NCBI RefSeq assembly: GCF_014779655.1
Contig: NZ_JACXYX010000002.1
Coordinates: 310,001 to 374,000 of the forward strand
Origin: Nocardioides ganghwensis
GTDB taxonomy: Bacteria; Actinomycetota; Actinomycetes; Propionibacteriales; Nocardioidaceae
Direction of reading: 5' to 3'
Length of the DNA stretch: 64,000 nt
The position numbers and the translations under genes were made by a program. This document shows, in pieces, positions 1 to 64,000 of this stretch (positions are counted from its first letter, which is position 1; the number at the start of each line of letters is the position of its first letter). The notes beneath the pieces were generated by a model, which saw only the letters and a list, made by a program, of their open reading frames with translations, did no database searches and was not told the origin of the DNA.

Positions 1-855
1 CACCTCGCCGAGCGCGCCGAGCAGGCCGGCCGGGTCGGGGATCGCGTGCACGTGGTTGCCGAGGAACGGGGGAGCGTACGTCGCCAGCACCCGCTCGGCG
101 ATGTGCGCGAGCGGGAGGTAGCTGATCGTGCGCTGCGGTCCTCGGAGCCCTGCGGCGTCGAGGGTGGAGACGGCCTCGTACATCACGTTGTGGTGGGTGA
201 GCACCACGCCCTTGGGGTTGCCGGTCGTGCCGGAGGTGTAGAGGAAGGTCGCCGGGAGGTCGGGTGTGATCCGTTCCATCCGCTCCTCGACGCCGCTCGT
301 GTCCCCGCCGCGCGCGAGGAGGTCGTCCCACGTCATCACGCGCGGGTCGTCGACCCGGTCGGCGTCGGCCAGCATCACGACGTGGCGGATCGAGTCGACC
401 TCGTCGAGCGCCTTCTCCCACCGCTGGTAGCGGTCGTGGTCCTCGAGCACCACGACGACGGGACGCGACTCGCCGGCGATGAACGCGACCTGGTCCTGCG
501 CGAGGGTGTTGTAGATCGACATCGGCACGGCCGCGGCGGTCATCGCGCCGTAGTCGGCCAACGTGTGCGCGGTGCGGTTGGCGGCCATGATCGCCACCGG
601 GTCGCCCTTCTCGACACCGAGGGCGATGAGCGCCGCGGCCACCTGCTGGGTCAGCTCCCACGTCTCGGTCCAGGTGATCGTGGACCACGCCTCGCCCTCG
701 GGCACGTCGAACCGGTCGGAGAACGCCGGCTGGTCGCCGTACTTGTCCGCGGCCTGGCGCACCGTGGCCGGCATGTGCAGGCCGAGGATGCGCGCCTCGT
801 ACTGCTCCCGTACTGCCAGGACGTCGGGGTCGGGCGCGAGATCGGGGTCGGGCAT
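1..855 (-). CDS. Long-chain acyl-CoA synthetase (AMP-forming), N-terminal 285 residues, cut by window edge
   Basis: The protein would activate a fatty acid with ATP and load it onto CoA. The start is ATG at 855, preceded on the minus strand by a good GAGGAG Shine-Dalgarno sequence. The adenylate-forming signature TSGTTGNPKG lies near residue 210, followed by LTHHN and then ISYLPLAHIAERV, which is typical of long-chain fatty-acid ligases. The reading frame stays open to the window edge, so the C-terminal domain is missing only because of the cut. The family assignment is secure. The chain-length specificity cannot be read from this part. Confidence 0.93.
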   Translation of the reverse strand, partial: MPDPDLAPDPDVLAVREQYEARILGLHMPATVRQAADKYGDQPAFSDRFDVPEGEAWSTITWTETWELTQQVAAALIALGVEKGDPVAIMAANRTAHTLADYGAMTAAAVPMSIYNTLAQDQVAFIAGESRPVVVVLEDHDRYQRWEKALDEVDSIRHVVMLADADRVDDPRVMTWDDLLARGGDTSGVEERMERITPDLPATFLYTSGTTGNPKGVVLTHHNVMYEAVSTLDAAGLRGPQRTISYLPLAHIAERVLATYAPPFLGNHVHAIPDPAGLLGALGEV

Positions 856-1050
856 CTCCGGCTCCTCTGGTGCGGGGGTGTGGCGGGGGTCACATCATCA
901 TGGGACCCCGGGCCGCGTGGCTAGGGCCCTGGGCGACACGGCCGGACGTGCCGGGGCGGAACTGGTCCAGACGTCTCGTCGTCCTGCTGCCGGCGCCCGC
1001 GGACGGACGTAGCCTGAAAGTCCGAGTCCCTTCCTCGATGGAGGCGCGCC

Positions 1051-2301
1051 ATGAACCGCCGTCGTGCACCACTCGTGACGGCCGTCGTCACGCTCGTCGT
1101 CCTGGTCGTGTCACTCGCCTCGGCGCCCGCCGGAAGCGCCCAGCCAGAGGTCGGCCCTGGCGCTGTGAAGGGCGTGGTGACCGATGTCGGGGGTGCCCCG
1201 GTGCCCGACATCGTGGTGTCCTTCTACCGCGGTGGCAGCCTCGTCGGCCAGGACGAGACCGACGCGACCGGGGCCTACGAGGTGGCCCCCCTCCAGCCGG
1301 ACACCTTCGGCTACTACGTGGAGTTCTACGACCCCGACGGCGAGTTCGCCACGGAGTGGTACGACGACCGGAGCCCCGGCGACTTCCTCTACGTCCCGGT
1401 CTCCGTCGCGGCCGACACGACGAGGACCGGGATCAACGCCGTGCTGGAGGCCGCGGCCACCATCACCGGGCGTCTGACGACTGCGACCGGGGCACCGCTC
1501 GTGGGCGGGAAGGTGTCCATGTGGCTCGGCGCGGGGGGCGGTTACTGGTCGTGGCGCACCGTGTACACGACCGACGCCAACGGTCGCTACACCATCGACC
1601 GGCTCAAGGCGCGCACCTACCTCGTCGAGTTCTACGACCCGGCGACCGGGATCCAGGAGTTCTGGGACAACGCGTCGAACCTGTACGCCTCGACCCCGAT
1701 CGCGCTGGCGAGCGGCAGCACGGTGACGGCCGACGCGATGCTCGGCGGCACCATCGCCAACACCCGGGCGCCGACCATCAGCGGGACGCCCGAGGTGGGC
1801 AAGGCGCTCACCGCGTCCCCGGGTGCGTGGACTCCTGCGGGCATCGCGCTCAGCTACCGCTGGGTGGTGGGAGATGACAGCGACCCGACCGACGACCCGA
1901 CGGGCGCCGTCTACGTGCCCCGTGCTGCCGACGTCGGCAAGACCATCCGGGTCCGCGTCACCGGCACTGCACTGGGCTGGCTGCCGGGCTCTGCACTCTC
2001 CGCCCCGACCGGGCCCGTCGCGCCTCCGGCCGCGGTCGTCAACGTGGTGCGTCCGCGCATCAAGGGCGTCGCGAGGACCGGGCGCACCGTCTGGGTCTCC
2101 CGCGGCGAGTGGGAGCCCGAAGCGGTGGCGCGTTCCTACCAGTGGTACGTCGCCGGCCGTCGCGTGCGCGACGCCACCCTGCGTCGGTTCGTCCTCAGGC
2201 CCGCCCACGTCGGCAAGCGGGTCAAGGTGCGGGTCCGCGCCACGGCCGCGGGGCACAGCCCCGTGACGGTGTGGACCAGGACCGTCCGCGTACGCCGCTG
2301 A
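1051..2301 (+). CDS. Secreted protein with two carboxypeptidase-regulatory-like domains and Ig-like repeats
   Basis: A 416-residue exported protein of unknown role. Residues 1-30 form a signal peptide (Arg-rich start, hydrophobic core, then ASAPAGSAQ). Two beta-sandwich repeats of the carboxypeptidase-regulatory/Cna-B kind follow (about 38-120 and 133-215), each with a GxVTxxxGxPV-type opening and a conserved 'VEFYDP' segment. The C-terminal half holds two Ig-like repeats (about 230-320 and 330-416) with the actinobacterial pattern GTPEVGKALTASPGAW...YRW. The start has GGAGG at 1040-1044, six bases before ATG. A TAGCCT box at 1010-1015 is a possible -10. No catalytic motif or sortase signal was seen; a cell-surface binding or structural role is an inference. 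Confidence 0.85.
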   Translation: MNRRRAPLVTAVVTLVVLVVSLASAPAGSAQPEVGPGAVKGVVTDVGGAPVPDIVVSFYRGGSLVGQDETDATGAYEVAPLQPDTFGYYVEFYDPDGEFATEWYDDRSPGDFLYVPVSVAADTTRTGINAVLEAAATITGRLTTATGAPLVGGKVSMWLGAGGGYWSWRTVYTTDANGRYTIDRLKARTYLVEFYDPATGIQEFWDNASNLYASTPIALASGSTVTADAMLGGTIANTRAPTISGTPEVGKALTASPGAWTPAGIALSYRWVVGDDSDPTDDPTGAVYVPRAADVGKTIRVRVTGTALGWLPGSALSAPTGPVAPPAAVVNVVRPRIKGVARTGRTVWVSRGEWEPEAVARSYQWYVAGRRVRDATLRRFVLRPAHVGKRVKVRVRATAAGHSPVTVWTRTVRVRR

Positions 2302-2310
2302 CCGCCGCCG

Positions 2311-2676
2311 TCACTCCACCGCGGCGGTTGCGGGGCGGGTCCGCACCTGGGCCTGCACCTCGCCGAGCCGGACGAGGAACGCGCGCTCGTCGAGCCGCTT
2401 GCGCCGCAGCCACGCGGTCACCTCGTCGTTGCACTTGCTCGCGTTGCACGACCGGCACGCCGGCACGACGTTGAGCAGCGTGTAGCGGCCGCCGCGCGAG
2501 ATGGGCAGCACGCAGTCCTTCTGCAGCGGCGTGCCGGTCGCGCCGCAGTAGGCACAGCCGCCCCACGCGTCCTGCAGCGCCGTCCACTCGGTCGGGGTGA
2601 GGTCGTGCTCGACGGCGGCGATCCGCCGCTTGCGACGTACGGCTGCCCGGGCGCGGCGGGTGCGGGCGGCAGGCAT
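2311..2676 (-). CDS. Small HNH-endonuclease-fold protein with a Cys in place of the first HNH His
   Basis: A 121-residue basic protein. Two CxxC pairs (CAYCG and CRSCN) should bind the structural zinc of the HNH/treble-clef fold, and RGGRYTLLNVVPACRSCN matches the family's second half. The segment that normally reads DHVxP reads KDCVLPIS, so the first catalytic His is Cys, while the Asn and the zinc ligands are kept. ATG at 2676 is preferred over the upstream in-frame start at 2760, because a TACCCT box lies six bases before it (leaderless pattern) and the longer form would overlap the divergent gene. The function is unknown; nuclease activity is doubtful without the His. Confidence 0.8.
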   Translation of the reverse strand: MPAARTRRARAAVRRKRRIAAVEHDLTPTEWTALQDAWGGCAYCGATGTPLQKDCVLPISRGGRYTLLNVVPACRSCNASKCNDEVTAWLRRKRLDERAFLVRLGEVQAQVRTRPATAAVE

Positions 2677-2753
2677 GGGCTCAGGGTAGGGGCGGTGGTG
2701 CCGTGACCGGGTGAGGCGCGAGCGTACGGCGGGCGTACGGGTAGGTTCGGCGC

Positions 2754-3035
2754 ATGGCACCCGACGACTCCACCACCGACGACATCGTCGCCGAGGCGGC
2801 GCTCCAGCTGTGGTCGGCGGCTCAGACCGACTTCGACCCCTTCGAGGTCCCCTCCGAGGAGTGGCCCGAGACGGCCGTGCCGGTCCGCGACGCCGACATC
2901 GCCGTCGACACCCACCTCGAGGTCCAGGACGTACGAGAGGCGCTCGGGCGCCTCGACGGCGTGAAGGTCGTCGTGGGTCGAGAGGCCGGCACGTGCAGCG
3001 TCCTGCGAGTGATCCCCGACGCCACCGCGCTCTGA
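2754..3035 (+). CDS. Conserved hypothetical acidic protein (93 aa)
   Basis: A small, acidic, soluble protein without signal peptide or membrane segment. I do not recognise a family. The C-terminal half alternates beta- and helix-like stretches (VKVVVGREAG, SVLRVIPD), which suggests a compact alpha/beta fold. A TAGGTT box at 2742-2747 sits exactly six bases before ATG, supporting a leaderless mRNA and this start. It is followed after 15 bp by another small gene and then by a GAF-ANTAR regulator in the same direction, so the three may form one unit. Confidence 0.65.
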   Translation: MAPDDSTTDDIVAEAALQLWSAAQTDFDPFEVPSEEWPETAVPVRDADIAVDTHLEVQDVREALGRLDGVKVVVGREAGTCSVLRVIPDATAL

Positions 3036-3050
3036 GGCGGGGGACACGAG

Positions 3051-3359
3051 ATGGTCGCGAGTCGGTCAGCCCGCGAACGCAGGGCGGGCGTGCAGGCAGG
3101 GCCCCTGGCGCGCGTGAAGATCGACCTCGACGGCGACCAGCAGTTCCTCTACCGGATCAGCTGCACCACCTGCGTCGCGCGCGGACGCTCGCCGTGGTCG
3201 ACACACCGCGCGGGCGGCGACAACGGCTTCATGGCCGCGATGGACCGCTGGACCTTCCACCTCGTCGAGAAGCACCCCGGCGAGGACGCGCCGTGCCTGG
3301 CCTTCCTCGCCGAGGCCCAGCAGCGCCTGCACGAGAAGCGCGAGCAGACGCCGGGATGA
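3051..3359 (+). CDS. Hypothetical small protein (102 aa)
   Basis: A soluble protein of unknown function. It has a basic N-terminus, a CTTC pair near residue 40, and a C-terminal HLVEKHPGEDAPC segment; the Cys and His residues could bind metal, but no named motif is matched. A purine-rich GGCGGGGGA sequence upstream of ATG may act as the ribosome site. Its TGA overlaps the ATG of the GAF-ANTAR gene by four bases (ATGA), so the two are very probably translationally coupled. Confidence 0.6.
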   Translation: MVASRSARERRAGVQAGPLARVKIDLDGDQQFLYRISCTTCVARGRSPWSTHRAGGDNGFMAAMDRWTFHLVEKHPGEDAPCLAFLAEAQQRLHEKREQTPG

Positions 3360-4099
3360 CCCCGGAGGATGTGGTCAGGGGGCCGGATGTCGACCATGCT
3401 GCGGTGGTGCCCCCCTCCGATGACTTCCGCAACGAGCTCGCCGACGCGGCGCGTGAGATGCAGGACGACGACAGCCCGAAGGAAGCGATGGAGCGGGCGG
3501 TGAAGATCGCCACGCAGATCATCCCCGGGTGCCAGGCGGCAGGGATCTGCGTGGTGCACCGCGGCGAGCGCATCGACACGCACGCCGCGAGCGACGACCT
3601 CGTGCGCGAGATCGATGCCCTGCAGCACGAGCTGAGCGAGGGCCCCTGCCTCGACGCGCTGCGCGAGGACCACACGGTCGTGAGCGACGACCTGGCGACG
3701 GATGCCCGATGGCCGCAGTGGGGTCCCCGGGTCGTCCAGCAGCTGGGCCTGGCCAGCAGCGTGAGCTACCGGTTGTACTCCACCGACAAGGACCTCGGCG
3801 CGCTCAACCTCTACGGCGCCGAGGTCTCGGCCTTCACCGCCGAGGACGTCGCGGACGGTCTCGCGCTCGCCGCCCACGTCGGTGTCGCGCTGGCCGCCGC
3901 GCAGCAGGTCGAGCACCTGGAGTACGCCTTGCGTGGCCGGACCGTGACCGGTCAGGCCACGGGCATCCTGATGGAGCGCTTCGACCTCTCTCCCGACCGC
4001 GCCTTCTCGGTGCTGAGCCGCCTGTCGCAGCAGAAGAACGTCAAGCTGCGCGAGATCGCCGAGCAGATCGTGACGACCAGGACCCTCCCGACGGTCTAG
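3356..4099 (+). CDS. GAF and ANTAR domain RNA-binding regulator
   Basis: A 247-residue protein. Residues about 45-175 look like a GAF sensor domain (ending ...LNLYGAEVSAFTAEDV), and about 185-240 form an ANTAR domain (GRTVTGQATGILMERF, then AFSVLSRLSQQ and LREIAEQIV). ANTAR proteins bind tandem hairpins in nascent RNA and cause antitermination; in actinobacteria GAF-ANTAR proteins are common and poorly assigned. The ligand cannot be read. The start at 3356 is set by the four-base overlap with the preceding stop. In-frame coding extends far upstream, but that stretch lies over the two preceding small genes and is not used. Confidence 0.9.
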   Translation: MTPEDVVRGPDVDHAAVVPPSDDFRNELADAAREMQDDDSPKEAMERAVKIATQIIPGCQAAGICVVHRGERIDTHAASDDLVREIDALQHELSEGPCLDALREDHTVVSDDLATDARWPQWGPRVVQQLGLASSVSYRLYSTDKDLGALNLYGAEVSAFTAEDVADGLALAAHVGVALAAAQQVEHLEYALRGRTVTGQATGILMERFDLSPDRAFSVLSRLSQQKNVKLREIAEQIVTTRTLPTV

Positions 4100-4229
4100 G
4101 GGCCACCCGGAGCGCCCAGGCGGGAGACATGGGTCACGATCCGCATGGGGGGTGGGGCCAGGGGTACGTAGGCGTGCGTTCTCAAACAGCGGGCACGTAC
4201 TGAACACCTCCACCCACAGGAGACAGCAC

Positions 4230-4517
4230 ATGTCCTCGAACCAGACCACCACCGAGCACTCGCACAACTACGACACCCCGGCGCGCCGCATCAGCACCGA
4301 GACGAAGTCGTCCTACAAGACGACCGAGCTCATCGCCTACGTCGCGTCCGTCCTCGGCGTCCTCGTCGCGTCCGCCCTGGCCGACGAGGCCAGTGACTTC
4401 GGCACCCAGGAGGCGTGGTTCTACATCAGCCTGCTCACCATCGGCTACATGGTCAGCCGCGGCCTCTCGAAGTCCGGCAGCCGCGACTTCTACGACAGCT
4501 CCGCCGACCGCCACTGA
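4230..4517 (+). CDS. Small two-segment membrane protein (95 aa)
   Basis: The hydrophilic N-terminus (about 35 residues, Thr/Ser/His-rich) is followed by two likely membrane helices, ELIAYVASVLGVLVASALA and FYISLLTIGYMVSRGL, separated by a short acidic loop. No catalytic motif is present. ATG at 4230 has AGGAGA at 4218-4223, a clear ribosome site, so longer in-frame versions are rejected. It stands alone and is followed by a strong terminator hairpin. The role is unknown. Confidence 0.75.
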   Translation: MSSNQTTTEHSHNYDTPARRISTETKSSYKTTELIAYVASVLGVLVASALADEASDFGTQEAWFYISLLTIGYMVSRGLSKSGSRDFYDSSADRH

Positions 4518-4554
4518 GCGACTGCCACTGAGGCGAGCACGTAGCCGCACGTCG

Positions 4555-4587
4555 AACCGTCCCCGGGTCATGGACCCGGGGGCGGTT
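4555..4587 (+). terminator. Strong intrinsic-type terminator hairpin
   Basis: Fifteen-base arms (4555-4569 and 4573-4587) pair with one mismatch around a three-base loop, and a short CTT follows. It lies 38 bases after the small membrane-protein gene and before the flavoprotein operon. Confidence 0.75.
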
Positions 4588-4630
4588 CTTCGCATGGGAG
4601 GCGTGTGGTGGCGTTCACTAGGGTCGACGC

Positions 4631-5866
4631 GTGCAGACAGACGTCGTCGTGGTGGGTGCCGGACTCGCCGGGCTGCGCTGTGCGCAGGCGCTGGCCGCGG
4701 CCGGTCGCGAGGTCGTCGTGCTCGAGGCGTCCGACCGCGTCGGCGGTCGCATCCGCACCGACCGGGTCGACGGATTCCTCGTCGACCACGGCTTCCAGCT
4801 GCTCAACCCCGCCTACCCCGCCGTACGCCGCTGGGTCGACGTCGACGCCCTCGGCCTCCAGCCGTTCGGGGCCGGGGTCACCGCGCGGAGCGAGCGCGGG
4901 CTGGAGGTGCTCGGCCACCCGTTCCGCAGCCCCGGCCTGCTGCCGCGCACCCTGACGTCAGCCGCTCGTCACCCCGGGGAGGTGGCAGCCGTGGCGCGCT
5001 GGGCAGCACCGCTGGCGCGCCCGCGACCGGGTCGCTCGCTGTCGGAGGTGGTGGAGCGGCGCCCTGACGTGGACCGGCGTACGGCTCTCGACCGGGCGGG
5101 CGTGGACGGGTTCCTGCGGCGCGTGGTCGACCGGTTCTTCGCCGGCGTCCTCCTCGAGGACGACGGCAGCACCGCCGACCGGTTCGCGCTCCTCCTGACC
5201 TGGATGTTCGCGCGCGGCGTGCCCGCGCTGCCGCGCGACGGCATGGCCGCGCTGCCGGCGCAGCTCGCGGCCGGGCTCGGCGACCGCGTCCGCCTCGGCC
5301 GGGCGGTGCGCCGCGTGAGCGGCACGACCGTCGAGACCGACGACGGCACGTGGAGCGCCGCCGAGGTCGTCGTCGCCACCGGCGCCCCCGAGGCTGCCGC
5401 GCTGACCGGCGTCGACGCGCCGGCCACGAAGGGCGTCACCACCGTGTGGTGGTCGGTCCCCGACGCCCCGGACACCGACCTGCTCCACGTCGACGCGAGG
5501 CCCACCCCGACCGGCCCGCTGGTCAACACCGCCGTGGTCTCGCGCGCCGCGCCGTCGTACGCCCCACCCGGCCGCCACCTCGTCCAGGGTTCCGCCCTGC
5601 TCGGACCCGGCCGCGACACCGGCGAGTCGTCGATGCGACGCCACGCCGGCGACCTGCTCGGCACCGGCACCTCCGGCTGGGAGGTCGTCGCGCGCCACGA
5701 CGTGCCCCACGCCCTCCCCGCGCAACCGGTGCCCTACAACGCGACCCGTCCGGTGCGGCACGGCGACGTGCTCGTGTGCGGCGACCACCGCGACACGGGC
5801 TCGATCCAGGGCGCGCTGGTCAGCGGCCAGCGCGCGGCCGCAGCCGTGCTGGAGGGCCGGCCGTGA
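4631..5866 (+). CDS. FAD-dependent oxidoreductase of the amine oxidase / phytoene desaturase type
   Basis: A 411-residue flavoprotein. The N-terminal dinucleotide-binding motif VVVVGAGLAGLRCA is followed by LEASDRVGGRIRT (the GG-motif of this superfamily), and a C-terminal FAD contact appears as VCGDHRDTGSIQGALVSGQRAA. Substrates in this superfamily range from carotenoids to amines and protoporphyrinogen, and nothing here decides between them. GTG at 4631 is supported by TAGGGT at 4619-4624, six bases upstream (leaderless pattern). The stop overlaps the GTG of a second, smaller flavoprotein by four bases, so the two are co-translated. Confidence 0.88.
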   Translation: MQTDVVVVGAGLAGLRCAQALAAAGREVVVLEASDRVGGRIRTDRVDGFLVDHGFQLLNPAYPAVRRWVDVDALGLQPFGAGVTARSERGLEVLGHPFRSPGLLPRTLTSAARHPGEVAAVARWAAPLARPRPGRSLSEVVERRPDVDRRTALDRAGVDGFLRRVVDRFFAGVLLEDDGSTADRFALLLTWMFARGVPALPRDGMAALPAQLAAGLGDRVRLGRAVRRVSGTTVETDDGTWSAAEVVVATGAPEAAALTGVDAPATKGVTTVWWSVPDAPDTDLLHVDARPTPTGPLVNTAVVSRAAPSYAPPGRHLVQGSALLGPGRDTGESSMRRHAGDLLGTGTSGWEVVARHDVPHALPAQPVPYNATRPVRHGDVLVCGDHRDTGSIQGALVSGQRAAAAVLEGRP

Positions 5867-6798
5867 GCGGCACCGGCGAGGTGGTCGTGGTCGGCGCCGG
5901 GCTGTCGGGCGTGGCGTGCGCGCGCGAGCTGCAGGCTGCGGGGGTCGGCGTACGCCTCCTCGACCGCGGCCACGTGCCCGGCGGCCGGATGGCGTCGCGG
6001 ACGCTGTGGGAGCGGCGCGTCGACCTCGGGGCGTCCTACTTCACGGTGTCCGACGACGGGTTCGCCGCCGTCGTCGACGACTGGGCACGCCGCGGCCTGG
6101 CCCGCGAGTGGACCGCCACGTTCGACGTCCTCGGCGACGAGGAGCGCGACTCGACGAGCGGACCGATGCGTTGGGGCGCCACCCACGGACTGCGGTCGCT
6201 GGTCGAGGACCTCGCGACCGGTCTCGCGGTCGAGCGGCGAGAGATCGAGTCGATCGACGAGGTCGGCGCGGACGAGGCCGACGTCGTCGTGCTCGCGATG
6301 CCCGACCCCCAGGCCCGTCGCCTCGTGGGCGACCACCCGGTCGCGGCGTCGCTGGATCGCGAGTGGGAGCCGGTGATCGCCGTCGCGGCACGCTGGGCCA
6401 CCCGCGGCTGGGACCTCGACGGCGCCTTCGTCAACGGCGATCCCGATCTCGGCTGGATCGCCGACGACGGTCGTCGTCGCGGGGACGGCGCGCCGGTGCT
6501 GGTCGCCCACACCACGCCCGAGCTCGCCGCCCGCCACCTCGAGGACCCGACCGGTGCCGCACCCGCTGCGGTGCAGGCGCTGCGGCGGCTGCTCGACCTC
6601 GGCGAGCCCGAGGACGTCCACGTCCACCGCTGGACCTTCGCCCGACCTGTCGGCGAGCGCACGGACCCGTTCGCGCTCGTCGAGGGCGACCGGCTGGTGG
6701 GCGTGTGCGGCGACGGCTGGGGCGCCACGCCCAAGGTCGAGACCGCCTGGCTCTCGGGCGTACGGCTCGGGCGGGCGCTGGCTGAACGGCTCGGCTAG
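5863..6798 (+). CDS. Renalase-like FAD/NAD(P)-dependent oxidoreductase
   Basis: A 311-residue protein. The Rossmann motif VVVVGAGLSGVACA comes first, then LLDRGHVPGGRMASR, the RxxGGR variant of renalase-like oxidases, then DLGASYFTV, and a C-terminal VGVCGDGWGATPKVETAWLSG that should contact FAD. Bacterial renalases oxidise dihydro-isomers of NAD(P)H; that this member does so is an inference from sequence pattern. The GTG start overlaps the upstream stop. Its end overlaps the convergent DinB gene by four bases. Confidence 0.82.
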   Translation: MSGTGEVVVVGAGLSGVACARELQAAGVGVRLLDRGHVPGGRMASRTLWERRVDLGASYFTVSDDGFAAVVDDWARRGLAREWTATFDVLGDEERDSTSGPMRWGATHGLRSLVEDLATGLAVERREIESIDEVGADEADVVVLAMPDPQARRLVGDHPVAASLDREWEPVIAVAARWATRGWDLDGAFVNGDPDLGWIADDGRRRGDGAPVLVAHTTPELAARHLEDPTGAAPAAVQALRRLLDLGEPEDVHVHRWTFARPVGERTDPFALVEGDRLVGVCGDGWGATPKVETAWLSGVRLGRALAERLG

Positions 6799-7589
6799 CC
6801 GCCCAGCCTCGCGAGGTCGCGCTCGGCGTAGAGCCGGTGCTGCCACTCCTCGTTGAGCACCACGCGGAGGCAGTGGCCGACGGACAGGTCCTCGGCGTCG
6901 CGCAGGAAGGGCGTCGCGGAGGTGACACGACGGGTGAGGCCGACGTCGTCCATCCGCTCGAGCAGCTCGGCCACCGTCGCCCGGCGCTGGCGGCGCAGCG
7001 CCAGCACCTCGTGCAGCTCGGGCCGCGCACGGCGCTCCCAGGGGACGCCCTCGTGGACGGGCGCCTCGTCCCAGGGGAGGTCGAGGGGGTGCCACGGCGA
7101 CGGGAAGCCGTAGACGACGCCGCTGATCCAGCAGGCGTGGGCGAAGCCGAGGTGGCGCAGCGTCTCGATGAACGACCACTCGCCGTCGACCTGCTCGTGC
7201 AGCTGCTCCGGCGGGAGCACCCGGGCGCGGTCGAGCGTCTCGCCCCAGAGCCGGTCGAGGATCGCGAAGGCCTCGCGGAAGCCGTCGGCGGTCGTCGGCC
7301 GCATCGCCGCCCGCTCGGGATGGCGACGGTCGAGCTCGGCCTCCACCAGGGGACCGACCTCCACGCCGTTGACGACCAGGCGGCCTATCTCGCCGCTGAT
7401 CTCGAGGTCCGGGACCTCGACGCCGGTCATCCTCACCTTGTCGAGCCAGGCGGAGTGGATGCGTACGCCGCTGAGGTCGACGTCGGTGAAGGACGCCCCG
7501 GTCAGGGAGACGTCGTGGAAGGTCGCACGCTGCAGGTGCACCTTCTCGAAGCGGGAGTCCGAGAGGTCCTGCTCGGTGAAGTCGGTCAT
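6795..7589 (-). CDS. Pentapeptide-repeat and DinB-domain fusion protein
   Basis: A 264-residue two-part protein. Residues about 1-80 show A(D/N)LxX-like pentapeptide repeats (DLSDSRFEKVHLQRATFHDV...), forming a short beta-helix. Residues about 105-260 are a DinB four-helix bundle of the kind related to thiol-dependent transferases, with candidate metal His in LRHLGFAHACW and EEWQHRLYAERDL. Actinobacterial relatives use mycothiol or act in stress tolerance; the reaction here is unknown. TAACCT at 7597-7602 lies seven bases before ATG on the minus strand, supporting a leaderless start. Confidence 0.83.
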   Translation of the reverse strand: MTDFTEQDLSDSRFEKVHLQRATFHDVSLTGASFTDVDLSGVRIHSAWLDKVRMTGVEVPDLEISGEIGRLVVNGVEVGPLVEAELDRRHPERAAMRPTTADGFREAFAILDRLWGETLDRARVLPPEQLHEQVDGEWSFIETLRHLGFAHACWISGVVYGFPSPWHPLDLPWDEAPVHEGVPWERRARPELHEVLALRRQRRATVAELLERMDDVGLTRRVTSATPFLRDAEDLSVGHCLRVVLNEEWQHRLYAERDLARLGG

Positions 7590-7636
7590 GGCCGACAGGT
7601 TAGGGCCGGATGCGGACGTTCAACGCCCGGATCGCC

Positions 7637-7852
7637 TCACCAGGTCAGCTCGATCTCGATCTCGTTGTCCTCGCCCAGCTCGACCTCGACCTTGAGCCTC
7701 ACCTCGTCGGGCACCGCCACGGTGACCCGGCCGCCGCCGCGGGTGAACTCGACCGAGTTGTGCCTGGCGAGCGAGTCGGCGAGGTCGCGCAGCCGGGTGG
7801 CCGCCTCCTCGCGGGTCATGGTGCGGGTCTCGTCCATCTCGAAGAGGTCCAT
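7637..7852 (-). CDS. Amphi-Trp domain protein (71 aa)
   Basis: A short acidic protein matching the amphi-Trp family: an N-terminal helix TREEAATRLRDLADSLA, then amphipathic beta strands (VTVAVPDEVRLKVEVEL, EIEIELTW) ending in Trp at the very C-terminus. Members are often found as single small proteins and their function is not established. A TAGGTT box at 7859-7864 is six bases before ATG on the minus strand, so the transcript is probably leaderless. Confidence 0.82.
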   Translation of the reverse strand: MDLFEMDETRTMTREEAATRLRDLADSLARHNSVEFTRGGGRVTVAVPDEVRLKVEVELGEDNEIEIELTW

Positions 7853-7911
7853 GTCCCGAACCTAGCCACCGGCTGGGAACAGCCCGGCGCTTCCCGGCAC
7901 CGGCCGTCCGG

Positions 7912-8610
7912 TCAGTCGGCGAGCACGGCTGGCTTCGCCCCGGCCGGGATCGGCTGCTCGAGGACCTGCGCCGCGACGCCCCACTCGTCCTGCGCGACCC
8001 AGGAGCGTACGTCGGAGAGGACCTCGGCGAACGCAGCGCGGCGCAGCTCGGGGGTCACGTCCATCGGCTGGGCGTTGAAGAACGTCTGGTCGGCGATGCC
8101 GACGAAGCCGAAGATGGTGCGCAGGTAGGGCTCGAGGAAGTCGAGCGATGCCAGCGGGCCCGAGTAGTCGCCCCCGCGCGAGGTGACGCAGACCAGCTTC
8201 TTGCCGTGCACCAGGCCGTGGGGAGCGCCGTGCTCGTCGTACTGGAACAGGTAGCCCGGCTGCACGATGGCGTCGATGTAGTACTTCAGCGCGTAGGGCA
8301 CGCCGAAGTTCCACATCGGCACCGTCAGGAGGTAGACGTCGGCGGCGAGGAACTCCTCGATGGTCCGCTCGATGCTGCGCCACGAGCCGCGAGCGGCCTC
8401 GTCGATCGGCTGTCCGGTCATCAGGGCGTACTTGGTCTTGATGTTGACGCCGGCGACGGCAGGGAGGTCCGCGCTGAAGAGGTCGAGCGTCTGGACCTCG
8501 AGGTCGTCGTACTTGGCGTGGAGCTCCTCGAGCAGCACGCCCGAGATGCGCCCGGTGTGCGAGGCGAGCCCGCGTGGGGTGGCGACGATGTGCAGCAGGC
8601 GTTTGGTCAT
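7912..8610 (-). CDS. FMN-dependent NADH-azoreductase / flavodoxin-fold quinone reductase
   Basis: A 232-residue flavodoxin-fold enzyme. The N-terminal beta strand and phosphate loop (LLHIVATPRGLASHTGR) and the middle FMN/dimer motif TVPMWNFGVPYALKYYIDAI are diagnostic of AzoR-type enzymes, which pass two electrons from NAD(P)H via FMN to azo compounds or quinones. TSRGGDYSG probably forms the second FMN loop. AGGAGG lies eight bases before ATG. A short hairpin (8627-8643) separates it from the upstream acyl-CoA dehydrogenase, so it is probably its own unit. azoR is the likely homologue, but the natural substrate is not known. Confidence 0.87.
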   Translation of the reverse strand: MTKRLLHIVATPRGLASHTGRISGVLLEELHAKYDDLEVQTLDLFSADLPAVAGVNIKTKYALMTGQPIDEAARGSWRSIERTIEEFLAADVYLLTVPMWNFGVPYALKYYIDAIVQPGYLFQYDEHGAPHGLVHGKKLVCVTSRGGDYSGPLASLDFLEPYLRTIFGFVGIADQTFFNAQPMDVTPELRRAAFAEVLSDVRSWVAQDEWGVAAQVLEQPIPAGAKPAVLAD

Positions 8611-8626
8611 GGACGGGCCCTCCTGG

Positions 8627-8643
8627 CGGCACCGGTGGTGCCG
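8627..8643 (-). terminator. Small hairpin between acyl-CoA dehydrogenase and azoreductase
   Basis: Perfect 7-bp arms around a GGT loop, placed 64 bases after the acyl-CoA dehydrogenase stop and 17 bases before the azoreductase start. There is no T-run, so it may be a weak terminator or a leader structure. Confidence 0.4.
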
Positions 8644-8706
8644 AAGGCTCCATCGTCGTCCTGACCACGGCGTCCCCGACAGTCCGGTCTGGACCGCGGT
8701 CGCCGG

Positions 8707-9855
8707 CTACAGGCCCAGCATCCGCCCGATGATCTCCTTCTGGATCTCGGTCGTCCCGCCGTAGATCGTCTGGATCCGCGAGTCGGTGTAGGCCTTGGAG
8801 ATCGGGTACTCGTCCATGTAGCCGTACCCGCCGTGCAGCTGCACGCCGGCGTCCACGACGCGCTTCTGCAGCTCCGTCGTCCACCACTTCGCCATCGACG
8901 CGAGCGACGTGTCGACCTCGCCGGCATTCAGCCTGAGGACGCAGTCGTTGATGAAGACCCGGGCGATGTGGGCCTCGGTCGCCATCTCCGCCAGCACGAA
9001 GCGGTTGTGCTGGAACTTCCCGATCGGGCGGCCGAAGGCCTCGCGCTCCTTGGCGTACGCCAGGCACAGGTCGAGGACGTGCTCGACCGCGGCGACCGCG
9101 ATGCAGCCGATCGAGATGCGCTCCTGGGGGAGGTTCTCCATCAGCGAGATGAAGCCGGATCCCTCGGCGCCGAGCAGGTTCTCCTTGGGCACGCGCACGT
9201 CGGTGAACGACAGCTCGGCGGTGTCCTGCGCGTGCAACCCCATCTTGGCGAGGTTGCGACCGCGCTCGAAGCCCTCCATCCCGCGCTCGACGACCAGCAG
9301 CGAGATGCCCTGGTGCCCGGCGTCGGGGTTCGTCCGGCAGACCACGACCACCAGGTCGGAGAGGATGCCGTTGGAGATGAAGGTCTTCGACCCGTTGAGG
9401 ACGTAGTGGTCGCCCGCGTCGACCGCGGTCGTACGGATGCCCTGCAGGTCCGAGCCCGCGCCCGGCTCGGTCATCGCGATGGCGGTGACGAGGTCGCCGG
9501 AGACGCAGCCGGGCAGCCAGCGCTGCTTCTGCTCCTCGGTGCCGAGCGAGGAGATGTAGGGGACGATGATGTCGGTGTGCACGGCGAAGCCCGGGCCCGA
9601 GGCGCCGGCGCGTGCCGACTCCTCGGCGAGCACCATGTTGTAGCGGAAGTCCTTGATGCCGGGCCCGCCGTACGCCTCGTCGACGTCGAAGCACAGCAGC
9701 CCGCGCTCGCCCGCCCTGTGCCACACCTCGCGGTCGACGATCCCGGCCTGCTCCCACGCGGCGTGGTGGGGCGTGACCTCCTTCTCGAAGAACGCGCGTG
9801 CGACGGCACGGAAGTCCTCGTGCTCCTGCTCGAGGATGCTGGGGCGCTCAGGCAT
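8707..9855 (-). CDS. Acyl-CoA dehydrogenase
   Basis: A 382-residue FAD enzyme that would introduce the alpha-beta double bond into an acyl-CoA. Family landmarks are in order: TAIAMTEPGAGSDLQ (FAD-contacting loop), GSKTFISNG, the helical C-terminal domain with REAFGRPIGKFQ, QLHGGYGYMDEYPI, and IYGGTTEIQKEIIGRMLGL at the end. Both acyl-CoA dehydrogenase PROSITE-type signatures are recognisable. Substrate chain length is not evident. The gene is last in an operon with the three upstream genes (8-base overlap with the preceding one). GGAGAG precedes ATG. Confidence 0.94.
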   Translation of the reverse strand: MPERPSILEQEHEDFRAVARAFFEKEVTPHHAAWEQAGIVDREVWHRAGERGLLCFDVDEAYGGPGIKDFRYNMVLAEESARAGASGPGFAVHTDIIVPYISSLGTEEQKQRWLPGCVSGDLVTAIAMTEPGAGSDLQGIRTTAVDAGDHYVLNGSKTFISNGILSDLVVVVCRTNPDAGHQGISLLVVERGMEGFERGRNLAKMGLHAQDTAELSFTDVRVPKENLLGAEGSGFISLMENLPQERISIGCIAVAAVEHVLDLCLAYAKEREAFGRPIGKFQHNRFVLAEMATEAHIARVFINDCVLRLNAGEVDTSLASMAKWWTTELQKRVVDAGVQLHGGYGYMDEYPISKAYTDSRIQTIYGGTTEIQKEIIGRMLGL

Positions 9856-10552
9856 GTGGTCTCTCTCCGTGGGTGGGGCGGGCGCGGGCCACTGCCCGCG
9901 CCGCGACGTAGGCGGGCTCGCGCAGCGCCGTGACGAAGGCGTACTGCTCGAGCCCGGTGAGGGGATGGGTGATCGGGTCGAACCGGTCGGTGGTGTCTGC
10001 CTCGACCCACGTCACGTCGATGTGGCCGACGGGCTGCCAGTCGCCGGTGCCGAGCGCGAGGTCGAGCGCGTACGTCGTCGGGGGCAGCCCGTCGCGCGGC
10101 TCCGACTGCGGGCTCAGGCGGAAGGTCACGGCCCGGCCGCCGGCCCGGGCGGGGACGAGCGTCGTCAGCCGGCCGAAGCGGCCCGGTCCCCGCAGGGTCA
10201 TCAGGTAGCGGCTCCACCGCCGCCCGCCGGTGCTGGCGAAGAGCAGGTCGGCGTCGCCGCCGTCGGGCCCGGCACCCTCGAGCCTGAGGGCCAGTCCCTC
10301 GATGTCGGGCCATCCCCTCGGGAGGCCCATCGACCGCGACCACCGCGTCCGGCAGGGCCGGGTGCCGGCCCGGGTGAGGGCCTCGACGTCGAGGGCGGGT
10401 GCGGGGTGGGTGACGGTGAGCCGGCCCGTCCCGCGGTGGCCGACGGGGTGCAGGGCCTTGTCACGCCGGAGCAGACCGGTGAGCGCGGCGGCAGCTGCGA
10501 GCAGGACACCGGGCAGCGCACCGGCGAGGGACTGGGGGGATCGGTCGGTCAT
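9848..10552 (-). CDS. Conserved protein of unknown function in lipid/redox operon (234 aa)
   Basis: A probable N-terminal hydrophobic stretch (about residues 8-28, SLAGALPGVLLAAAAALTG) is followed by a soluble domain. The pattern RTRWSRSMGLPRGWPDIEGLALRL, then LLFASTG, loosely recalls the heme-side motif of catalase-like proteins (R-x-S ... G-P-D-x-x-G-x-A), but the catalase active-site His and proximal Tyr motifs were not found, so I do not assign that activity. It is translationally coupled on both sides: its start overlaps the MpaB-like stop by four bases and its stop overlaps the acyl-CoA dehydrogenase start by eight. Confidence 0.7.
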   Translation of the reverse strand: MTDRSPQSLAGALPGVLLAAAAALTGLLRRDKALHPVGHRGTGRLTVTHPAPALDVEALTRAGTRPCRTRWSRSMGLPRGWPDIEGLALRLEGAGPDGGDADLLFASTGGRRWSRYLMTLRGPGRFGRLTTLVPARAGGRAVTFRLSPQSEPRDGLPPTTYALDLALGTGDWQPVGHIDVTWVEADTTDRFDPITHPLTGLEQYAFVTALREPAYVAARAVARARPTHGERPHA

Positions 10553-11460
10553 GGTGCCCCGTACCCCTTGGCCACCCCGGACACGCGGTTGAGCTCCTCG
10601 AGCATCGACAGCGGCCCGAGGTCCTCGAGCCGGTGGCCGTGGGGATAGGTGGTCGGCCGGTGGACGTACGCCGTGCGCCGCGGCGGCGCGAACCGGAGCA
10701 GCCGGCCGCGCAGCCGCAGACCGCCCCGTACGGCCCGGACGATCCACCGCGGCTGGCGCGGCAGGCCGAGCGCCTCGCGCAGCGGCTCGTCCATCACCGC
10801 GATGGTGACGCGGCGCAGCAGCGGGCGCAGCGGGGGAGGGGCGACCTCCTTCGCGATGCGGGTCGACGCCTCGGCCAGCCGCGTGGCAGCCGGCGTGTGG
10901 GAGAAGTGCCGGCGCTCGTGGTCGACGAGCAGTGCGAGGTAGCCGTCGTACGTCGTGGGCAGGTCCTTGAGGCCCATCAGCTCGCCGAAGCGGGTGGTGA
11001 CCCTGGTGATCGCCGCGAGCTCGTGCGGGTCGAGCGGTCGCCACCCGTACGCCTCGATCCACCGGACCGGGCCGACGATCGTCGTCGCGAGGACGTAGGC
11101 GAAGTCCTCGGCCGCGATGTCGTAGTGCCCGTGGATCCGGTTGAGGCGGCGCAGCGCGGCGTGCGAGCGCGGTGAGTCGATGCCGTCGAGCGTGGCCTCG
11201 TCACCGATCAGGATGGTGTCGTCGTAGCGCTTGACGCCGTGGTCGGCGAACTCGCGGGTCCGGTCGAGGAGCTCGGCGATCGAGGGGACGCCGTAGTCGC
11301 GCATGAAGGCGATGCCGGTGCCCTGGACGTAGTCCCACGGGAACTCGAAGCGCGCCGTGAGCCGCAGGATCTCGTCGTGGTCGACCTCCGGGTCCAGCGA
11401 CCGGATCCGGCGGAGGTTGTCGTAGCGACCGGGCGCATGCACGAGGCTCAGGAGACCCAT
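10549..11460 (-). CDS. MpaB/Lcp-like (DUF2236) oxygenase-family protein
   Basis: A 303-residue protein of the family that includes latex-clearing protein and MpaB, many of which are b-type heme oxygenases. Typical stretches are FEFPWDYVQGTGIAFMRDYG near the start, the helix EDFAYVLATTIVGPVRWIEA, then RPLDPHELAAITRVTTRFGELMGL. Whether the heme His is conserved cannot be settled by eye. ATG at 11460 overlaps the upstream F420 oxidoreductase by 13 bases. An internal GTG 18 bases later would shorten the overlap; the upstream start is kept because it maintains tight coupling. Confidence 0.78.
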   Translation of the reverse strand: MGLLSLVHAPGRYDNLRRIRSLDPEVDHDEILRLTARFEFPWDYVQGTGIAFMRDYGVPSIAELLDRTREFADHGVKRYDDTILIGDEATLDGIDSPRSHAALRRLNRIHGHYDIAAEDFAYVLATTIVGPVRWIEAYGWRPLDPHELAAITRVTTRFGELMGLKDLPTTYDGYLALLVDHERRHFSHTPAATRLAEASTRIAKEVAPPPLRPLLRRVTIAVMDEPLREALGLPRQPRWIVRAVRGGLRLRGRLLRFAPPRRTAYVHRPTTYPHGHRLEDLGPLSMLEELNRVSGVAKGYGAP

Positions 11461-12488
11461 TCCTTGAGCTGCGCCACGGTCGCGGCGGGGTCGTCGCTGA
11501 CCGGGGTGATGTTGAGGTCGGTGACGCCGGCCTCGCGGAAGGCCTCGATGCGCTCCTTGACGTAGGACTCCGGTCCGACGAGGTTGGCGGCCTCGAGCCA
11601 CTCGGCGGGGACGAGCGCCGCGGCCTGGTCCTTCTTGCCGGCGAGGTAGAGGTCCTGGATCTCCTCCGCCTCCTTCTCGTAGCCGTAGGCGCGCGCGACG
11701 TCGTTGTAGAAGTTCTTGCCCCTCGCGCCCATCCCGCCGACGTAGAGGGCGAAGACCGGTCGCGCGAAGTCGAGGAGCGCCTTGGTCTCCGGGCCCTCGC
11801 CGATGGCGACCATGCCGCCGGCCATCACCTGCAGCGGCCCGAGGCCGCCGAGCCGCTTGGCGTTGCCCCTGGCGAGCGCGTCGCCCCACACGAGGTGGGC
11901 CTTCTCGGGGTGGAACAGGTGCGGGATCCAGCCGTCCGCGATCTCGGCGGTCTGCTCGACGTTCTTGGGGCCGAGGGCGGCGATCCAGATCGGGATCGTG
12001 TCGCGCTCGGGCCGGGTGAGGAGCTTGAGCGGCTTGCCGAGTCCCGTGACCGCGCCGTGCTCCTTGGTCAGCGGGAGGTGGAACTCGCCGTCGGCCGACA
12101 GGGGCTCCCGCTTGAGCCCGCTGCGGATGATCTCGACGATCTCCGCGGTCCGCGCCATCGGCCGGCTGTAGGGCACGCCGTGGAAGCCCTCGATCACCTG
12201 CGGCCCGCTGACGCCGAGGCCGAGGATCGCGCGGCCCTGGCTGACGTTGTCGAGGCCGGCCGCCGTCTGCAGCAGGGCGCCGGGGGTGCGGGAGTAGATG
12301 TTGAGGATGCCCGAGCCGATCTGCACGGTCTCGGTCCGCGCCGCGAGGTAGCCCATCAGCGTCGGTGCGTCGAAGCCGTACGCCTCCGCGACCCACACGC
12401 TGTCGAGCCCGGCCCGCTCCAGCGCGACCACGTCGTCGGCGGCCTTGCGCGGGTTGCCGTCGTACATCAGGAGGGAGGCGAGGCGCAT
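11448..12488 (-). CDS. LLM-class F420-dependent oxidoreductase
   Basis: A 346-residue TIM-barrel enzyme of the luciferase-like family. The segment LERAGLDSVWVAEAYGFDAP, the strand QIGSGILNIYSRTP and LGLGVSGPQVIEGFHG are characteristic of F420-binding members such as the methylene-tetrahydromethanopterin-reductase-like and actinobacterial LLM oxidoreductases. F420 rather than FMN is inferred from the family pattern and host. It is the first gene of a four-gene unit on the minus strand. A perfect inverted repeat lies six bases before its ATG and there is no clear Shine-Dalgarno sequence, so expression probably starts close to the AUG. Confidence 0.88.
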   Translation of the reverse strand: MRLASLLMYDGNPRKAADDVVALERAGLDSVWVAEAYGFDAPTLMGYLAARTETVQIGSGILNIYSRTPGALLQTAAGLDNVSQGRAILGLGVSGPQVIEGFHGVPYSRPMARTAEIVEIIRSGLKREPLSADGEFHLPLTKEHGAVTGLGKPLKLLTRPERDTIPIWIAALGPKNVEQTAEIADGWIPHLFHPEKAHLVWGDALARGNAKRLGGLGPLQVMAGGMVAIGEGPETKALLDFARPVFALYVGGMGARGKNFYNDVARAYGYEKEAEEIQDLYLAGKKDQAAALVPAEWLEAANLVGPESYVKERIEAFREAGVTDLNITPVSDDPAATVAQLKEWVS

Positions 12489-12494
12489 GCGGCA

Positions 12495-12519
12495 ATCGTG
12501 ACAGTTTCACTGTCACGAT
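12495..12519 (-). promoter_or_regulatory. Perfect 11-bp inverted repeat, TetR-type operator
   Basis: The arms ATCGTGACAGT and ACTGTCACGAT are perfect and separated by three bases. The element sits between the stop of the large STAND gene (12532) and the ATG of the F420 oxidoreductase (12488). On the minus strand CACGAT is six bases before ATG, at the place of a leaderless -10 box, so a bound repressor would block initiation. Size and symmetry fit TetR-family operators; no tetR gene is next to it. Confidence 0.75.
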
Positions 12520-12531
12520 GGCAAGGGTGGG

Positions 12532-15500
12532 TCAGTCCTGGGGGCACACGGACCGGTAGGGCTGGGCGGGCAGGTACTGCGCCCACTCGGCCTCGGTCAG
12601 GTCCCGGCCAGCCATCTGGCACGCGAAGTCCAGCGCCCGGTCGAGATCGGTGTCCCACCGGTAGACGCGACCGTCGTACGACGCGATCGCCACGTCGTGG
12701 GTGTCGCCGATGAACTGCGCTCCTGCCGGCACCGGCTTGCCCCGGTGAGGCGGGTACACCGTGCCCAGCAGGTCCAGCGTCGCGGCATCCCAGAGGCTGA
12801 CCCCGCCGTCCTCCGCACCGGACACCAGGCGCTCGCCGTCATCGGAGTAGCTGAGCCACAGGATCACTCCGCCGACGCTGGTGGATCGCTGCTCGTCATC
12901 CCCGGTCGCGACGTCGATGGTGATGATCTGACCGGTGTCGCCCGCCACCGCAACCGTCGAGCCGTCCGGGGAGCCCGCCGAAGCGAACGCGAACAGGTCC
13001 ACCGCACCCTCGGACGAGACCACTCCGGCGTCGACGTCGATCACCCGCCAGAGCATCGACGTCCCGTCGTCGGAGGCCTCGTAGACCACTGCGGCTCTCC
13101 CGCGCCCGAGCGGGATCGAGCAGCAGAACGCGGGAACGTCGACGGGCTCGCCCCGCGTCAGCAGGGTCTCGGCGTCGACGACGTAGGTCGGGCCGTCCCA
13201 GCTGCCGGCGAGGAGGCTGCGACCATCATCGACGTAGCTCAGGGAGTGGATGCCTCCCTCGACGATCTTCCACGTCCCGACCACCTCGCCGGTGGCGGAG
13301 TCGAGGACGCTGGCGATGTCCGGCTCGGTGCACTCCTCGCAGTGTGCGGCGTACCGACCACCGTCGGGGTGCCAGGTGCCGTAGGACCAATGGCCCTCGT
13401 TGGTCGGAAGACGGGTCGCGGGGGTCGCGTTCCCGGTGACGGTGCCGACGAACCGGACCCACCCCTTGCCCGCGTCGTCGAGCCAGCGATAGGCGACCTG
13501 CTGCCCGTCAGGGGACACGTCGGCATGCGCGAACCTCTCGACGCCGCTGACCCGGGCGGTCTGCTGCAGGTAGGTGTCAGTGGCGGACAGGTCCCAGGTA
13601 CGCAGCATGGAGTCACCGCCACCCCCGTGGACCAGGTCGTTGTCCGGACTGAAGCCGACGCCCCACGGATCGAAGGTGGTCCACCGTTCCTGTGGCCGGC
13701 CGGTGGCGGTGTCCCAGACGATGAGCTGTCCGTCGCGTGAGCTGGTCCCCACGAGCGTGCCGTCGGGCGAGAACCGGATGTCGGGGGAGACCACGTCCCG
13801 GTGACCTCGGAGCCTGGCGACCGTGTCGCCGCTGGCGGCGTCCACCAGCAACGCGTCCTTCTCCGTGACGTTGTCCTCGACCGCGAGAAGGGTCCCGTCG
13901 TCGTTGATGTCGAGGGCCAGGAACGACATCACGTCCTCCCGCCGCCAGATCCGCTTGCCCGTCGAGACACGGTGGGCGGTGAGAGGCGATGACGTGTAGA
14001 GCGTCTCGCCGTCGGGGCTGAGAGCCAGGCCTTGGATGATGTCGCCGGTTGGCACGCGAGTGGGGGACCTGGACGGCGAGCGCAGGTCCCAGACGACGGC
14101 GTAGGTCGACGAGGCGGCGGGGCCGGCTGTCTGCACTGGAACAGTCCGGAGCGCGGCCGCGAGGTAGCGTCCGTCTGCACTGAACTGGACATCGAAACCG
14201 ACGGTAGGTGTGCCTCCGGGAGGGGCGAGCCTCGTGCCCGTCGGTTGCATGGTGTCCGGGTCCAGCAGGCGCACGGGTTCGCTCGACTCCACGCTTTCCA
14301 GGACGACCGCCAGCTGGCTGCTGTCGGGGCTGAAGGCCCCGAGGAGCCATGCCTGTTCGTCCTCAGGGGCGCGGCCGGCGTCATAGCTGCGCAGCAGCCG
14401 GTTGGTGGAGGCGTCGTAGAGATGCATCCGGTTGGCCTCGTCGGAGGCAGCGATCCAGCGGCCGTCGGGACTCACGCTCAGGCCCTCCAGGTAGCCGCCT
14501 TCGGGCGGCGCCGACCGGACCAGGCGCGGCTGCCTGGCCAGCGCGGAGACCAGGTTGACCCGGGTCTCGGGCGACTCGTCCAGGCGTGCGCCGGCGGCCG
14601 CGAGGAGCAACGAGAGGTCGATGTCGTCGGTGAGCTGGGACCGGAGGCCCACCCGTCGCGCGTCAGCCGAGACGGCTGCCTGTTCCGCCCGGGCGGCATG
14701 GTCCGCGGCGCGGTCGGACTGGACCGCGGCGATGCCGCCGGCGGCGAGCGCGAGGACCAGGAGCACCGCCGCGCCGCCGAGGACGATCCGGAGCCGGCGG
14801 ATCAGCCGCGCCTGGGCACGGGCGTGCTCGGCCGCGTTGCGTTCCTCGGCATCAGCGGCCTCCAGAGCCGCTGCCAGGAAGGCGTGCTCGGTGTCGGTGA
14901 GGGTGGGGTCGGCACGCGACTGCCAGTCCAGGACCCGAGTCAGCCTGACCCCGCGGTACAGCTCGCTGTCCGGACGCCCGAGGGTGTCCCAGGCATCGGC
15001 GGCACCGCTCAGGTGGTGCCGGATCCGTTGTCCCTCGACGTCGTCGTCGAGCCAGCCCCGCAGCCGCGGCCACGCCCGCGCCAACGACTCGTGGGTGATC
15101 TCGAGGACACCCTCGTCGCTGGTCACCAGTCGTGCGGCGACCAGCGCCTCGACGAGCTGGTCGTGGGCGGGAGCGACGAGGCGGCGCGGCACGCGGGTCC
15201 GCACCGCCTCGCCCTCGGCTCCCGGAGAGACCAGCCGCAGGACGAGGTCGCGCAGCTGTCGCCGCTGCTCCGGCTCGAGCCGGCCGTAGAGCTGCTCGGC
15301 GGACTGGGCCACGGCGCCGTGGATGCCGCCGGAGGCCCGATAGCCCTCGACGGTGAGGGTGCTGCCCTCACGGCGTCGCCACGTCTCGAGCAGCGCGTGG
15401 GAGAGCAGGGGCAGGGCCCCGCGGTCGTCCCGCACCTCGTGCAGGAGGACGTCCACCAGTCCGTGCTCGATGACCAGCCCGGCCTGTTCGGCGGGCCGCT

Positions 15501-16758
15501 CGATCGCCTGGCGCAGACCGTGCTCGTCCAACGTCCCGACGAGGTGCAGCCCGCCCTCCACCAGCCGGCTGAAGCCGGCGTGCTCGGTCACCTGTCCGAT
15601 CCGGTCACCTCGCACGGTGACGAGCACGGGCCGCCGTCGCGACTCCTCGACCAGCCGGTCGAGGAAGGTCCGCCTCTCCTCCAGGTCGTCGCACAGGCTG
15701 AAGACCTCCTCACCCTGGTCCACGGCGAGGACGGTGCCGGGCGGGGCGTCCTCCTCCAGCGCGGTGAGCGCCTGCATAGGCTCGGGGCCGGGTGTGAGGA
15801 GGACGACGCGGTGACCGCGCCGACGGAGGGTCGCGAGCACGCCTGCCCGAAGGAGGGACGACTTGCCCGAGCCGGAAGGCCCCACGAGGGCGACGAACGA
15901 ACCTCGCTCGAGGATCGTCAGGCACGCGGCGACGTCCGCGTCCCGGCCGAAGAAGCGTTCGGTGTCGTCCACGTCGTAGGCCTTGAGCCCCTGCCACGGA
16001 CACTGTGCCGCCCCGGCCCGCGGCTGCGGGACGAGGAGCCGTGGGTCCTGGGTGAGGATCGACTGCTCGAGGGCGAGCATCTCCGGTGACGGGTCGATGC
16101 CCAGCTCCCGGGCGAGGACGGCGCGCAATTGGCGCAGCGACCGCAACGCCTCGCCCGGCGCTCCCGTCTGGTACTGCGCGAGGACGAGGAGCTCCCAGCG
16201 CCGCTCCCGCAGCGGCGCGGCCCGCACCAGGGCGTGCGTCTGCGCCAGGACCTCACGGGCACGGCCGCTGCGGAGCATGGCGTCGACGTGCATCTCCTGC
16301 GCCTCGAGGCGCAGCTCCTCGAGCCGGCCGGCTGCTCGCCGGGCGGGTGGCCAGTCGGGAAGGTCTGCGAAGGCGGGACCGTGCCACTGAGCGAGGGCCT
16401 TCTCCAGCAGGAAGGCCACGCGGTCGCTCTCCCCCATCGTCAGGAGTCCGCGCGCCCGGGTCACCTGCGCCTCGAACTCGTTCGCGTCGAGGTCGTCGAG
16501 GGGCACCGCCAGGACGTAGCCGTGGGGCGACGTCTCGATCGCCTGGGTGCCCAGCACCTTGCGGAGCCTGACGATGCATGACTGGAGGTTCTTGGCCGCC
16601 GACGGTGGCGGATGGTCTCCCCAGACGGCGTCGACGAGCTCGTCGACGCTCACCGGCTGCCCCGGCCTCGTAGCCAGGGCCTGCAGCACGACTCGGTCGT
16701 GGGGGCCGAGACGGCCCGATCCGTCGACGGTCAGAGGACCGAGGACTTTGATCCCCAC
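12532..16758 (-). CDS. Giant membrane-spanning regulator: SARP/BTAD - nSTAND NTPase - TM - WD40 (copy 1)
   Basis: A 1408-residue protein. Residues 1-90 form an OmpR-like winged helix (VVLQALATRPGQPVSVDELVD... then SCIVRLRKVLG) and about 95-240 a bacterial transcriptional activation domain, together the SARP DNA-binding unit. A STAND-type NTPase follows (CPWQGLKAYD, FFGRDADV, Walker A GPSGSGKSS at about 293-301, acidic VLAVDQGEEVFSL). One membrane helix lies near 656-677 with Arg residues just before it, placing the N-terminus inside. About 700 residues of WD40 repeats follow (SPDGRWIA, SPDGTLVG-type blades), probably two propellers, ending in the family tail GRDLTEAEW...YRSVCPQ. GTG at 16758 aligns with the paralogue's start; longer in-frame starts would run through the promoter repeats. 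Confidence 0.9.
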   Translation of the reverse strand: MGIKVLGPLTVDGSGRLGPHDRVVLQALATRPGQPVSVDELVDAVWGDHPPPSAAKNLQSCIVRLRKVLGTQAIETSPHGYVLAVPLDDLDANEFEAQVTRARGLLTMGESDRVAFLLEKALAQWHGPAFADLPDWPPARRAAGRLEELRLEAQEMHVDAMLRSGRAREVLAQTHALVRAAPLRERRWELLVLAQYQTGAPGEALRSLRQLRAVLARELGIDPSPEMLALEQSILTQDPRLLVPQPRAGAAQCPWQGLKAYDVDDTERFFGRDADVAACLTILERGSFVALVGPSGSGKSSLLRAGVLATLRRRGHRVVLLTPGPEPMQALTALEEDAPPGTVLAVDQGEEVFSLCDDLEERRTFLDRLVEESRRRPVLVTVRGDRIGQVTEHAGFSRLVEGGLHLVGTLDEHGLRQAIERPAEQAGLVIEHGLVDVLLHEVRDDRGALPLLSHALLETWRRREGSTLTVEGYRASGGIHGAVAQSAEQLYGRLEPEQRRQLRDLVLRLVSPGAEGEAVRTRVPRRLVAPAHDQLVEALVAARLVTSDEGVLEITHESLARAWPRLRGWLDDDVEGQRIRHHLSGAADAWDTLGRPDSELYRGVRLTRVLDWQSRADPTLTDTEHAFLAAALEAADAEERNAAEHARAQARLIRRLRIVLGGAAVLLVLALAAGGIAAVQSDRAADHAARAEQAAVSADARRVGLRSQLTDDIDLSLLLAAAGARLDESPETRVNLVSALARQPRLVRSAPPEGGYLEGLSVSPDGRWIAASDEANRMHLYDASTNRLLRSYDAGRAPEDEQAWLLGAFSPDSSQLAVVLESVESSEPVRLLDPDTMQPTGTRLAPPGGTPTVGFDVQFSADGRYLAAALRTVPVQTAGPAASSTYAVVWDLRSPSRSPTRVPTGDIIQGLALSPDGETLYTSSPLTAHRVSTGKRIWRREDVMSFLALDINDDGTLLAVEDNVTEKDALLVDAASGDTVARLRGHRDVVSPDIRFSPDGTLVGTSSRDGQLIVWDTATGRPQERWTTFDPWGVGFSPDNDLVHGGGGDSMLRTWDLSATDTYLQQTARVSGVERFAHADVSPDGQQVAYRWLDDAGKGWVRFVGTVTGNATPATRLPTNEGHWSYGTWHPDGGRYAAHCEECTEPDIASVLDSATGEVVGTWKIVEGGIHSLSYVDDGRSLLAGSWDGPTYVVDAETLLTRGEPVDVPAFCCSIPLGRGRAAVVYEASDDGTSMLWRVIDVDAGVVSSEGAVDLFAFASAGSPDGSTVAVAGDTGQIITIDVATGDDEQRSTSVGGVILWLSYSDDGERLVSGAEDGGVSLWDAATLDLLGTVYPPHRGKPVPAGAQFIGDTHDVAIASYDGRVYRWDTDLDRALDFACQMAGRDLTEAEWAQYLPAQPYRSVCPQD

Positions 16759-16800
16759 CCCGTCAGCGTCCTCGGCGTGGCGGCCCCGGTCAACGCTGCC

Positions 16801-16840
16801 TATACCGGGGCTGTACCGCTCCTGCGCCGGATGTGTACCG
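16801..16840. promoter_or_regulatory. Array of 11-bp-phased heptamer direct repeats (SARP-type binding site), copy 1
   Basis: Heptamers TATACCG (16801-16807), TGTACCG (16812-16818) and TGTACCG (16834-16840) lie in 11-bp register, with a degenerate TGCGCCG filling the slot at 16823. Direct heptamers with 4-bp gaps are the hallmark of SARP binding sites. The array is 42 bases before the GTG of the copy-1 regulator and 64 bases before the divergent lipoprotein ATG. A GTCAACGC box (16789-16796) is shared at the same offset with copy 2. Confidence 0.75.
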
Positions 16841-16904
16841 GCTGGTGAGCAACTGGACACCTCGAGCCGAACGGCCCGGTAACCCATCGGATCAGGAGAT
16901 CACC

Positions 16905-17171
16905 ATGAACAGCATCAAGAACACCTTCGCCGCCGTGGTCGCCGCCGCCACGCTCAGCCTCGCCGCCGCCTGCGGCGACCTGGAGGAGCCCGCCACGGGC
17001 GCCGACACCTCGGTCGAGAAGAGCAACGGCCCGGCCGCCAAGCTCCCGGTCCGCGACCACACGAACCGGATGGACTTCGGGGACGGCGAGGCGACGCTGC
17101 CGGCGGAGCCGAAGCGCACCAGGGACACCAACTCGTCGCGACTCGACTTCGGTGACGACGGGCGCCCGTGA
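16905..17171 (+). CDS. Small lipoprotein with NRMDFGD motif, divergent from SARP-STAND-WD40 copy 1
   Basis: An 88-residue protein. The N-terminal helix (KNTFAAVVAAATLSLAAAC) ends in a plausible lipobox Cys at about residue 23, so the mature chain would be short, hydrophilic and outside the membrane. Two related motifs, NRMDFGD near residue 54 and SRLDFGD near the C-terminus, occur; a copy also occurs in the lipoprotein beside the second regulator. ATG at 16905 has AGGAG at 16894-16898. It shares its upstream region with the regulator, and two small genes follow closely. Function unknown; a signal or partner for the regulator is an inference. Confidence 0.75.
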   Translation: MNSIKNTFAAVVAAATLSLAAACGDLEEPATGADTSVEKSNGPAAKLPVRDHTNRMDFGDGEATLPAEPKRTRDTNSSRLDFGDDGRP

Positions 17172-17497
17172 TGAGCGCCTACTCGATCGGCTCGGACTCG
17201 CCGCGCTGGTGGTGGCCGCCGGCCGCCGCCGGCGCGGCGGGGGCGGCCGCGATCGCCGCCATCCTCGTGCTTCCCGCCAACAGCACTGCTCCCAACGGGA
17301 CGATGCCGCAGGCCCCACCGGCACCGGCGGGCGACCTGTGGTTCTCCACGATCGACCCAGGCGTCGGCCGCCAGTGCTTCGCGATCCCGGCCCGAGGCGT
17401 TGCCTCGTTCGAGGACCACCCGCGCTGCGGGCAGCGCCCGGTCGTGGCGCCGTGGTCCGGGACCGACGTACGCCCCGGCCTCGACCCTCGCCCCTGA
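17171..17497 (+). CDS. Hypothetical single-pass membrane protein (108 aa)
   Basis: A short N-terminus with PRWWWPP is followed by one hydrophobic helix (about residues 17-37, Ala-rich) and a Pro-rich exported tail containing two Cys (RQCFAIPARG and HPRCGQ) that could pair. No known family. ATG at 17171 shares one base with the preceding lipoprotein stop (TGATG), arguing for coupled translation. A GTG three bases earlier is the alternative start. It probably belongs to the lipoprotein unit. Confidence 0.6.
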   Translation: MSAYSIGSDSPRWWWPPAAAGAAGAAAIAAILVLPANSTAPNGTMPQAPPAPAGDLWFSTIDPGVGRQCFAIPARGVASFEDHPRCGQRPVVAPWSGTDVRPGLDPRP

Positions 17498-17501
17498 GCC
17501 C

Positions 17502-17768
17502 ATGAAGACCGCCACGCGCGCCGGCCGGGCCCTCGGTGCGGGGTCCCTCGTCCTCGGCGTGCTGTCCGTCTCCGCGTGCGACCTGCCTGTCGGCCCGCCC
17601 GACCGCGACATCGGCTACGAGCACAATGTCGGTGCAGGCTACTGCGGACAGGTCTCGCGGAACGGCAGGTCGCCGAAGTGCTCGGTCCACTCCGCGCTCG
17701 TGAGGTCGCGGCCCACCGCGCGGCAGGCGAACTCCACGGCGCTCTCCCTCGAAAGGTCCCAGTCGTAG
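17502..17768 (+). CDS. Putative third small lipoprotein, probably truncated and overlapping the convergent regulator
   Basis: The frame codes for up to 88 residues starting MKTATRAGRALGAG, with a lipobox ending SVSAC at about residue 26. The following PPDRDIGYE resembles PPAQDIGVE in the lipoprotein beside the second regulator. After about 45 codons the frame runs into the antisense 3' end of the second regulator (stop at 17639) and becomes Arg/Ser-rich shadow sequence, and the NRMDF motif is absent. It may be a lipoprotein gene whose 3' part was lost when the two cassettes were joined. Whether it is expressed is uncertain. Confidence 0.45.
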   Translation: MKTATRAGRALGAGSLVLGVLSVSACDLPVGPPDRDIGYEHNVGAGYCGQVSRNGRSPKCSVHSALVRSRPTARQANSTALSLERSQS

Positions 17769-20700
17769 GCCAGGCCAGTGCCCCAGTCCAGGATCCGGGC
17801 CGTGCGGCCGTCGGGGAGGAAGGCGCCGGTCAGCACCGAGGCCTCGGGCCCGACCAGGGTCGCGACGGGGGTGACAGTGGCGGCGTCCCACACCGCGACG
17901 AGCCCGTTCGGGCTCGACGACAGCAGCTGGGTCCCGTCGGGCGAGAACACGACCTGCGACCTCTGGTCCCCGGCCCACTCCCGCGCCGGCGCGACGCGTC
18001 GCCCGGTCGACAGGTCGATGACCTCCACCTTGCCCCGGGCCCCGGAGAGGGCCCCGTCGCCGTTGTCCCCACCGCCGACGGCCGCGTACCTGCCGTCCGG
18101 TGACACGTCGAGCCACTGGTGGTAGCGCATCTCCAGCTCACCCCGGTCCACCACGACGCCGCCGACCAGGTCGACGACCGCCCAGCCGCTGTTCGGGACG
18201 ACGAAGCGGCCCGTGGCCTCGACCCCGCCGAGCAGCACCACGGCAGTACGACGATCCGGCCTAGCGACGACCCAGGACACGGGCTCACCGAGCTCCACGG
18301 GCGTCCCCACAGGCTCCAAGGTGGTGCCGTCCAGCAGTGTGACGGTCCCGTCGAGCGCGGACACCGCCAGCCGGCTGCCGTCAGCGGTGTAGTCGATCTC
18401 GGTGATCCGTTGCCCGGCAAGGACCGTGCGCTGGCCGGTCGGCTCGCCGTCCGCGTCCCAGATCCGGATCTCGCCGTCCGAGGTCGTCGCGAAGTGGCGC
18501 CCGTCCGGGTGGAAGGCGCCATAGGTGTGGCGGTAGCCGAAGAGAGGCGGGATCCTGCCCACGCTGCCTTCCCTGTAGTCGGTGACGGTCCAGGCGAAGT
18601 CGGCCAGCACCACCGAGCGCTCACCGCCTGCAGCCATCACGCCGAAGGCACCGCCGCGCTGCGACGACGTCGGGACGGTTCGGACGTAGCCCCGCTCCCC
18701 GGTGAGGTCCCACTTCCGCAGCGCGGCGCCGCCTCGCCCGGTGGCGAGCAGGAACGTCCCGTCGGCGGAGTAGTCGACGGCGTTCGCGTTTCCGCGATCG
18801 ACGGCGAACTCCCTGTGCGGGCGGTCCGGGTGGCCGAGCCGCCACTCCTGCACGTCGCGCTGGTTCAGGGTGGTCACGATGAACCTCCGCTCGTCCGGGG
18901 CGATCCGCAGCGAGCCGACGTACCCCTCGGTGGGATAGCTGGCACGCACCCGGCCGCTGACGCCGTCGAAGACCCGCGTCGTGTTGTCGTCGATGCCGAT
19001 GACCGCCTCGCCGCCACGGAGCGCGTCGAGCGACCAGATGTAGTGGCGGCCGCCCGGGTCCAGCGAGCGCGAGAGCCCGGTGCCCACGGAGTGTCTCGTC
19101 AGGGGGTGGGAGGTGAAGAGCACCTCTCCCCGCTCGTCGAGCGCGACCTGCGGGTGGATCGCGCCGGCGTCCATCCCGAACCGGCGGGGCGGCGCCTGGC
19201 GCTCGAGGTCCCACACCAGCGCCGCGCCGACGAGTGCCGCGGCTTCGGACTCCGACGGGCCCTGAAACCCGGCGGCGAGGTGGCTCCCGTCGCCGCTGAA
19301 CGTCACGTCGGTCGCCTGCCACCCGCGAGGTGGAAGGCCGCGCAGCGGGCGGGCCGGGGCGAGGCTCGGCACCGTGAGCAGGGCCAGCGGCCGGCGGTCG
19401 TTCGCGCTCCTCGCGACCGCGAGCCACCGCCCGTCGGGGCTGAACGTGAGCTGCCGGCCGAACGCAGGGCCCCAGACGACCAGCGGATCCCCCAGTCGGC
19501 GCTCGCCGGCGAGCTCGCCGCTCTCGGCATCGTAGAGCCGCAGGTGGTGCGACTCGTCCAGGACCGCGACGAACCGTCCGTCCGCGCTGGCATCGACGGA
19601 CAGGGGGAGGTCACCCTCGATGGGAGTGGAGGAGACGAGCTCCGGCCGCTTCGTGATCGCGGCCAGGAGGCTGTTGTGGGTGCCGGTGGCGGGATCCATC
19701 CGCACGCCGGCGACCGCGAGCAGCAGCGAGGTGTCGATGTCCCCCGTGACCAGCGCGCTGGCGCCGGCGCGCCGCGCGACGGCTTCGATCTCCGCCGCCG
19801 CGGCAGCGTCCGCGCTGTCGCCCGCCCGGTCCCACTGGGTGAGCGCCACACCTCCTCCTGCGACGGCGAGCAGGAGCAGCACGGTGGCGACGGCGAGGAC
19901 CTGACGCAGTCGTGAGATCAGCCGTGCCTGCTCCCTCGCCCGAGCTGCTGCGCTCTGCTCCTCGACGTCGGCCTGCGCGCGTCCGGCCTCCAGGAAGTCG
20001 CGTTCGACTGCGGTGAGCGTCGCTCCGGTGGTGGTCCACCAGTCCAGGGCACGGGTGAGCCGGACACCCCGGTACAGCTCGCTCGCGGGACGTCCCAGCG
20101 TGTGCCAGGCATCCGCGGTCGAGCTCAGGTGGTGCAGGATCCGACGGCCGTCGACGTCGTCCTCGAGCCACCCACGCAGTCGCGGCCAGGCCCTGGCCAG
20201 GGACTCGTGGGTGATCTCGAGGACGCCCTCGTCGCTGGTCACGAGCCGCGCCGAGACCAGCATCTCGATCAGCCGGTCGTGCTCGGCGTCGGTGCCGATC
20301 AGCCGGCGCGGCACACGGGTCCGCACGGGTTCGCCCTCGGTGCCGGGGGAGAGCAGCCGGAGCACGAGGTCGCGGAGCGCCTCGCGCAGGTTCGGCTCGA
20401 CCTGGGCATAGAGGCGCTCCGCAGACTGTGCCACCGCGTCGTGGATCCCGCCGCTGGCGCGGTAGCCGTCGACGGTGAGGGTGCTGCCCTCCCGCCTCTT
20501 CCAGGTCTCCAGCAGGGCGTGGGACAGGAGCGGCAGCGCTCCGGGGTCGTCCCGGACCTCGGTGACGAGGAGGTCGACCAGACCGGGCTCGAGGATCAGC
20601 CCGGCCTGTCGAGCGGGCCCGACCACGGCCTGCCGGAGGCCGGCCTCGTCCAGGCCGCCGACGAGGTAGAGACCGCGTTCGACGAGCCGGCTGAAGGCGG

Positions 20701-21877
20701 GGTAGGCGGTGAGGTCCGCAAGATGGTCGGCACGCAGCGCCACGACGACGGGGCGGCGCGGGGCCTCCTCAGCCAGGGCGTCGATGAAGGCGCGAGCCTC
20801 GTCGGGGTCCTCGCAGAGGGTGAACAGCTCCTCAGCCTGGTCGACCAGGAGGGCATCACCGGATCCGGACGCGGTGAGCGCCGACAGGGTCTGGACGGGA
20901 TGGCGGCCCGGCGTGATCGTCACCACCCGGGTGCCGCGCTGCCGGAGGCGTGCCCCGATCCCTGCTCGCATCAGCGACGACTTGCCCGAGCCCGACGGGC
21001 CCACCAGCGCCAGCAGTCCCTGCGCGTCGAGGATCGCCATCCCGGCCTCGATCTCACCCTCGCGGCCGAAGAACCGGTCCGCCTCCGTGACGTCGTACGA
21101 CTGGAGGCCCTGCCACGGGCAGGTCGGGTGCGCCACAGGGGCCTCGTCGTGCTGGAGCGCGGGGTCCTGCCGCAGGATGGACTGCTCGAGGGCCACGACC
21201 TCGGGCGCGGGATCGATGCCGAGCTCACGGGAGAGGACCGCCCGGAGCTGCCGGATGGTGCGCAACGCCTCGCCCTGGGCCCCGGTCCGGTACTGGGCCA
21301 GGGCGAGCAGCTCCCATCGGCGTTCTCGCAGCGGAGCCGACCGGACCATCTCGTGAGCCCGGGCCAGGGCCTCGCGCGCGCGACCGCCGCGCAGCTGGGC
21401 GTCGAGCAGGAGCTCCTCGGCGTCTCGGCGAAGCTCCTCGAGGCGGCCGGCCTCGCGGCGCGCGGGCGGCCACTCGTCGAGATCCGCGAACGCGGGGCCG
21501 CGCCACAGGCGCAACGCCTGCTCCAGCAGGAAGCAGACGCGGTCGGCCTCGCCGAGCTCGAGGAGCTCGCGAGCCCTCGAGACCTGGGCCTCGAAGCGCT
21601 GGGCGTCGACGTCGTCGGCGGGGGCACCGAGCCGGTAGCCGTCGGCAGTGGTCTCGATGGCGTCGGTACCGAGGACCCTGCGCAGCCGGACGATGCACGA
21701 CTGCAGGTTCTTGCGGGCCGAGGCGGGCGGAGCGTCTCCCCAGAGCGCGTCGGTCAGCTCGTCGGCCGTGACCGAGCGTCCCTGGCGGACGGCCAGGGCC
21801 TGGAGTACGACACGGTCCCGTGGGCCGAGACGTCCCGAGCCGTCCACGGTGAGCGGGCCGAGGACCTGGATGCCCAC
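17639..21877 (-). CDS. Giant membrane-spanning regulator: SARP/BTAD - nSTAND NTPase - TM - WD40 (copy 2)
   Basis: A 1412-residue paralogue of the copy-1 regulator with the same domain order. The N-terminus reads GIQVLGPLTVDGSGRLGPRD, nearly identical to copy 1. Walker A GPSGSGKSSLMRAG is near residue 292, the acidic DALLVDQAEELFTL follows, and long shared stretches continue (LPLLSHALLETW, TSDEGVLEITHESLARAWP). A membrane helix lies near 659-680, then WD40 blades and the tail GRDLTSAEW...FRETCPQ. GTG at 21877 corresponds exactly to the copy-1 start. Conservation is higher in the SARP and NTPase parts than in the propeller, as expected if the two sense different signals. The gene converges with the short genes downstream of copy 1. 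Confidence 0.9.
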   Translation of the reverse strand: MGIQVLGPLTVDGSGRLGPRDRVVLQALAVRQGRSVTADELTDALWGDAPPASARKNLQSCIVRLRRVLGTDAIETTADGYRLGAPADDVDAQRFEAQVSRARELLELGEADRVCFLLEQALRLWRGPAFADLDEWPPARREAGRLEELRRDAEELLLDAQLRGGRAREALARAHEMVRSAPLRERRWELLALAQYRTGAQGEALRTIRQLRAVLSRELGIDPAPEVVALEQSILRQDPALQHDEAPVAHPTCPWQGLQSYDVTEADRFFGREGEIEAGMAILDAQGLLALVGPSGSGKSSLMRAGIGARLRQRGTRVVTITPGRHPVQTLSALTASGSGDALLVDQAEELFTLCEDPDEARAFIDALAEEAPRRPVVVALRADHLADLTAYPAFSRLVERGLYLVGGLDEAGLRQAVVGPARQAGLILEPGLVDLLVTEVRDDPGALPLLSHALLETWKRREGSTLTVDGYRASGGIHDAVAQSAERLYAQVEPNLREALRDLVLRLLSPGTEGEPVRTRVPRRLIGTDAEHDRLIEMLVSARLVTSDEGVLEITHESLARAWPRLRGWLEDDVDGRRILHHLSSTADAWHTLGRPASELYRGVRLTRALDWWTTTGATLTAVERDFLEAGRAQADVEEQSAAARAREQARLISRLRQVLAVATVLLLLAVAGGGVALTQWDRAGDSADAAAAAEIEAVARRAGASALVTGDIDTSLLLAVAGVRMDPATGTHNSLLAAITKRPELVSSTPIEGDLPLSVDASADGRFVAVLDESHHLRLYDAESGELAGERRLGDPLVVWGPAFGRQLTFSPDGRWLAVARSANDRRPLALLTVPSLAPARPLRGLPPRGWQATDVTFSGDGSHLAAGFQGPSESEAAALVGAALVWDLERQAPPRRFGMDAGAIHPQVALDERGEVLFTSHPLTRHSVGTGLSRSLDPGGRHYIWSLDALRGGEAVIGIDDNTTRVFDGVSGRVRASYPTEGYVGSLRIAPDERRFIVTTLNQRDVQEWRLGHPDRPHREFAVDRGNANAVDYSADGTFLLATGRGGAALRKWDLTGERGYVRTVPTSSQRGGAFGVMAAGGERSVVLADFAWTVTDYREGSVGRIPPLFGYRHTYGAFHPDGRHFATTSDGEIRIWDADGEPTGQRTVLAGQRITEIDYTADGSRLAVSALDGTVTLLDGTTLEPVGTPVELGEPVSWVVARPDRRTAVVLLGGVEATGRFVVPNSGWAVVDLVGGVVVDRGELEMRYHQWLDVSPDGRYAAVGGGDNGDGALSGARGKVEVIDLSTGRRVAPAREWAGDQRSQVVFSPDGTQLLSSSPNGLVAVWDAATVTPVATLVGPEASVLTGAFLPDGRTARILDWGTGLAYDWDLSRESAVEFACRAVGRDLTSAEWTEHFGDLPFRETCPQ

Positions 21878-21919
21878 CGCTCCACGGTGCTCCCGACTTC
21901 GGGTCGCGTCAACGCGGCG

Positions 21920-21959
21920 GATACCGGACGGATACCGCTGGGGGGCCTGTCGGATACCG
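21920..21959. promoter_or_regulatory. Array of 11-bp-phased heptamer direct repeats (SARP-type binding site), copy 2
   Basis: Three exact GATACCG heptamers lie at 21920, 21931 and 21953, giving 11- and 22-bp periods; the third slot (21942) is degenerate. Position relative to the regulator GTG (42 intervening bases) and the adjacent GTCAACGC box (21908-21915) are identical to copy 1. The heptamer differs from copy 1 mainly in its first bases, so the two regulators may or may not cross-bind. Confidence 0.75.
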
Positions 21960-22027
21960 GCGCGGTCGAACGTCGAGCGGTCGGAGCGCCCGCTCCGGCG
22001 GATCCACGACATCGGAAGGACCAGACC

Positions 22028-22318
22028 ATGGACATCATCAGCACTGTGCGCGCCTGCCTGGTGGCAGCATCGTTCGGCGTCGCCAGCCTGACGCTGAGCT
22101 CCTGCGGCGACGAGGTGAGCCCACCCGCCCAGGACATCGGCGTCGAGCTGCCGGAACCGGCTACCCAGCCCTTCGAGCCGCCGGAACCGACCACCCGGCA
22201 CTACGAGCCCGCCTGCAACACCCGAGCAGCGGTCAGGCCCTGCCCGGAACCGAACCCGGCCGGCAGCGGGACCCGCAACCGGATGGACTTCAACGACGAG
22301 TTCGAACCCGGACGGTGA
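22028..22318 (+). CDS. Small lipoprotein with NRMDFND motif, divergent from SARP-STAND-WD40 copy 2
   Basis: A 96-residue protein with a signal helix ending in the lipobox LTLSSC (Cys about residue 26). The mature part is rich in Pro and Glu (repeated EPPEPT-like stretches), contains two further Cys, and closes with RNRMDFNDEFEPGR, sharing NRMDF with the lipoprotein beside copy 1. GGAAGGA at 22014-22020 is seven bases before ATG. It begins 68 bases from the repeat array that also serves the divergent regulator. Function unknown. Confidence 0.72.
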   Translation: MDIISTVRACLVAASFGVASLTLSSCGDEVSPPAQDIGVELPEPATQPFEPPEPTTRHYEPACNTRAAVRPCPEPNPAGSGTRNRMDFNDEFEPGR

Positions 22319-22344
22319 GGCCCGCGGCCAGGGCACCCACGACG

Positions 22345-23016
22345 TCACCCCTCGACGTACGCGGCTCCGTCCAGCACGGCGGTCAGCGCCTCGGACCCCG
22401 GGGGGACGCCCAGCAGCGTCGCGGTGACGAACTCGGCGGCGTACGCCTCGAAGGTCCGCCCGTGGCGCAGCATCGCGTGACGGGCCCCGGGCACGGCGAC
22501 GAAGCCGACCTGCGCGGTCGCGGCGAGGCGGCGCGCGAAGTCGGCCGACCTCGACAGTGGAGCGATGCGGTCGTCGGTGCCGTGCACCACCAGCACGCGG
22601 GTGCCGCGCAGGTCCGCGCGGTCGGCCGGCGTCACCCAGGGGTTGAGGGCCACGACGCTGCGGACCTGCGGGTCGCTGCCGCCCAAGAGGGCAGCGCGGC
22701 CGCCGAGGGAGTGGCCGACGAGCGAGACGGGGAGGTCGCCGTGCCGGGCGGTGACCTGCTCCAGCGCCCACGCGAGGTCCATGACCGGCGTGGTCTGCGA
22801 GTCCCATCCGCGGTGGGTGTTGAGCAGGCGGTGGACGGCCAGGCGCGAGCGACCGGCGCGGGCGATGCGCCGGGCGACCGGCACCATCCGCAGCACCGAC
22901 AGCTGGGCCGGGCTCACCATCACGCGGTCGCCCCGGCTCGCCCCGCCGTGCAGCACGACCACGACCCCCTCGGGGTCGCGTGGCGTGCGCACTGGGACGA
23001 GCCGGGCACCGGTCAT
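22345..23016 (-). CDS. Alpha/beta hydrolase
   Basis: A 223-residue hydrolase. VVVVLHGGASRGD forms the oxyanion region, GHSLGGRAAL is the nucleophile elbow with Ser near residue 107, VVHGTDDRIAPLSRS supplies the Asp and GARHAMLRHG the His, giving a complete triad. No lid or signal peptide is seen, so it is probably a cytoplasmic esterase or lipase-like enzyme of unknown substrate. ATG at 23016 overlaps the stop of the upstream membrane-protein gene (ATGA), so the two are coupled. Confidence 0.86.
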   Translation of the reverse strand: MTGARLVPVRTPRDPEGVVVVLHGGASRGDRVMVSPAQLSVLRMVPVARRIARAGRSRLAVHRLLNTHRGWDSQTTPVMDLAWALEQVTARHGDLPVSLVGHSLGGRAALLGGSDPQVRSVVALNPWVTPADRADLRGTRVLVVHGTDDRIAPLSRSADFARRLAATAQVGFVAVPGARHAMLRHGRTFEAYAAEFVTATLLGVPPGSEALTAVLDGAAYVEG

Positions 23017-23570
23017 CCGGAGAGGCCGGGGATCCGGGACGTGATGCCGTCGAGCACGTTGGTCGGGCGCTGCTGCTCGCCGAGCTTGGCATCGACGACG
23101 ATGATCGCGCCGGTCAGGGCAGGCACGACCCACTGGAGGAGGTGCAGCTGCCGCTGCGCCTCGGCCACGGCGGGCGGCGTGGCGGCAGCGGGCTCGGTGC
23201 CCGACTCGGCCGGCACGGCCGTGTGCTCCGAGACGCGCCGGCCCAGCACGCGGCTGTACGCCGTCACCCCGAGCGCGGCGGCCATCAGGCCGGTCTTGAG
23301 GAGTGAAGCGCCGGCCACTCCGCCCTGCCCGGCGACGCGGCCCTTGTTGCCCAGCAGCAGGCCGGTGCTGCCGACCAGGTGGGCGCCGATCGCCGCGGCG
23401 TTGACCGGGGTCCACCGGTCCCAGCCGGTGTTGGCGACCGAACCGACCCGCGCGGGCGCGTCAGCCTCGCTCGCTGCAGGGTTGAGGGCGACGGCGTTGG
23501 CCAGAGTCCCGCCGAACCAGGCCGCCAGGCCGACGTCGTTGAGCGTGCGGGACAGGGTGTTGTCGGACAT
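23013..23570 (-). CDS. Hypothetical membrane protein (185 aa)
   Basis: Several Gly/Ala-rich hydrophobic segments (LAAWFGGTLANAVAL, NAAAIGAHLVGSTGLLLG, LKTGLMAAALGVTAYS, LLQWVVPALTGAIIVV) suggest four membrane helices, with a Pro/Glu-rich loop between the third and fourth. No motif of known function was recognised. It is translated together with the downstream alpha/beta hydrolase through a four-base overlap. Confidence 0.75.
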   Translation of the reverse strand: MSDNTLSRTLNDVGLAAWFGGTLANAVALNPAASEADAPARVGSVANTGWDRWTPVNAAAIGAHLVGSTGLLLGNKGRVAGQGGVAGASLLKTGLMAAALGVTAYSRVLGRRVSEHTAVPAESGTEPAAATPPAVAEAQRQLHLLQWVVPALTGAIIVVDAKLGEQQRPTNVLDGITSRIPGLSG

Positions 23571-23651
23571 GTGGGGTCTCCAGACCTCGGGTGCGGGGAA
23601 CCCGCTCCGTACCCGAGGGCCCTCGTCCCATTCGCCGACGGCCGAGCAGTC

Positions 23652-24212
23652 TCAGCGGCCGAGGCCCGCCACCACCTCGGCGCCCGGGAGGTCGGCGAGC
23701 AGGGGACCCGGGACCAGCAGCTTCGAGCGGCGCACCCCGCTGCCGAGCACGACCACCGGCTCGTCGAGGAGGGCCTCGTGGACCAGCACCCGCCAGCCAC
23801 CGGGCAGCCCGAGCGGTGTGATGCCGCCGTACTCCATCCCGGTCTCCTCGACCGCCCGGTCCACCGGCAGGAACGAGGCCTTGCGCACGTCGAGCATCTT
23901 GCGCACGAGCGTGTTGACGTCGGCGCGGGTGTCGGCGCGCACGACGCACGCGGCGACTCGCTCGTCGCCGGCGCGCGAGCCCGCGACGACGACGCAGTTG
24001 CCGCTCGCCGTCATCGGGATGCCGTACGCCTCGCTCATCGCCGCGGTGTCGGCGAGCTCCGGGTCGATGTCCACCACCGCCACCTGCGCGGCGCCCGGCC
24101 AGCCGGCCAGCGCGGCGGCGACGGGCGCAGCGACCAGCGAGGCGTGCTCCGCGGCGGGCAGGGACTCGAGAGTGGGGAACGAGGGCAGCGTCACGCGGTC
24201 ATCATGCGGCAT
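23652..24212 (-). CDS. YbaK/EbsC-family aminoacyl-tRNA deacylase
   Basis: A 186-residue protein of the trans-editing family that clears misacylated tRNAs such as Cys-tRNA(Pro). Family signatures are NCVVVAGSRAGDERVAACVVRAD, then LVRKMLDVRKASFLP with the conserved Lys, GGITPLGLPGGWRVLVHEALLDEPVVVLGSG near the end. The tRNA handled is not clear. ATG at 24212 is used; an in-frame GTG 18 bases further in is an alternative, since no clear Shine-Dalgarno sequence precedes either. Confidence 0.85.
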   Translation of the reverse strand: MPHDDRVTLPSFPTLESLPAAEHASLVAAPVAAALAGWPGAAQVAVVDIDPELADTAAMSEAYGIPMTASGNCVVVAGSRAGDERVAACVVRADTRADVNTLVRKMLDVRKASFLPVDRAVEETGMEYGGITPLGLPGGWRVLVHEALLDEPVVVLGSGVRRSKLLVPGPLLADLPGAEVVAGLGR

Positions 24213-24271
24213 TCACCCTGAGGACACCGGGCGACCACCGCCCGGTCCCGCGGGGCGGCAACGGTGGAGCC

Positions 24272-25291
24272 ATGACGGTGACCCGCGAGGCGGTGCACGC
24301 GACCTCGTCGTTGGTCCTCACCCCCGCCGTGGTTGCGCACCGCGGCGCCAGCGGGCACCGTCCCGAGCACACCCTCGACGCCTACCGGACCGCCATCCGG
24401 ATGGGCGTCGACGACATCGAGCTCGACCTCGTCTCGACCCGGGACGGCGTGCTGGTCGCCCGGCACGACCTCGAGCTCAGCGCCACCACCGACGTCGCAC
24501 AGCACCCCGGGCTCGCCCACCTGCGCCGCAGGCTCGTCGTCGACGGGGTGGCACAGGAGGGCTGGTTCGTCCAGGACCTCACGCTGGCCCAGCTCAAGAC
24601 CCTCGCCGCCCGCGAGCGGATGCCGGCCACGCGTCCGGCCAGCGCGGCGTACGACGGGGTCGAGGGCGTGCCCACGCTCGACGAGGTGCTGGCGATGGTC
24701 GGCGCGGAGTCGTCGCGCCGGGGCCGTGCGGTCGGGGTGATGCTCGAGCTCAAGCACGCCGCCCACCACGACGCGATCGGGCTGCCGCTCGACGTGCCGC
24801 TGCTGCGCGACCTGGCCTGCCACGGCCTCGACCACCCCTGGGCGCGGGTGACGCTGATGGCCTTCGAGGCCCCGGTCCTGCGGCGGCTGGCCACCCGCAC
24901 CCGGCTGCCCGTCGTGCAGCTCCTCGATGCGGGCGAGGTGGTGACGGCCGACGACCTGGACCGGATCGACGAGTACGCCGACGGCATCGGCCCGCATCGG
25001 GCGCTCGTGCTGCCACGCGACGCGGCGGGAGCGATCGGCGCGTCGTCCACCCTCGTGCGCGACGCACACCGCCGCGGGCTCACCGTGCACGTGTGGACGG
25101 TCCGTGGCGAGAACCGCTTCCTCCCCACCAACCTGCGCCGCGGCGACGCCCCGGACGCGCTCGGCGACATGGCGGCTGAGGTACGCGCGCTGCTCGCCGC
25201 CGGCGTCGACGGCGTCATCACCGACCATCCCGAAACGGCGCCCGCCGCGGTGCGCGCAGCGGTCCCGCACCGGCGTACGCTCGGGTCGTGA
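24272..25291 (+). CDS. Glycerophosphodiester phosphodiesterase
   Basis: A 339-residue TIM-barrel enzyme that would cleave glycerophosphodiesters to glycerol-3-phosphate and an alcohol. The catalytic signature VVAHRGASGHRPEHT (His-Arg, Glu) begins near residue 20, then GVDDIELDLVSTRDGVLVARHD carries the metal-binding Glu-Leu-Asp and second His, and the C-terminal GVDGVITDHPE closes the barrel. There is no signal peptide, so it is cytoplasmic. TGGAG precedes ATG. Its stop overlaps the next gene's GTG by four bases. Confidence 0.92.
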   Translation: MTVTREAVHATSSLVLTPAVVAHRGASGHRPEHTLDAYRTAIRMGVDDIELDLVSTRDGVLVARHDLELSATTDVAQHPGLAHLRRRLVVDGVAQEGWFVQDLTLAQLKTLAARERMPATRPASAAYDGVEGVPTLDEVLAMVGAESSRRGRAVGVMLELKHAAHHDAIGLPLDVPLLRDLACHGLDHPWARVTLMAFEAPVLRRLATRTRLPVVQLLDAGEVVTADDLDRIDEYADGIGPHRALVLPRDAAGAIGASSTLVRDAHRRGLTVHVWTVRGENRFLPTNLRRGDAPDALGDMAAEVRALLAAGVDGVITDHPETAPAAVRAAVPHRRTLGS

Positions 25292-26976
25292 CGCACGACT
25301 CCGCCACCTCGACCGCCCTGCTCGAGCGCATCCGCGCGTCCGTGATCGGCGACGACCAGGTCATGCAGGGCCCCTACGGCCCGCGCCGGGTGACCTACGC
25401 CGACTACACCGCCTCCGGTCGCAGCCTGACCTTCATCGAGGACTTCATCCGCACCGAGGTGCTGCCCGCCTACGCCAACACGCACACCGAGGCCAGCGGC
25501 ACCGGCCTCCAGACGACGCGCCTGCGCGAGGACGCGCGCCGGATCATCCGCGACGCCGTCGGCGGCGACGACGAGACCGTCGTGGTCTTCTGCGGGTCGG
25601 GCAGCACGGCGGCGATCGACAAGCTCATCGGCATCCTCGGCCTCCGCATCCCCGCCGCGCTCGACGACCGCTACCACCTCAGCGACGCCATCCCCGCCGA
25701 CGAGCGACCCGTGGTGTTCATCGGCCCGTTCGAGCACCACTCCAACGAGATCCCCTGGCGCGAGACCATCGCCGACGTCGTCACCATCCACGAGGACGCC
25801 GACGGACGGGTCTCGCTCGACCACCTCCGCGAGGAGCTCGAGCGCCACGCCGACCGCCCGCTCAAGATCGGCTCGTTCTCCGCGGCCTCCAACGTCACCG
25901 GGATCGTCACCGACACCGAGGGCGTCGCCGACCTGCTCCACGAGCACGGCGCACTGAGCTTCTGGGACTTCGCCGCCTGCGCGCCCTACGTCGACATCGA
26001 GATGTACGGCCCCGGCCGCTCGCGCAAGGACGCCATCTTCATCAGCCCCCACAAGTTCATCGGGGGCCCCGGCACCCCGGGCGTGCTGGTCGTACGCCGC
26101 GAGCTGATGGCCAACCGGGTGCCGGTGGTGCCGGGCGGCGGCACCGTCATGTACGTAAACCCGACCGAGCACCGCTACCTCGACGACAAGGCCCACCGCG
26201 AGGAGGGCGGCACGCCCGCGATCGTCGAGTCGATCCGCGCCGGGCTGGTCTTCCAGCTCAAGCAGGCCGTCGGCGTGGAGACGATCCAGGCCCACGAGGA
26301 GGAGCTGCTGCGCCGCGCGGTCGATGCGTGGGTGGCGGAGCCGACGATCCAGATCCTCGGCAACCTCGACTCGCAGCGGCTCTCGATCGTGTCCTTCGTC
26401 GTCAAGGCCCCCGACGGGACCTACCTCCACCACAACTTCGTCGTGGCACTGCTCAACGACCTCTTCGGCATCCAGACCCGCGGCGGCTGCTCCTGCGCCG
26501 GCCCCTACGGCCACCGGCTGCTCGACATCGACCTCGACCGCAGCCACGCCTTCGAGGCGCAGATCGCGACGGGCTGCGAGGGCATCAAGCCCGGCTGGGT
26601 GCGGGTCAACTTCAACTACTTCGTCGACGACGAGGTCTTCACCTACGTCGTGGAGGCCGTGCGGCTCGTCGCCCGCGACGGCTGGCGGCTGCTCGGCGAC
26701 TACCGCTTCGACCCGCTCACGGGTCTGTGGCACCACCGCACCGGCCCGGTCGAGCCGCCGATGCGACTGGCCGACGTCACCTACGCCGCCGACGGGACGA
26801 TGACCTGGCCCGCCCACACGCAGACGGCCCCCGTCTCGGTGCTCCGGGAGCACCTCGACGAGGGCCGCGCGATCATGGCCGCCGCGTCGCCGCCGGACTG
26901 GTCCGACACCGGTCACCTCGACCAGGGCTTCGACGACCTCAGGTGGTTCGCGCTGCCGGCCTGCTCATTGGTGTGA
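25288..26976 (+). CDS. Class V aminotransferase / cysteine desulfurase-like PLP enzyme
   Basis: A 562-residue PLP enzyme, longer than the usual 400. N-terminal DYTASGRSLTFIEDFI and YANTHTEASGTG match the class V family; FCGSGSTAAIDKL holds the PLP phosphate; FEHHSNEIPWRE and SFSAASNVTGI follow; SPHKFIGGPGTPG contains the Schiff-base Lys. GGCSCAGPYGH carries Cys residues at the place of the desulfurase loop, so sulfur mobilisation is possible, but related actinobacterial enzymes are unassigned. GTG at 25288 overlaps the upstream stop and also has TACGCT six bases before it, so it may have its own leaderless transcript. Confidence 0.85.
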   Translation: MTHDSATSTALLERIRASVIGDDQVMQGPYGPRRVTYADYTASGRSLTFIEDFIRTEVLPAYANTHTEASGTGLQTTRLREDARRIIRDAVGGDDETVVVFCGSGSTAAIDKLIGILGLRIPAALDDRYHLSDAIPADERPVVFIGPFEHHSNEIPWRETIADVVTIHEDADGRVSLDHLREELERHADRPLKIGSFSAASNVTGIVTDTEGVADLLHEHGALSFWDFAACAPYVDIEMYGPGRSRKDAIFISPHKFIGGPGTPGVLVVRRELMANRVPVVPGGGTVMYVNPTEHRYLDDKAHREEGGTPAIVESIRAGLVFQLKQAVGVETIQAHEEELLRRAVDAWVAEPTIQILGNLDSQRLSIVSFVVKAPDGTYLHHNFVVALLNDLFGIQTRGGCSCAGPYGHRLLDIDLDRSHAFEAQIATGCEGIKPGWVRVNFNYFVDDEVFTYVVEAVRLVARDGWRLLGDYRFDPLTGLWHHRTGPVEPPMRLADVTYAADGTMTWPAHTQTAPVSVLREHLDEGRAIMAAASPPDWSDTGHLDQGFDDLRWFALPACSLV

Positions 26977-27261
26977 GGACCGGCGCGTGCCCCACACGGT
27001 GGCCGCGAGACCGGCGGCACCGGCCGCCAGCCACGGGATCGGCATCAGCCAGTTGAGCTCGGAGGTCTCGACGACGTCGCCCTGGACGAGCGCCCACACC
27101 AGCACCATGCCGGCGAAGGCGACGCCCATCACGAGGTGGCCGACGTTGACCGGGTGGAACCCGCTCGGCTTGTCGGGGGCGTCGAGGGGGCCGACCATCG
27201 GCTCGTCGTAGCCGTACAGGTCCGTGTCGTAGCTGCTGCTGTCACTCATGTCTGCGCTCAT
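26965..27261 (-). CDS. Small membrane protein (98 aa) downstream of PspC gene
   Basis: The acidic, Tyr-rich N-terminus (about 30 residues) is followed by two membrane helices (VGHLVMGVAFAGMVLVWAL and WLMPIPWLAAGAAGLAATVW). It is not a recognised family. GAGGAG lies eight bases before ATG at 27261. It starts 12 bases after the PspC-domain gene on the same strand, which suggests a two-gene operon. Its last 12 bases overlap the convergent aminotransferase gene. Confidence 0.75.
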   Translation of the reverse strand: MSADMSDSSSYDTDLYGYDEPMVGPLDAPDKPSGFHPVNVGHLVMGVAFAGMVLVWALVQGDVVETSELNWLMPIPWLAAGAAGLAATVWGTRRSSHQ

Positions 27262-27273
27262 TTCCGGTGCTCC

Positions 27274-28521
27274 TCAGGCCGCTTCGCGGACGATGATCTC
27301 GCCGAAGACCAGGTCGATGCCGATGCTCATGTCGGGGGCCCCGACCCCTCCGTCACGGGAGCCGCCGACGCTGATCTCGAAGCCGTCGGTGCGCCTGTCG
27401 AAGACCCGGCTGTCACCGCCCACGACGTCGGTCGTGACGTCGACGTCGACCCCGTCCGGGACGATCACCTCGACGGTCCCGGCGAAACCGTCGATCGTGA
27501 TCTCCCTGCCGTCCAGGGACTCGACGTCGTCGATCTCGGACAGGTCGAGCACGAACTCGCCGCCGCCGAAGTCGTAGGTGCTGTCGACCTCACCGGCGCT
27601 GGTCGGGGTGTGGACGTGGACACGCTCCTCGGGGAAGTGCGAGCTCGCGGTGGCGCCAGCGGTGACCAGGGCAGCCACGAGGCCCAGGGCGATCAGGCCG
27701 CCGGCGCGGCCCCACACGGAGCCGACGACCAGCATCAGCGCCGTGATGCCGAGCGCGAGCGCGGGGTAGGCACTGTCCGCCACGTCGACGCCGGCCACGT
27801 CGACCACGCCGAGGACACCCTCGGCCAGGGCGATCAGGGCGAGCGTGAAGAAGAACAGGATCGGTCCGCGCTTGCGGGGGTTCCGCGGGCGGGGCCCCCG
27901 GGCGTACCCGTCCCAGCCGCCCGGGTCGGCGGGGGGACCGTACGTCTCCCCGTACCCCTGCCCGTACGTCTCCCCGTACCCCTGCCCGTACGTCTCCCCG
28001 TACGACCCGGGTGCCGCGCCCGGTGCCGTCTGCGGACCCGATCCCTGGCGGTGCAGGAACCAGACGGCCAGCGCGGCGAGGATCGCCAGCGGCCACGGGA
28101 ACCAGAACGCGCCGGCCCAGTCGCCGAGCGCGGCGATCAGCGCGAGCACACCCACGCCGGCCAGCGCGATCGCGCGGCTGCGGCGGTCGAGGCCGAGCGG
28201 CTCGTCGTCGGTGCCCTCCTCGGGCACCAGGATCCAGCCGGCGACGTAGAGGAGGAGGCCGGCGCCGCCGAAGAACACGCCCACCACGAGCGCCACCCGG
28301 ACGATGATCGGGTCGATGTCGAGGTGACGCGCGATGCCGCCGGCCACACCGGCGATGTGACGGTCGGTGACGCTGCGGCGCAGGCGGCCGAGGTCCTTCA
28401 TCTCGTCGCGGGTGACCCGGGGGCCCGACGAGGGCCGGCCCGAGGCGGGCTGACCGGGCGCGGGCTGGCCGGGCGAGGGCTGCTCGGCGTCGGTGTCTGG
28501 TGCGGGGCTGGCGTTGTCCAT
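27274..28521 (-). CDS. PspC-domain membrane protein with cytoplasmic YGQGYGET repeats
   Basis: A 415-residue protein. After a Pro/Gln-rich head comes a PspC domain (RRSVTDRHIAGVAGGIARHL...VVGVFFGGAGLLLYVAGWILVP), more helices, a linker encoded by a 24-bp tandem repeat (27939-28005), a further group of helices, and a C-terminal beta-rich region (DFGGGEFVLDLSEIDDVESL, repeated GTVEVIVPDGVDV) resembling the LiaF-like cell-wall-response domain. PspC proteins sense envelope stress. ATG at 28521 gives MDNASPAP; a GTG 36 bases earlier is the alternative. It is divergent from a PspC-domain histidine kinase, a common actinobacterial arrangement. Confidence 0.86.
   Translation of the reverse strand: MDNASPAPDTDAEQPSPGQPAPGQPASGRPSSGPRVTRDEMKDLGRLRRSVTDRHIAGVAGGIARHLDIDPIIVRVALVVGVFFGGAGLLLYVAGWILVPEEGTDDEPLGLDRRSRAIALAGVGVLALIAALGDWAGAFWFPWPLAILAALAVWFLHRQGSGPQTAPGAAPGSYGETYGQGYGETYGQGYGETYGPPADPGGWDGYARGPRPRNPRKRGPILFFFTLALIALAEGVLGVVDVAGVDVADSAYPALALGITALMLVVGSVWGRAGGLIALGLVAALVTAGATASSHFPEERVHVHTPTSAGEVDSTYDFGGGEFVLDLSEIDDVESLDGREITIDGFAGTVEVIVPDGVDVDVTTDVVGGDSRVFDRRTDGFEISVGGSRDGGVGAPDMSIGIDLVFGEIIVREAA
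27939..28005 (-). repeat. 24-bp in-frame tandem repeat within PspC gene (about 2.8 units)
   Basis: The 24-base unit recurs at 27939, 27963 and 27987 (the third partial) and encodes the octapeptide YGQGYGET. Units are identical at the DNA level, so copy number can vary by slippage without a frameshift. Confidence 0.9.
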
Positions 28522-28676
28522 GGCTCCACTCTCGTCCGCGGACGCCGCTCCCACCATCGGGGACAGCCCTGATTCGTCGCCCGATCCGCAGGCGTCGGAG
28601 CGGGGGCCGGCTCAGGGTCGCCTCGGGGTCAGTCCTCATGGTCGCGCGCCTGCGCGCCTGCGACGATGGGGACACG

Positions 28677-30038
28677 ATGACCCACCCCACGTCCACCTCC
28701 CACGCGGCAGGCCCGCCGGGCCGCCCGATGCGCCCCGGCGGGCCGCGTCGCGCCTACCGCGACCTCACCGCGCCGATCGCGGGTGGCGTCGCGTCCGGCC
28801 TGGCCCGGCACCTCGCGCTGCCGGTGCTGTGGGTCCGGGGCTTCTTCGTGGCCACGGCGTTCCTGGGTGGCTTCGGCCTCATGCTGTACGCCGGGCTGTG
28901 GGTGTTCCTGCCCGCGGACCAGCACTTCGAGGTCGGCGCGCCCGGCCTGGAGAGCGCGACCCGCACCGGCAAGCGCCCCGGCCGGCGCTCGCGGCTGCGC
29001 GACGCCGGCCCGGCCATCGCGCTCGGCGCGCTGTTCTTCGGCGTCGTCCTCGGCGTGGAGGGCATCTTCGGCCAGGGCGTGCTGTTCTGGCCGGTGGTCC
29101 TCGGCGTCGCCGGCATCGCCCTGCTGTGGCGCCAGGCCGACGAGGCGCAGCGCGAGCGGTGGATCGACTCGTCGGGGCGCATCGACCCCTTCCGTGCCGT
29201 CTTCGGCAACGGCGGATGGGCCGCCTACGCCCGGATCGCCGCGGGGCTCGGTCTCATCGTCACCGGCCTGCTCGTCTTCGCGATCGCCGCTGGGCAGGCC
29301 ACCTTCGCCGTCCCGGTGCTGGTCGCCGGCCTGCTCGGCCTCGTCGGGCTCGCCATCGTGGTCGGCCCGTGGGCCAAGCGGCTCATCGACGACCTCGGCG
29401 CCGAGCGGGTGGAGCGGGTCCGGACCCAGGAGCGTGCCGACATGGCCGCGCACCTGCACGACTCGGTGCTGCAGACGCTCGCGCTGATCCAGAAGAACTC
29501 CCACGACGCCACGACCGTGGCGCGCCTGGCCCGCTCGCAGGAGCGCGACCTGCGCCAGTGGCTCTTCGAGGCCGAGACGACCGACGCCACGACGCTCGCC
29601 GGTGCGCTCAAGGAGATGGCCGCCGACGTGGAGTCGCAGCACCCGGTGGTCGTCGACGTGGTGACCGTCGGCGACTGCGACCTCGACGAGGCCCTGCGCC
29701 CGGTCGTCCTCGCCGCGCGGGAGGCCGTCGTCAACGTCGCCAAGCACGCCGGCACCCAGCGTGCCGACGTCTACGCCGAGACCACCTCCGGCGCCGTCGA
29801 CGTGTTCGTGCGCGACCGCGGCGCCGGCTTCGACCTCGGCGCGGTCGCGACCGACCGGCACGGCGTACGCAGCAGCATCGTCGACCGGATGGAGCGCCAC
29901 GGCGGGCGGGCGGACGTACGCTCTGCCCCCGGCGAGGGCACGGAGGTCCGCCTCCACATGCCCCGCCACTCCCACCCCCAGCAGCCCCAGTCACAGCCCC
30001 AGCCCCAGCCCCAGGCGCCCGACGAGGAGACCCGATGA
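28677..30038 (+). CDS. PspC-domain sensor histidine kinase
   Basis: A 453-residue kinase. A PspC domain starts near residue 25 (RDLTAPIAGGVASGLARHL), followed by four to five membrane helices. The catalytic part lacks a classical HisKA-type H-box but has ADMAAHLHDSVLQTLALIQ (the HisKA_3 His) and a C-terminal HATPase: REAVVNVAKHAG (N-box), VRDRGAGFD (G1) and RSAPGEGTEVRL (G2). A Pro/Gln-rich tail follows. It overlaps the response regulator gene by four bases and forms a two-component pair with it. Its likely input is the envelope, together with the divergent PspC protein. Confidence 0.9.
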   Translation: MTHPTSTSHAAGPPGRPMRPGGPRRAYRDLTAPIAGGVASGLARHLALPVLWVRGFFVATAFLGGFGLMLYAGLWVFLPADQHFEVGAPGLESATRTGKRPGRRSRLRDAGPAIALGALFFGVVLGVEGIFGQGVLFWPVVLGVAGIALLWRQADEAQRERWIDSSGRIDPFRAVFGNGGWAAYARIAAGLGLIVTGLLVFAIAAGQATFAVPVLVAGLLGLVGLAIVVGPWAKRLIDDLGAERVERVRTQERADMAAHLHDSVLQTLALIQKNSHDATTVARLARSQERDLRQWLFEAETTDATTLAGALKEMAADVESQHPVVVDVVTVGDCDLDEALRPVVLAAREAVVNVAKHAGTQRADVYAETTSGAVDVFVRDRGAGFDLGAVATDRHGVRSSIVDRMERHGGRADVRSAPGEGTEVRLHMPRHSHPQQPQSQPQPQPQAPDEETR

Positions 30039-30700
30039 CCGAGACCGCCAGCGCAGGACCCGTGCGGGTCGTCCTGGTCGACGACCACGCGATGTTCCGG
30101 GCGGGGGTGCGCGCCGAGCTCGCCGCCAGCGGTGCCGGCGTGGTCGAGGTCGTCGGGGAGGCGGCCGACGCCGACGCGGCCGTGGACGTCGTGCGCGAGC
30201 TGCGGCCGCAGGTCGTGCTGCTCGACGTGCACCTGCCCGGCGGGGGAGGCGTCGAGGTGATGCGCCGGCACCCGTCGGCCGACACCCTCTACCTCGCGCT
30301 GTCGGTCTCCGACGCCGCCGAGGACGTCATCGGCACCATCCGCGGCGGCGCGCGCGGCTACGTCACCAAGACCATCACCGGCCCCGAGCTGGTCGACGCG
30401 ATCACCCGAGTCGCCGGGGGAGACGCGGTGTTCTCGCCGCGGCTGGCCGGGTTCGTGCTCGACGCCTTCGCCGGGTCGATCGACGTCGCAGCCGTCGACG
30501 AGGACCTCGACCGGCTCACCGAGCGCGAGCGGGAGGTGATGCGCCTGATCGCCCGGGGCTACGCCTACAAGGAGGTCGCCAAGGAGCTGTTCATCTCGGT
30601 CAAGACGGTCGAGACGCACATGTCGTCGGTGCTGCGCAAGCTCCAGCTCTCGAGCCGTCACGAGCTGACGAAGTGGGCCTCGGACCGCCGCCTCCTCTGA
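30035..30700 (+). CDS. LuxR/NarL-family response regulator
   Basis: A 221-residue regulator. The receiver domain has the acidic pair VDDH near residue 17, phosphoacceptor Asp in VVLLDVHLPG near residue 65 and the conserved Lys in GYVTKTITG. The C-terminal LuxR-type helix-turn-helix is clear (LTEREREVMRLIARGYAYKEVAKEL, then SVKTVETHMSSVLRKL). The target promoters are unknown; the adjacent PspC gene is a likely target by analogy. Translational coupling to the kinase is shown by ATGA at 30035-30038. Confidence 0.93.
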   Translation: MTETASAGPVRVVLVDDHAMFRAGVRAELAASGAGVVEVVGEAADADAAVDVVRELRPQVVLLDVHLPGGGGVEVMRRHPSADTLYLALSVSDAAEDVIGTIRGGARGYVTKTITGPELVDAITRVAGGDAVFSPRLAGFVLDAFAGSIDVAAVDEDLDRLTEREREVMRLIARGYAYKEVAKELFISVKTVETHMSSVLRKLQLSSRHELTKWASDRRLL

Positions 30701-30754
30701 GCCTGGGCCGCCTCCCATCGGGTGGGCGACGTTTGACACCGGGGCCTCGGAGGC

Positions 30755-30777
30755 GGTGGGGTCGAGGGATCCCCACC
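30755..30777 (+). terminator. Hairpin between response regulator and permease
   Basis: Perfect 7-bp GC-rich arms (30755-30761 and 30771-30777) around a nine-base loop lie 54 bases after the response regulator stop and 23 bases before the permease GTG. It is likely a terminator but has no T-run. Confidence 0.45.
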
Positions 30778-30800
30778 CCCACTCGGGAAGCGAGGCCGCC

Positions 30801-32234
30801 GTGGCCGACTCCACTGCCACCGTTCCGGACACCGGCGACGACGAGGACAGCCTCAAGCGGTCCATCACCGGGGCGCAGCTGTTCTTCTACACCCTCGGCG
30901 ACGTCCTGGGCTCCGGCATCTACGTGCTCATCGGCCTGGTCGCCGCCGCGGTCGGCGGCGCCTTCTGGATCGCCTTCGCGGCCGGTGTCACGGTCGCGGC
31001 CATCACCGGGTCGGCCTACGCCGAGCTGGTCACCAAGTACCCCCAGGCTGCGGGCTCCTCGCTCTACGTGCAGAAGGCGTTCGGCAACAAGGCGCTCACG
31101 TTCCTCGTCACCGTGTCGTTCCTCTCCGCGAGCTTCGCCGCCTCCGGCTCGCTGGCGACCGGCTTCGCGTCGTACTTCTCCCAGCTCTTCGACGGCGGAG
31201 GTCCGCCGGCCCTGATCGTCTCGCTCGTCTTCGTCGCCGTCCTCGTGCTCATCAACTTCATCGGCATCACCGAGTCGGTGGTGATGAACATGCTGATGAC
31301 CTTCATCGAGCTCACCGGCCTGGTGATCGTCATGATCATCGGCATCTGGTACATCGCCGAGGGCAACGCCGACTTCGGGACGCTCACCGACATCAGTGTC
31401 TCGGGCAACCCGGCCCTGGCCGTCCTCGCCGGGGTCGCGCTCTCCTTCTTCGCGATGACGGGCTTCGAGAACACCGCCAACGTGGCCGAGGAGACCATCG
31501 ACCCCTACCGGTCCTTCCCCCGATCGCTCATCGGGGGTATGGTCGTCGCCGGCGTCGTCTACGTCCTGGTGTCGATGGCCGCGGCCCTCACCGTGCCCGT
31601 CGACACCCTGGCGGAGTCCGACGTCGCGCTGCTCGAGGTGGTCAAGCAGGGCATCCTGCCGTTCTCCACCGACCTGATGACCACGATCTTCACGGTCATC
31701 GCGCTGGTCGCGATCACCAACACCACCCTCGTCACCCTCGTCACCCAGCCCCGCATCCTCTACGGCATGGCCCGCGAGGACGTGGTCCCGGGAGTCTTCG
31801 CCAGGGTCCACGCGACCCGTCGCAGCCCCTGGGTGGGTCTGCTGTTCAGCGGCCTGGTCGTCGGCACCCTGCTCGTGACCGGCTACGCCGTCACCGCGGC
31901 CGGCGGCGGCATCGACCTGGTCAACCGGCTGGCGCTGGTCACGGTGGTCTTCCTGCTGGTGATCTACGCGCTCGTGATCGCGACGTGCCTCAAGCTGCGC
32001 GGGCAGGACGAGGACGAGCGGGCCTTCCGTGCCAACACGCCGCTGCTGGTCCTGGGCCTGGTCGGCAACCTCGCGATCCTCTACTACGCCGTCTACGACG
32101 ACCCCGCCTCGCTGCTGTGGTGCGCCGGGCTGCTGGCGGTGGGCGTGGTGCTGTACCTCCTCGAGCAGCTCTTCGGTGGCCGGTCGGCTCCCCGGCCCGG
32201 CACCGCCTCACAGACCCCGAAGGGAGACCTCTGA
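30801..32234 (+). CDS. APC-superfamily amino acid permease
   Basis: A 477-residue transporter with about 12 membrane segments. The first helix carries the APC signature TLGDVLGSGIYVLIGLVAAAVGG, and YAELVTKYPQAAGSSLYVQKAFG follows. VALSFFAMTGFENTANVAEE and MAREDVVPGVFARVH are also conserved. The substrate is not evident; amino acids or polyamines are usual. GTG at 30801 has GAGG at 30792-30795 and is preferred to an in-frame ATG-type start upstream that overlaps the hairpin. A universal stress protein gene overlaps its stop by one base, suggesting co-regulation. Confidence 0.88.
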   Translation: MADSTATVPDTGDDEDSLKRSITGAQLFFYTLGDVLGSGIYVLIGLVAAAVGGAFWIAFAAGVTVAAITGSAYAELVTKYPQAAGSSLYVQKAFGNKALTFLVTVSFLSASFAASGSLATGFASYFSQLFDGGGPPALIVSLVFVAVLVLINFIGITESVVMNMLMTFIELTGLVIVMIIGIWYIAEGNADFGTLTDISVSGNPALAVLAGVALSFFAMTGFENTANVAEETIDPYRSFPRSLIGGMVVAGVVYVLVSMAAALTVPVDTLAESDVALLEVVKQGILPFSTDLMTTIFTVIALVAITNTTLVTLVTQPRILYGMAREDVVPGVFARVHATRRSPWVGLLFSGLVVGTLLVTGYAVTAAGGGIDLVNRLALVTVVFLLVIYALVIATCLKLRGQDEDERAFRANTPLLVLGLVGNLAILYYAVYDDPASLLWCAGLLAVGVVLYLLEQLFGGRSAPRPGTASQTPKGDL

Positions 32235-32677
32235 TGCACGTCATCGTCGCCACGGACGGTTCGAAGCAGTCGCTGGCCGCCGCCAAGCACCTGAAGTCCT
32301 TCGCCGACCCGACGAAGATCACCGAGATCTCCGTCGTCGCGGTCGTCCGTCCGCTCGCCTCCGTCGCCTTCGCCGACGACGTCTCGGAGAACAGGCTGGA
32401 CGGCTCGTTCCGCGACGCCGCCCAGAGCGCCGTCGACACCATCGCGGGTGTCTTCGAGGGCTGGGGGCCCAAGGTCAGCAAGCGCATCCGCAGCGGCTCC
32501 GCGGCCAACGAGATCATCAAGGCCGCCAAGCAGTACGACGCCGGGCTCGTCGTGGTCGCCGCCGGCGGCCGCGGCCTGAGCGACGCGGTCCTCGTCGGCA
32601 GCACCGCGCAGCGCGTCCAGCACTACGCGCCGTGCCCGGTGCTCGTCGTACGCCCCGCGCCCCGGAAGAGGAAGTAG
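32234..32677 (+). CDS. Universal stress protein (UspA family)
   Basis: A 147-residue single-domain Usp. MHVIVATDGSKQSLAAAKHL opens the fold, and the ATP-binding pattern G-2x-G-9x-G(S) is recognisable in AAGGRGLSDAVLVGSTAQRVQHYAPCPVLVV. Its ATG shares one base with the permease stop (TGATG), with GGGAG upstream. This pairing suggests it modulates or accompanies the transporter, which is an inference from operon structure. It is followed by a small membrane-protein gene with its own leaderless-type box. Confidence 0.9.
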   Translation: MHVIVATDGSKQSLAAAKHLKSFADPTKITEISVVAVVRPLASVAFADDVSENRLDGSFRDAAQSAVDTIAGVFEGWGPKVSKRIRSGSAANEIIKAAKQYDAGLVVVAAGGRGLSDAVLVGSTAQRVQHYAPCPVLVVRPAPRKRK

Positions 32678-32703
32678 CACCCGCCAGCCGTAGGATCCCC
32701 GCC

Positions 32704-33057
32704 ATGGAGACCCTGCGGCTGGTGCTGCTCTTCGTCCACATCCTCGGCTACGCCGCGCTGCTCGGCGGCCTGCTCGTGCAGCTGCGCTCGGAGCAGAAGG
32801 CCGTCAACCCGCTGATGCGCGACGGCTCCGGCACGGCCCTCCTCGCCGGGCTGCTGCTCGTCGGCGTGCTGGAGAGCCTCGGCAGCCCCGACCACGCCAA
32901 GATCGGCGTGAAGTTCGCCATCGGCCTCGTGATCCTCGTGCTGGTGATGGTCAACCTGCGCAAGCCGAGCATCCCGCAGGGTCTCTACCTCGGCCTGCTC
33001 GTGCTGACGGTCGCCAACATCGCCGTCGCGGTGTTCTGGTCGCCCACGCACGCCTGA
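32704..33057 (+). CDS. Small four-helix membrane protein (117 aa)
   Basis: Four hydrophobic segments (LRLVLLFVHILGYAALLGG, GTALLAGLLLVGVLESLG, FAIGLVILVLVMVNL, LGLLVLTVANIAVAVFW) with short loops, including His in the first helix and another near the end. The layout resembles small actinobacterial integral membrane proteins without assigned function. TAGGAT at 32691-32696 is seven bases before ATG, supporting a leaderless start. Confidence 0.75.
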   Translation: METLRLVLLFVHILGYAALLGGLLVQLRSEQKAVNPLMRDGSGTALLAGLLLVGVLESLGSPDHAKIGVKFAIGLVILVLVMVNLRKPSIPQGLYLGLLVLTVANIAVAVFWSPTHA

Positions 33058-33127
33058 TCCGCGACCGGTCCACAGGGCCGGGCGGGGGCGTACGGCTGTC
33101 ACCCCCGCCGCATAGGCTGGGGCGGAC

Positions 33128-35509
33128 ATGAGCCCCACTGACGCCACCCCCGATCAAGCCCTCTTCGAGCGCACCGACCACCCCCTCCTCGAGGGGCTCA
33201 ACGAGCCCCAGCGGGCGGCCGTGGTGCACTCCGGCGCGCCCCTGCTCGTCGTGGCCGGCGCCGGTTCGGGCAAGACCCGGGTGCTGACCCGTCGCATCGC
33301 CTGGCTGATCAACGAGCGCAAGGCCCACCCGGGCTCCATCCTGGCGATCACCTTCACCAACAAGGCCGCGGCCGAGATGAAGGAGCGGGTCCAACAGCTG
33401 GTCGGCAACCGCGCGAGGATCATGTGGGTCTCGACCTTCCACTCGTCGTGCGTGCGCATCCTGCGCAAGGAGATCGACCGGGTCGGGTTCAAGTCCAACT
33501 TCTCGATCTACGACGCCGCCGACTCCAAGCGGCTCATGACGATGGTGCTGCGCGACCTCGAGCTGGACCCCAAGCGCTACCAGCCCAACGCGGTGCTCCA
33601 CTGGGTCTCCGACCAGAAGAACGAGCTGCGCGACGCCGAGGACGCCGCCAAGGAGGCGCGCAACTCCTTCGAGGAGGCCTACGCCAAGGCCTTCGCGGCC
33701 TACCAGCGCCGCCTGCGTGAGGCCAACGCGCTGGACTTCGACGACCTGATCTCCACCACGGTCCACCTGCTGCAGGCCTTCCCCGACGTCCGCGAGAACT
33801 ACCGCCGCCGGTTCCGCCACGTGCTGGTGGACGAGTACCAGGACACCAACCACGCCCAGTACAGCCTGATCCAGCAGCTGTGCGGCTCGTCCTTCGAGGA
33901 GTCGAGCGCGGAGTCCGTCGAGCCGAGCGAGCTGATGGTCGTCGGTGACGCCGACCAGTCGATCTACGCCTTCCGTGGCGCCGACATCCGCAACATCCTC
34001 GACTTCGAGCAGGACTTCCCCGACGCCACCACGATCCTGCTCGAGCAGAACTACCGCTCGACCCAGACGATCCTCAGCGCCGCCAACTCCGTCATCGGCA
34101 ACAACCGCGGCCGCAAGCCCAAGCGGCTGTGGACCGACGCGGGGGAGGGCGAGCGCATCGTCGGCTACGTGTCCGACGACGAGCACGACGAGGCCCGGTT
34201 CGTCAGCGAGGAGATCGACCGGCTCGTCGACGAGCACGGCGTACGCCCCGCCGACGTCGCGGTCTTCTACCGCACCAACGCGCAGTCGCGCGTCTTCGAA
34301 GAGGTGTTCATCCGCACCGGCCAGCCCTACAAGGTCGTCGGCGGGGTGCGCTTCTACGAGCGCAAGGAGGTGCGCGACGCGCTCGCCTACCTGCGGATGC
34401 TCGTCAACACGGCCGACGAGATCTCGTTGCGCCGGGTGCTCAACACCCCCAAGCGCGGGATCGGCGAGCGGGCCGAGGCCTGCATCGCCGCCCTCGCCGA
34501 GCGCGACCGGATCACCTTCTGGGAGGCGCTCACCCGGGCCGCCGAGGCGCCCGGCCTGGCCACCCGCAGCCTCAAGAACATCGAGGGCTTCGTCGCCGTC
34601 GTCCAGGAGCTCCAGTCGATGGTCGAGGCCGACGAGCGCCCCGACGTGATCCTGGAGTCGGTCCTCGAGCGCTCCGGCTACCTCGCCGAGCTCGAGGCCA
34701 GCGACGACCCCCAGGACGGCACCCGTGTGGAGAACCTCGCCGAGCTCGTCGCCGTCGCGCGCGAGTTCGCCGAGGACCCGCAGCCGGGCCCCAGCGCCGA
34801 CCCGGCCGAGGTCGAGGCCGGCACCGTGTCCGTCGGGCTCGGCGACTTCCTCGAGCGCGTGGCCCTCGTCGCCGACGCCGACCAGATCCCCGACGCGCCC
34901 GACGGCGACGACTCCGGCGTGGTGACCCTGATGACGCTCCACACGGCCAAGGGCCTGGAGTTCCCCGTCGTCTTCCTCACCGGGCTCGAGGACGGCGTCT
35001 TCCCCCACCAGCGCTCGCTGGGCGACCAGCCCGAGCTCGAGGAGGAGCGCCGCCTCGCCTACGTCGGCCTCACCCGCGCCGAGAAGCGGCTCTACGTCTC
35101 ACGCGCCCTCGTCCGCTCTGCGTGGGGCGCGCCCAGCCACAACCCCGCGAGCCGCTTCCTCGACGAGCTCCCGGTCGACCTCGTCGACTGGCGGCGTACG
35201 GCTGCCGAGCAGACCCGCTGGGGCCGCCAGGACCTCAGCGGCGGCTCGACCCGCCTCGCCACGCCCACCGACGCCGGGCGCCGCAACTTCAGCTCCGCCG
35301 CCCTGCGCGCCGACGCGGCCGCCAAGGCCAAGCCGGCCCGCGCCATCCCCAGCCTCGAGCCGGGCGACCGGGTCGTCCACGACTCCTTCGGCATGGGCAC
35401 CGTCGTGGCGGTCGAGGGCGTCGCGGAGAAGTCGGTGGCCTCGATCGACTTCGGTTCCGAGGGCGTCAAGCGCCTGCTGCTGCGCTACGCACCCGTCGAG
35501 AAGCTCTGA
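33128..35509 (+). CDS. pcrA: ATP-dependent DNA helicase PcrA (UvrD/Rep family)
   Basis: A 793-residue superfamily 1A helicase that unwinds DNA 3' to 5' in repair and replication-restart. All motifs are visible: LNEPQRAAV (Q), VAGAGSGKTRVLT (Walker A, I), FTNKAAAEM (Ia), VLVDEYQDTN (II), GDADQSIYAFRGA (III), QNYRST (IV), VTLMTLHTAKGLEFPVV (V) and YVGLTRAEKRLYV (VI). The C-terminal GDRVVHDSFGMGTVVAVEG is the Tudor-like RNA-polymerase-binding module. TAGGCT at 33113-33118 lies nine bases before ATG. The position upstream of the M23 peptidase and sucC is typical of actinobacteria. Confidence 0.96.
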   Translation: MSPTDATPDQALFERTDHPLLEGLNEPQRAAVVHSGAPLLVVAGAGSGKTRVLTRRIAWLINERKAHPGSILAITFTNKAAAEMKERVQQLVGNRARIMWVSTFHSSCVRILRKEIDRVGFKSNFSIYDAADSKRLMTMVLRDLELDPKRYQPNAVLHWVSDQKNELRDAEDAAKEARNSFEEAYAKAFAAYQRRLREANALDFDDLISTTVHLLQAFPDVRENYRRRFRHVLVDEYQDTNHAQYSLIQQLCGSSFEESSAESVEPSELMVVGDADQSIYAFRGADIRNILDFEQDFPDATTILLEQNYRSTQTILSAANSVIGNNRGRKPKRLWTDAGEGERIVGYVSDDEHDEARFVSEEIDRLVDEHGVRPADVAVFYRTNAQSRVFEEVFIRTGQPYKVVGGVRFYERKEVRDALAYLRMLVNTADEISLRRVLNTPKRGIGERAEACIAALAERDRITFWEALTRAAEAPGLATRSLKNIEGFVAVVQELQSMVEADERPDVILESVLERSGYLAELEASDDPQDGTRVENLAELVAVAREFAEDPQPGPSADPAEVEAGTVSVGLGDFLERVALVADADQIPDAPDGDDSGVVTLMTLHTAKGLEFPVVFLTGLEDGVFPHQRSLGDQPELEEERRLAYVGLTRAEKRLYVSRALVRSAWGAPSHNPASRFLDELPVDLVDWRRTAAEQTRWGRQDLSGGSTRLATPTDAGRRNFSSAALRADAAAKAKPARAIPSLEPGDRVVHDSFGMGTVVAVEGVAEKSVASIDFGSEGVKRLLLRYAPVEKL

Positions 35510-35657
35510 CCGGACCGAGCCCCCGGGGATCGGGGAGCGCCGGCCTGCTCAGGGCGAGCCAGGACTCCCCGTTGACTCCGATGTGCCCGCGGACTGGCCG
35601 AGAGATCTCGATACGCGCTCGATCTTCCGTGAGCTCAAGCCCGCTGCGCGGTCTTGG

Positions 35658-36485
35658 TCACGGGACGATGCCGTGCTCGACGAACGCCTGGAACGGGTCG
35701 ACCGGACCGCCGCCGCCGGGGCGTACCTCGAGGTGCAGGTGCGAGCCGGTCACGTTGCCCGTGGCGCCGACGGTGCCGATGGTCTCGCCGCCGTTGACGC
35801 GGTCGCCGACCGAGACGTAGATCGAGGTCTGGTGGCAGTACCAGATCTCGGTGCCGTCATCGAGGGTGACGACGGTCTTGTTGCCGTACGCGCCGTCGTA
35901 GCCGGTCTCGGTGACGGTGCCGTTGGCCACCGACAGGATCGGGTCGCCGCTGTTGGCGTTGAAGTCGAGGCCGGTGTGGTAGCTGGCCCACAGGCCGTAC
36001 TGGCCGAAGGTGGCGGTGATGCCATAGCTGGCGAGGGGGAGAACCCACTTGTTCTCCTTGATCTTCGCCGCCTGGGCCTCCGCGGCCTTGCGCATCTCCT
36101 CGAGCTTGGCGGCGCGCTCGGCCATCTGCTTCTCGGCCAGGGCGATGAGCTCGGGGTCGGTCTCCTCGCCGCCGGGGTCGCGGGTGGCGTCGCGGCTGAC
36201 GATCACGCCGCGGCGCGACAGGGCCTGGCCGGCGGCCTGGCCGATGGACCCGGTGGCCTCCATCGCAGAACCCGTCGAGGTCAGCGCGGTCACGCCCGTG
36301 CCGGACGCGGTGACGGCGCCGCCGGCGGACACCGCGAGGACGGCGACTCCGGCCACGAGGGGCAGGGAAGGCAGCTTCACCAGGGAGCGGCGGGGCGGCG
36401 GCGTGGCGCGGCGCTTGCCGTTCGTGGGTGCAGCCGGTGCCGAGGTGCGTCGCTTGGGAGCGCGCTCCGCTCGGTGGTTGCCCAT
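35658..36485 (-). CDS. Secreted M23-family metallopeptidase (peptidoglycan endopeptidase)
   Basis: A 275-residue exported protein. A basic N-terminus (MGNHRAERAPKRRTSA) precedes a signal helix (about residues 45-63). A coiled coil follows (about 115-145, EKQMAERAAKLEEMRKAAEA). The LytM domain has HTGLDFNANSGDPI (His, Asp ligands) and GSHLHLEVRP (H-x-H), so the zinc site is complete. It should cut stem-peptide cross-links. ATG at 36485 has no Shine-Dalgarno sequence on this strand, which is odd for a gene with an apparent leader of about 50 bases. The longer in-frame start at 36632 is rejected as running through the promoter. Confidence 0.88.
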   Translation of the reverse strand: MGNHRAERAPKRRTSAPAAPTNGKRRATPPPRRSLVKLPSLPLVAGVAVLAVSAGGAVTASGTGVTALTSTGSAMEATGSIGQAAGQALSRRGVIVSRDATRDPGGEETDPELIALAEKQMAERAAKLEEMRKAAEAQAAKIKENKWVLPLASYGITATFGQYGLWASYHTGLDFNANSGDPILSVANGTVTETGYDGAYGNKTVVTLDDGTEIWYCHQTSIYVSVGDRVNGGETIGTVGATGNVTGSHLHLEVRPGGGGPVDPFQAFVEHGIVP

Positions 36486-36544
36486 GGAGGAATTACCAAT
36501 CTGCCGGATCGTCAGGGGGGTTCGGGTCGGCGAGACCGCGCACG

Positions 36545-36575
36545 ACTGTAACGGAAAGATCACGGGAAAGTGCAA
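36545..36575 (-). promoter_or_regulatory. Putative promoter of the M23 peptidase gene
   Basis: On the minus strand TTGCAC (36575-36570) is followed after 19 bp by TACAGT (36550-36545). Transcription would start near 36538, giving a leader of about 53 bases. The hexamers fit a housekeeping promoter, but the spacer is long. Confidence 0.45.
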
Positions 36576-36645
36576 CCCTCGACAAAAAGAGTTCATGTAC
36601 CCGCGTGACCGGTCGATAAACGGACGCCTCACCCTCAGGGAGGGG

Positions 36646-37956
36646 TCAGCCTCGCGCCGACTGGTAGCGCTCGAGCGCCTCGCGCCGCTCGTCGGCGTGG
36701 TCGACGATGCGCAGGGGATAGTCGCGCTCGTAGCCCACGTCGGACTTCCAGGGCTCGTGCGCGGCCTTGCCCGGCAGGTGCGCGAGCTCGGGCACCCAGC
36801 GCCGTACGTAGTCGCCCTGCGGGTCGAACTTGAGGCCCTGGGTGACGGGGTTGAAGACCCGGAAGTAGGGCGAGGCGTCCGTCCCGGTGCCGGCCACCCA
36901 CTGCCAACCGTGGTTGTTGGACGCGACGTCGCCGTCGATCAGCAGGTCGAGGAAGTGGCGGGCGCCGACCGGCCACCACACGTGGAGGTCCTTGGTGAGG
37001 AAGGAGGCCGTGATCATCCGGACCCGGTTGTGCATCCACCCGGTGTGCAGCAGCTGGCGCATCCCGGCGTCGACGATGGGGAAGCCCGTCGTGCCGGTGC
37101 GCCACGCCTCGATCGCGTCCTCGGGCTCGTCGTACCTCATGCCCTTCAGCGCGGGCTTGAGGTCGGTCCACGCCGAGGCGGGGGTGTGCCACAGGACGTC
37201 GGCGTAGAACTCCCGCCAGCCGAGCTCGTCGGCGTACGTCGACGTGTGGGCGACCTCGGCCAGGAGCGAGCGCGGGTGCAGCACGCCCAGGTGCAGGTAG
37301 GGCGAGAGCCGTGAGGTCCCGTCGTGGTCGGGCCGGTTGCGCTCGGTGGCGTACGCGTCCAGGGCGTCGTCGCGGAAGGTCCGCCAGCGGCGCCACGCGG
37401 CGTCCTCGCCGGCGCCGGGAAGCTCGAAGGGCGCGTCCTCGACGGCCTTGTGCAGCAGGTCGAGCGCGCGCTGGTGGGAGTCGCCCTGCTCCACGTCGGG
37501 GGAGCGGGGCGTGGGCGCCGGCTCCGGCCACCCGTGCTCGCGCCAGGCCCGCGCGAAGGCGGTGAAGACCTGGTAGGGGTCGCCGCTGCCGTTGCGGACC
37601 AGACCCGGCCCCACGGCGTACGGGGAACCGGTCGGCACCAGCTCGACCTGCTCGCCCACGGCGTCGTCGCGACGGCGGCCGTACGGGGTGGTCTCGGCGG
37701 CCACGTGCACGCGGCGCCCGTCCGCCACGCGGGGCACGACGTCGCGTGGGTCGCCGTGGTGGATGGTGAGCGGGATGCGCTCGGCGAGGGCCAGCACGTT
37801 GGCCGCCAGCCACGCCCGTCGCGCCGCACCGGCGCTCGCCCAGATGGTGGGGTCGACCACGAAGAGCGCGGTGACCGGTCCCTCCTCGAGGGCGGCGAGG
37901 AGGGCCGGGTTGTCCCTGACCCTCAGGTCCCTGCGGAACCACATGACCGACGACAT
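36646..37956 (-). CDS. phr: Deoxyribodipyrimidine photolyase
   Basis: A 436-residue FAD enzyme that repairs cyclobutane dimers with blue light. The N-terminus MWFRRDLRVRDNPALLAAL starts the antenna-binding Rossmann domain. The FAD domain has TSRLSPYLHLGVLHPRS, FYADVLWH, FPIVDAGMRQLLHTGWMHNR and WQWVAGTGTDASPYFRVFNP, the last being the strongest photolyase signature. A CPD class I enzyme is most likely. ATG at 37956 is supported by TACGTT seven bases upstream on the minus strand (leaderless pattern); a second ATG four codons later is the alternative. Confidence 0.95.
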   Translation of the reverse strand: MSSVMWFRRDLRVRDNPALLAALEEGPVTALFVVDPTIWASAGAARRAWLAANVLALAERIPLTIHHGDPRDVVPRVADGRRVHVAAETTPYGRRRDDAVGEQVELVPTGSPYAVGPGLVRNGSGDPYQVFTAFARAWREHGWPEPAPTPRSPDVEQGDSHQRALDLLHKAVEDAPFELPGAGEDAAWRRWRTFRDDALDAYATERNRPDHDGTSRLSPYLHLGVLHPRSLLAEVAHTSTYADELGWREFYADVLWHTPASAWTDLKPALKGMRYDEPEDAIEAWRTGTTGFPIVDAGMRQLLHTGWMHNRVRMITASFLTKDLHVWWPVGARHFLDLLIDGDVASNNHGWQWVAGTGTDASPYFRVFNPVTQGLKFDPQGDYVRRWVPELAHLPGKAAHEPWKSDVGYERDYPLRIVDHADERREALERYQSARG

Positions 37957-38084
37957 GCGACTCAACGTAGCCGGGGAGTGAGCACCACCACGCTCACCCG
38001 ACCTCGTGCGACCCCGCCGGGGAGGTCTAGGGTGCCGAGAGGGAATCCCCGCCACTGTTCGCAACGAAAAGGACTGGTCACCTC

Positions 38085-39254
38085 GTGGACCTGATGGAAT
38101 TTCAGGCGAAGGAGCTCTTCGCCAAGCATGGAGTAGCGACCACCCTCGGCGTCGTGGCCGAGACCCCGGAGGCCGCGCGAGCAGCCGCCGAGGAGATGGG
38201 CGGCGTGACCGTCGTCAAGGCCCAGGTCAAGGCCGGCGGCCGTGGCAAGGCCGGCGGCGTGAAGATCGCCAAGACCGCCGACGAGGCCGAGTCCTACGCC
38301 CGCGACATCCTCGGCATGGAGATCAAGGGCCTCACCGTCAACCGGGTCCTCGTGACCCCGGCGACGCCCCCGGTGGAGGAGTACTACTTCTCCTTCCTGC
38401 TCGACCGCTCCAACCGCTCGCACCTGTGCATCGCATCGGTCGAGGGCGGCGTGGAGATCGAGGAGGTCGCCAAGACCAACCCCGACGCCGTCAAGAAGAT
38501 CCGCGTCGACGCCCTCGAGGGCGTGACGCCCGAGAAGGCCGCCGCCATCGTCGACGAGGCCAAGTTCCCCGCCGCGCTGCGCGACCAGGCCATCGAGATG
38601 GTCCAGGCGCTGTGGAAGGTCTACGTCGAGGAGGACGCCACCCTCGTCGAGGTCAACCCGCTCGCGCGGCTCGAGGGCGACAAGCTCGAGGCGCTCGACG
38701 GCAAGGTGTCGCTCGACGACAACGCCTCCGAGGTGCGCCACCCCGACCACGAGCAGTTCGAGATCCGCGAGGAGGCCGACCCGCTCGAGGCGAAGGCCAA
38801 GGACAAGGGCCTCAACTACGTCAAGCTCGACGGCCAGGTCGGCATCATCGGCAACGGCGCGGGCCTCGTGATGAGCACCCTCGACGTCGTCGCGTACGCC
38901 GGCGAGGCGCACGGCGGCGTGAAGCCCGCCAACTTCCTCGACATCGGCGGCGGCGCCAACGCCCAGGTGATGGCCGACGGCCTCGACGTGATCATCAACG
39001 ACCCGCAGGTCAAGAGCGTGTTCGTCAACGTCTTCGGCGGCATCACCGCCTGCGACGAGGTCGCCAACGGCATCGTGGGTGCGCTGAAGATCCTCGGCGA
39101 CGAGGAGAGCAAGCCCCTCGTCGTACGCCTCGACGGCAACAACGTCGAGGAGGGCCGTCGGATCCTCGACGAGTTCAACCACCCGCTGGTCACCCAGGTC
39201 GACACGATGGACGGCGCGGCTGACAAGGCCGCCGAGCTCGCCCACCAGGCCTGA
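38085..39254 (+). CDS. sucC: Succinate-CoA ligase (ADP-forming) subunit beta
   Basis: A 389-residue ATP-grasp subunit of the TCA-cycle enzyme that couples succinyl-CoA breakdown to NTP synthesis. The N-terminus [35 protein letters not shown] (nucleotide grip), VEVNPLA (Mg-binding) and [10 protein letters not shown] with [15 protein letters not shown] are family landmarks. The first codon is GTG; an ATG three codons later is possible. It is followed 17 bases later by sucD and forms an operon with it. Confidence 0.97.
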
Positions 39255-39271
39255 GAGAGAGAACTGAACAG

Positions 39272-40153
39272 ATGAGCATCTACCTCAACTCCGACTCCAA
39301 GATCATCGTCCAGGGCATGACGGGCGGCATGGGCGCCAAGCACACCACCCTCATGGTCGAGTCGGGCGCCAACATCGTCGGCGGCGTCAACGCGCGCAAG
39401 GCCGGCACCACCGTCGAGCTCGGCGGCAAGGAGCTCCCGGTCTTCGGCACCGTCGAGGAGGCCATGAAGGAGACCGGCGCCAACGTGTCCGTCGCGTTCG
39501 TGCCGCCGGCCTTCACCAAGGATGCCTGCATCGAGGCCATCGACGCCGAGATCCCGCTCCTCGTGGTGATCACCGAGGGCGTCCCCGTCCTCGACACCGC
39601 CGAGGTCGTGGCCTACCTCGAGGGCAAGAACACCCGGATGATCGGCCCCAACTGCCCCGGCATCATCACGCCGGAGGAGTCGCTGGCCGGCATCACCCCG
39701 CACACCATCGCGGGCAAGGGCCCGGTCGGCCTCGTCTCGAAGTCGGGCACGCTGACCTACCAGATGATGTACGAGCTGAAGGACTTCGGCTTCACCACCG
39801 CCATCGGCATCGGCGGCGACCCGATCATCGGCACCACGCACATCGACGCGCTCGAGGCCTTCGAGAACGACCCGGAGACCAAGGCGATCGTGATGATCGG
39901 CGAGATCGGTGGCGACGCCGAGGAGCGCGCTGCGGCCTACATCAAGGAGCACGTGACCAAGCCGGTCGTCGGCTACGTCGCCGGCTTCACCGCCCCCGAG
40001 GGCAAGACGATGGGCCACGCCGGCGCCATCGTGTCGGGCTCCTCGGGCACCGCGCAGGCCAAGAAGGAGGCCCTCGAGGCCGCCGGGGTCAAGGTCGGCA
40101 AGACGCCGTCCGAGACCGCTGCGCTGATGCGGGAGATCCTCGAGAAGCTCTGA
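39272..40153 (+). CDS. sucD: Succinate-CoA ligase subunit alpha
   Basis: A 293-residue CoA-binding subunit. [18 protein letters not shown] begins the Rossmann CoA site. [35 protein letters not shown] and the phosphohistidine loop [17 protein letters not shown] are complete, so the active-site His is present. AGAGAGA upstream of ATG can act as ribosome site. It completes the heterotetramer with the upstream beta subunit. Two hairpins follow its stop. Confidence 0.97.
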
Positions 40154-40160
40154 TCGACCC

Positions 40161-40213
40161 CTGAGCCGGCGGCTCAGTCCAGACGGCCTCGCAGGTCATC
40201 CTGCGGGGCCGTC
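40161..40213 (+). terminator. Double hairpin after sucD
   Basis: First hairpin: perfect 7-bp arms 40161-40167 and 40171-40177 with a three-base loop. Second: 14-bp arms 40182-40195 and 40200-40213 with one mismatch and a TCAT loop. They follow the sucD stop by 7 and 28 bases. The remaining sequence to 40384 shows no convincing gene. Confidence 0.75.
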
Positions 40214-40383
40214 GGTGATTTCGCGTGCCGTCCGGGACGTACGGGAGCCTTCGCCTCCCACAGCACGCGCCACACGACGTGGGCGCCGAGCAGGCGTACG
40301 GGCGCGACGGCGTTGAGCCGGCGCGGGGACGGCAGGGTCGGGCAGGCCGAGCTGGCGAGCGTCGATGGAATTGACATGGTTGT

Positions 40384-41682
40384 CTAGCACCCCGTTCTCG
40401 TGAACACGCACATCGCCGGAAGGATGTTCTGCGAGGTCCCCGTGACCTCGTCGGCCTGCCCGTCCAGCGACGCGAGCGAGCCCTCACCGTATGTGCTGAC
40501 GAGCAGCCGCGCCGAACCGACGCGGGTGACCTGGAGGACCGAGCTGCCCAGGCCGTCGGAGTAGGTGAGACCGACTGTGACCGTGTCGTGCCCGGTGTCG
40601 CGCTCGAGCAGGGTCCACACCAGGTTGCGGTCGGTGCGGCACTCCGCCACGGCCTCCCGGAGGACGTCCATGGCCGAGCTCGCGTGCTCGGGGCCGGTGT
40701 GCACGACCAGCTCGCGCCACTCGTGGTGCTCGGGGGCCGCGGCCGACGCGACCAGGCGCCGCAGGCCGCCGGGCGTCTCCCGCTGCGGCCACACCACCTG
40801 CCCGCACATCTCGACCTCTCCGATGCCGTCGCCGTCCGGCGACGGCGGGGACACCCGGACGTCACCGCCGTCGGCGGGAAGACCCACGGCGAGGGGGAAG
40901 TCCGCCGGGATCTCGGTGGGCGCGGCCTCGTCGGTCGGCTCGTCGGTCGGCTCCTCGGACGAGACGGGCACGTCCCCGAACGCCCCCAGGGCGGCGACCG
41001 TGTCCCGCAGCGGGCCGACCGTGTCGTCGACGGCCCGCCTGGCCTGGTCGCGCGTCCACTGGCCGTAGGTCGAGGTGACGAGCAGCGCCGGCCCGACCGG
41101 CACGACGTGGACGACCGTCGCGCCGGTGCCGGGGACGCCGTCGACGGTGTGGGTCTGGAGCAGCGTCGTCGCCGGGGTGGGGCCGAAGGGGGACTCCAGC
41201 ACCTCGGTGCGGGTCGCCATCCGGTCGCTGCCACCTGTCTCCCCGTCCGTGTCGCAGCCCGTCGCGAGAGCGGCGATCTCCTCGCCCAGCGCGGTCGCCT
41301 CGTCGGCCCCGCTCAGGACGACGAGCTCACGGGTGTCGGCCGACTCGCCGCCGCTGGCGTCGGCGACCATGCGGTCCCGGGTCCCGATGCCGCGCAGGGG
41401 TGTCGTACGGCACACGTCGAGGTCGCGCAGGCCGGTGCCGGTGCGCGAGGTGGGGACGGTGTCCTCCGGCCCGCCCATCCCGGCCGAGAGGGGGAAGTCG
41501 TCGGGGATGGTCACCTCGGCCGCGCTGGACGCGCCGGCCGTCGACGCGTCCGCGGAGGCGAGGTCGCCCGACTGCCGGTCGCCGCAGCCGGCGAGCACCA
41601 GTCCCCCTGCCAGTGCCCCTGTCAGGGCGCAGGCCAGGGCGCGCGCCGAGATGGCGCGTCCGGGCCGGTGACGGTGCCTCAT
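40384..41682 (-). CDS. Lipoprotein with two tandem sensor-like domains
   Basis: A 432-residue exported lipoprotein. The signal helix ends in LVLAGC (Cys about 33). Two related domains follow: about 55-225 and 240-432, each starting IPxDFPLxxG, holding paired Cys (e.g. DVCRTTPL/TGC and EMCGQVVW/AECR), a RELVV strand and an LLVSTYG-like strand near its end. This repeats the outside domain of the adjacent sigma-fusion protein (GSLLVTTVVRSQG, followed by a Cys-ending helix). It starts 36 bases after that gene on the same strand and is probably co-transcribed. The ligand is unknown. ATG at 41682 is chosen because the signal peptide begins there. Confidence 0.8.
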   Translation of the reverse strand: MRHRHRPGRAISARALACALTGALAGGLVLAGCGDRQSGDLASADASTAGASSAAEVTIPDDFPLSAGMGGPEDTVPTSRTGTGLRDLDVCRTTPLRGIGTRDRMVADASGGESADTRELVVLSGADEATALGEEIAALATGCDTDGETGGSDRMATRTEVLESPFGPTPATTLLQTHTVDGVPGTGATVVHVVPVGPALLVTSTYGQWTRDQARRAVDDTVGPLRDTVAALGAFGDVPVSSEEPTDEPTDEAAPTEIPADFPLAVGLPADGGDVRVSPPSPDGDGIGEVEMCGQVVWPQRETPGGLRRLVASAAAPEHHEWRELVVHTGPEHASSAMDVLREAVAECRTDRNLVWTLLERDTGHDTVTVGLTYSDGLGSSVLQVTRVGSARLLVSTYGEGSLASLDGQADEVTGTSQNILPAMCVFTRTGC

Positions 41683-41718
41683 GACGGATGAGACACCGCG
41701 GGGCGGCAAAAGGTTGCG

Positions 41719-43617
41719 TCAGCCTGAGGAGTCGAGTCGTCCGAGCCGCTCGAGGACCCGGCGCGAGAGCGCCACGAAGTCGGCGCGCGACATCGTCATG
41801 GTGCGGTCGGGGGCGAACCCGAGCTGCGACACGGCGGTGCCGTGGCGGACGATCGCCATGAGGAACGGGAACGACTGGCGGTCGTTGAGCTCGATGGTGA
41901 GGGCCCACACGCTCAGGTCGGTCGTCCGGGTCGAGGTCTCGGCGAGCTGGGTCACGCTGGTGCCGAGGTTCTCCCGGCCGCACTGGCGGATGCGGTCGCG
42001 GACCTGGTCGACGAACCCGCTCGCCTTCGCCTGCTTCATCGACCCGACGGTCTGGGTCAGGCCGAGCTGGGAGGCGTCCGGCGTCTCGGGGAACAGGAAG
42101 GTCCGGGTCAGCGCCTTGCTGATGCCCTTGCCCTGGAACGTGGTGCGGTCGCACCGGGTCGCCGCGTAGTTGCTGCGCGCCCGCTCGGGCTCGGTGCCGA
42201 CCCAGGGACCGCGCACCTGGGCGACGGGCGGCAGGTCGACGACGGACAGCAGTCCGGGAGGTGTGCCGATGTCGAGGGGCGCGGTGGTGGTCGCGCGGGC
42301 GCGGCCGGCACACGTCCCGGCGCCGTCGGAGCCGCACAGACCGTTGACCGCGGCCGCGAGGCCGGTGAGGACCGCCTTGTCGCCGACCGCCTTTCCCTGG
42401 CTGCGGACGACGGTGGTGACGAGCAGGCTGCCCGTGCGGGCGGTGCCGACGCTGATCGAGGCCGGCACCTTGCCCCACGACCGCAGCCGGAACACCCGGG
42501 CGTCGTCGCCGACGCGCTTGACGGTGCGGGTGGAGAGCAGCTGGGTGCGGGGGTCGATGCAGCCGGCGAACCACAGCGACGCGGTCTCGAAGCCCTGCTC
42601 GGCCTGCTGCTCGTTGCGCGACATCTCGACCATCTGGACGGCGGTGGACTCGACGCGGCTGACCTCGCGCTCGCGGGTGCGCTGGCGCTTGCCCTTGCCG
42701 ACCTGCTGCTTCACGACCCGGGTCGTCGAGCCCTCCCACGTACGGGCGAGGGCGGTGACGCCGTCGGGGTCGGCGAACCGCTCCCGCTGGCACGGCGCGA
42801 GCAGGCCGTTGCCGGAGAGGTTGTCGGTCGTCGAGGTCTCGGCCCAGTCCAGCCCGGACCCGAACCGGGACAGCTGGCCGGGGGAGAAGAGGGCGGCCTC
42901 GTCGATGATCGGCTCGCCGGCGCTCTCGGTCTCGGGCTGGTGCACCGTGACGCCCGGCGTGGCCTTCTCCTCGCTGAGGCTCGTCGCCTCGGCGTTGGAC
43001 CCGGTGGCGACGAGGGACCCCGAGGCGACGAGGGCGGCCGTGGCGACGGCGGCGCCGATCACCGTGTGCGTACGACGCCGTGCCGCGCCGGCGCGCCGGA
43101 TGACCGTCGCGCGGGGCCAGCGGATCTCCTCGAGCGGTGCCGCGAGGCCGTGGAGCAGGCGCGGGATCTCGGTGGTGGGCGCGTCGCGGTGCAGGGAGAA
43201 CTGGGAGCTCGCGGTCTGCAGCTCGCGCTCGGCGTCGGCGCGCGGCAGGCCCACGGTGCGCGAGATGTCGGACAGCGACAACGCGGAGAGCCCGTTGAGC
43301 ACGAGGAGCTCGCGCTGGCGGGTGGAGAGCTTGGAGAGTGCCTCGAGCGTGCTGCGGGTCTCGGGGGCGAGCGACTTGTCGCGGTGCCAGATGCGGGCGG
43401 TGTGCCGGCGCCGGGCGCGGCCGAGGGCGAGCGGGCGGACGTACGCGTCGCGGTCGTCGAGCTGGCCGACCTTGCGCCAGTGGTGCCACGCGACGACGAA
43501 GGCGTCGCGAACGGCTGCACGGGCGGCCGGGGCGTCGCCGGTGAGTGCGTAGGCCTCGTGCAGGAGTCGGGTGCGGGTCTCGACGTAGTAGGCGTCGAAC
43601 GTCTCGGGGCTCCTCAT
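41719..43617 (-). CDS. SigE-type ECF sigma factor fused to a membrane helix and extracytoplasmic sensor domain
   Basis: A 632-residue protein. Residues 1-145 look like a SigE-family sigma factor: region 2-like FDAYYVETRTRLLHEAYALTGD and AFVVAWHHW, then region 4-like LSTRQRELLVLNGLSALSLSDIS with TVGLPRADAERELQ. A single membrane helix lies at about 186-206 (VIGAAVATAALVASGSLVATG) and 420 outside residues follow, with scattered Cys and a Lys/Arg-rich stretch (KQQVGKGKRQRTREREV). Fusion to an outside domain means the sigma unit may stay at the membrane or need cleavage. ATG at 43617; longer in-frame starts have no support. The downstream lipoprotein shares the outside domain. Confidence 0.83.
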   Translation of the reverse strand: MRSPETFDAYYVETRTRLLHEAYALTGDAPAARAAVRDAFVVAWHHWRKVGQLDDRDAYVRPLALGRARRRHTARIWHRDKSLAPETRSTLEALSKLSTRQRELLVLNGLSALSLSDISRTVGLPRADAERELQTASSQFSLHRDAPTTEIPRLLHGLAAPLEEIRWPRATVIRRAGAARRRTHTVIGAAVATAALVASGSLVATGSNAEATSLSEEKATPGVTVHQPETESAGEPIIDEAALFSPGQLSRFGSGLDWAETSTTDNLSGNGLLAPCQRERFADPDGVTALARTWEGSTTRVVKQQVGKGKRQRTREREVSRVESTAVQMVEMSRNEQQAEQGFETASLWFAGCIDPRTQLLSTRTVKRVGDDARVFRLRSWGKVPASISVGTARTGSLLVTTVVRSQGKAVGDKAVLTGLAAAVNGLCGSDGAGTCAGRARATTTAPLDIGTPPGLLSVVDLPPVAQVRGPWVGTEPERARSNYAATRCDRTTFQGKGISKALTRTFLFPETPDASQLGLTQTVGSMKQAKASGFVDQVRDRIRQCGRENLGTSVTQLAETSTRTTDLSVWALTIELNDRQSFPFLMAIVRHGTAVSQLGFAPDRTMTMSRADFVALSRRVLERLGRLDSSG

Positions 43618-43752
43618 GACCGCTCCACGGTACGGGAGCGGCCAACGCCGCGCACATCCTTCCCCACCATCGGCCCGCGCTCGGCCGGCCCCTGCGCGCG
43701 GGCGGCGTGGGAGCGCGATCTGCCGCCGCGACCGGGTGATGATGGGTCGGCC

Positions 43753-45003
43753 ATGACGTCGCTCCTCACCCGACCCGACCACGCGCGCACCGAGGCTGCC
43801 CGGCCGCGCCCGCTGGTGCTGATCGCGACGCTCGGGGGGGTGATGGCCGCGCTCGGCCCGCTCGTCGTGCTGCTCGCGATCGGGGTCATCGGCTGGTTCG
43901 CCACCGACGCCGGCGTGCACGGCGCTCCCCGCGACGGCATGCGCGTGGGCGCGCTGGCGTGGCTGGCCGGACACGGCTCCGGCGTCACCGTGATGGGCGC
44001 GCGGATCGCGATCGTGCCGCTCGGCATCACCGCGGTCGCCGCGTGGTCGATGTGGCGCCTCGGGCACCGCGTCGGAGACTCGGTCTCCGGCCACGGCCCC
44101 GACGCCGACCGGATCTCCGACGGCGAGCGCGACTTCACCGTGCCCACCGCCGTCGTGCTGTTCCTCGCCGGGTACGCCGTGGTGGCCGTCGTGGTGGCGA
44201 CCCTGGCGGCCGGCACCACGGCCGACCCGTCCCTGCCGCGCGTGCTCGCCTGGACCGTCCTGCTGACCGCCTTCGTGGCCGCACCGGCGATCGCGACCGG
44301 GTCCGGCCGGGCCGCGATCTGGGCGGCGTTCCTCCCGGCCGCGGTGCGCGCGGGTGCAGCCGTCGCCGGCGCCGTCCTGGCCCGGCTGCTCGTCGTCTCC
44401 ACGCTGGTCCTCCTCGTCGCGCTCGCCCTCTCCTTCGACGACGCCGCCACCATGACGTCGCGGCTGCACCCCAGCCCGTCCGAGGCCGGGCTCTACGCGC
44501 TCGCCAACACCGCGTTCGTCCCCAACGCCGCGCTGTTCACCGGCTCCTTCCTGCTCGGGCCGGGCTTCGCGGTCGGTGGCGCCACCCTCGTCTCGCCCGG
44601 CGCGGTCGTGCTGGGTCCGCTGCCGGTCGTGCCGCTCCTGGCCGCGCTCCCGGCGACGGGCACGCCAGCGGGCTGGGTCGGTGGGCTGATGGCCCTCCCG
44701 CCGTTGGTCGCGGCGTACGCCGCCTTCCGGGCGCTGCGCGGCCGGCTGCTCAGCTGGGACCGCCTGCTGCTCGCCGGCTGCGGTGGCGGGCTCGTCGCGG
44801 GCTTCGGGTTCGCGGTGCTCGCCTCCCTCTCCGGCGGGGCCGTCGGACCGGGTCGGATGCGCTTCGTCGGTCCGTTCACCCGCGACGTGCTGGTCCACTC
44901 GGTGACCGCCTGCGGCATCGGTGCCCTGCTGGGTGCCTCCGTGCTGGCGGTCCTCGCCTGGCGCTCGACCTGTACGCCCCGCCCGACCCCCACGGAGGAC
45001 TGA
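43753..45003 (+). CDS. DUF6350 (PerM-like) cell-division membrane protein
   Basis: A 416-residue protein with about ten hydrophobic segments and Pro/Gly-rich loops (LYALANTAFVPNAALFTGSFLLGPGFAVGG, then LPATGTPAGW), matching the actinobacterial family that contains mycobacterial PerM, which supports growth and division under stress. No enzymatic motif is seen. Its place upstream of purN is conserved in actinobacteria. ATG at 43753 follows a TGGTGATGATGGGTCGG leader of uncertain ribosome-binding strength. The YibE/F gene follows two bases after its stop. Confidence 0.8.
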   Translation: MTSLLTRPDHARTEAARPRPLVLIATLGGVMAALGPLVVLLAIGVIGWFATDAGVHGAPRDGMRVGALAWLAGHGSGVTVMGARIAIVPLGITAVAAWSMWRLGHRVGDSVSGHGPDADRISDGERDFTVPTAVVLFLAGYAVVAVVVATLAAGTTADPSLPRVLAWTVLLTAFVAAPAIATGSGRAAIWAAFLPAAVRAGAAVAGAVLARLLVVSTLVLLVALALSFDDAATMTSRLHPSPSEAGLYALANTAFVPNAALFTGSFLLGPGFAVGGATLVSPGAVVLGPLPVVPLLAALPATGTPAGWVGGLMALPPLVAAYAAFRALRGRLLSWDRLLLAGCGGGLVAGFGFAVLASLSGGAVGPGRMRFVGPFTRDVLVHSVTACGIGALLGASVLAVLAWRSTCTPRPTPTED

Positions 45004-45005
45004 GC

Positions 45006-46205
45006 ATGGGGGCTGGACACAGCCACGGCGACCGTCCCTCCCTGGGGGCCGCGCCGCGGCGGCTGCAGGTGCTGTTGGCCGTCGTCGTCGGACCCCTCGT
45101 CCTGGCGACCCTGGTCGGGCTGTTCGTGCTCTGGCCCGACGGCGACCTCGCGGTCAGCGGTCCGGGCGTCGACGTGGAGCGCGGCACCGCCGAGGTGCTG
45201 TCCGTCGGACCCTGCCAGCAGGAGCAGGCGGTCGAGGGCTGCCAGCAGGCCGAGGTCGAGGTGCTCAGCGGTCCCGGCGCGCCCGGGGAGGCGGTGGCCC
45301 TGCTGCCCTACGGCAGCCAGGCGCCCGAGGTGGTGGCGGGCGACCGGATCATCGTCTCCTTCACCGCGGAGGCCCCCGACGGCGAGCAGTACGCCTTCCA
45401 GGACTTCGACCGCGGCCCGCCGCTGCTCGTGCTGACCATCCTGTTCGCCGTCGGCGTCCTCGCGCTGTCGCGCTGGCGCGGCATCGGGGCCCTCGCCTCC
45501 CTCGCGTACTCGCTGGTCCTCATCGCGGTCTTCACCCTCCCCGCGATCATGGAGGGCGCCTCGCCCCTCGCCGTGGCCGTCATCACCGCCGCCGCCATCA
45601 TGCTCGTCACGCTCTACCTCTCCCACGGCTTCGACATCCGCTCCACCGTCGCGATGCTCGGCACCCTCGTCTCGCTCGTGGTCATCGGCGTGCTCGGGTG
45701 GGTGTTCACCCGGGTGGGCCACTTCACCGGTCTCGTCGACGAGGGCAGCCAGTACATCTCCGGCATCGCCGCCCAGGTCGACCTCCGCGGGCTGCTGCTC
45801 GCCGGCCTCGTCATCGGCGCGCTCGGCGTGCTCGACGACGTGACCGTCACGCAGACGTGGGCGGTGTGGGAGCTCGCCGACGTCGACCCCGACGCCAGCG
45901 TGCGGTCGATCTTCGTGCGGGCGATGCGGATCGGGCGCTCGCACGCCGCGTCGACCGTCAACACGCTCGTCCTGGCCTACGTCGGCGCCACGCTCCCGCT
46001 GATGCTCGTCTTCTCGGCGCTGTCGCTGCCCTTCGGGATCGCGGTCAGCCAGGAGGTGGTCGCCCAGGAGGTCGTGCGCGGCCTCGTCGGCGGACTCGGC
46101 ATCCTCGCCGCCGTGCCGGTGACGACCGGCATCGCGGCGCTGGTCGCGGGCCGTCTGGTGCGCGAGCGACGGACGGCGTCGGACGGGCCCTCCCACCGCG
46201 CCTAG
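45006..46205 (+). CDS. YibE/F-like membrane protein
   Basis: A 399-residue protein. An N-terminal helix is followed by an extracytoplasmic domain (about 45-130, with paired Cys in GPCQQEQAVEGCQQ), then about eight membrane helices with the family landmarks GIGALASLAYSLVLIAVFTLPAIM, THYLSHGFDI-type VTLYLSHGFDIRS, and GVLDDVTVTQ with a conserved acidic pair. Role unknown; transport or envelope function is inferred. It is tightly spaced with the DUF6350 gene (ATG three bases after the stop) and read through toward purN, whose own -10 box lies over its stop. Confidence 0.85.
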   Translation: MGAGHSHGDRPSLGAAPRRLQVLLAVVVGPLVLATLVGLFVLWPDGDLAVSGPGVDVERGTAEVLSVGPCQQEQAVEGCQQAEVEVLSGPGAPGEAVALLPYGSQAPEVVAGDRIIVSFTAEAPDGEQYAFQDFDRGPPLLVLTILFAVGVLALSRWRGIGALASLAYSLVLIAVFTLPAIMEGASPLAVAVITAAAIMLVTLYLSHGFDIRSTVAMLGTLVSLVVIGVLGWVFTRVGHFTGLVDEGSQYISGIAAQVDLRGLLLAGLVIGALGVLDDVTVTQTWAVWELADVDPDASVRSIFVRAMRIGRSHAASTVNTLVLAYVGATLPLMLVFSALSLPFGIAVSQEVVAQEVVRGLVGGLGILAAVPVTTGIAALVAGRLVRERRTASDGPSHRA

Positions 46206-46215
46206 ACTCCCCGGC

Positions 46216-46833
46216 GTGAACAGTCCCGCTCGCATCGTCGTCCTGGTGTCCGGGGCCGGCACCAACCTGCAGGCCCTGCTGGACGCCTGCGCCGACCCGG
46301 CGTACGGCGCCCGCGTCGTGGCCGTGGGGGCCGACCGCGACGGCGTCGAGGGCCTGGCACGGGCCGACCGCGCCGGGGTGCCGACCTTCGTGGCCAGGGT
46401 CGCCGACTACACCTCCCGCGAGCACTGGGACCGCGCGCTGGCCGACAAGGTGGGCGCGTTCGAGCCGGACCTGGTGGTGTCGGCGGGTTTCATGAAGCTG
46501 CTCTCGCAGGACTTCCTCGACCGGTTCCTCACCCTCAACACCCACCCCGCACTGTGCCCGGCGTTCCCCGGGATGCACGGCCCGCGCGACGCGCTCGAGC
46601 ACGGCGTCAAGGTCACCGGAGCCACTCTGTTCGTGGTCGACGCGGGGGTCGACACCGGCCCGATCGTGGCCCAGGTGCCCGTCGAGGTCGTCGAGGACGA
46701 CGACGTGGCGTCGTTGCACGAGCGGATCAAGGCAGCCGAGCGCGCCATGCTCGTCGACGCGGTCGGCCGGATCGCCCGCGAGGGGATCTCGGTGGAGGGG
46801 CGCCGGGTTCGCATCGGCGGCGACGCTCGGTAG
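46216..46833 (+). CDS. purN: Phosphoribosylglycinamide formyltransferase
   Basis: A 205-residue enzyme of purine synthesis that transfers formyl from 10-formyl-THF to GAR. VVLVSGAGTNLQALLDA binds phosphoribosyl; LNTHPALCPAFPG contains the catalytic Asn-x-His; VDAGVDTGPIVAQ has the catalytic Asp. The usual TVH before VD reads TLF here. GTG at 46216 is fixed by TAGACT at 46203-46208, seven bases upstream (leaderless pattern), which overlaps the stop of the upstream gene. Upstream of purH in the usual actinobacterial order. Confidence 0.95.
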   Translation: MNSPARIVVLVSGAGTNLQALLDACADPAYGARVVAVGADRDGVEGLARADRAGVPTFVARVADYTSREHWDRALADKVGAFEPDLVVSAGFMKLLSQDFLDRFLTLNTHPALCPAFPGMHGPRDALEHGVKVTGATLFVVDAGVDTGPIVAQVPVEVVEDDDVASLHERIKAAERAMLVDAVGRIAREGISVEGRRVRIGGDAR

Positions 46834-46845
46834 TCTGCGGGGCAC

Positions 46846-46910
46846 ACGACTGGCGCAGGTGGGCCACCACCAGGGAGTGACGCGCGAGGGCATCGAACGC
46901 CTGGGTGCCC
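46846..46910 (+). promoter_or_regulatory. ZTP (pfl) riboswitch controlling purH-folD
   Basis: The stretch carries the conserved features of the pfl motif: ACGACTGGCG, the stem GTGGGCCACCAC, CAGGGAGTGACG, then a variable hairpin and the 3' GCCTGGGTGCC block that pairs in a pseudoknot. These riboswitches bind ZMP/ZTP, which accumulates when 10-formyl-THF is short, and raise expression of folate and purine genes. It lies 13 bases after purN and 37 before the purH GTG, so it should act on purH (which uses ZMP and formyl-THF) and the downstream folD. Confidence 0.9.
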
Positions 46911-46947
46911 TCGATCTCGTCAACGAGCTCGACCTCCGAGGAGTCCC

Positions 46948-48519
46948 GTGTCTTCTGAACTGCGTATCCCGATCAAGCGTGCACTCGTCTCCGTCTACGA
47001 CAAGACCGGGCTCGAGGCCCTGGTCCGGGGCCTGCACGACGCCGGCGTCGAGCTGGTCTCCACCGGCGGCTCGGCCGCGCTGATCGAGTCGCTCGGCCTC
47101 CCGGTCACCAAGGTCGAGGACCTCACCGGCTTCCCCGAGTGCCTCGACGGGCGGGTCAAGACGCTGCACCCGCGCGTGCACGCCGGCATCCTCGCCGACC
47201 GCCGCCTCGACTCCCACGTCGCGCAGCTCGAGGAGCTCGGCGTCGAGCCGTTCGACCTCGTGGTCAGCAACCTCTACCCCTTCACGCAGACCGTCGCCTC
47301 CGGTGCCGGCCCCGACGAGTGCGTCGAGCAGATCGACATCGGCGGCCCGTCGATGGTGCGCGCCGCCGCCAAGAACCACCCCAGCGTCGCGATCGTCACC
47401 TCGCCCGCGGCGTACGACACGGTGCTGGCCGCCGTGGCCGCCGGGGGCTTCACCCTGGCCGAGCGGCAGCGCCTCGCCGCCGAGGCGTTCGTCCACACCG
47501 CGACCTACGACGTGCACGTGGCGGCGTGGATGGGCAACGTGCTCACCGACACGAGCGAGGGGTCCGGCTTCCCGGCCTGGATGGGTGCGACGTGGAACAA
47601 GGAGGCGGTGCTGCGCTACGGCGAGAACCCGCACCAGTCCGCCGCGCTCTACAGCAACGGCTTCCTGCCCGGCGGTCCGGGGCTGGCGCAGGCCACGCAG
47701 CACCACGGCAAGGAGATGTCCTACAACAACTACGTCGACGCCGACGCGGCCCGCCGGGCGGCGTACGACTTCGACGAGCCGGCCGTCGCGATCATCAAGC
47801 ACGCCAACCCGTGCGGCATCGCGGTCGCCGGTGACGTGGCCGAGGCCCACCGCAAGGCGCACGAGTGCGACCCCGTCAGCGCGTTCGGCGGCGTGATCGC
47901 CACCAACGTCCCGGTCTCCGTCGCGATGGCCGAGCAGGTCGCCGAGATCTTCACCGAGGTCATCGTGGCGCCCGGCTACGAGGACGGCGCGATCGAGGCG
48001 CTCCGGGCGAAGAAGAACATCCGCGTCCTCGAGTGCCCGCCGCTGGCGCGCGGTGGCGGCGACATGCGCTCCATCTCCGGCGGGCTGCTGCTCCAGGAGC
48101 GCGACGACGTCAGCGCCGAGGGCGACGACCCGTCGACGTGGACCCTCGCGACCGGCGAGGCCGCGTCCGACGAGGTGCTCGCCGACCTCGCCTTCGCGTG
48201 GCGCGCGTGCCGCGCGGTGAAGTCCAACGCGATCCTCCTGGCCGCCGACGGCGCCTCGGTCGGCGTCGGGATGGGCCAGGTCAACCGTGTCGACTCCTGC
48301 CGCCTCGCGGTCGAGCGGGCGGGGGAGCGGGCCGCCTCGGCCGTCGCGGCCTCCGACGCGTTCTTCCCCTTCGCCGACGGACCGCAGATCCTCATCGACG
48401 CCGGGGTGAAGGCCATCGTCCAGCCCGGAGGGTCGGTGCGCGACGCCGAGGTCGTCGCGGCGTGCGAGGCTGCCGGCGTGACGATGTACGTCACCGGCGC
48501 CCGGCACTTCTTCCACTGA
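46948..48519 (+). CDS. purH: Bifunctional AICAR formyltransferase / IMP cyclohydrolase
   Basis: A 523-residue enzyme for the last two steps of IMP synthesis. The N-terminal MGS-like cyclohydrolase domain has [14 protein letters not shown] and [13 protein letters not shown], with [15 protein letters not shown] following. The C-terminal transformylase has [25 protein letters not shown] (catalytic Lys-His) and [14 protein letters not shown], ending [17 protein letters not shown] at 46948 has GAGGAG at 46938-46943 and sits beyond the ZTP riboswitch, which should regulate its translation or transcript ending. Confidence 0.97.
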
Positions 48520-48545
48520 GGACGGGGCTCCCTAGGATGACCACC

Positions 48546-49394
48546 GTGACCGCACAGACCCTCGACGGCGCAGCCACGCTGCGGACCATCAAGGCGGAGC
48601 TCGCCCAGCGCGTCGCCGCCCTGAAGGAGCAGGGGGTCACCCCCGGCCTCGGCACCGTGCTCGTCGGCGACGACCCCGGCTCGCACTGGTACGTCGGCGC
48701 CAAGCACAAGGACTGCGCGGAGATCGGCATCACCTCGATCCGCCGCGACCTGCCCGCCACGGCCACCCAGGCCGAGGTCGAGGCGGTCATCGACGAGCTC
48801 AACGCCGACGCCGCCTGCACCGGCTTCCTGGTCCAGCAGCCGACCGGCCTCGACGAGTTCGCCCTGCTCTCGCGCGTCGACCCCGACAAGGACGTCGACG
48901 GCCTGCACCCGGTCAACCTGGGCAAGCTCGTGCTCGGTGAGTCCGGCCCGCTGCCGTGCACCCCTGTCGGCGCCATCGAGCTGCTGCGGCGCCACGGCAT
49001 CGAGATCGCCGGCGCGGAGGTCGTCGTCGTCGGACGTGGCCTCACGGTCGGACGCCCGCTCGGGCTGCTGCTGACCCGCCGCTCCGAGAACGCCACGGTC
49101 ACGCTGTGCCACACCGGCACCCGCGACCTCGCCGCCCACGTACGCCACGCGGACATCGTCGTGGCGGCCGCGGGCGTTCCCGGCATCATCACCGCCGACA
49201 TGGTGAAGCCCGGCGCCGCCGTGCTCGACGTGGGCGTCTCCCGGGTCGACGGCAAGGTCACCGGTGACGTGCACCCCGGCGTCTGGGACGTCGCCGGCTG
49301 GGTCTCGCCCAACCCCAAGGGCGTGGGCCCGATGACGCGCGCGATGCTGCTGACCAACATCGTGGAGATCGCCGAGAGGTCCGTCCGGTCCTGA
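48546..49394 (+). CDS. folD: Bifunctional methylene-THF dehydrogenase / methenyl-THF cyclohydrolase
   Basis: A 282-residue one-carbon enzyme that makes 10-formyl-THF for purN and pur[18 protein letters not shown] carries the Tyr and catalytic Lys, VQQPTGL is the substrate loop, [18 protein letters not shown] the NADP site, and [14 protein letters not shown] the C-terminal signature. GTG at 48546 is preferred because TAGGAT at 48533-48538 is exactly seven bases upstream; the in-frame ATG at 48537 lies within that box. This also implies a promoter of its own besides read-through from purH. DUF3017 follows one base after its stop. Confidence 0.94.
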
Positions 49395-49395
49395 C

Positions 49396-49755
49396 ATGGC
49401 CGACAGCCACGACCACCTCGAGCCGCCCGAGTCCGTCCCGCCGGTCTCCGCCGAGCCGTACGACCCGGACGAGCCGCGGCGCTACCCCTCGACCATCGGG
49501 GGCGCGTTCTACCTGCTCGTCCTCGGCGCCGTCGGCGTCGCGATGGTCGTCGTCGCGCTCGACGAGTGGCGCACCGGCATCCGACTGATGGGCGGCTCGC
49601 TGATCTTCGCGGCCGCCGTACGCCTCGTGCTCCGCCGTCGTGACGCCGGCATGCTCGCGGTGCGGCACAAGGTCCTCGACGCGGTCGTGCTCATCGTGCT
49701 CGGGGGGGCGCTGATCTTCCTGGCGGGGTCGATCCCGGACCAGCCGGAGTTCTGA
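49396..49755 (+). CDS. DUF3017 membrane protein
   Basis: A 119-residue protein with an acidic Pro-rich N-terminus, then three hydrophobic helices (TIGGAFYLLVLGAVGVAMVVVAL, LMGGSLIFAAAVRLVL, VLDAVVLIVLGGALIFLAG) separated by short charged loops including RRRDAGMLAVRHK. It matches the actinobacterial DUF3017 family, which typically follows folD. ATG lies one base after the folD stop, so it is co-translated. Function unknown. A strong hairpin ends the unit. Confidence 0.85.
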   Translation: MADSHDHLEPPESVPPVSAEPYDPDEPRRYPSTIGGAFYLLVLGAVGVAMVVVALDEWRTGIRLMGGSLIFAAAVRLVLRRRDAGMLAVRHKVLDAVVLIVLGGALIFLAGSIPDQPEF

Positions 49756-49764
49756 GACGACGGC

Positions 49765-49796
49765 GGCCGGGCACCCCCGCGAGGGAGTGCCCGGCC
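49765..49796. terminator. Bidirectional terminator between DUF3017 and mdh
   Basis: Perfect 10-bp arms (49765-49774 and 49787-49796) around a twelve-base loop. It lies 10 bases after the DUF3017 stop and 10 bases beyond the convergent mdh stop, so it can serve both. Confidence 0.8.
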
Positions 49797-49805
49797 GGGG
49801 TCGGA

Positions 49806-50792
49806 TCAGATGAGGCCGAGCTCCGTGACGGCCTTGCGCTCGTCGGCGAGCTCCGCGGTGGAGGCGTCGATGCGGGCGCGGGAGAAGTCGTCGATCTCGA
49901 GGCCCTCGACGATCGACCAGTCGCCACCGGAGGTGGTGACGGGGAACGAGGAGATCAGGCCCTCGGGGACGCCGTACTCGCCGCTGGACACCACGGCCAT
50001 CGAGACCCAGTCGTCGGCCGCGGAGCCGAACAGCCAGTCGCGGGCGGCGTCGATGGTCGCCGACGCGGCGGACGCGGCCGAGGACGAGCCGCGGGCGTCG
50101 ATGATCGCGGCGCCGCGCTTGGCGACGGTCGGGATGAAGTCGTTCTCCAGCCAGGCCTGGTCACCGACGAGCTCGGCGGCGTTCTGGCCGTTGACCTCGG
50201 CGTGGAACAGGTCGGGGTACTGGGTCGCGGAGTGGTTGCCCCAGATCGTCATCTTCTTGATGTCGGTGACCTTGGCGCCGGTCTTGGCCGCGAGCTGGCT
50301 GATCGCCCGGTTGTGGTCGAGGCGGGTCAGCGCGGAGAAGCGCTCGCGCGGGATGTCGGGCGCGTTGCTCATCGCGATGAGGGCGTTGGTGTTGGCCGGG
50401 TTGCCGGTGACGCCGATGCGGACGTCGTCGGCGGCGACGGCGTTCAGGGCCTTGCCCTGCGCCGTGAAGATCGCGCCGTTGGCGGAGAGCAGGTCGCCGC
50501 GCTCCATGCCGGGGCCGCGCGGGCGCGCGCCGACGAGCAGGGCGAGGTTCACGCCGTCGAAGATCTTCTCCGCGTCGGCGCCGATCTCGACGCCGGCGAG
50601 GTTCGGGAAGGCGCAGTCGTCGAGCTCCATGACGACACCCTCGAGCGCCTTGAGGGCGGGCTCGATCTCGAGCAGCCGGAGCTCGATGGGGCGGTCCGCG
50701 GCCAGCGCGCCGCTGGCGAGGCGGAAGAGCAGGCTGTAGCCGATCTGGCCGGCGGCGCCGGTGACGGCCACCTTGAGAGGTTCGGAGGTCAC
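49806..50792 (-). CDS. mdh: Malate dehydrogenase
   Basis: A 328-residue NAD enzyme of the TCA cycle. [21 protein letters not shown] is the NAD site, [15 protein letters not shown] holds the substrate-binding Arg residues of the active-site loop, [12 protein letters not shown] and LTRLDHNRA follow, and [13 protein letters not shown] contains the catalytic His. This matches the longer actinobacterial/cytosolic type rather than the 312-residue enterobacterial one. The start is GTG with GAGGAG upstream. Its 3' end faces DUF3017 over a shared hairpin. Confidence 0.97.
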
Positions 50793-50880
50793 GGTCGTAC
50801 TCCTCGTGAGGGGGTCTCGAAGCGGTGCTGGATTGTCCTGCTGACGCTAGCAGCGGGGGCCGGCTGGCATGCTGGCGCCC

Positions 50881-51564
50881 ATGACGACGGGGCCCCGAGC
50901 CGTACGCCGCCCGCTGGCGGCCGGTGTGCTGGCGGCCGGTCTCGCGCTGGGGTTCACCGGGTGCGCCGGCATCGGCCAGCCCGAGCCGTACGACTCGCCG
51001 GGCATCAACGGGCTGGTGGTCCCGACCCCGACCCCGTCGCCCGGCGACTTCGTCGATGTCGTGGACAACCCGTGGCTGCCCCTCGAGCCCGGAGCCCGGT
51101 GGACCTACGACGTCACCGGCGACGGGTCCTCGAGCGGCACGATCGAGGTGGAGGTGCTCGACGGCACGGTCCCGGTCGCCGGGCTCGACGCCACCGCGGT
51201 GGAGACCACCGTCGACCTCGGCGGCACGACGAGCGTGGAGACCGATCTCTACGCCCAGGACGAGGCGGGCAACGTCTGGCTCGTCGGGGCCGACGCGGAC
51301 GGCGCCGGCTGGCGCGCGGGGGAGGGCGGTGCCGGGGCGGGCCTCGCGATGCCCGCCGACCCGCGGCTCGGCGACGGCTGGCTGACGTACGACGTCCCGG
51401 GCCTGCCCCGCGCGAGCCGGACGATCGAGGACCAGTCGGACGACATGGTCCAGACGCGCGACGAGGCCGACACCACGACTCGTCGCGTGTACGAGAAGGG
51501 TGTCGGCCTCGTGGGGTTCGAGGACCTCGACGCCGGCTGGACCGCGCAGCTGGTCCGACCGTGA
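50881..51564 (+). CDS. Secreted lipoprotein of unknown function (227 aa)
   Basis: The signal peptide (Arg-rich start, AAGVLAAGLALGFTGC) ends in a lipobox Cys at about residue 25. A Pro/Thr linker (VPTPTPSPG) leads to a beta-rich mature domain with WLPLEPGARWTYDVTGDG and a strand-rich core (IEVEVLDGTVPVAG, VETTVDLGG, VYEKGVGLVGFEDL). The pattern resembles actinobacterial proteins that adopt LolA-like or beta-barrel folds, but no family is certain. ATG at 50881 begins the natural signal peptide; an in-frame ATG 12 bases earlier is less likely. Confidence 0.75.
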   Translation: MTTGPRAVRRPLAAGVLAAGLALGFTGCAGIGQPEPYDSPGINGLVVPTPTPSPGDFVDVVDNPWLPLEPGARWTYDVTGDGSSSGTIEVEVLDGTVPVAGLDATAVETTVDLGGTTSVETDLYAQDEAGNVWLVGADADGAGWRAGEGGAGAGLAMPADPRLGDGWLTYDVPGLPRASRTIEDQSDDMVQTRDEADTTTRRVYEKGVGLVGFEDLDAGWTAQLVRP

Positions 51565-51565
51565 G

Positions 51566-52681
51566 CTAGTCCGGGCGGCGCACCTGCGTGCGGCCGTCGT
51601 CGTCGCCGTCGGGGTTGCCCCAGTGGCCGGGCGCGCTCGGGCCGGGCTGCTGCGGCTGTTGCGGCTGGTACGGCTGCTGGGGAGCGCCCCACTGGCCGGG
51701 CTGGGTCGGCTGCTGCTGCGGTGCGGGCTGCCCCCACTGGCCGGGCTGCGGCGCCGCCTGGGGCGTGGAGTAGGGGTCGGGCTGCTGCTGTGGCGGGTGC
51801 GGCGGCTGGTAGGGGTCGGGCTGGCCCCACTGCTGCTGCGGGGGAGCACCCCACGCGGCGCCGGGCTGGCCCCAGCCGCCCTGCTGGCCCTGGTTCCACT
51901 GGGCCTCGTAGGAGCCGGGGACGAACTGGTCCTTCCTCCCGCCGCTGAAGTTGAGGCCCGAGCCGGCGACCGGGGCCCCGCCCTGGCCGAAGAGGATCGG
52001 GTAGGTGAGGCCGGCGATCGCCGCGCCGAGGAGCGGTGCGACGACGAAGAGCCACAGCTGCACGATCGCGTCGGTGCCGGCGAAGACGCCGACACCGATG
52101 GAGCGGGCCGGGTTGACCGACGTGCCGGTCAGCGGGATGGCGACGAAGTGGATCATCGCGAGGGACAGGCCGATCGCCAGCGGGCCGAGCGCGGCGTTGA
52201 TCTCGTTGCGCTCGTCGGTCACCGCCAGGATGATCCAGAGGAAGACCGCCGTCAGGAGGACCTCGAGCAGCAGCGCCGCCCACCAGGCGTACCCCGAGCC
52301 CTGGTCGCCGAAGAAGTTCTGGCCCATGTTGCCCTCGGCGGTGAAGCCCTCGAAGCCGTTGCCGAGGCCGAGGAGCACCGCGCCGGCGAGGAGGCCGCCG
52401 AGGAGCTGGGCGGCCATGTAGATGCCGACCTGGTTCCACGGCAGTCGGCCGCCGAGCACGGCGCCCAGCGTGACGGCCGGGTTGAAGTGCCCACCGGAGA
52501 TGCGACCGACGGCGTAGGACATCACCACCACGGTGAGGCCGAAGGTCAGGGCGGTCGCGACGAGATCGCCGCCGCTGTAGACGGCGGCACCGCAGCCGAA
52601 GAAGACGAGCACGAAGGTGCCCAGAGTCTCTGCGGTGAACTTCTGCCCGGTGGTCGGTGTGTCTTCGACGATGTCGCTCAT
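51566..52681 (-). CDS. Aquaporin-family channel with Pro/Gln-rich tail
   Basis: A 371-residue MIP channel. Six helices carry both NPA motifs, HFNPAVTLG and SVNPARSIG, and FVLVFFGCGAAVYSGG at the first helix. About 110 C-terminal residues are an unusual low-complexity cytoplasmic tail of Pro, Gln, Gly and Trp (QQQWGQPDPYQPPHPPQQ-type repeats), far longer than in E. coli AqpZ. Water rather than glycerol conduction is inferred from NPAR. ATG at 52681 follows a GAGGGGA sequence. Its stop lies two bases from the end of the convergent lipoprotein gene. Confidence 0.9.
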   Translation of the reverse strand: MSDIVEDTPTTGQKFTAETLGTFVLVFFGCGAAVYSGGDLVATALTFGLTVVVMSYAVGRISGGHFNPAVTLGAVLGGRLPWNQVGIYMAAQLLGGLLAGAVLLGLGNGFEGFTAEGNMGQNFFGDQGSGYAWWAALLLEVLLTAVFLWIILAVTDERNEINAALGPLAIGLSLAMIHFVAIPLTGTSVNPARSIGVGVFAGTDAIVQLWLFVVAPLLGAAIAGLTYPILFGQGGAPVAGSGLNFSGGRKDQFVPGSYEAQWNQGQQGGWGQPGAAWGAPPQQQWGQPDPYQPPHPPQQQPDPYSTPQAAPQPGQWGQPAPQQQPTQPGQWGAPQQPYQPQQPQQPGPSAPGHWGNPDGDDDGRTQVRRPD

Positions 52682-52740
52682 CGCGAGTCCCCTCAGTGAG
52701 TCAGGTCGGCCGTACCCCTCGTAGGCCACGGTGAGCCTAG

Positions 52741-55071
<2,331 letters not shown>

Positions 55072-55094
55072 GCGAGGACCGGGCGCCGACGGCG

Positions 55095-55781
55095 ATGGTC
55101 ACGGGGGAGCAGGGGTTGCCGCGGGCGCCCCTGCTCTCCTCGCTCTCCCTGGTGGTCGGCAACCTGCTGCCGATCTGGGCGGTGTGGGCCGGCCACATGT
55201 CGGTGGGCGACGTCTTCGTCGTCTACTGGATCGAGAACCTCGCCTACTGGGCGATCACGATCGTCAAGGTGCGCACCGCCCGCGGCGAGCGCGGGCCCGG
55301 CTCGGCGCGGATGACACTCAACGGCCGGCCCGTCGACGCGTCGGACTCGGGCTCGCTGGCGTTCTTCTTCGCCCTCCACTACGGCATCTTCACCTTCGTC
55401 CACGGGGTCTTCGCCTTCGTGATGGCGTTCCTCGCCGGCGGTGACCTCCACCCCGGCGCCTGGCTGCTCGCCGGCGTGGCCCTCGGCCTGAGCCACCTCG
55501 GGTCGTTGTGGTTGAACTGGTTCGACGGCGGCGAGCGCTGGCGGGTGTCGGCCTCCACCGCGATGTGGCAGCCCTACCCTCGGATGCTCGTGCTCCACGT
55601 CGGCATCATCGTGGGCTTCGGGCTGGCGATGCGCTCGGTCGGTGCCTCGGACGCCCCCAGCGGGCTCGAGGAGCTGGCGCCGGTGCTGCTCCTGCTCGGG
55701 CTCAAGACCGTGGTCGACCTCGCCCTGCACCTGTGGGAGCGCCGACGGGCACGGTCGCTGCCGGCGGTCGAGGCGGCGTGA
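55095..55781 (+). CDS. DUF6498-type membrane protein (228 aa)
   Basis: Six hydrophobic segments with conserved aromatic and charged pieces (WIENLAYWAITIVKV, FFFALHYGIFTFVHG, SHLGSLWLNWFDGGE, PYPRMLVLHVGIIVGFG). The W-I-E-N motif and the His in FALHYG are typical of actinobacterial DUF6498 proteins, whose function is not known. GTG/ATG choice: ATG at 55095 fits, with GGGG-rich sequence upstream. It lies 23 bases after icd on the same strand but is probably functionally separate. Confidence 0.75.
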   Translation: MVTGEQGLPRAPLLSSLSLVVGNLLPIWAVWAGHMSVGDVFVVYWIENLAYWAITIVKVRTARGERGPGSARMTLNGRPVDASDSGSLAFFFALHYGIFTFVHGVFAFVMAFLAGGDLHPGAWLLAGVALGLSHLGSLWLNWFDGGERWRVSASTAMWQPYPRMLVLHVGIIVGFGLAMRSVGASDAPSGLEELAPVLLLLGLKTVVDLALHLWERRRARSLPAVEAA

Positions 55782-55854
55782 TCCCGGCCACGAACCACCC
55801 CGACGCGCCGTGGCGGGGGAACAAAACCTCCGTCGCGCCCTCTTGCGCCAGGTG

Positions 55855-57099
55855 ATGACGACGACCACCGAGACCACTGCCCTGCCCGACCACCCCTCGT
55901 CGCGCGACCTCGACGTCCCGTCGGTGACCGCGCGCCACTTCGGCCTCGCGGTGCTCGCGCTGGCGATGGGCGGCTTCGCGATCGGCACCACCGAGTTCGT
56001 CACGATGGGCCTGCTGCCCCAGATCGCCGGCGGTGTCGACGTCTCGATCCCGACCGGCGGCCACGTCATCTCGGCGTACGCCGTCGGGGTGGTCGTGGGC
56101 GCACCGGTGCTCGCCTTCCTGGGCGCGCGGCTCCCGCGGCGGGCGCTGCTGGTGGCGCTGATGGCGGCCTTCGCGGTCGGCAACGGGGTGAGCGCGCTCG
56201 CCACCTCGTACGAGCAGCTGATGGTCGCCCGTTTCGCCGCGGGCCTGCCGCACGGCGCCTACTTCGGCGTCGCCTCGCTGGTCGCGGCCAGCATGGCGCG
56301 GCCCTCGCGCAAGGGCCGCGCGGTCTCGCTGGTCATGCTCGGGCTGTCCGTCGCCAACGTGCTCGGCGTCCCGGCCGCCACGGTCCTCGGCCAGGAGCTG
56401 GGGTGGCGTGCCGCGTTCTGGGCGGCCGCCGGTCTCGCGCTGCTCACGCTCGCGCTGGTCGTCTGGTTCGTGCCGTCCGTGCCCGGCGACGCCGCGGCGA
56501 GCGGGCGCCGCGAGCTCTCCGCCTTCAAGGTCCCGCAGGTCTGGCTCACGCTGCTCGCCGGTGCCGTCGGCTTCGGCGGCATGTTCGCCGTCTACACCTA
56601 CATCGCTCCCGTCGTCACCGACGTCGCCGGGCTGGGGGAGCGGTCGGTGCCGGTCTACCTCCTGTCCTTCGGCCTCGGCATGGTCGCCGGCACCTGGCTG
56701 GCCGGGATCATGGCCGACTGGTCGATCTTCCGCTCGCTGATCATCGGCGGTGTCGGCATGGCCGCCACGATGCTGGCGTTCTGGCTCACTGCGCCCTACG
56801 GATGGGCCGCGCTGCCGGTCGTCTTCCTGATCACCACCCTCGGCTCGGTGCTGGTCGTGAACCTCCAGCTGCGGCTGATGGACGTCGCCGGTGACGCCCA
56901 GACCCTCGGCGCGGCGATGAACCACGCCTCGCTCAACATCGCCAACGCGCTCGGCGCCTGGCTCGGCGGCCTGGTCATCGCAGCCGGGTGGGGCCTGCGA
57001 GCTCCCGCCCTCGTCGGCCTCGTCCTGTCGATCGCCGGGGTGGGGATCCTGCTGCTGTCGGCCGCGCTGCACGTGCGCGGCCGGGACGTACGTGCCTGA
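55855..57099 (+). CDS. MFS transporter of the arabinose-efflux type
   Basis: A 414-residue 12-helix carrier. The first helix region FAIGTTEFVTMGLLPQIAGG and the A-loop LGARLPRRALLVALM match the drug:H+ antiporter-1 (AraJ/sugar-efflux-like) subfamily; RFAAGLPHGAYFGVASLVAA is the second signature. The second half ends AMNHASLNIANALGAWLGGLVI. The substrate is undetermined, drug or sugar efflux being usual. ATG at 55855 is used; the Shine-Dalgarno sequence (CCAGG) is weak and close. Confidence 0.87.
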   Translation: MTTTTETTALPDHPSSRDLDVPSVTARHFGLAVLALAMGGFAIGTTEFVTMGLLPQIAGGVDVSIPTGGHVISAYAVGVVVGAPVLAFLGARLPRRALLVALMAAFAVGNGVSALATSYEQLMVARFAAGLPHGAYFGVASLVAASMARPSRKGRAVSLVMLGLSVANVLGVPAATVLGQELGWRAAFWAAAGLALLTLALVVWFVPSVPGDAAASGRRELSAFKVPQVWLTLLAGAVGFGGMFAVYTYIAPVVTDVAGLGERSVPVYLLSFGLGMVAGTWLAGIMADWSIFRSLIIGGVGMAATMLAFWLTAPYGWAALPVVFLITTLGSVLVVNLQLRLMDVAGDAQTLGAAMNHASLNIANALGAWLGGLVIAAGWGLRAPALVGLVLSIAGVGILLLSAALHVRGRDVRA

Positions 57100-57229
57100 T
57101 CACCCCCCGAACGGCTGTGTTCGTGTTGCACGGAGTTAACACAGGCGGAACTCCTGCGTTGCACACGTTTGTAACGATCAAATCCGCGGGGGTGGATCAG
57201 CCACCCGGAATCCTTGCGGAGGGTGAGTC

Positions 57230-57388
57230 ATGGAAGACGACAAGATCGCGCGCGAGATGGAGCGCCGCCGACAGCTGGCCGACCGCAACGTCGGCGCCGT
57301 GGTGAACCTGCTGCAGCGCCGTCAGGAGCTGCGGGGGATCTACCCGGCGGCCGACCTGGTCGCCGAGAACGTCGGCTGGGTCGTCTGA
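57230..57388 (+). CDS. Very small conserved-looking protein (52 aa)
   Basis: The short frame starts MEDDKIAREMERRRQLADRN and ends GWVV. Most of it is a charged amphipathic helix with heptad-like spacing (IAREMERRRQLADRNVGAVV), then a second helix (AADLVAENVG). It has a strong GGAGGG at 57218-57223, six bases before ATG. A 130-base upstream region with two TTGCAC words (57126-57131 and 57159-57164) may hold its promoter. It is short, but the ribosome site, coding-like codon use and downstream terminator support it. Function unknown. Confidence 0.6.
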   Translation: MEDDKIAREMERRRQLADRNVGAVVNLLQRRQELRGIYPAADLVAENVGWVV

Positions 57389-57403
57389 GGCAGTCGCTGC
57401 GAA

Positions 57404-57431
57404 CCCCCGCCCCGGGGGGCGGGACGGGGGT
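57404..57431. terminator. GC-rich terminator hairpin between small gene and lipase
   Basis: CCCGCCCC (57406-57413) pairs with GGGGCGGG (57416-57423), and an outer ACCCCCG (57403-57409)/CGGGGGT (57425-57431) pairing is an alternative. It lies between two convergent genes (stops at 57388 and 57440). Confidence 0.55.
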
Positions 57432-57439
57432 CGCGGCGG

Positions 57440-58723
57440 TCAGATCAGCCAGCAGTTGCTGAGCTGCGGGATCCCGGCGAACCGGGCCTCGAAGAACGGC
57501 AGCGACTCGGCGACGTGAGGCACGAGGCCGCCGACGTGGAGCGGCGCCACGTTGGTGGACAGCCGCACGTTGGCGCCCTTGCCGCACCACGACCTCGCCA
57601 TCTGCTTGCCGACGGCGTAGGGGATCACGTCGTCGAGCGCGGAGTGGGTGACGAGCACCGGGACGGTCGGCTTGATGGTGCCGATGCGCTGCGCCTCCAC
57701 GATCGACCTGAACGGCTCGGCGGCCATCAGCGTCGACATCGGCTGGCCGTTGTAGCTCAGCGTCGACGACTTCACGAAGGCGTTGTTGAGCAGGTCGAAG
57801 ACGCACTCGGTCTCGACGCGGTCGCTGGTCGCACGCCCGGTCGCGTTGAGGTACGGCGTGAGGTCGACGTCGTAGCTGGCCGCGAGCCCGCGCAGGGCGA
57901 AGAAGGCGAACGAGGAGTAGAGCCCGCCGTCGAGGTTCGTGGCCACCTTGGTGAGGTCGGCGGGCACGGCTCCGACGACGGCGCCCTTGACCCGGAGGTC
58001 GGGGGCGTACGTCGAGGCCAGCTCCACCGCCGCCGCGGCCGCGCCGCCGCCCTGCGAGTAGCCCATCAGGCCGACGGGACTCGTCGTGCTGAGCCCGGTG
58101 CCGGAGAGCCGTTGTGCGGCGCGTACGACGTCGAGCGTGGCGCGGCCCTGCGACACGCGGTCCATGTAGGTGTGGATGCCGACGGTGCCGAGGCCCTCGT
58201 AGTCGGGCATCGCCACGGCGTAGCCGCGCAGCAGCAGCGCCTCGATCCCGATGCCCTCGTACTCGATGCCCTCGGAGAACTGGCGCGACGGTGCGCACCG
58301 GTCGGCCATCCCCTGGGTGCCGGGGGAGTAGCCGATGACGGGGCGGGAGCCGAGCCCGATCCAGGGGGCGTTGGGGACCAGGACGGTGCCGGAGACCGCG
58401 ATGGCCTTCCCGGAACGGTTGGTGGTCTTGTAGAGGACGCGCTGGGCGTTGCGGACCAGGCTGGTGGCGTCGAGCGGGTCGAGCAGGAAGGTCATCTTCT
58501 CGCTGCGGATGAGCGTGCCATTGGCGCTGGGCAGGGTGGCGGGAGTCTCGTAGAACGCCGGCCGGGGCGGCTCGTCGACGGCGGCCTGCGCCGGCGACGT
58601 GCTGATCGCCACGAGGGCGAGCGTGGTGGTGAGTGCGGTGGTGAGCAGGGTGGAGACTGACGCGATCGCGCGTGCCGACAGACCCCGAGTGCGTGTCCGA
58701 CGACGTGATGGTGCAGGTGCCAT
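57440..58723 (-). CDS. Secreted lipase (secretory lipase family)
   Basis: A 427-residue exported hydrolase. The signal peptide is twin-arginine-like in its head (RRRTRTRGLSARAI) with a hydrophobic core ending STSPAQA at about residue 47. The mature enzyme has GYSPGTQG (oxyanion), LMGYSQGGGAAAAAVELAS with the catalytic Ser, THSALDDVIPYAVGKQ (Asp) and LHVGGLVPH (His). Cys residues in ADRCAPSRQF, ETECVFDLLNN, RSWCGKG and SNCWLI could pair outside. It belongs to the LIP/secretory lipase family. AGGAGG precedes ATG by nine bases. A promoter and Crp-type site are seen upstream. Confidence 0.88.
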   Translation of the reverse strand: MAPAPSRRRTRTRGLSARAIASVSTLLTTALTTTLALVAISTSPAQAAVDEPPRPAFYETPATLPSANGTLIRSEKMTFLLDPLDATSLVRNAQRVLYKTTNRSGKAIAVSGTVLVPNAPWIGLGSRPVIGYSPGTQGMADRCAPSRQFSEGIEYEGIGIEALLLRGYAVAMPDYEGLGTVGIHTYMDRVSQGRATLDVVRAAQRLSGTGLSTTSPVGLMGYSQGGGAAAAAVELASTYAPDLRVKGAVVGAVPADLTKVATNLDGGLYSSFAFFALRGLAASYDVDLTPYLNATGRATSDRVETECVFDLLNNAFVKSSTLSYNGQPMSTLMAAEPFRSIVEAQRIGTIKPTVPVLVTHSALDDVIPYAVGKQMARSWCGKGANVRLSTNVAPLHVGGLVPHVAESLPFFEARFAGIPQLSNCWLI

Positions 58724-58765
58724 GGTGGCTTCCCTCCTGGGCCGGACCGCCCGGCCGACTCCGGA

Positions 58766-58796
58766 AACCTACTGGTGAGTCACATCACACTGGCAA
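58766..58796 (-). promoter_or_regulatory. Putative promoter of the secreted lipase
   Basis: On the minus strand TTGCCA (58796-58791) is followed after 19 bp by TAGGTT (58771-58766); transcription would begin near 58759, giving a leader of about 36 bases with a good AGGAGG. Confidence 0.5.
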
Positions 58797-58812
58797 TGTG
58801 ACGTCGGTCACA
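58797..58812. promoter_or_regulatory. Perfect Crp-type site, TGTGA-N6-TCACA
   Basis: The 16-bp site matches the Crp-family consensus in all ten conserved positions and abuts the -35 of the lipase promoter; its centre is about 45 bases upstream of the predicted lipase start of transcription. A further inverted pair GTCACAT (58779-58785)/ATGTGAC (58796-58802) overlaps it. It lies 82 bases upstream of trpS as well. Confidence 0.65.
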
Positions 58813-58894
58813 AGTCGGCACCACGTCGAGCGTCCGTGCGTACGGGCGTGGGACCACGCGCCGACGTGTCCGTGGGCGGTGAGAGACTGGCGCC

Positions 58895-59914
58895 ATGTCG
58901 ACCTCACCCGTCTCGCGCCCGCGGGTCCTGTCCGGGATCCAGCCGACAGCGGACTCGTTCCACCTCGGGAACTACCTCGGTGCGCTGCGGCAGTGGGTCG
59001 CGCTGCAGGAGGACTTCGAGCCCTTCTACTTCATCGCCGACCTGCACGCGATCACGGTCGAGCAGGACCCCAAGGTGCTCCGCGAGCGCACCCTCGTCTC
59101 GGCCGCGCAGCTCGTCGCGGCCGGCGTCGACCCGGCGCGCGCCACGATCTTCGTGCAGAGCCAGGTGCCGGCGCACACCCAGGCCGGCTGGGTCCTGCAG
59201 TGCCTGACCGGCTTCGGCGAGGCCCGGCGGATGACCCAGTTCAAGGACAAGTCCGCCAAGGGCGGTGAGGGCGCCGCCAGCGTCGGCCTGTTCACCTACC
59301 CGATCCTCCAAGCGGCGGACATCCTGCTCTACCGCCCCCAGTACGTCCCGGTCGGCGAGGACCAGCGCCAGCACCTCGAGCTGACCCGCGACCTCGCGAA
59401 CCGCTTCAACCACCGCTACAAGAAGACCTTCCGGCCGCCCGAGCCCTACATCCTCGAGTCCACGGCGAAGATCTACGACCTCCAGATCCCCCAGAAGCAG
59501 ATGTCGAAGTCGATCGGCGGCCAGGGCTGCGTGTGGGTCCTCGACGACCCCAAGGTGCTGACCAAGAAGTTCCGCTCGGCGGTCACCGACTCGGAGACCG
59601 AGATCCGCTTCGACCGCGAGAACAAGCCCGGGGTCAGCAACCTGCTGTCGATCCACTCCGCGCTCTCCGGGGAGAAGGTCGAGGCGCTGGAGTCCGCCTT
59701 CGAGGGCCGCGGCTACGGCGACCTGAAGTCCGAGGTGGCCGACGTCGTCCTCGAGACGCTGACGCCGCTGCGCGAGCGCACCCGGGAGCTCCTCGAGGAC
59801 CGTGCGGAGCTCGAGCGCATCCTCCGTGAGGGCGCCGGGCGTGCGGGTGCGGTGGCCGAGTCGACGCTGCGCGACGTCTACGACCGAGTCGGCTTCCTGC
59901 CCGCGACTCGCTAG
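58895..59914 (+). CDS. trpS: Tryptophan-tRNA ligase
   Basis: A 339-residue class Ic synthetase. The HIGH-like motif reads HLGN in [44 protein letters not shown] binds tRNA/adenylate, and the KMSKS-like motif reads KQMSKS. Length and motif spacing are usual for bacterial TrpS. ATG at 58895 has GAGACT six bases upstream, a weak match to the leaderless -10 pattern seen elsewhere. It is divergent from the secreted lipase. Confidence 0.96.
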
Positions 59915-59923
59915 GGTCGAGTG

Positions 59924-60433
59924 GTGCCCACCATCGGAGTAGCCATCGCCATCCCCGAGCCCTGGGCGAGCGAGCTCCAGGACTACCGCACGAGCGTCGG
60001 CGACACCACCGCGACGCAGATCCCGACGCACATCACGCTGATCCCGCCCGCCGAGGTGGCCGAGGAGGAGCTGCCCGCGGTGAGCGAGCACCTCGCCGGC
60101 GTCGCGGCCACGATCGAGCCGTTCGACATCCACCTGCGCGGCACCGGCACCTTCCGGCCGGTGTCACCCGTCGTGTTCGTGACGGTGGCCGAGGGGATCT
60201 CCGGGTGCGAGGTGCTCGCCGACGCCGTACGCCGGGGCCCACTGGCGGTGGAGCTGCACTACCCCTACCACCCGCACGTCACGATCGCGCACCACCTCGA
60301 CGACCCGACCCTCGACCGGGCGTTCGACGAGCTGGCCACCTTCGAGTGCCGCTTCGCCGTCGACGCGTTCAGCCTCTACGTCCACGACAGCGACGCCGGC
60401 TGGCAGCCGACGCACGAGTACGGGCTGGGCTGA
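59924..60433 (+). CDS. 2H phosphoesterase (2'-5' RNA ligase-like) protein
   Basis: A 169-residue protein with the two defining H-x-T/S-x motifs, THITLIPP near residue 36 and HPHVTIAHH near residue 108, on a symmetric fold. Family members cleave or form 2'-5' phosphodiester or cyclic phosphate bonds; the substrate here is unknown. Two GTG codons occur at 59921 and 59924; TAGGGT (59912-59917) is six bases before the second, so 59924 is chosen. The gene is followed one base later by the YihY gene. Confidence 0.85.
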   Translation: MPTIGVAIAIPEPWASELQDYRTSVGDTTATQIPTHITLIPPAEVAEEELPAVSEHLAGVAATIEPFDIHLRGTGTFRPVSPVVFVTVAEGISGCEVLADAVRRGPLAVELHYPYHPHVTIAHHLDDPTLDRAFDELATFECRFAVDAFSLYVHDSDAGWQPTHEYGLG

Positions 60434-60434
60434 G

Positions 60435-61499
60435 ATGTCCTTCGTCTCGGGCCTGAAGGACCGCGTCGAGCGCGTGCGCGAGCGGCGCCCGCTCGTCGAC
60501 CACGTCGTGCGCACGGTCGAGCACTACGGCACCGTCAAGGGCAGCGCCCTGGCCGCCGCGGTGACCTACTTCGCCTTCCTCTCCTTCTTCCCGATCCTGG
60601 CGCTGTCCTTCGCGGTCATCGGGTTCGTCGCGCGGGCCTACCCGGACGCCGACGACGACCTCGTCACGGCCATCAGCGACGTGCTGCCCGGCATCATCGG
60701 CAACGACGAGGGCGAGCTGCCCCTGTCGACGTTCCAGGACAACGCGCCGGGCCTCCTCAGCGTCGGCATCCTGCTCGCCCTCTACTCCGGCCTCGGCTGG
60801 CTCTCGGGCATGCGTACGGCGCTGGTGGCCGTCTTCGAGGAGCCCGAGCGCGAGCAGCCCAGCTTCGTGGTGGGCAAGCTGCGCGACCTGCTCGCCCTGC
60901 TCACCCTCGGCTCGGTGCTCGTCGTCAGCGTGGCCGTCTCCGGCGTCGCGACCAAGGTCGCCACGCCCGTCCTCGAGCTCGTCGGGCTCGGCGCCGGAGC
61001 GAAGCCGCTGCTGTGGGTCTTCGCCCTGGTGCTCGGCCTGGCGGCCAGCGCGCTGCTGTTCTTCGCCTTCTTCAAGCTCCTCGCCACCCCCGACGTACCG
61101 ACTCGGTCCCTGTGGTCGGGCGCGGTGCTCGGCGCCGTGCTGTTCGAGCTGCTCAAGCAGCTGTCCACGGTCCTGCTCCAGGGCACCCGCGAGCAGCCTG
61201 CCGTGCAGGCCTTCGGGATCGCGTTGATCCTGCTCGTGTGGATCAACTACTTCTCGCGGGTCGTCGTCCTGGCCGCCTGCTGGGCGCACACCTCGCCAGA
61301 GGCCCGCGCGATCCGCGACGCCCGCCTGGTCGCCGACCAGATGCCCGAGGGCCCGCGGATCGACCTCGCCGCGGCGAGCGCCGGCGTACGGCCCGCTGGC
61401 GCTGACGGCGCTGGGGTGACCACCTCGCCGAAGGCCGCCTTCGCCGCCGGCGCTGCCTCCATGCTCGGCCTCGTCGCGCTCGTACGCCGCCGCCGCTGA
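60435..61499 (+). CDS. YihY/BrkB-family inner-membrane protein
   Basis: A 354-residue protein with about six membrane helices. AAAVTYFAFLSFFPILALSFAVIGF near the N-terminus and LLVWINYFSRVVVLAACWAH near residue 265 are the main signatures. An extracellular/cytoplasmic loop follows each pair. BrkB-like proteins were once called ribonuclease BN, but that activity is not theirs; the role in envelope or transport is unclear. The Arg-rich C-terminus (LVRRRR) follows an Ala-rich linker. It starts one base after the upstream stop. Confidence 0.9.
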   Translation: MSFVSGLKDRVERVRERRPLVDHVVRTVEHYGTVKGSALAAAVTYFAFLSFFPILALSFAVIGFVARAYPDADDDLVTAISDVLPGIIGNDEGELPLSTFQDNAPGLLSVGILLALYSGLGWLSGMRTALVAVFEEPEREQPSFVVGKLRDLLALLTLGSVLVVSVAVSGVATKVATPVLELVGLGAGAKPLLWVFALVLGLAASALLFFAFFKLLATPDVPTRSLWSGAVLGAVLFELLKQLSTVLLQGTREQPAVQAFGIALILLVWINYFSRVVVLAACWAHTSPEARAIRDARLVADQMPEGPRIDLAAASAGVRPAGADGAGVTTSPKAAFAAGAASMLGLVALVRRRR

Positions 61500-61512
61500 C
61501 CGGCCGCCTGTG

Positions 61513-61564
61513 AGCGGTGAGTGAGCCACATTTCACCGCCCCCAGATGTGGCTGTGCCACCGCT
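61513..61564. repeat. 52-bp double palindrome, copy 1
   Basis: Outer arms AGCGGTG/CACCGCT and inner arms GCCACAT/ATGTGGC are perfect, with gaps of 5, 14 and 5 bases. This copy is separated from the next by 30 bases. The pair lies between the YihY gene and the DUF559-like gene; the rest of the 284-base gap shows nothing recognisable. Confidence 0.85.
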
Positions 61565-61594
61565 TCCAGGCGCGTCGTGTGTGTCGCCTGTTCG

Positions 61595-61646
61595 GGCGGT
61601 GGCTGAGCCACATGTGCCGGCCCGCGAATGTGGGTGGCGCACCGTC
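61595..61646. repeat. 52-bp double palindrome, copy 2
   Basis: Same geometry as copy 1, 82 bases further on: outer arms GGCGGTG/CACCGTC and inner GCCACAT/ATGTGGG; one left-arm, one inner-right and the outer-right-arm bases differ from the consensus. Confidence 0.75.
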
Positions 61647-61783
61647 CGTGGGCGGGCCCTGTTGTGACTCGACTGGCGGAGTCGCAGGCCACCGATCATC
61701 CACAGCGGGCGTGGTGGCGCGCGTTTCCACAAGCCGGCCGTCGGAGGCGCGCGCGAGCGCCTCTGGAGTGGCGCGATGGAGCC

Positions 61784-62725
61784 ATGCACCGCGTACCCCC
61801 CGAGCTCCTTCACGGTCCGTTCACCCGCGCACACGCCCTGGCGACGGGGCTCTCGGCCCGCGTCCTCGAGGGTGTGCAGTTCCGCCGACTCCATCAAGGT
61901 GTGTACGTCCACAGGAGCCACGACATGGGTTGGACCGACCATGTGGAGGCAGCACGTCTTGCCCTGCCCGCAGGCGCTCGTACCACGGGCGCCACCCGCC
62001 TGCGGCAGGCCGGCCTCGGCGTCGGTGACCGGTGGCCGCTGCACTTCGTGATCGAGGGTGACCACCACCTCGCACTCGATGGTGTGTTCCTTCACCGCAC
62101 CGTCAAGATGCCGCCGTGCGACGACGACGGGGTCACCATCGAGGGCGCCTTCGTCGCCTTCTGTGCCGAGTCGCGCCTGCTGGACGCCATCACGCTGGGA
62201 TCGGTCCTGCTCAACAAAGAGCTGCTCGACCTAGCGCTCCTCGACCAGATCCTCATCGAGGAGAAGTGGCGCCGCGGCGTGCCGGAGACGACGTACGTCC
62301 TGCCGCACCTCGAGGGGCGCTGCCGCTCCATTCCGGAGGCAGAGCTGCTCACCTACGTGGTCTTCGCCGCGATGCCAGGGCCGGAGGTCAACCGGGCGGT
62401 CGAGCTCCGTGCCGGCGTCCAGCTCACGCCGGACCTGTGGTTCGAGGACTACGGGCTGGCGGTCGAGTACGAAGGGAGTCACCACCAGGACGATCGCGCC
62501 CAGTACAACGCCGACATCGACCGCTATGCGCTCTACCGTCGACACGACGTGCCCTACGAGCAGGTCACCAAGGAGCGGATGCGATCACCCAAGGCCACGG
62601 TCCGGTGGATCCACGCCGCGCTCGTGGCGGAGGGGTACGACGGACCGCCCCCGGTGTTTGGTGAGCAGTGGGAGTCGCTGTTCCGGCCGCTCGCCGAACT
62701 CGTACGCCCACCTCGCGCAGCGTGA
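61784..62725 (+). CDS. DUF559-like nuclease-fold protein with AbiEi-type N-terminus
   Basis: A 313-residue protein. The N-terminal part (LHGPFTRAHALATGLSARVLEGVQFRRLHQGVYV) resembles the winged-helix antitoxin-like head of AbiEi-type proteins. The C-terminal part (PDLWFEDYGLAVEYEGSHH, then YNADIDRYALYRRHDVPYEQVTKE) fits the DUF559/Vsr-like PD-(D/E)xK fold, with candidate metal residues D and E-x-E. Such proteins are abundant in actinobacteria without assigned role. It is bracketed on both sides by paired 52-bp palindromes. GGAG lies only two bases before ATG, so the exact start is uncertain. Confidence 0.75.
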   Translation: MHRVPPELLHGPFTRAHALATGLSARVLEGVQFRRLHQGVYVHRSHDMGWTDHVEAARLALPAGARTTGATRLRQAGLGVGDRWPLHFVIEGDHHLALDGVFLHRTVKMPPCDDDGVTIEGAFVAFCAESRLLDAITLGSVLLNKELLDLALLDQILIEEKWRRGVPETTYVLPHLEGRCRSIPEAELLTYVVFAAMPGPEVNRAVELRAGVQLTPDLWFEDYGLAVEYEGSHHQDDRAQYNADIDRYALYRRHDVPYEQVTKERMRSPKATVRWIHAALVAEGYDGPPPVFGEQWESLFRPLAELVRPPRAA

Positions 62726-62731
62726 TCCCCG

Positions 62732-62783
62732 AGCGGTGCGCAAGCCACATCCCCGGACCGTGGAATGTGGCCGGGACACCGCT
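62732..62783. repeat. 52-bp double palindrome, copy 3
   Basis: Perfect outer (AGCGGTG/CACCGCT) and inner (GCCACAT/ATGTGGC) arms with gaps 5, 14 and 5, beginning six bases after the DUF559-like stop. Confidence 0.85.
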
Positions 62784-62813
62784 CAGCCGCGAGCATCAGC
62801 GTGTCGTCCGTGG

Positions 62814-62865
62814 AGAGGTGCGCCACCCACGTCCGCCCCGCGCAAGATGTGGCTGGGACACCGCT
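62814..62865. repeat. 52-bp double palindrome, copy 4
   Basis: Same register, 82 bases after copy 3 (spacer 30). Right arms ATGTGGC and CACCGCT are exact; the left arms read AGAGGTG and CCCACGT (three mismatches in all). Confidence 0.75.
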
Positions 62866-62945
62866 AGCGGTCAGGCCGCGGCGGAAGGCGGCCGGGAGCC
62901 GCTGACTCACCGCCCGAGGGAGCGGACGGAGCCGGAGACGCAGCA

Positions 62946-62971
62946 AGGGCCGGGGGAGATCCCCCGGCCCT
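62946..62971 (-). terminator. Terminator hairpin of the sdh operon
   Basis: Perfect 11-bp arms (62946-62956 and 62961-62971) around an AGAT loop, 24 bases after the sdhB stop on the minus strand. Very stable and well placed. Confidence 0.8.
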
Positions 62972-62994
62972 CGAGCGACGTACGACGGTGGCGG

Positions 62995-63738
62995 TCAGTG
63001 GCCGTGCTTGATGGCCGTGCGCAGGTCCTTGTTGAGCTGCGAGATCACGTCGAGCGGGATCTCCTTGGGGCAGGCTGCGGTGCAGGCGCCGATGTTGGTG
63101 CAGCCACCGAAGCCCTCGTGGTCGTGCTGGGCGACCATGTTGACCACGCGGCTGTCGCGCTCCGGCTGGCCCTGGGGGAGCTCGCCGAGGTGCGTGATCT
63201 TGGCACCCATGAACAGCGACGCCGAGCCGTTGGGGCAGGCGGCGACGCAGGCGCCGCAACCGATGCAGGTGGCGACGTTGAAGGCGCGCAGCGCGTCGTC
63301 GCGGGGGACGGGCACCGAGTGGGCCTCGGGGGCCGAGCCGGTGTTGACCGAGATGTAGCCGCCCTGCTGGATGATCCGGTCGAAGGCGCTGCGGTCGACG
63401 ACGAGGTCCTTGATGACCGGGAAGGCGTCCGAGCGCCACGGCTCGACGGTGATCGTCTCGCCGTCCTTGAACGAGCGCATGTGGAGCTGGCAGGTCGTGG
63501 TGACCTCCGGGCCGTGCGCGTCGCCGTTGATCATCAGCCCGCACATGCCGCAGATGCCCTCGCGACAGTCGGAGTCGAACGCGATGGGCTCCTCGCCCTG
63601 CTCGTTGAGCTGCTCGTTGAGCACGTCGAGCATCTCGAGGAACGACATGTCGGGGGACACGTCGGCGAGCTGGTAGGTGTGCATCGCCCCGGCGGACGAG
63701 GCGTCCGGCTGGCGCCAGATCTTGAGGGTCAGGTTCAT
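62995..63738 (-). CDS. sdhB: Succinate dehydrogenase / fumarate reductase iron-sulfur subunit
   Basis: A 247-residue electron-transfer subunit. The [2Fe-2S] ligands are in [11 protein letters not shown] with a later Cys in TTTCQLHM; the [4Fe-4S]/[3Fe-4S] clusters are bound by [12 protein letters not shown] and [16 protein letters not shown]. The actinobacterial form is of the type found in SdhCAB sets using menaquinone. It starts two bases after the sdhA stop, so the two are coupled. ATG at 63738; a hairpin terminator follows the stop. Confidence 0.95.
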
Positions 63739-63740
63739 GC

Positions 63741-64000
63741 TCACTTGTAGCTCCGCTGCTTCATCTCGATGGCCGAGTAGACCAGGTCTTCCTTGTGCAG
63801 GACGGGGATGGAGTCCTCGCCGGCCCACTCCCACGCGGCGACGTAGGCGAACTCGTCGTCGTGGCGCAGCGCCTCGCCGTCCTCGGTCTGCGACTCGCCA
63901 CGGAAGTGGCCGCCGCACGACTCGCGCCGGTTGAGGGCGTCGATGCACATGAGCTCGCCGAGCTCGAAGAAGTCGGCCACGCGGCCGGCCTTCTCCAGCG
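63741..64000 (-). CDS. sdhA: Succinate dehydrogenase flavoprotein subunit, C-terminal part, cut by window edge
   Basis: The frame continues beyond the window. The visible 86 residues include [40 protein letters not shown] and the end MKQRSYK, the C-terminal region of SdhA where the conserved Arg-Glu-Ser-x-G-x-H segment lies. Substrate-binding and FAD motifs are outside the window. The assignment rests on this tail and on coupling to sdhB. Confidence 0.9.

Follow-up and report, generated by a model that had tools for sequence, protein, structure and literature searches.

A three-box operator links predicted membrane-bound SARP regulators to genes for small, predicted-exported proteins in Nocardioides ganghwensis and its relatives

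Introduction

The window studied here (the whole stretch of DNA analysed, 64,000 nucleotides of Nocardioides ganghwensis) contains two very large regulator genes, each divergent from a small neighbouring gene, and raises the question of what a regulator of this size has to do with so small a partner. Both regulators carry the DNA-binding head of SARPs, which are activators of antibiotic genes. The original prediction was a duplicated cassette, in which each regulator controls one small lipoprotein gene in the manner of AfsR and AfsS. The sections of the SARP review drawn on here (PMC10972967) describe small, medium, large (with TPR) and SARP-LAL forms.

Results

Regulators of the window

The regulators and the domains of the first are as follows.

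12532-16758, minus strand: regulator 1, 1408 aa, GTG start
Regulator 1, residues ~1-85, 90-235 and 254-597: wHTH, BTAD and nSTAND1 (Pfam)
Regulator 1, residues ~658-676 and onwards: predicted TM helix, then WD40 twin propeller (hydropathy, Pfam, AlphaFold2)
17639-21877, minus strand: regulator 2, 1412 aa, GTG start, domain order as in regulator 1

In regulators 1 and 2, respectively, Trans_reg_C (PF00486) scored 37.5 and 34.0 bits (cut-off 26.2) and BTAD (PF03704) 125.5 and 122 bits (cut-off 22.1), which gives the N-terminal OmpR-like wHTH followed by BTAD that defines the SARP family. The nSTAND1 model (PF20703) scored 349.8 and 342 bits, and the Walker A P-loop residues expected of an nSTAND NTPase are invariant, save in one column, across a nine-row alignment. 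A single strong hydrophobic helix was found in each protein by hydropathy, and the C-terminal halves match WD40 and propeller models among the best 25 Pfam matches listed. The predicted pair of paralogues with SARP-nSTAND1-TM-WD40 order was thus borne out by Pfam and hydropathy. The propeller was modelled by AlphaFold2 with a pLDDT of 92.7. Apaf-1 (3sfz) stands third in the Foldseek list for this model, with a whole-chain TM-score of 0.36 and an rmsd of 12.4; the VIA-align rows cover mostly the first propeller (model residues 61-375). Neighbouring genes at 8707-9855 and 11448-12488 resemble, by eye, an acyl-CoA dehydrogenase and an F420-type LLM oxidoreductase.

Small divergent genes and a third cassette

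Four small genes of the window, all on the plus strand, belong to the two cassettes.

16905-17171, plus strand: predicted lipoprotein 1, 88 aa, 146 bp from the regulator 1 start
17171-17497, plus strand: small membrane protein, 108 aa, its start overlapping the lipoprotein 1 stop (ATGA)
17502-17768, plus strand: third small gene of cassette 1, predicted lipoprotein, 88 aa, its end overlapping the regulator 2 end
22028-22318, plus strand: predicted lipoprotein 2, 96 aa, 150 bp from the regulator 2 start

The measured distances of 146 bp (cassette 1) and 150 bp (cassette 2) agree with the predicted lipoprotein genes about 150 bases away. One small gene per regulator, as first envisaged, describes cassette 2; cassette 1 has two more, 17171-17497 and 17502-17768. 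Genes resembling 17502-17768 also hold the third operon position at two related loci (L046 and L047). Likewise, two cassettes do lie in the window, but the genome holds three. A third full-length regulator paralogue (49% identical) was found at C24:36444-40709 of the 4.5-Mb genome, and its divergent gene encodes a homologue of the 17171-17497 membrane protein, not a lipoprotein.

No Pfam family was matched by the four small proteins of the window at E 0.01, and the NCBIfam matches of two of them fell far under the cut-off. The databases hold 62 relatives of the 17171-17497 protein and 26 of lipoprotein 1 (own copies counted), none functionally named and one of them labelled Nocardioides. Most of the lipoproteins carry a sequence close to PPxQDIG directly after the lipobox cysteine (22028-22318 and 17502-17768 in the window; L045, L046, L047, L052, L053, L064 and L065 elsewhere), and this shared sequence suggests one family despite differing tails. 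Many small membrane or secreted partners, including the 17171-17497 protein and those at L011, L018, L020, L024 and L101, show a C-terminal stretch with two cysteines, of the kind CF..WN..LDG.QP.C, and these cysteines could form a disulphide loop.

The three-box operator

The pattern RTACC-N6-RTACC-N17-RTACC, which formed no part of the original prediction, occurs in all three cassette intergenic regions, oriented towards the small gene. In the window its positions are as follows.

16802-16806, 16813-16817 and 16835-16839, plus strand: boxes of operator 1, directed towards the small genes
21921-21925, 21932-21936 and 21954-21958, plus strand: boxes of operator 2

With up to one mismatch allowed, the operator was found at three places in the whole genome, all of them exact and all in cassettes; the reversed-pattern control gave none on the forward and one on the reverse strand. 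A scan of 215 genomes of the genus returned the exact operator at 28 places in 18 genomes, compared with a single place for the reversed control. All 18 belong to the 23 genomes with a regulator match, one of which (G153) matches through a more distant protein (L103) that lacks boxes, and not one place was found in the other 192. Chance as the origin of the operator is ruled out by the reversed-pattern controls, together with the absence of any fit within two mismatches among 3000 control windows.

Of the 28 places, 24 are located between a regulator and its divergent side. At the remaining four (G026:C32, G087, G108 and G210) the operator stands elsewhere, yet it is followed each time by a small gene with a predicted-exported product; in G026 this gene shares the strand of the regulator. 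Under one fixed test, a small predicted-exported gene begins 59-81 nt past the third box at 27 of the 28; the lone exception, an operator without a small gene (L092), comes from a genome that is 61% complete. At L098 (G087:C13:330725), L099 (G108:C3:292939) and L100 (G210:C25:30837) the operator and small exported gene stand without a divergent regulator. Perhaps these are orphan members of the regulon, left after loss or rearrangement of the regulator gene. An oxidoreductase similar in kind to the one in the window lies near the L099 operator.

Beyond the genus, a scan of 391 genomes of the order found the operator in four, which is about the control level (three genomes). None of four such background places precedes a small exported gene, the overlapping tandem-array places L134 and L135 being left out of this count. 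A genome of another family contains an 11-bp tandem array, GTACCTGACCA, with several matches to the operator pattern (L132, G297:C10:94987), which we regard as unrelated background.

The two-box pattern alone shows no excess over its control. It was found at 13 places in six genomes (10 at cassettes, three elsewhere) versus 17 for the reversed pattern, and at three places in the genome under study, all cassettes, versus two for the control. The specificity of the operator therefore resides in its three boxes.

Promoter geometry

The operator lies between two predicted promoters.

-35 TTGAC at 16789-16793 and -10 GACGCT at 16765-16770, minus strand: predicted promoter of regulator 1, from the relatives' consensus
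GTG at 16758, minus strand: transcript start of regulator 1, predicted leaderless
-35 TTGAC at 21908-21912 and -10-like CACCGT at 21884-21889, minus strand: predicted promoter of regulator 2, from the relatives' consensus
16849-16855, plus strand: predicted -10-like element of small operon 1, 8-9 bp past the third heptamer
GAACGT at 21968-21973, plus strand: predicted -10-like element of small gene 2, 8 bp past the third heptamer

The regulator promoters were lined up by start codon for 36 regulators, 35 of the genus and one of another family. GTCAA, the regulator -35 TTGAC read backwards, was present in the expected stretch in 35 of the 36, in 33 at either of two neighbouring offsets. A GACNNT element follows 17 bp on from this -35, with its A, C and T conserved in 30, 29 and 30 of 35. 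The start codon comes 6 bp after GACNNT, which predicts a leaderless regulator mRNA. Towards the small gene, the box spacings are 11 and 22 bp, and the third heptamer is followed 8 bp later by a -10-like element. Among the 40 small-gene promoters (those of 49 with GTCAA and the third box as expected), this element has A second in 34, A fourth in 31 and C or T last in 36. According to the published account of AfsR used here, SARP repeats have a spacing of 11 or 22 bp, and 8 bp separate the 3' repeat from the -10 (PMC10936776). The spacing of 11, 22 (21 where N16 replaces N17) and 8 bp in the cassettes follows the same rule as a matter of sequence arrangement, and the heads of these regulators would bind the three boxes.

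Conservation across relatives

Conservation was followed in 49 full-length regulators (deduplicated, at least 1350 aa). Since a single related genus contributes 17 of the 49, counts over this set do not represent independent events, and the numbers of regulators are an undercount because only the best two candidates per genome were scored. The best three-box fit had no mismatch in 34 of the 49, at most one in 41 and at most two in 44. A divergent small gene with a ribosome site and a hydrophobic N-terminus (median ~100 aa, range 63-244) was found for 46 of the 49, export being judged by hydropathy and motif. The identical test, which was defined after the family was known, was passed by none of 98 mechanical long ORFs and by 313 of 20,000 random places (1.6%) taken from the same loci; 16 weak loci from a P-loop-saturated genome scan served as control DNA. 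To judge from the operator and this conservation, the paired layout of regulator and divergent small gene is more than chance.

Three of the 49 depart from the common layout. At L019 the operator and small gene lie on the regulator's own strand, at L057 they lie 6.4 kb past the regulator end, and L124 is a regulator with neither. The predicted divergent lipoprotein was recovered in relatives as a small exported gene, but a lipobox-like motif is present in only 12 of the 46 first genes, and one of these (L112) is probably a false match. The lipoprotein was accordingly rejected as the defining partner; membrane proteins, secreted two-cysteine proteins and proteins with a signal peptide plus TM helix also take this position.

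In a second family of the order, the place of the operator is kept in 17 of 17 regulators with N16 instead of N17 (three mismatches at L125), and the partner is of another type, with a signal peptide and a proline-rich stretch ahead of a C-terminal TM helix and RRR. Three boxes are also kept by six regulators from three other families of the class, either in the usual position or one 11-bp period beyond it. The boxes are altered at L167 (ATATC three times) and L150 (one box changed). The divergent genes of L151, L152 and L167 encode small lipoproteins, those of L149 and L150 larger predicted-exported proteins that recall CapA and cupin by eye, and at L153 the boxes are present but the divergent ORF lacks a signal. 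Inspection by eye revealed no boxes of this kind at three other SARP-headed hits, L154, L155 and L168. Distant SARP-nSTAND proteins with far weaker head E-values were also seen at L097 (G188:C1:4496585), L103 (G153:C1:1549960) and, in the genome under study, L004/L005 (C1:174008-176968). These have no boxes, which places the cassette in one clade.

Topology of the regulators

In all 49 regulators, positive charge is found ahead of the membrane helix. Cysteines are even in number behind the helix in 47 of the 49, compared with 27 in front of it, and Cys1380 and Cys1405 form the C-terminal pair of regulator 1. Charge bias and cysteine parity together predict an external twin propeller, on the same side of the membrane as the small proteins; the original prediction assigned it no side. 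We consider an external propeller probable, with fairly high confidence.

Heads, propellers and classes of small protein

Regulators 1 and 2 are 75% identical in the wHTH, 69% in BTAD, 68% in nSTAND and 27% in the propeller. The heads, first described as nearly identical, are better called similar (68-75%), and the greater divergence of the propellers stands. Among the 1176 pairs of the 49 regulators, 68 combine heads at least 70% identical with propellers at most 35% identical, and 22 combine propellers of at least 55% with heads of at most 62%. The regulator at L048 is a mosaic, with a head 82% identical to that of regulator 2 and a propeller 61% identical to that of regulator 1 and 25% to that of regulator 2. 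The idea that two propellers serve two signals is suggested by propellers that diverge and recombine with heads.

Eight regulators share the head type of L048 and regulator 2. Five of them have propeller type 1 and go with lipoprotein class A2; three have propeller type 2 and go with small-protein class A1 or B. The pattern is a hint that each small protein goes with its propeller, although gene conversion of heads could also yield it. Propeller type 2 pairs with classes A1, B and C, so that there is no strict pairing. In a general test of 21 of 46 regulators (17 of class K and eight 'other' omitted; classes from hand-written patterns), permutation gave p 0.0005-0.003 for every domain. Nearest neighbours agreed in class in 16 of 21 for the head, 17 for nSTAND, 12 for linker-TM, 15 for the propeller and 12 for the C-terminus; whether class follows propeller rather than head is ambiguous, since this test does not separate them.

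Discussion

Comparison with known systems

To our knowledge, Apaf-1 carries neither a DNA-binding head nor a TM helix separating its NTPase from the propellers. Its STAND NTPase and double WD40 propeller (3sfz) resemble the rear part of the cassette regulators. The actinobacterial WD40 protein PkwA (5yzv) has a different head and is named a Ser/Thr protein kinase in the PDB.

AfsR-AfsS, the Streptomyces pair with a large SARP, shares with the cassettes a wHTH and BTAD head, a STAND-type NTPase, a small target gene, and direct repeats 11 or 22 bp apart of which the last lies 8 bp from a poor -10, as far as these features are given in the account used (PMC10936776). The same account gives AfsR a C-terminal TPR sensor and the box CGTTYATC, and its passages on AfsR mention no membrane helix (PMC10936776). 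The cassette regulators have nSTAND1, one TM helix and, in place of TPR, a WD40 twin propeller (WD40/propeller models among the best 25 Pfam matches listed; the AlphaFold2 propeller); their boxes read RTACC, and the product is predicted to be exported. The NCBIfam AfsR model (NF053617) scored 144.3 and 140.8 bits, over the head only, against a cut-off of 1430, and equivalence to AfsR was rejected. By predicted head and site geometry the regulators are SARPs, not AfsR. The AfsR-AfsS-like control first proposed nevertheless appears strongly supported by the SARP-geometry operator and the partners of 46 of the 49 regulators; the part that did not hold is that the partner need be a lipoprotein.

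On the membrane side, regulators of the ToxR/CadC type have a cytoplasmic OmpR-like wHTH, one TM helix and an outer disulphide-bearing sensor (PMC9214523), features that hydropathy, charge and cysteine parity predict for the cassette regulators. The cassette regulators differ in their BTAD, twin propeller, SARP-type operator and Gram-positive host, and BTAD and nSTAND1 stand between wHTH and TM helix, which are joined directly in the ToxR/CadC type. The co-component systems VtrA/VtrC and ToxR/ToxS are similar as fast-evolving cassettes of a membrane-bound regulator and a small outer partner; there, the partner is co-transcribed, lipocalin-like and forms the sensor with the regulator (PMC9214523). 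In the cassettes, by contrast, the partner is divergent (46 of 49) rather than downstream in one unit, bears the operator and is of many unrelated types, and its binding to the regulator is a proposal. By analogy, then, the DNA side looks SARP-like, the membrane side ToxR-like, and the partner layout recalls co-component systems.

The cassette itself is real and conserved. No earlier description of it, and no system of exactly this form, was found in the open-access literature searched, in agreement with the original prediction; the accessible parts of PMC8195603 and PMC7159879, included in that search, do not describe the combined architecture. The sections of the SARP review drawn on here contain none of the words WD40, membrane, transmembrane or lipoprotein (PMC10972967).

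A proposed mechanism and its rivals

We propose that the helix would relay an event at the propeller, outside the cell, to the nSTAND NTPase, and that this NTPase would gate the SARP head. The head would then bind the three boxes and bring RNA polymerase to the promoter of the small gene, in the way AfsR acts at afsS. The small product, on the outer face, would bind the propeller as a ligand, co-sensor or brake. The parts of this scheme differ in strength. Domain order, the operator with its constant spacing and the association with small genes are seen in the sequences themselves, and topology, propeller fold, promoter elements and export are predictions. We consider the step from head through operator to small gene very probable. 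Action of the small protein on the propeller, by which a feedback loop would be closed, is a tentative idea that falls somewhat short of an even case; it is drawn from the small protein's place on the propeller's side of the membrane and from the small gene being almost the only one that bears a site, while the lineage differences among the small proteins make one shared binding mode hard to picture. For the whole explanation, an external-propeller SARP that switches on a small gene whose exported product acts on the propeller, the arguments for and against are about balanced.

The strongest competing explanation, which we rate as a serious possibility though short of an even one, keeps the output and drops the feedback: the regulator would sense an unrelated outside cue, and the small proteins would be surface effectors such as coat, adhesive or inhibitory proteins. 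In the sections of the review cited above, SARPs usually act as activators of outputs (PMC10972967), and such an arrangement fits both the four of 28 places at which the link between operator and small gene is independent of regulator position and the wide variation of small-protein types, which are not strictly tied to propeller type. It leaves a giant sensor serving one to three tiny genes, as almost no other gene bears a site, and it does not account for propeller and product being predicted on the same side. Present evidence barely separates output alone from feedback.

Control of the regulator's own gene, with the small gene as a passenger, we consider improbable. Many regulators control themselves, autoregulation being common, and the boxes do lie just upstream of the regulator -35, at a distance fixed in most relatives. 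Against this, the boxes face the small gene, the third heptamer being followed at 8 bp by a -10-like element, and the four operators away from any regulator's divergent side still precede a small exported gene. An ordinary cytoplasmic pair of the AfsR-AfsS type, with the propeller inside and a misleading helix prediction, is very unlikely: the SARP head, STAND NTPase and small neighbouring target would suit it, and Foldseek lists the cytoplasmic STAND double propeller of Apaf-1 (TM-score only 0.36), but the regulators score 144 bits to the AfsR model against 1430, the charge bias in 49 of 49 and the cysteine parity place the propeller outside, and the small products carry signal peptides, lipoboxes or membrane helices.

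Returning to the feedback scheme, its furthest extension is a new kind of transmembrane receptor, an Apaf-1-like STAND protein divided across the membrane. Its external twin propeller would sense a small protein exported by the same cell under control of the receptor, and each strain would have its own, quickly diversifying self-signalling loops, with receptor heads and propellers exchanged as modules. We regard this as speculative and doubtful.

Meaning

The operator ties each regulator to one to three small predicted-exported genes, and its specificity suffices to pick out the cassettes in a set of 215 genomes. The SARP of these cassettes is predicted to be a membrane receptor with its sensor outside, and the sections of the SARP review used here name no membrane-bound form (PMC10972967). 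The operator, the promoters and the partner genes are placed at single-base resolution, so that direct tests of binding, activation, topology and feedback are each possible. The DNA pattern also provides a handle for finding small exported proteins that are annotated as hypothetical. If the prediction is true, a STAND NTPase would signal across the membrane.
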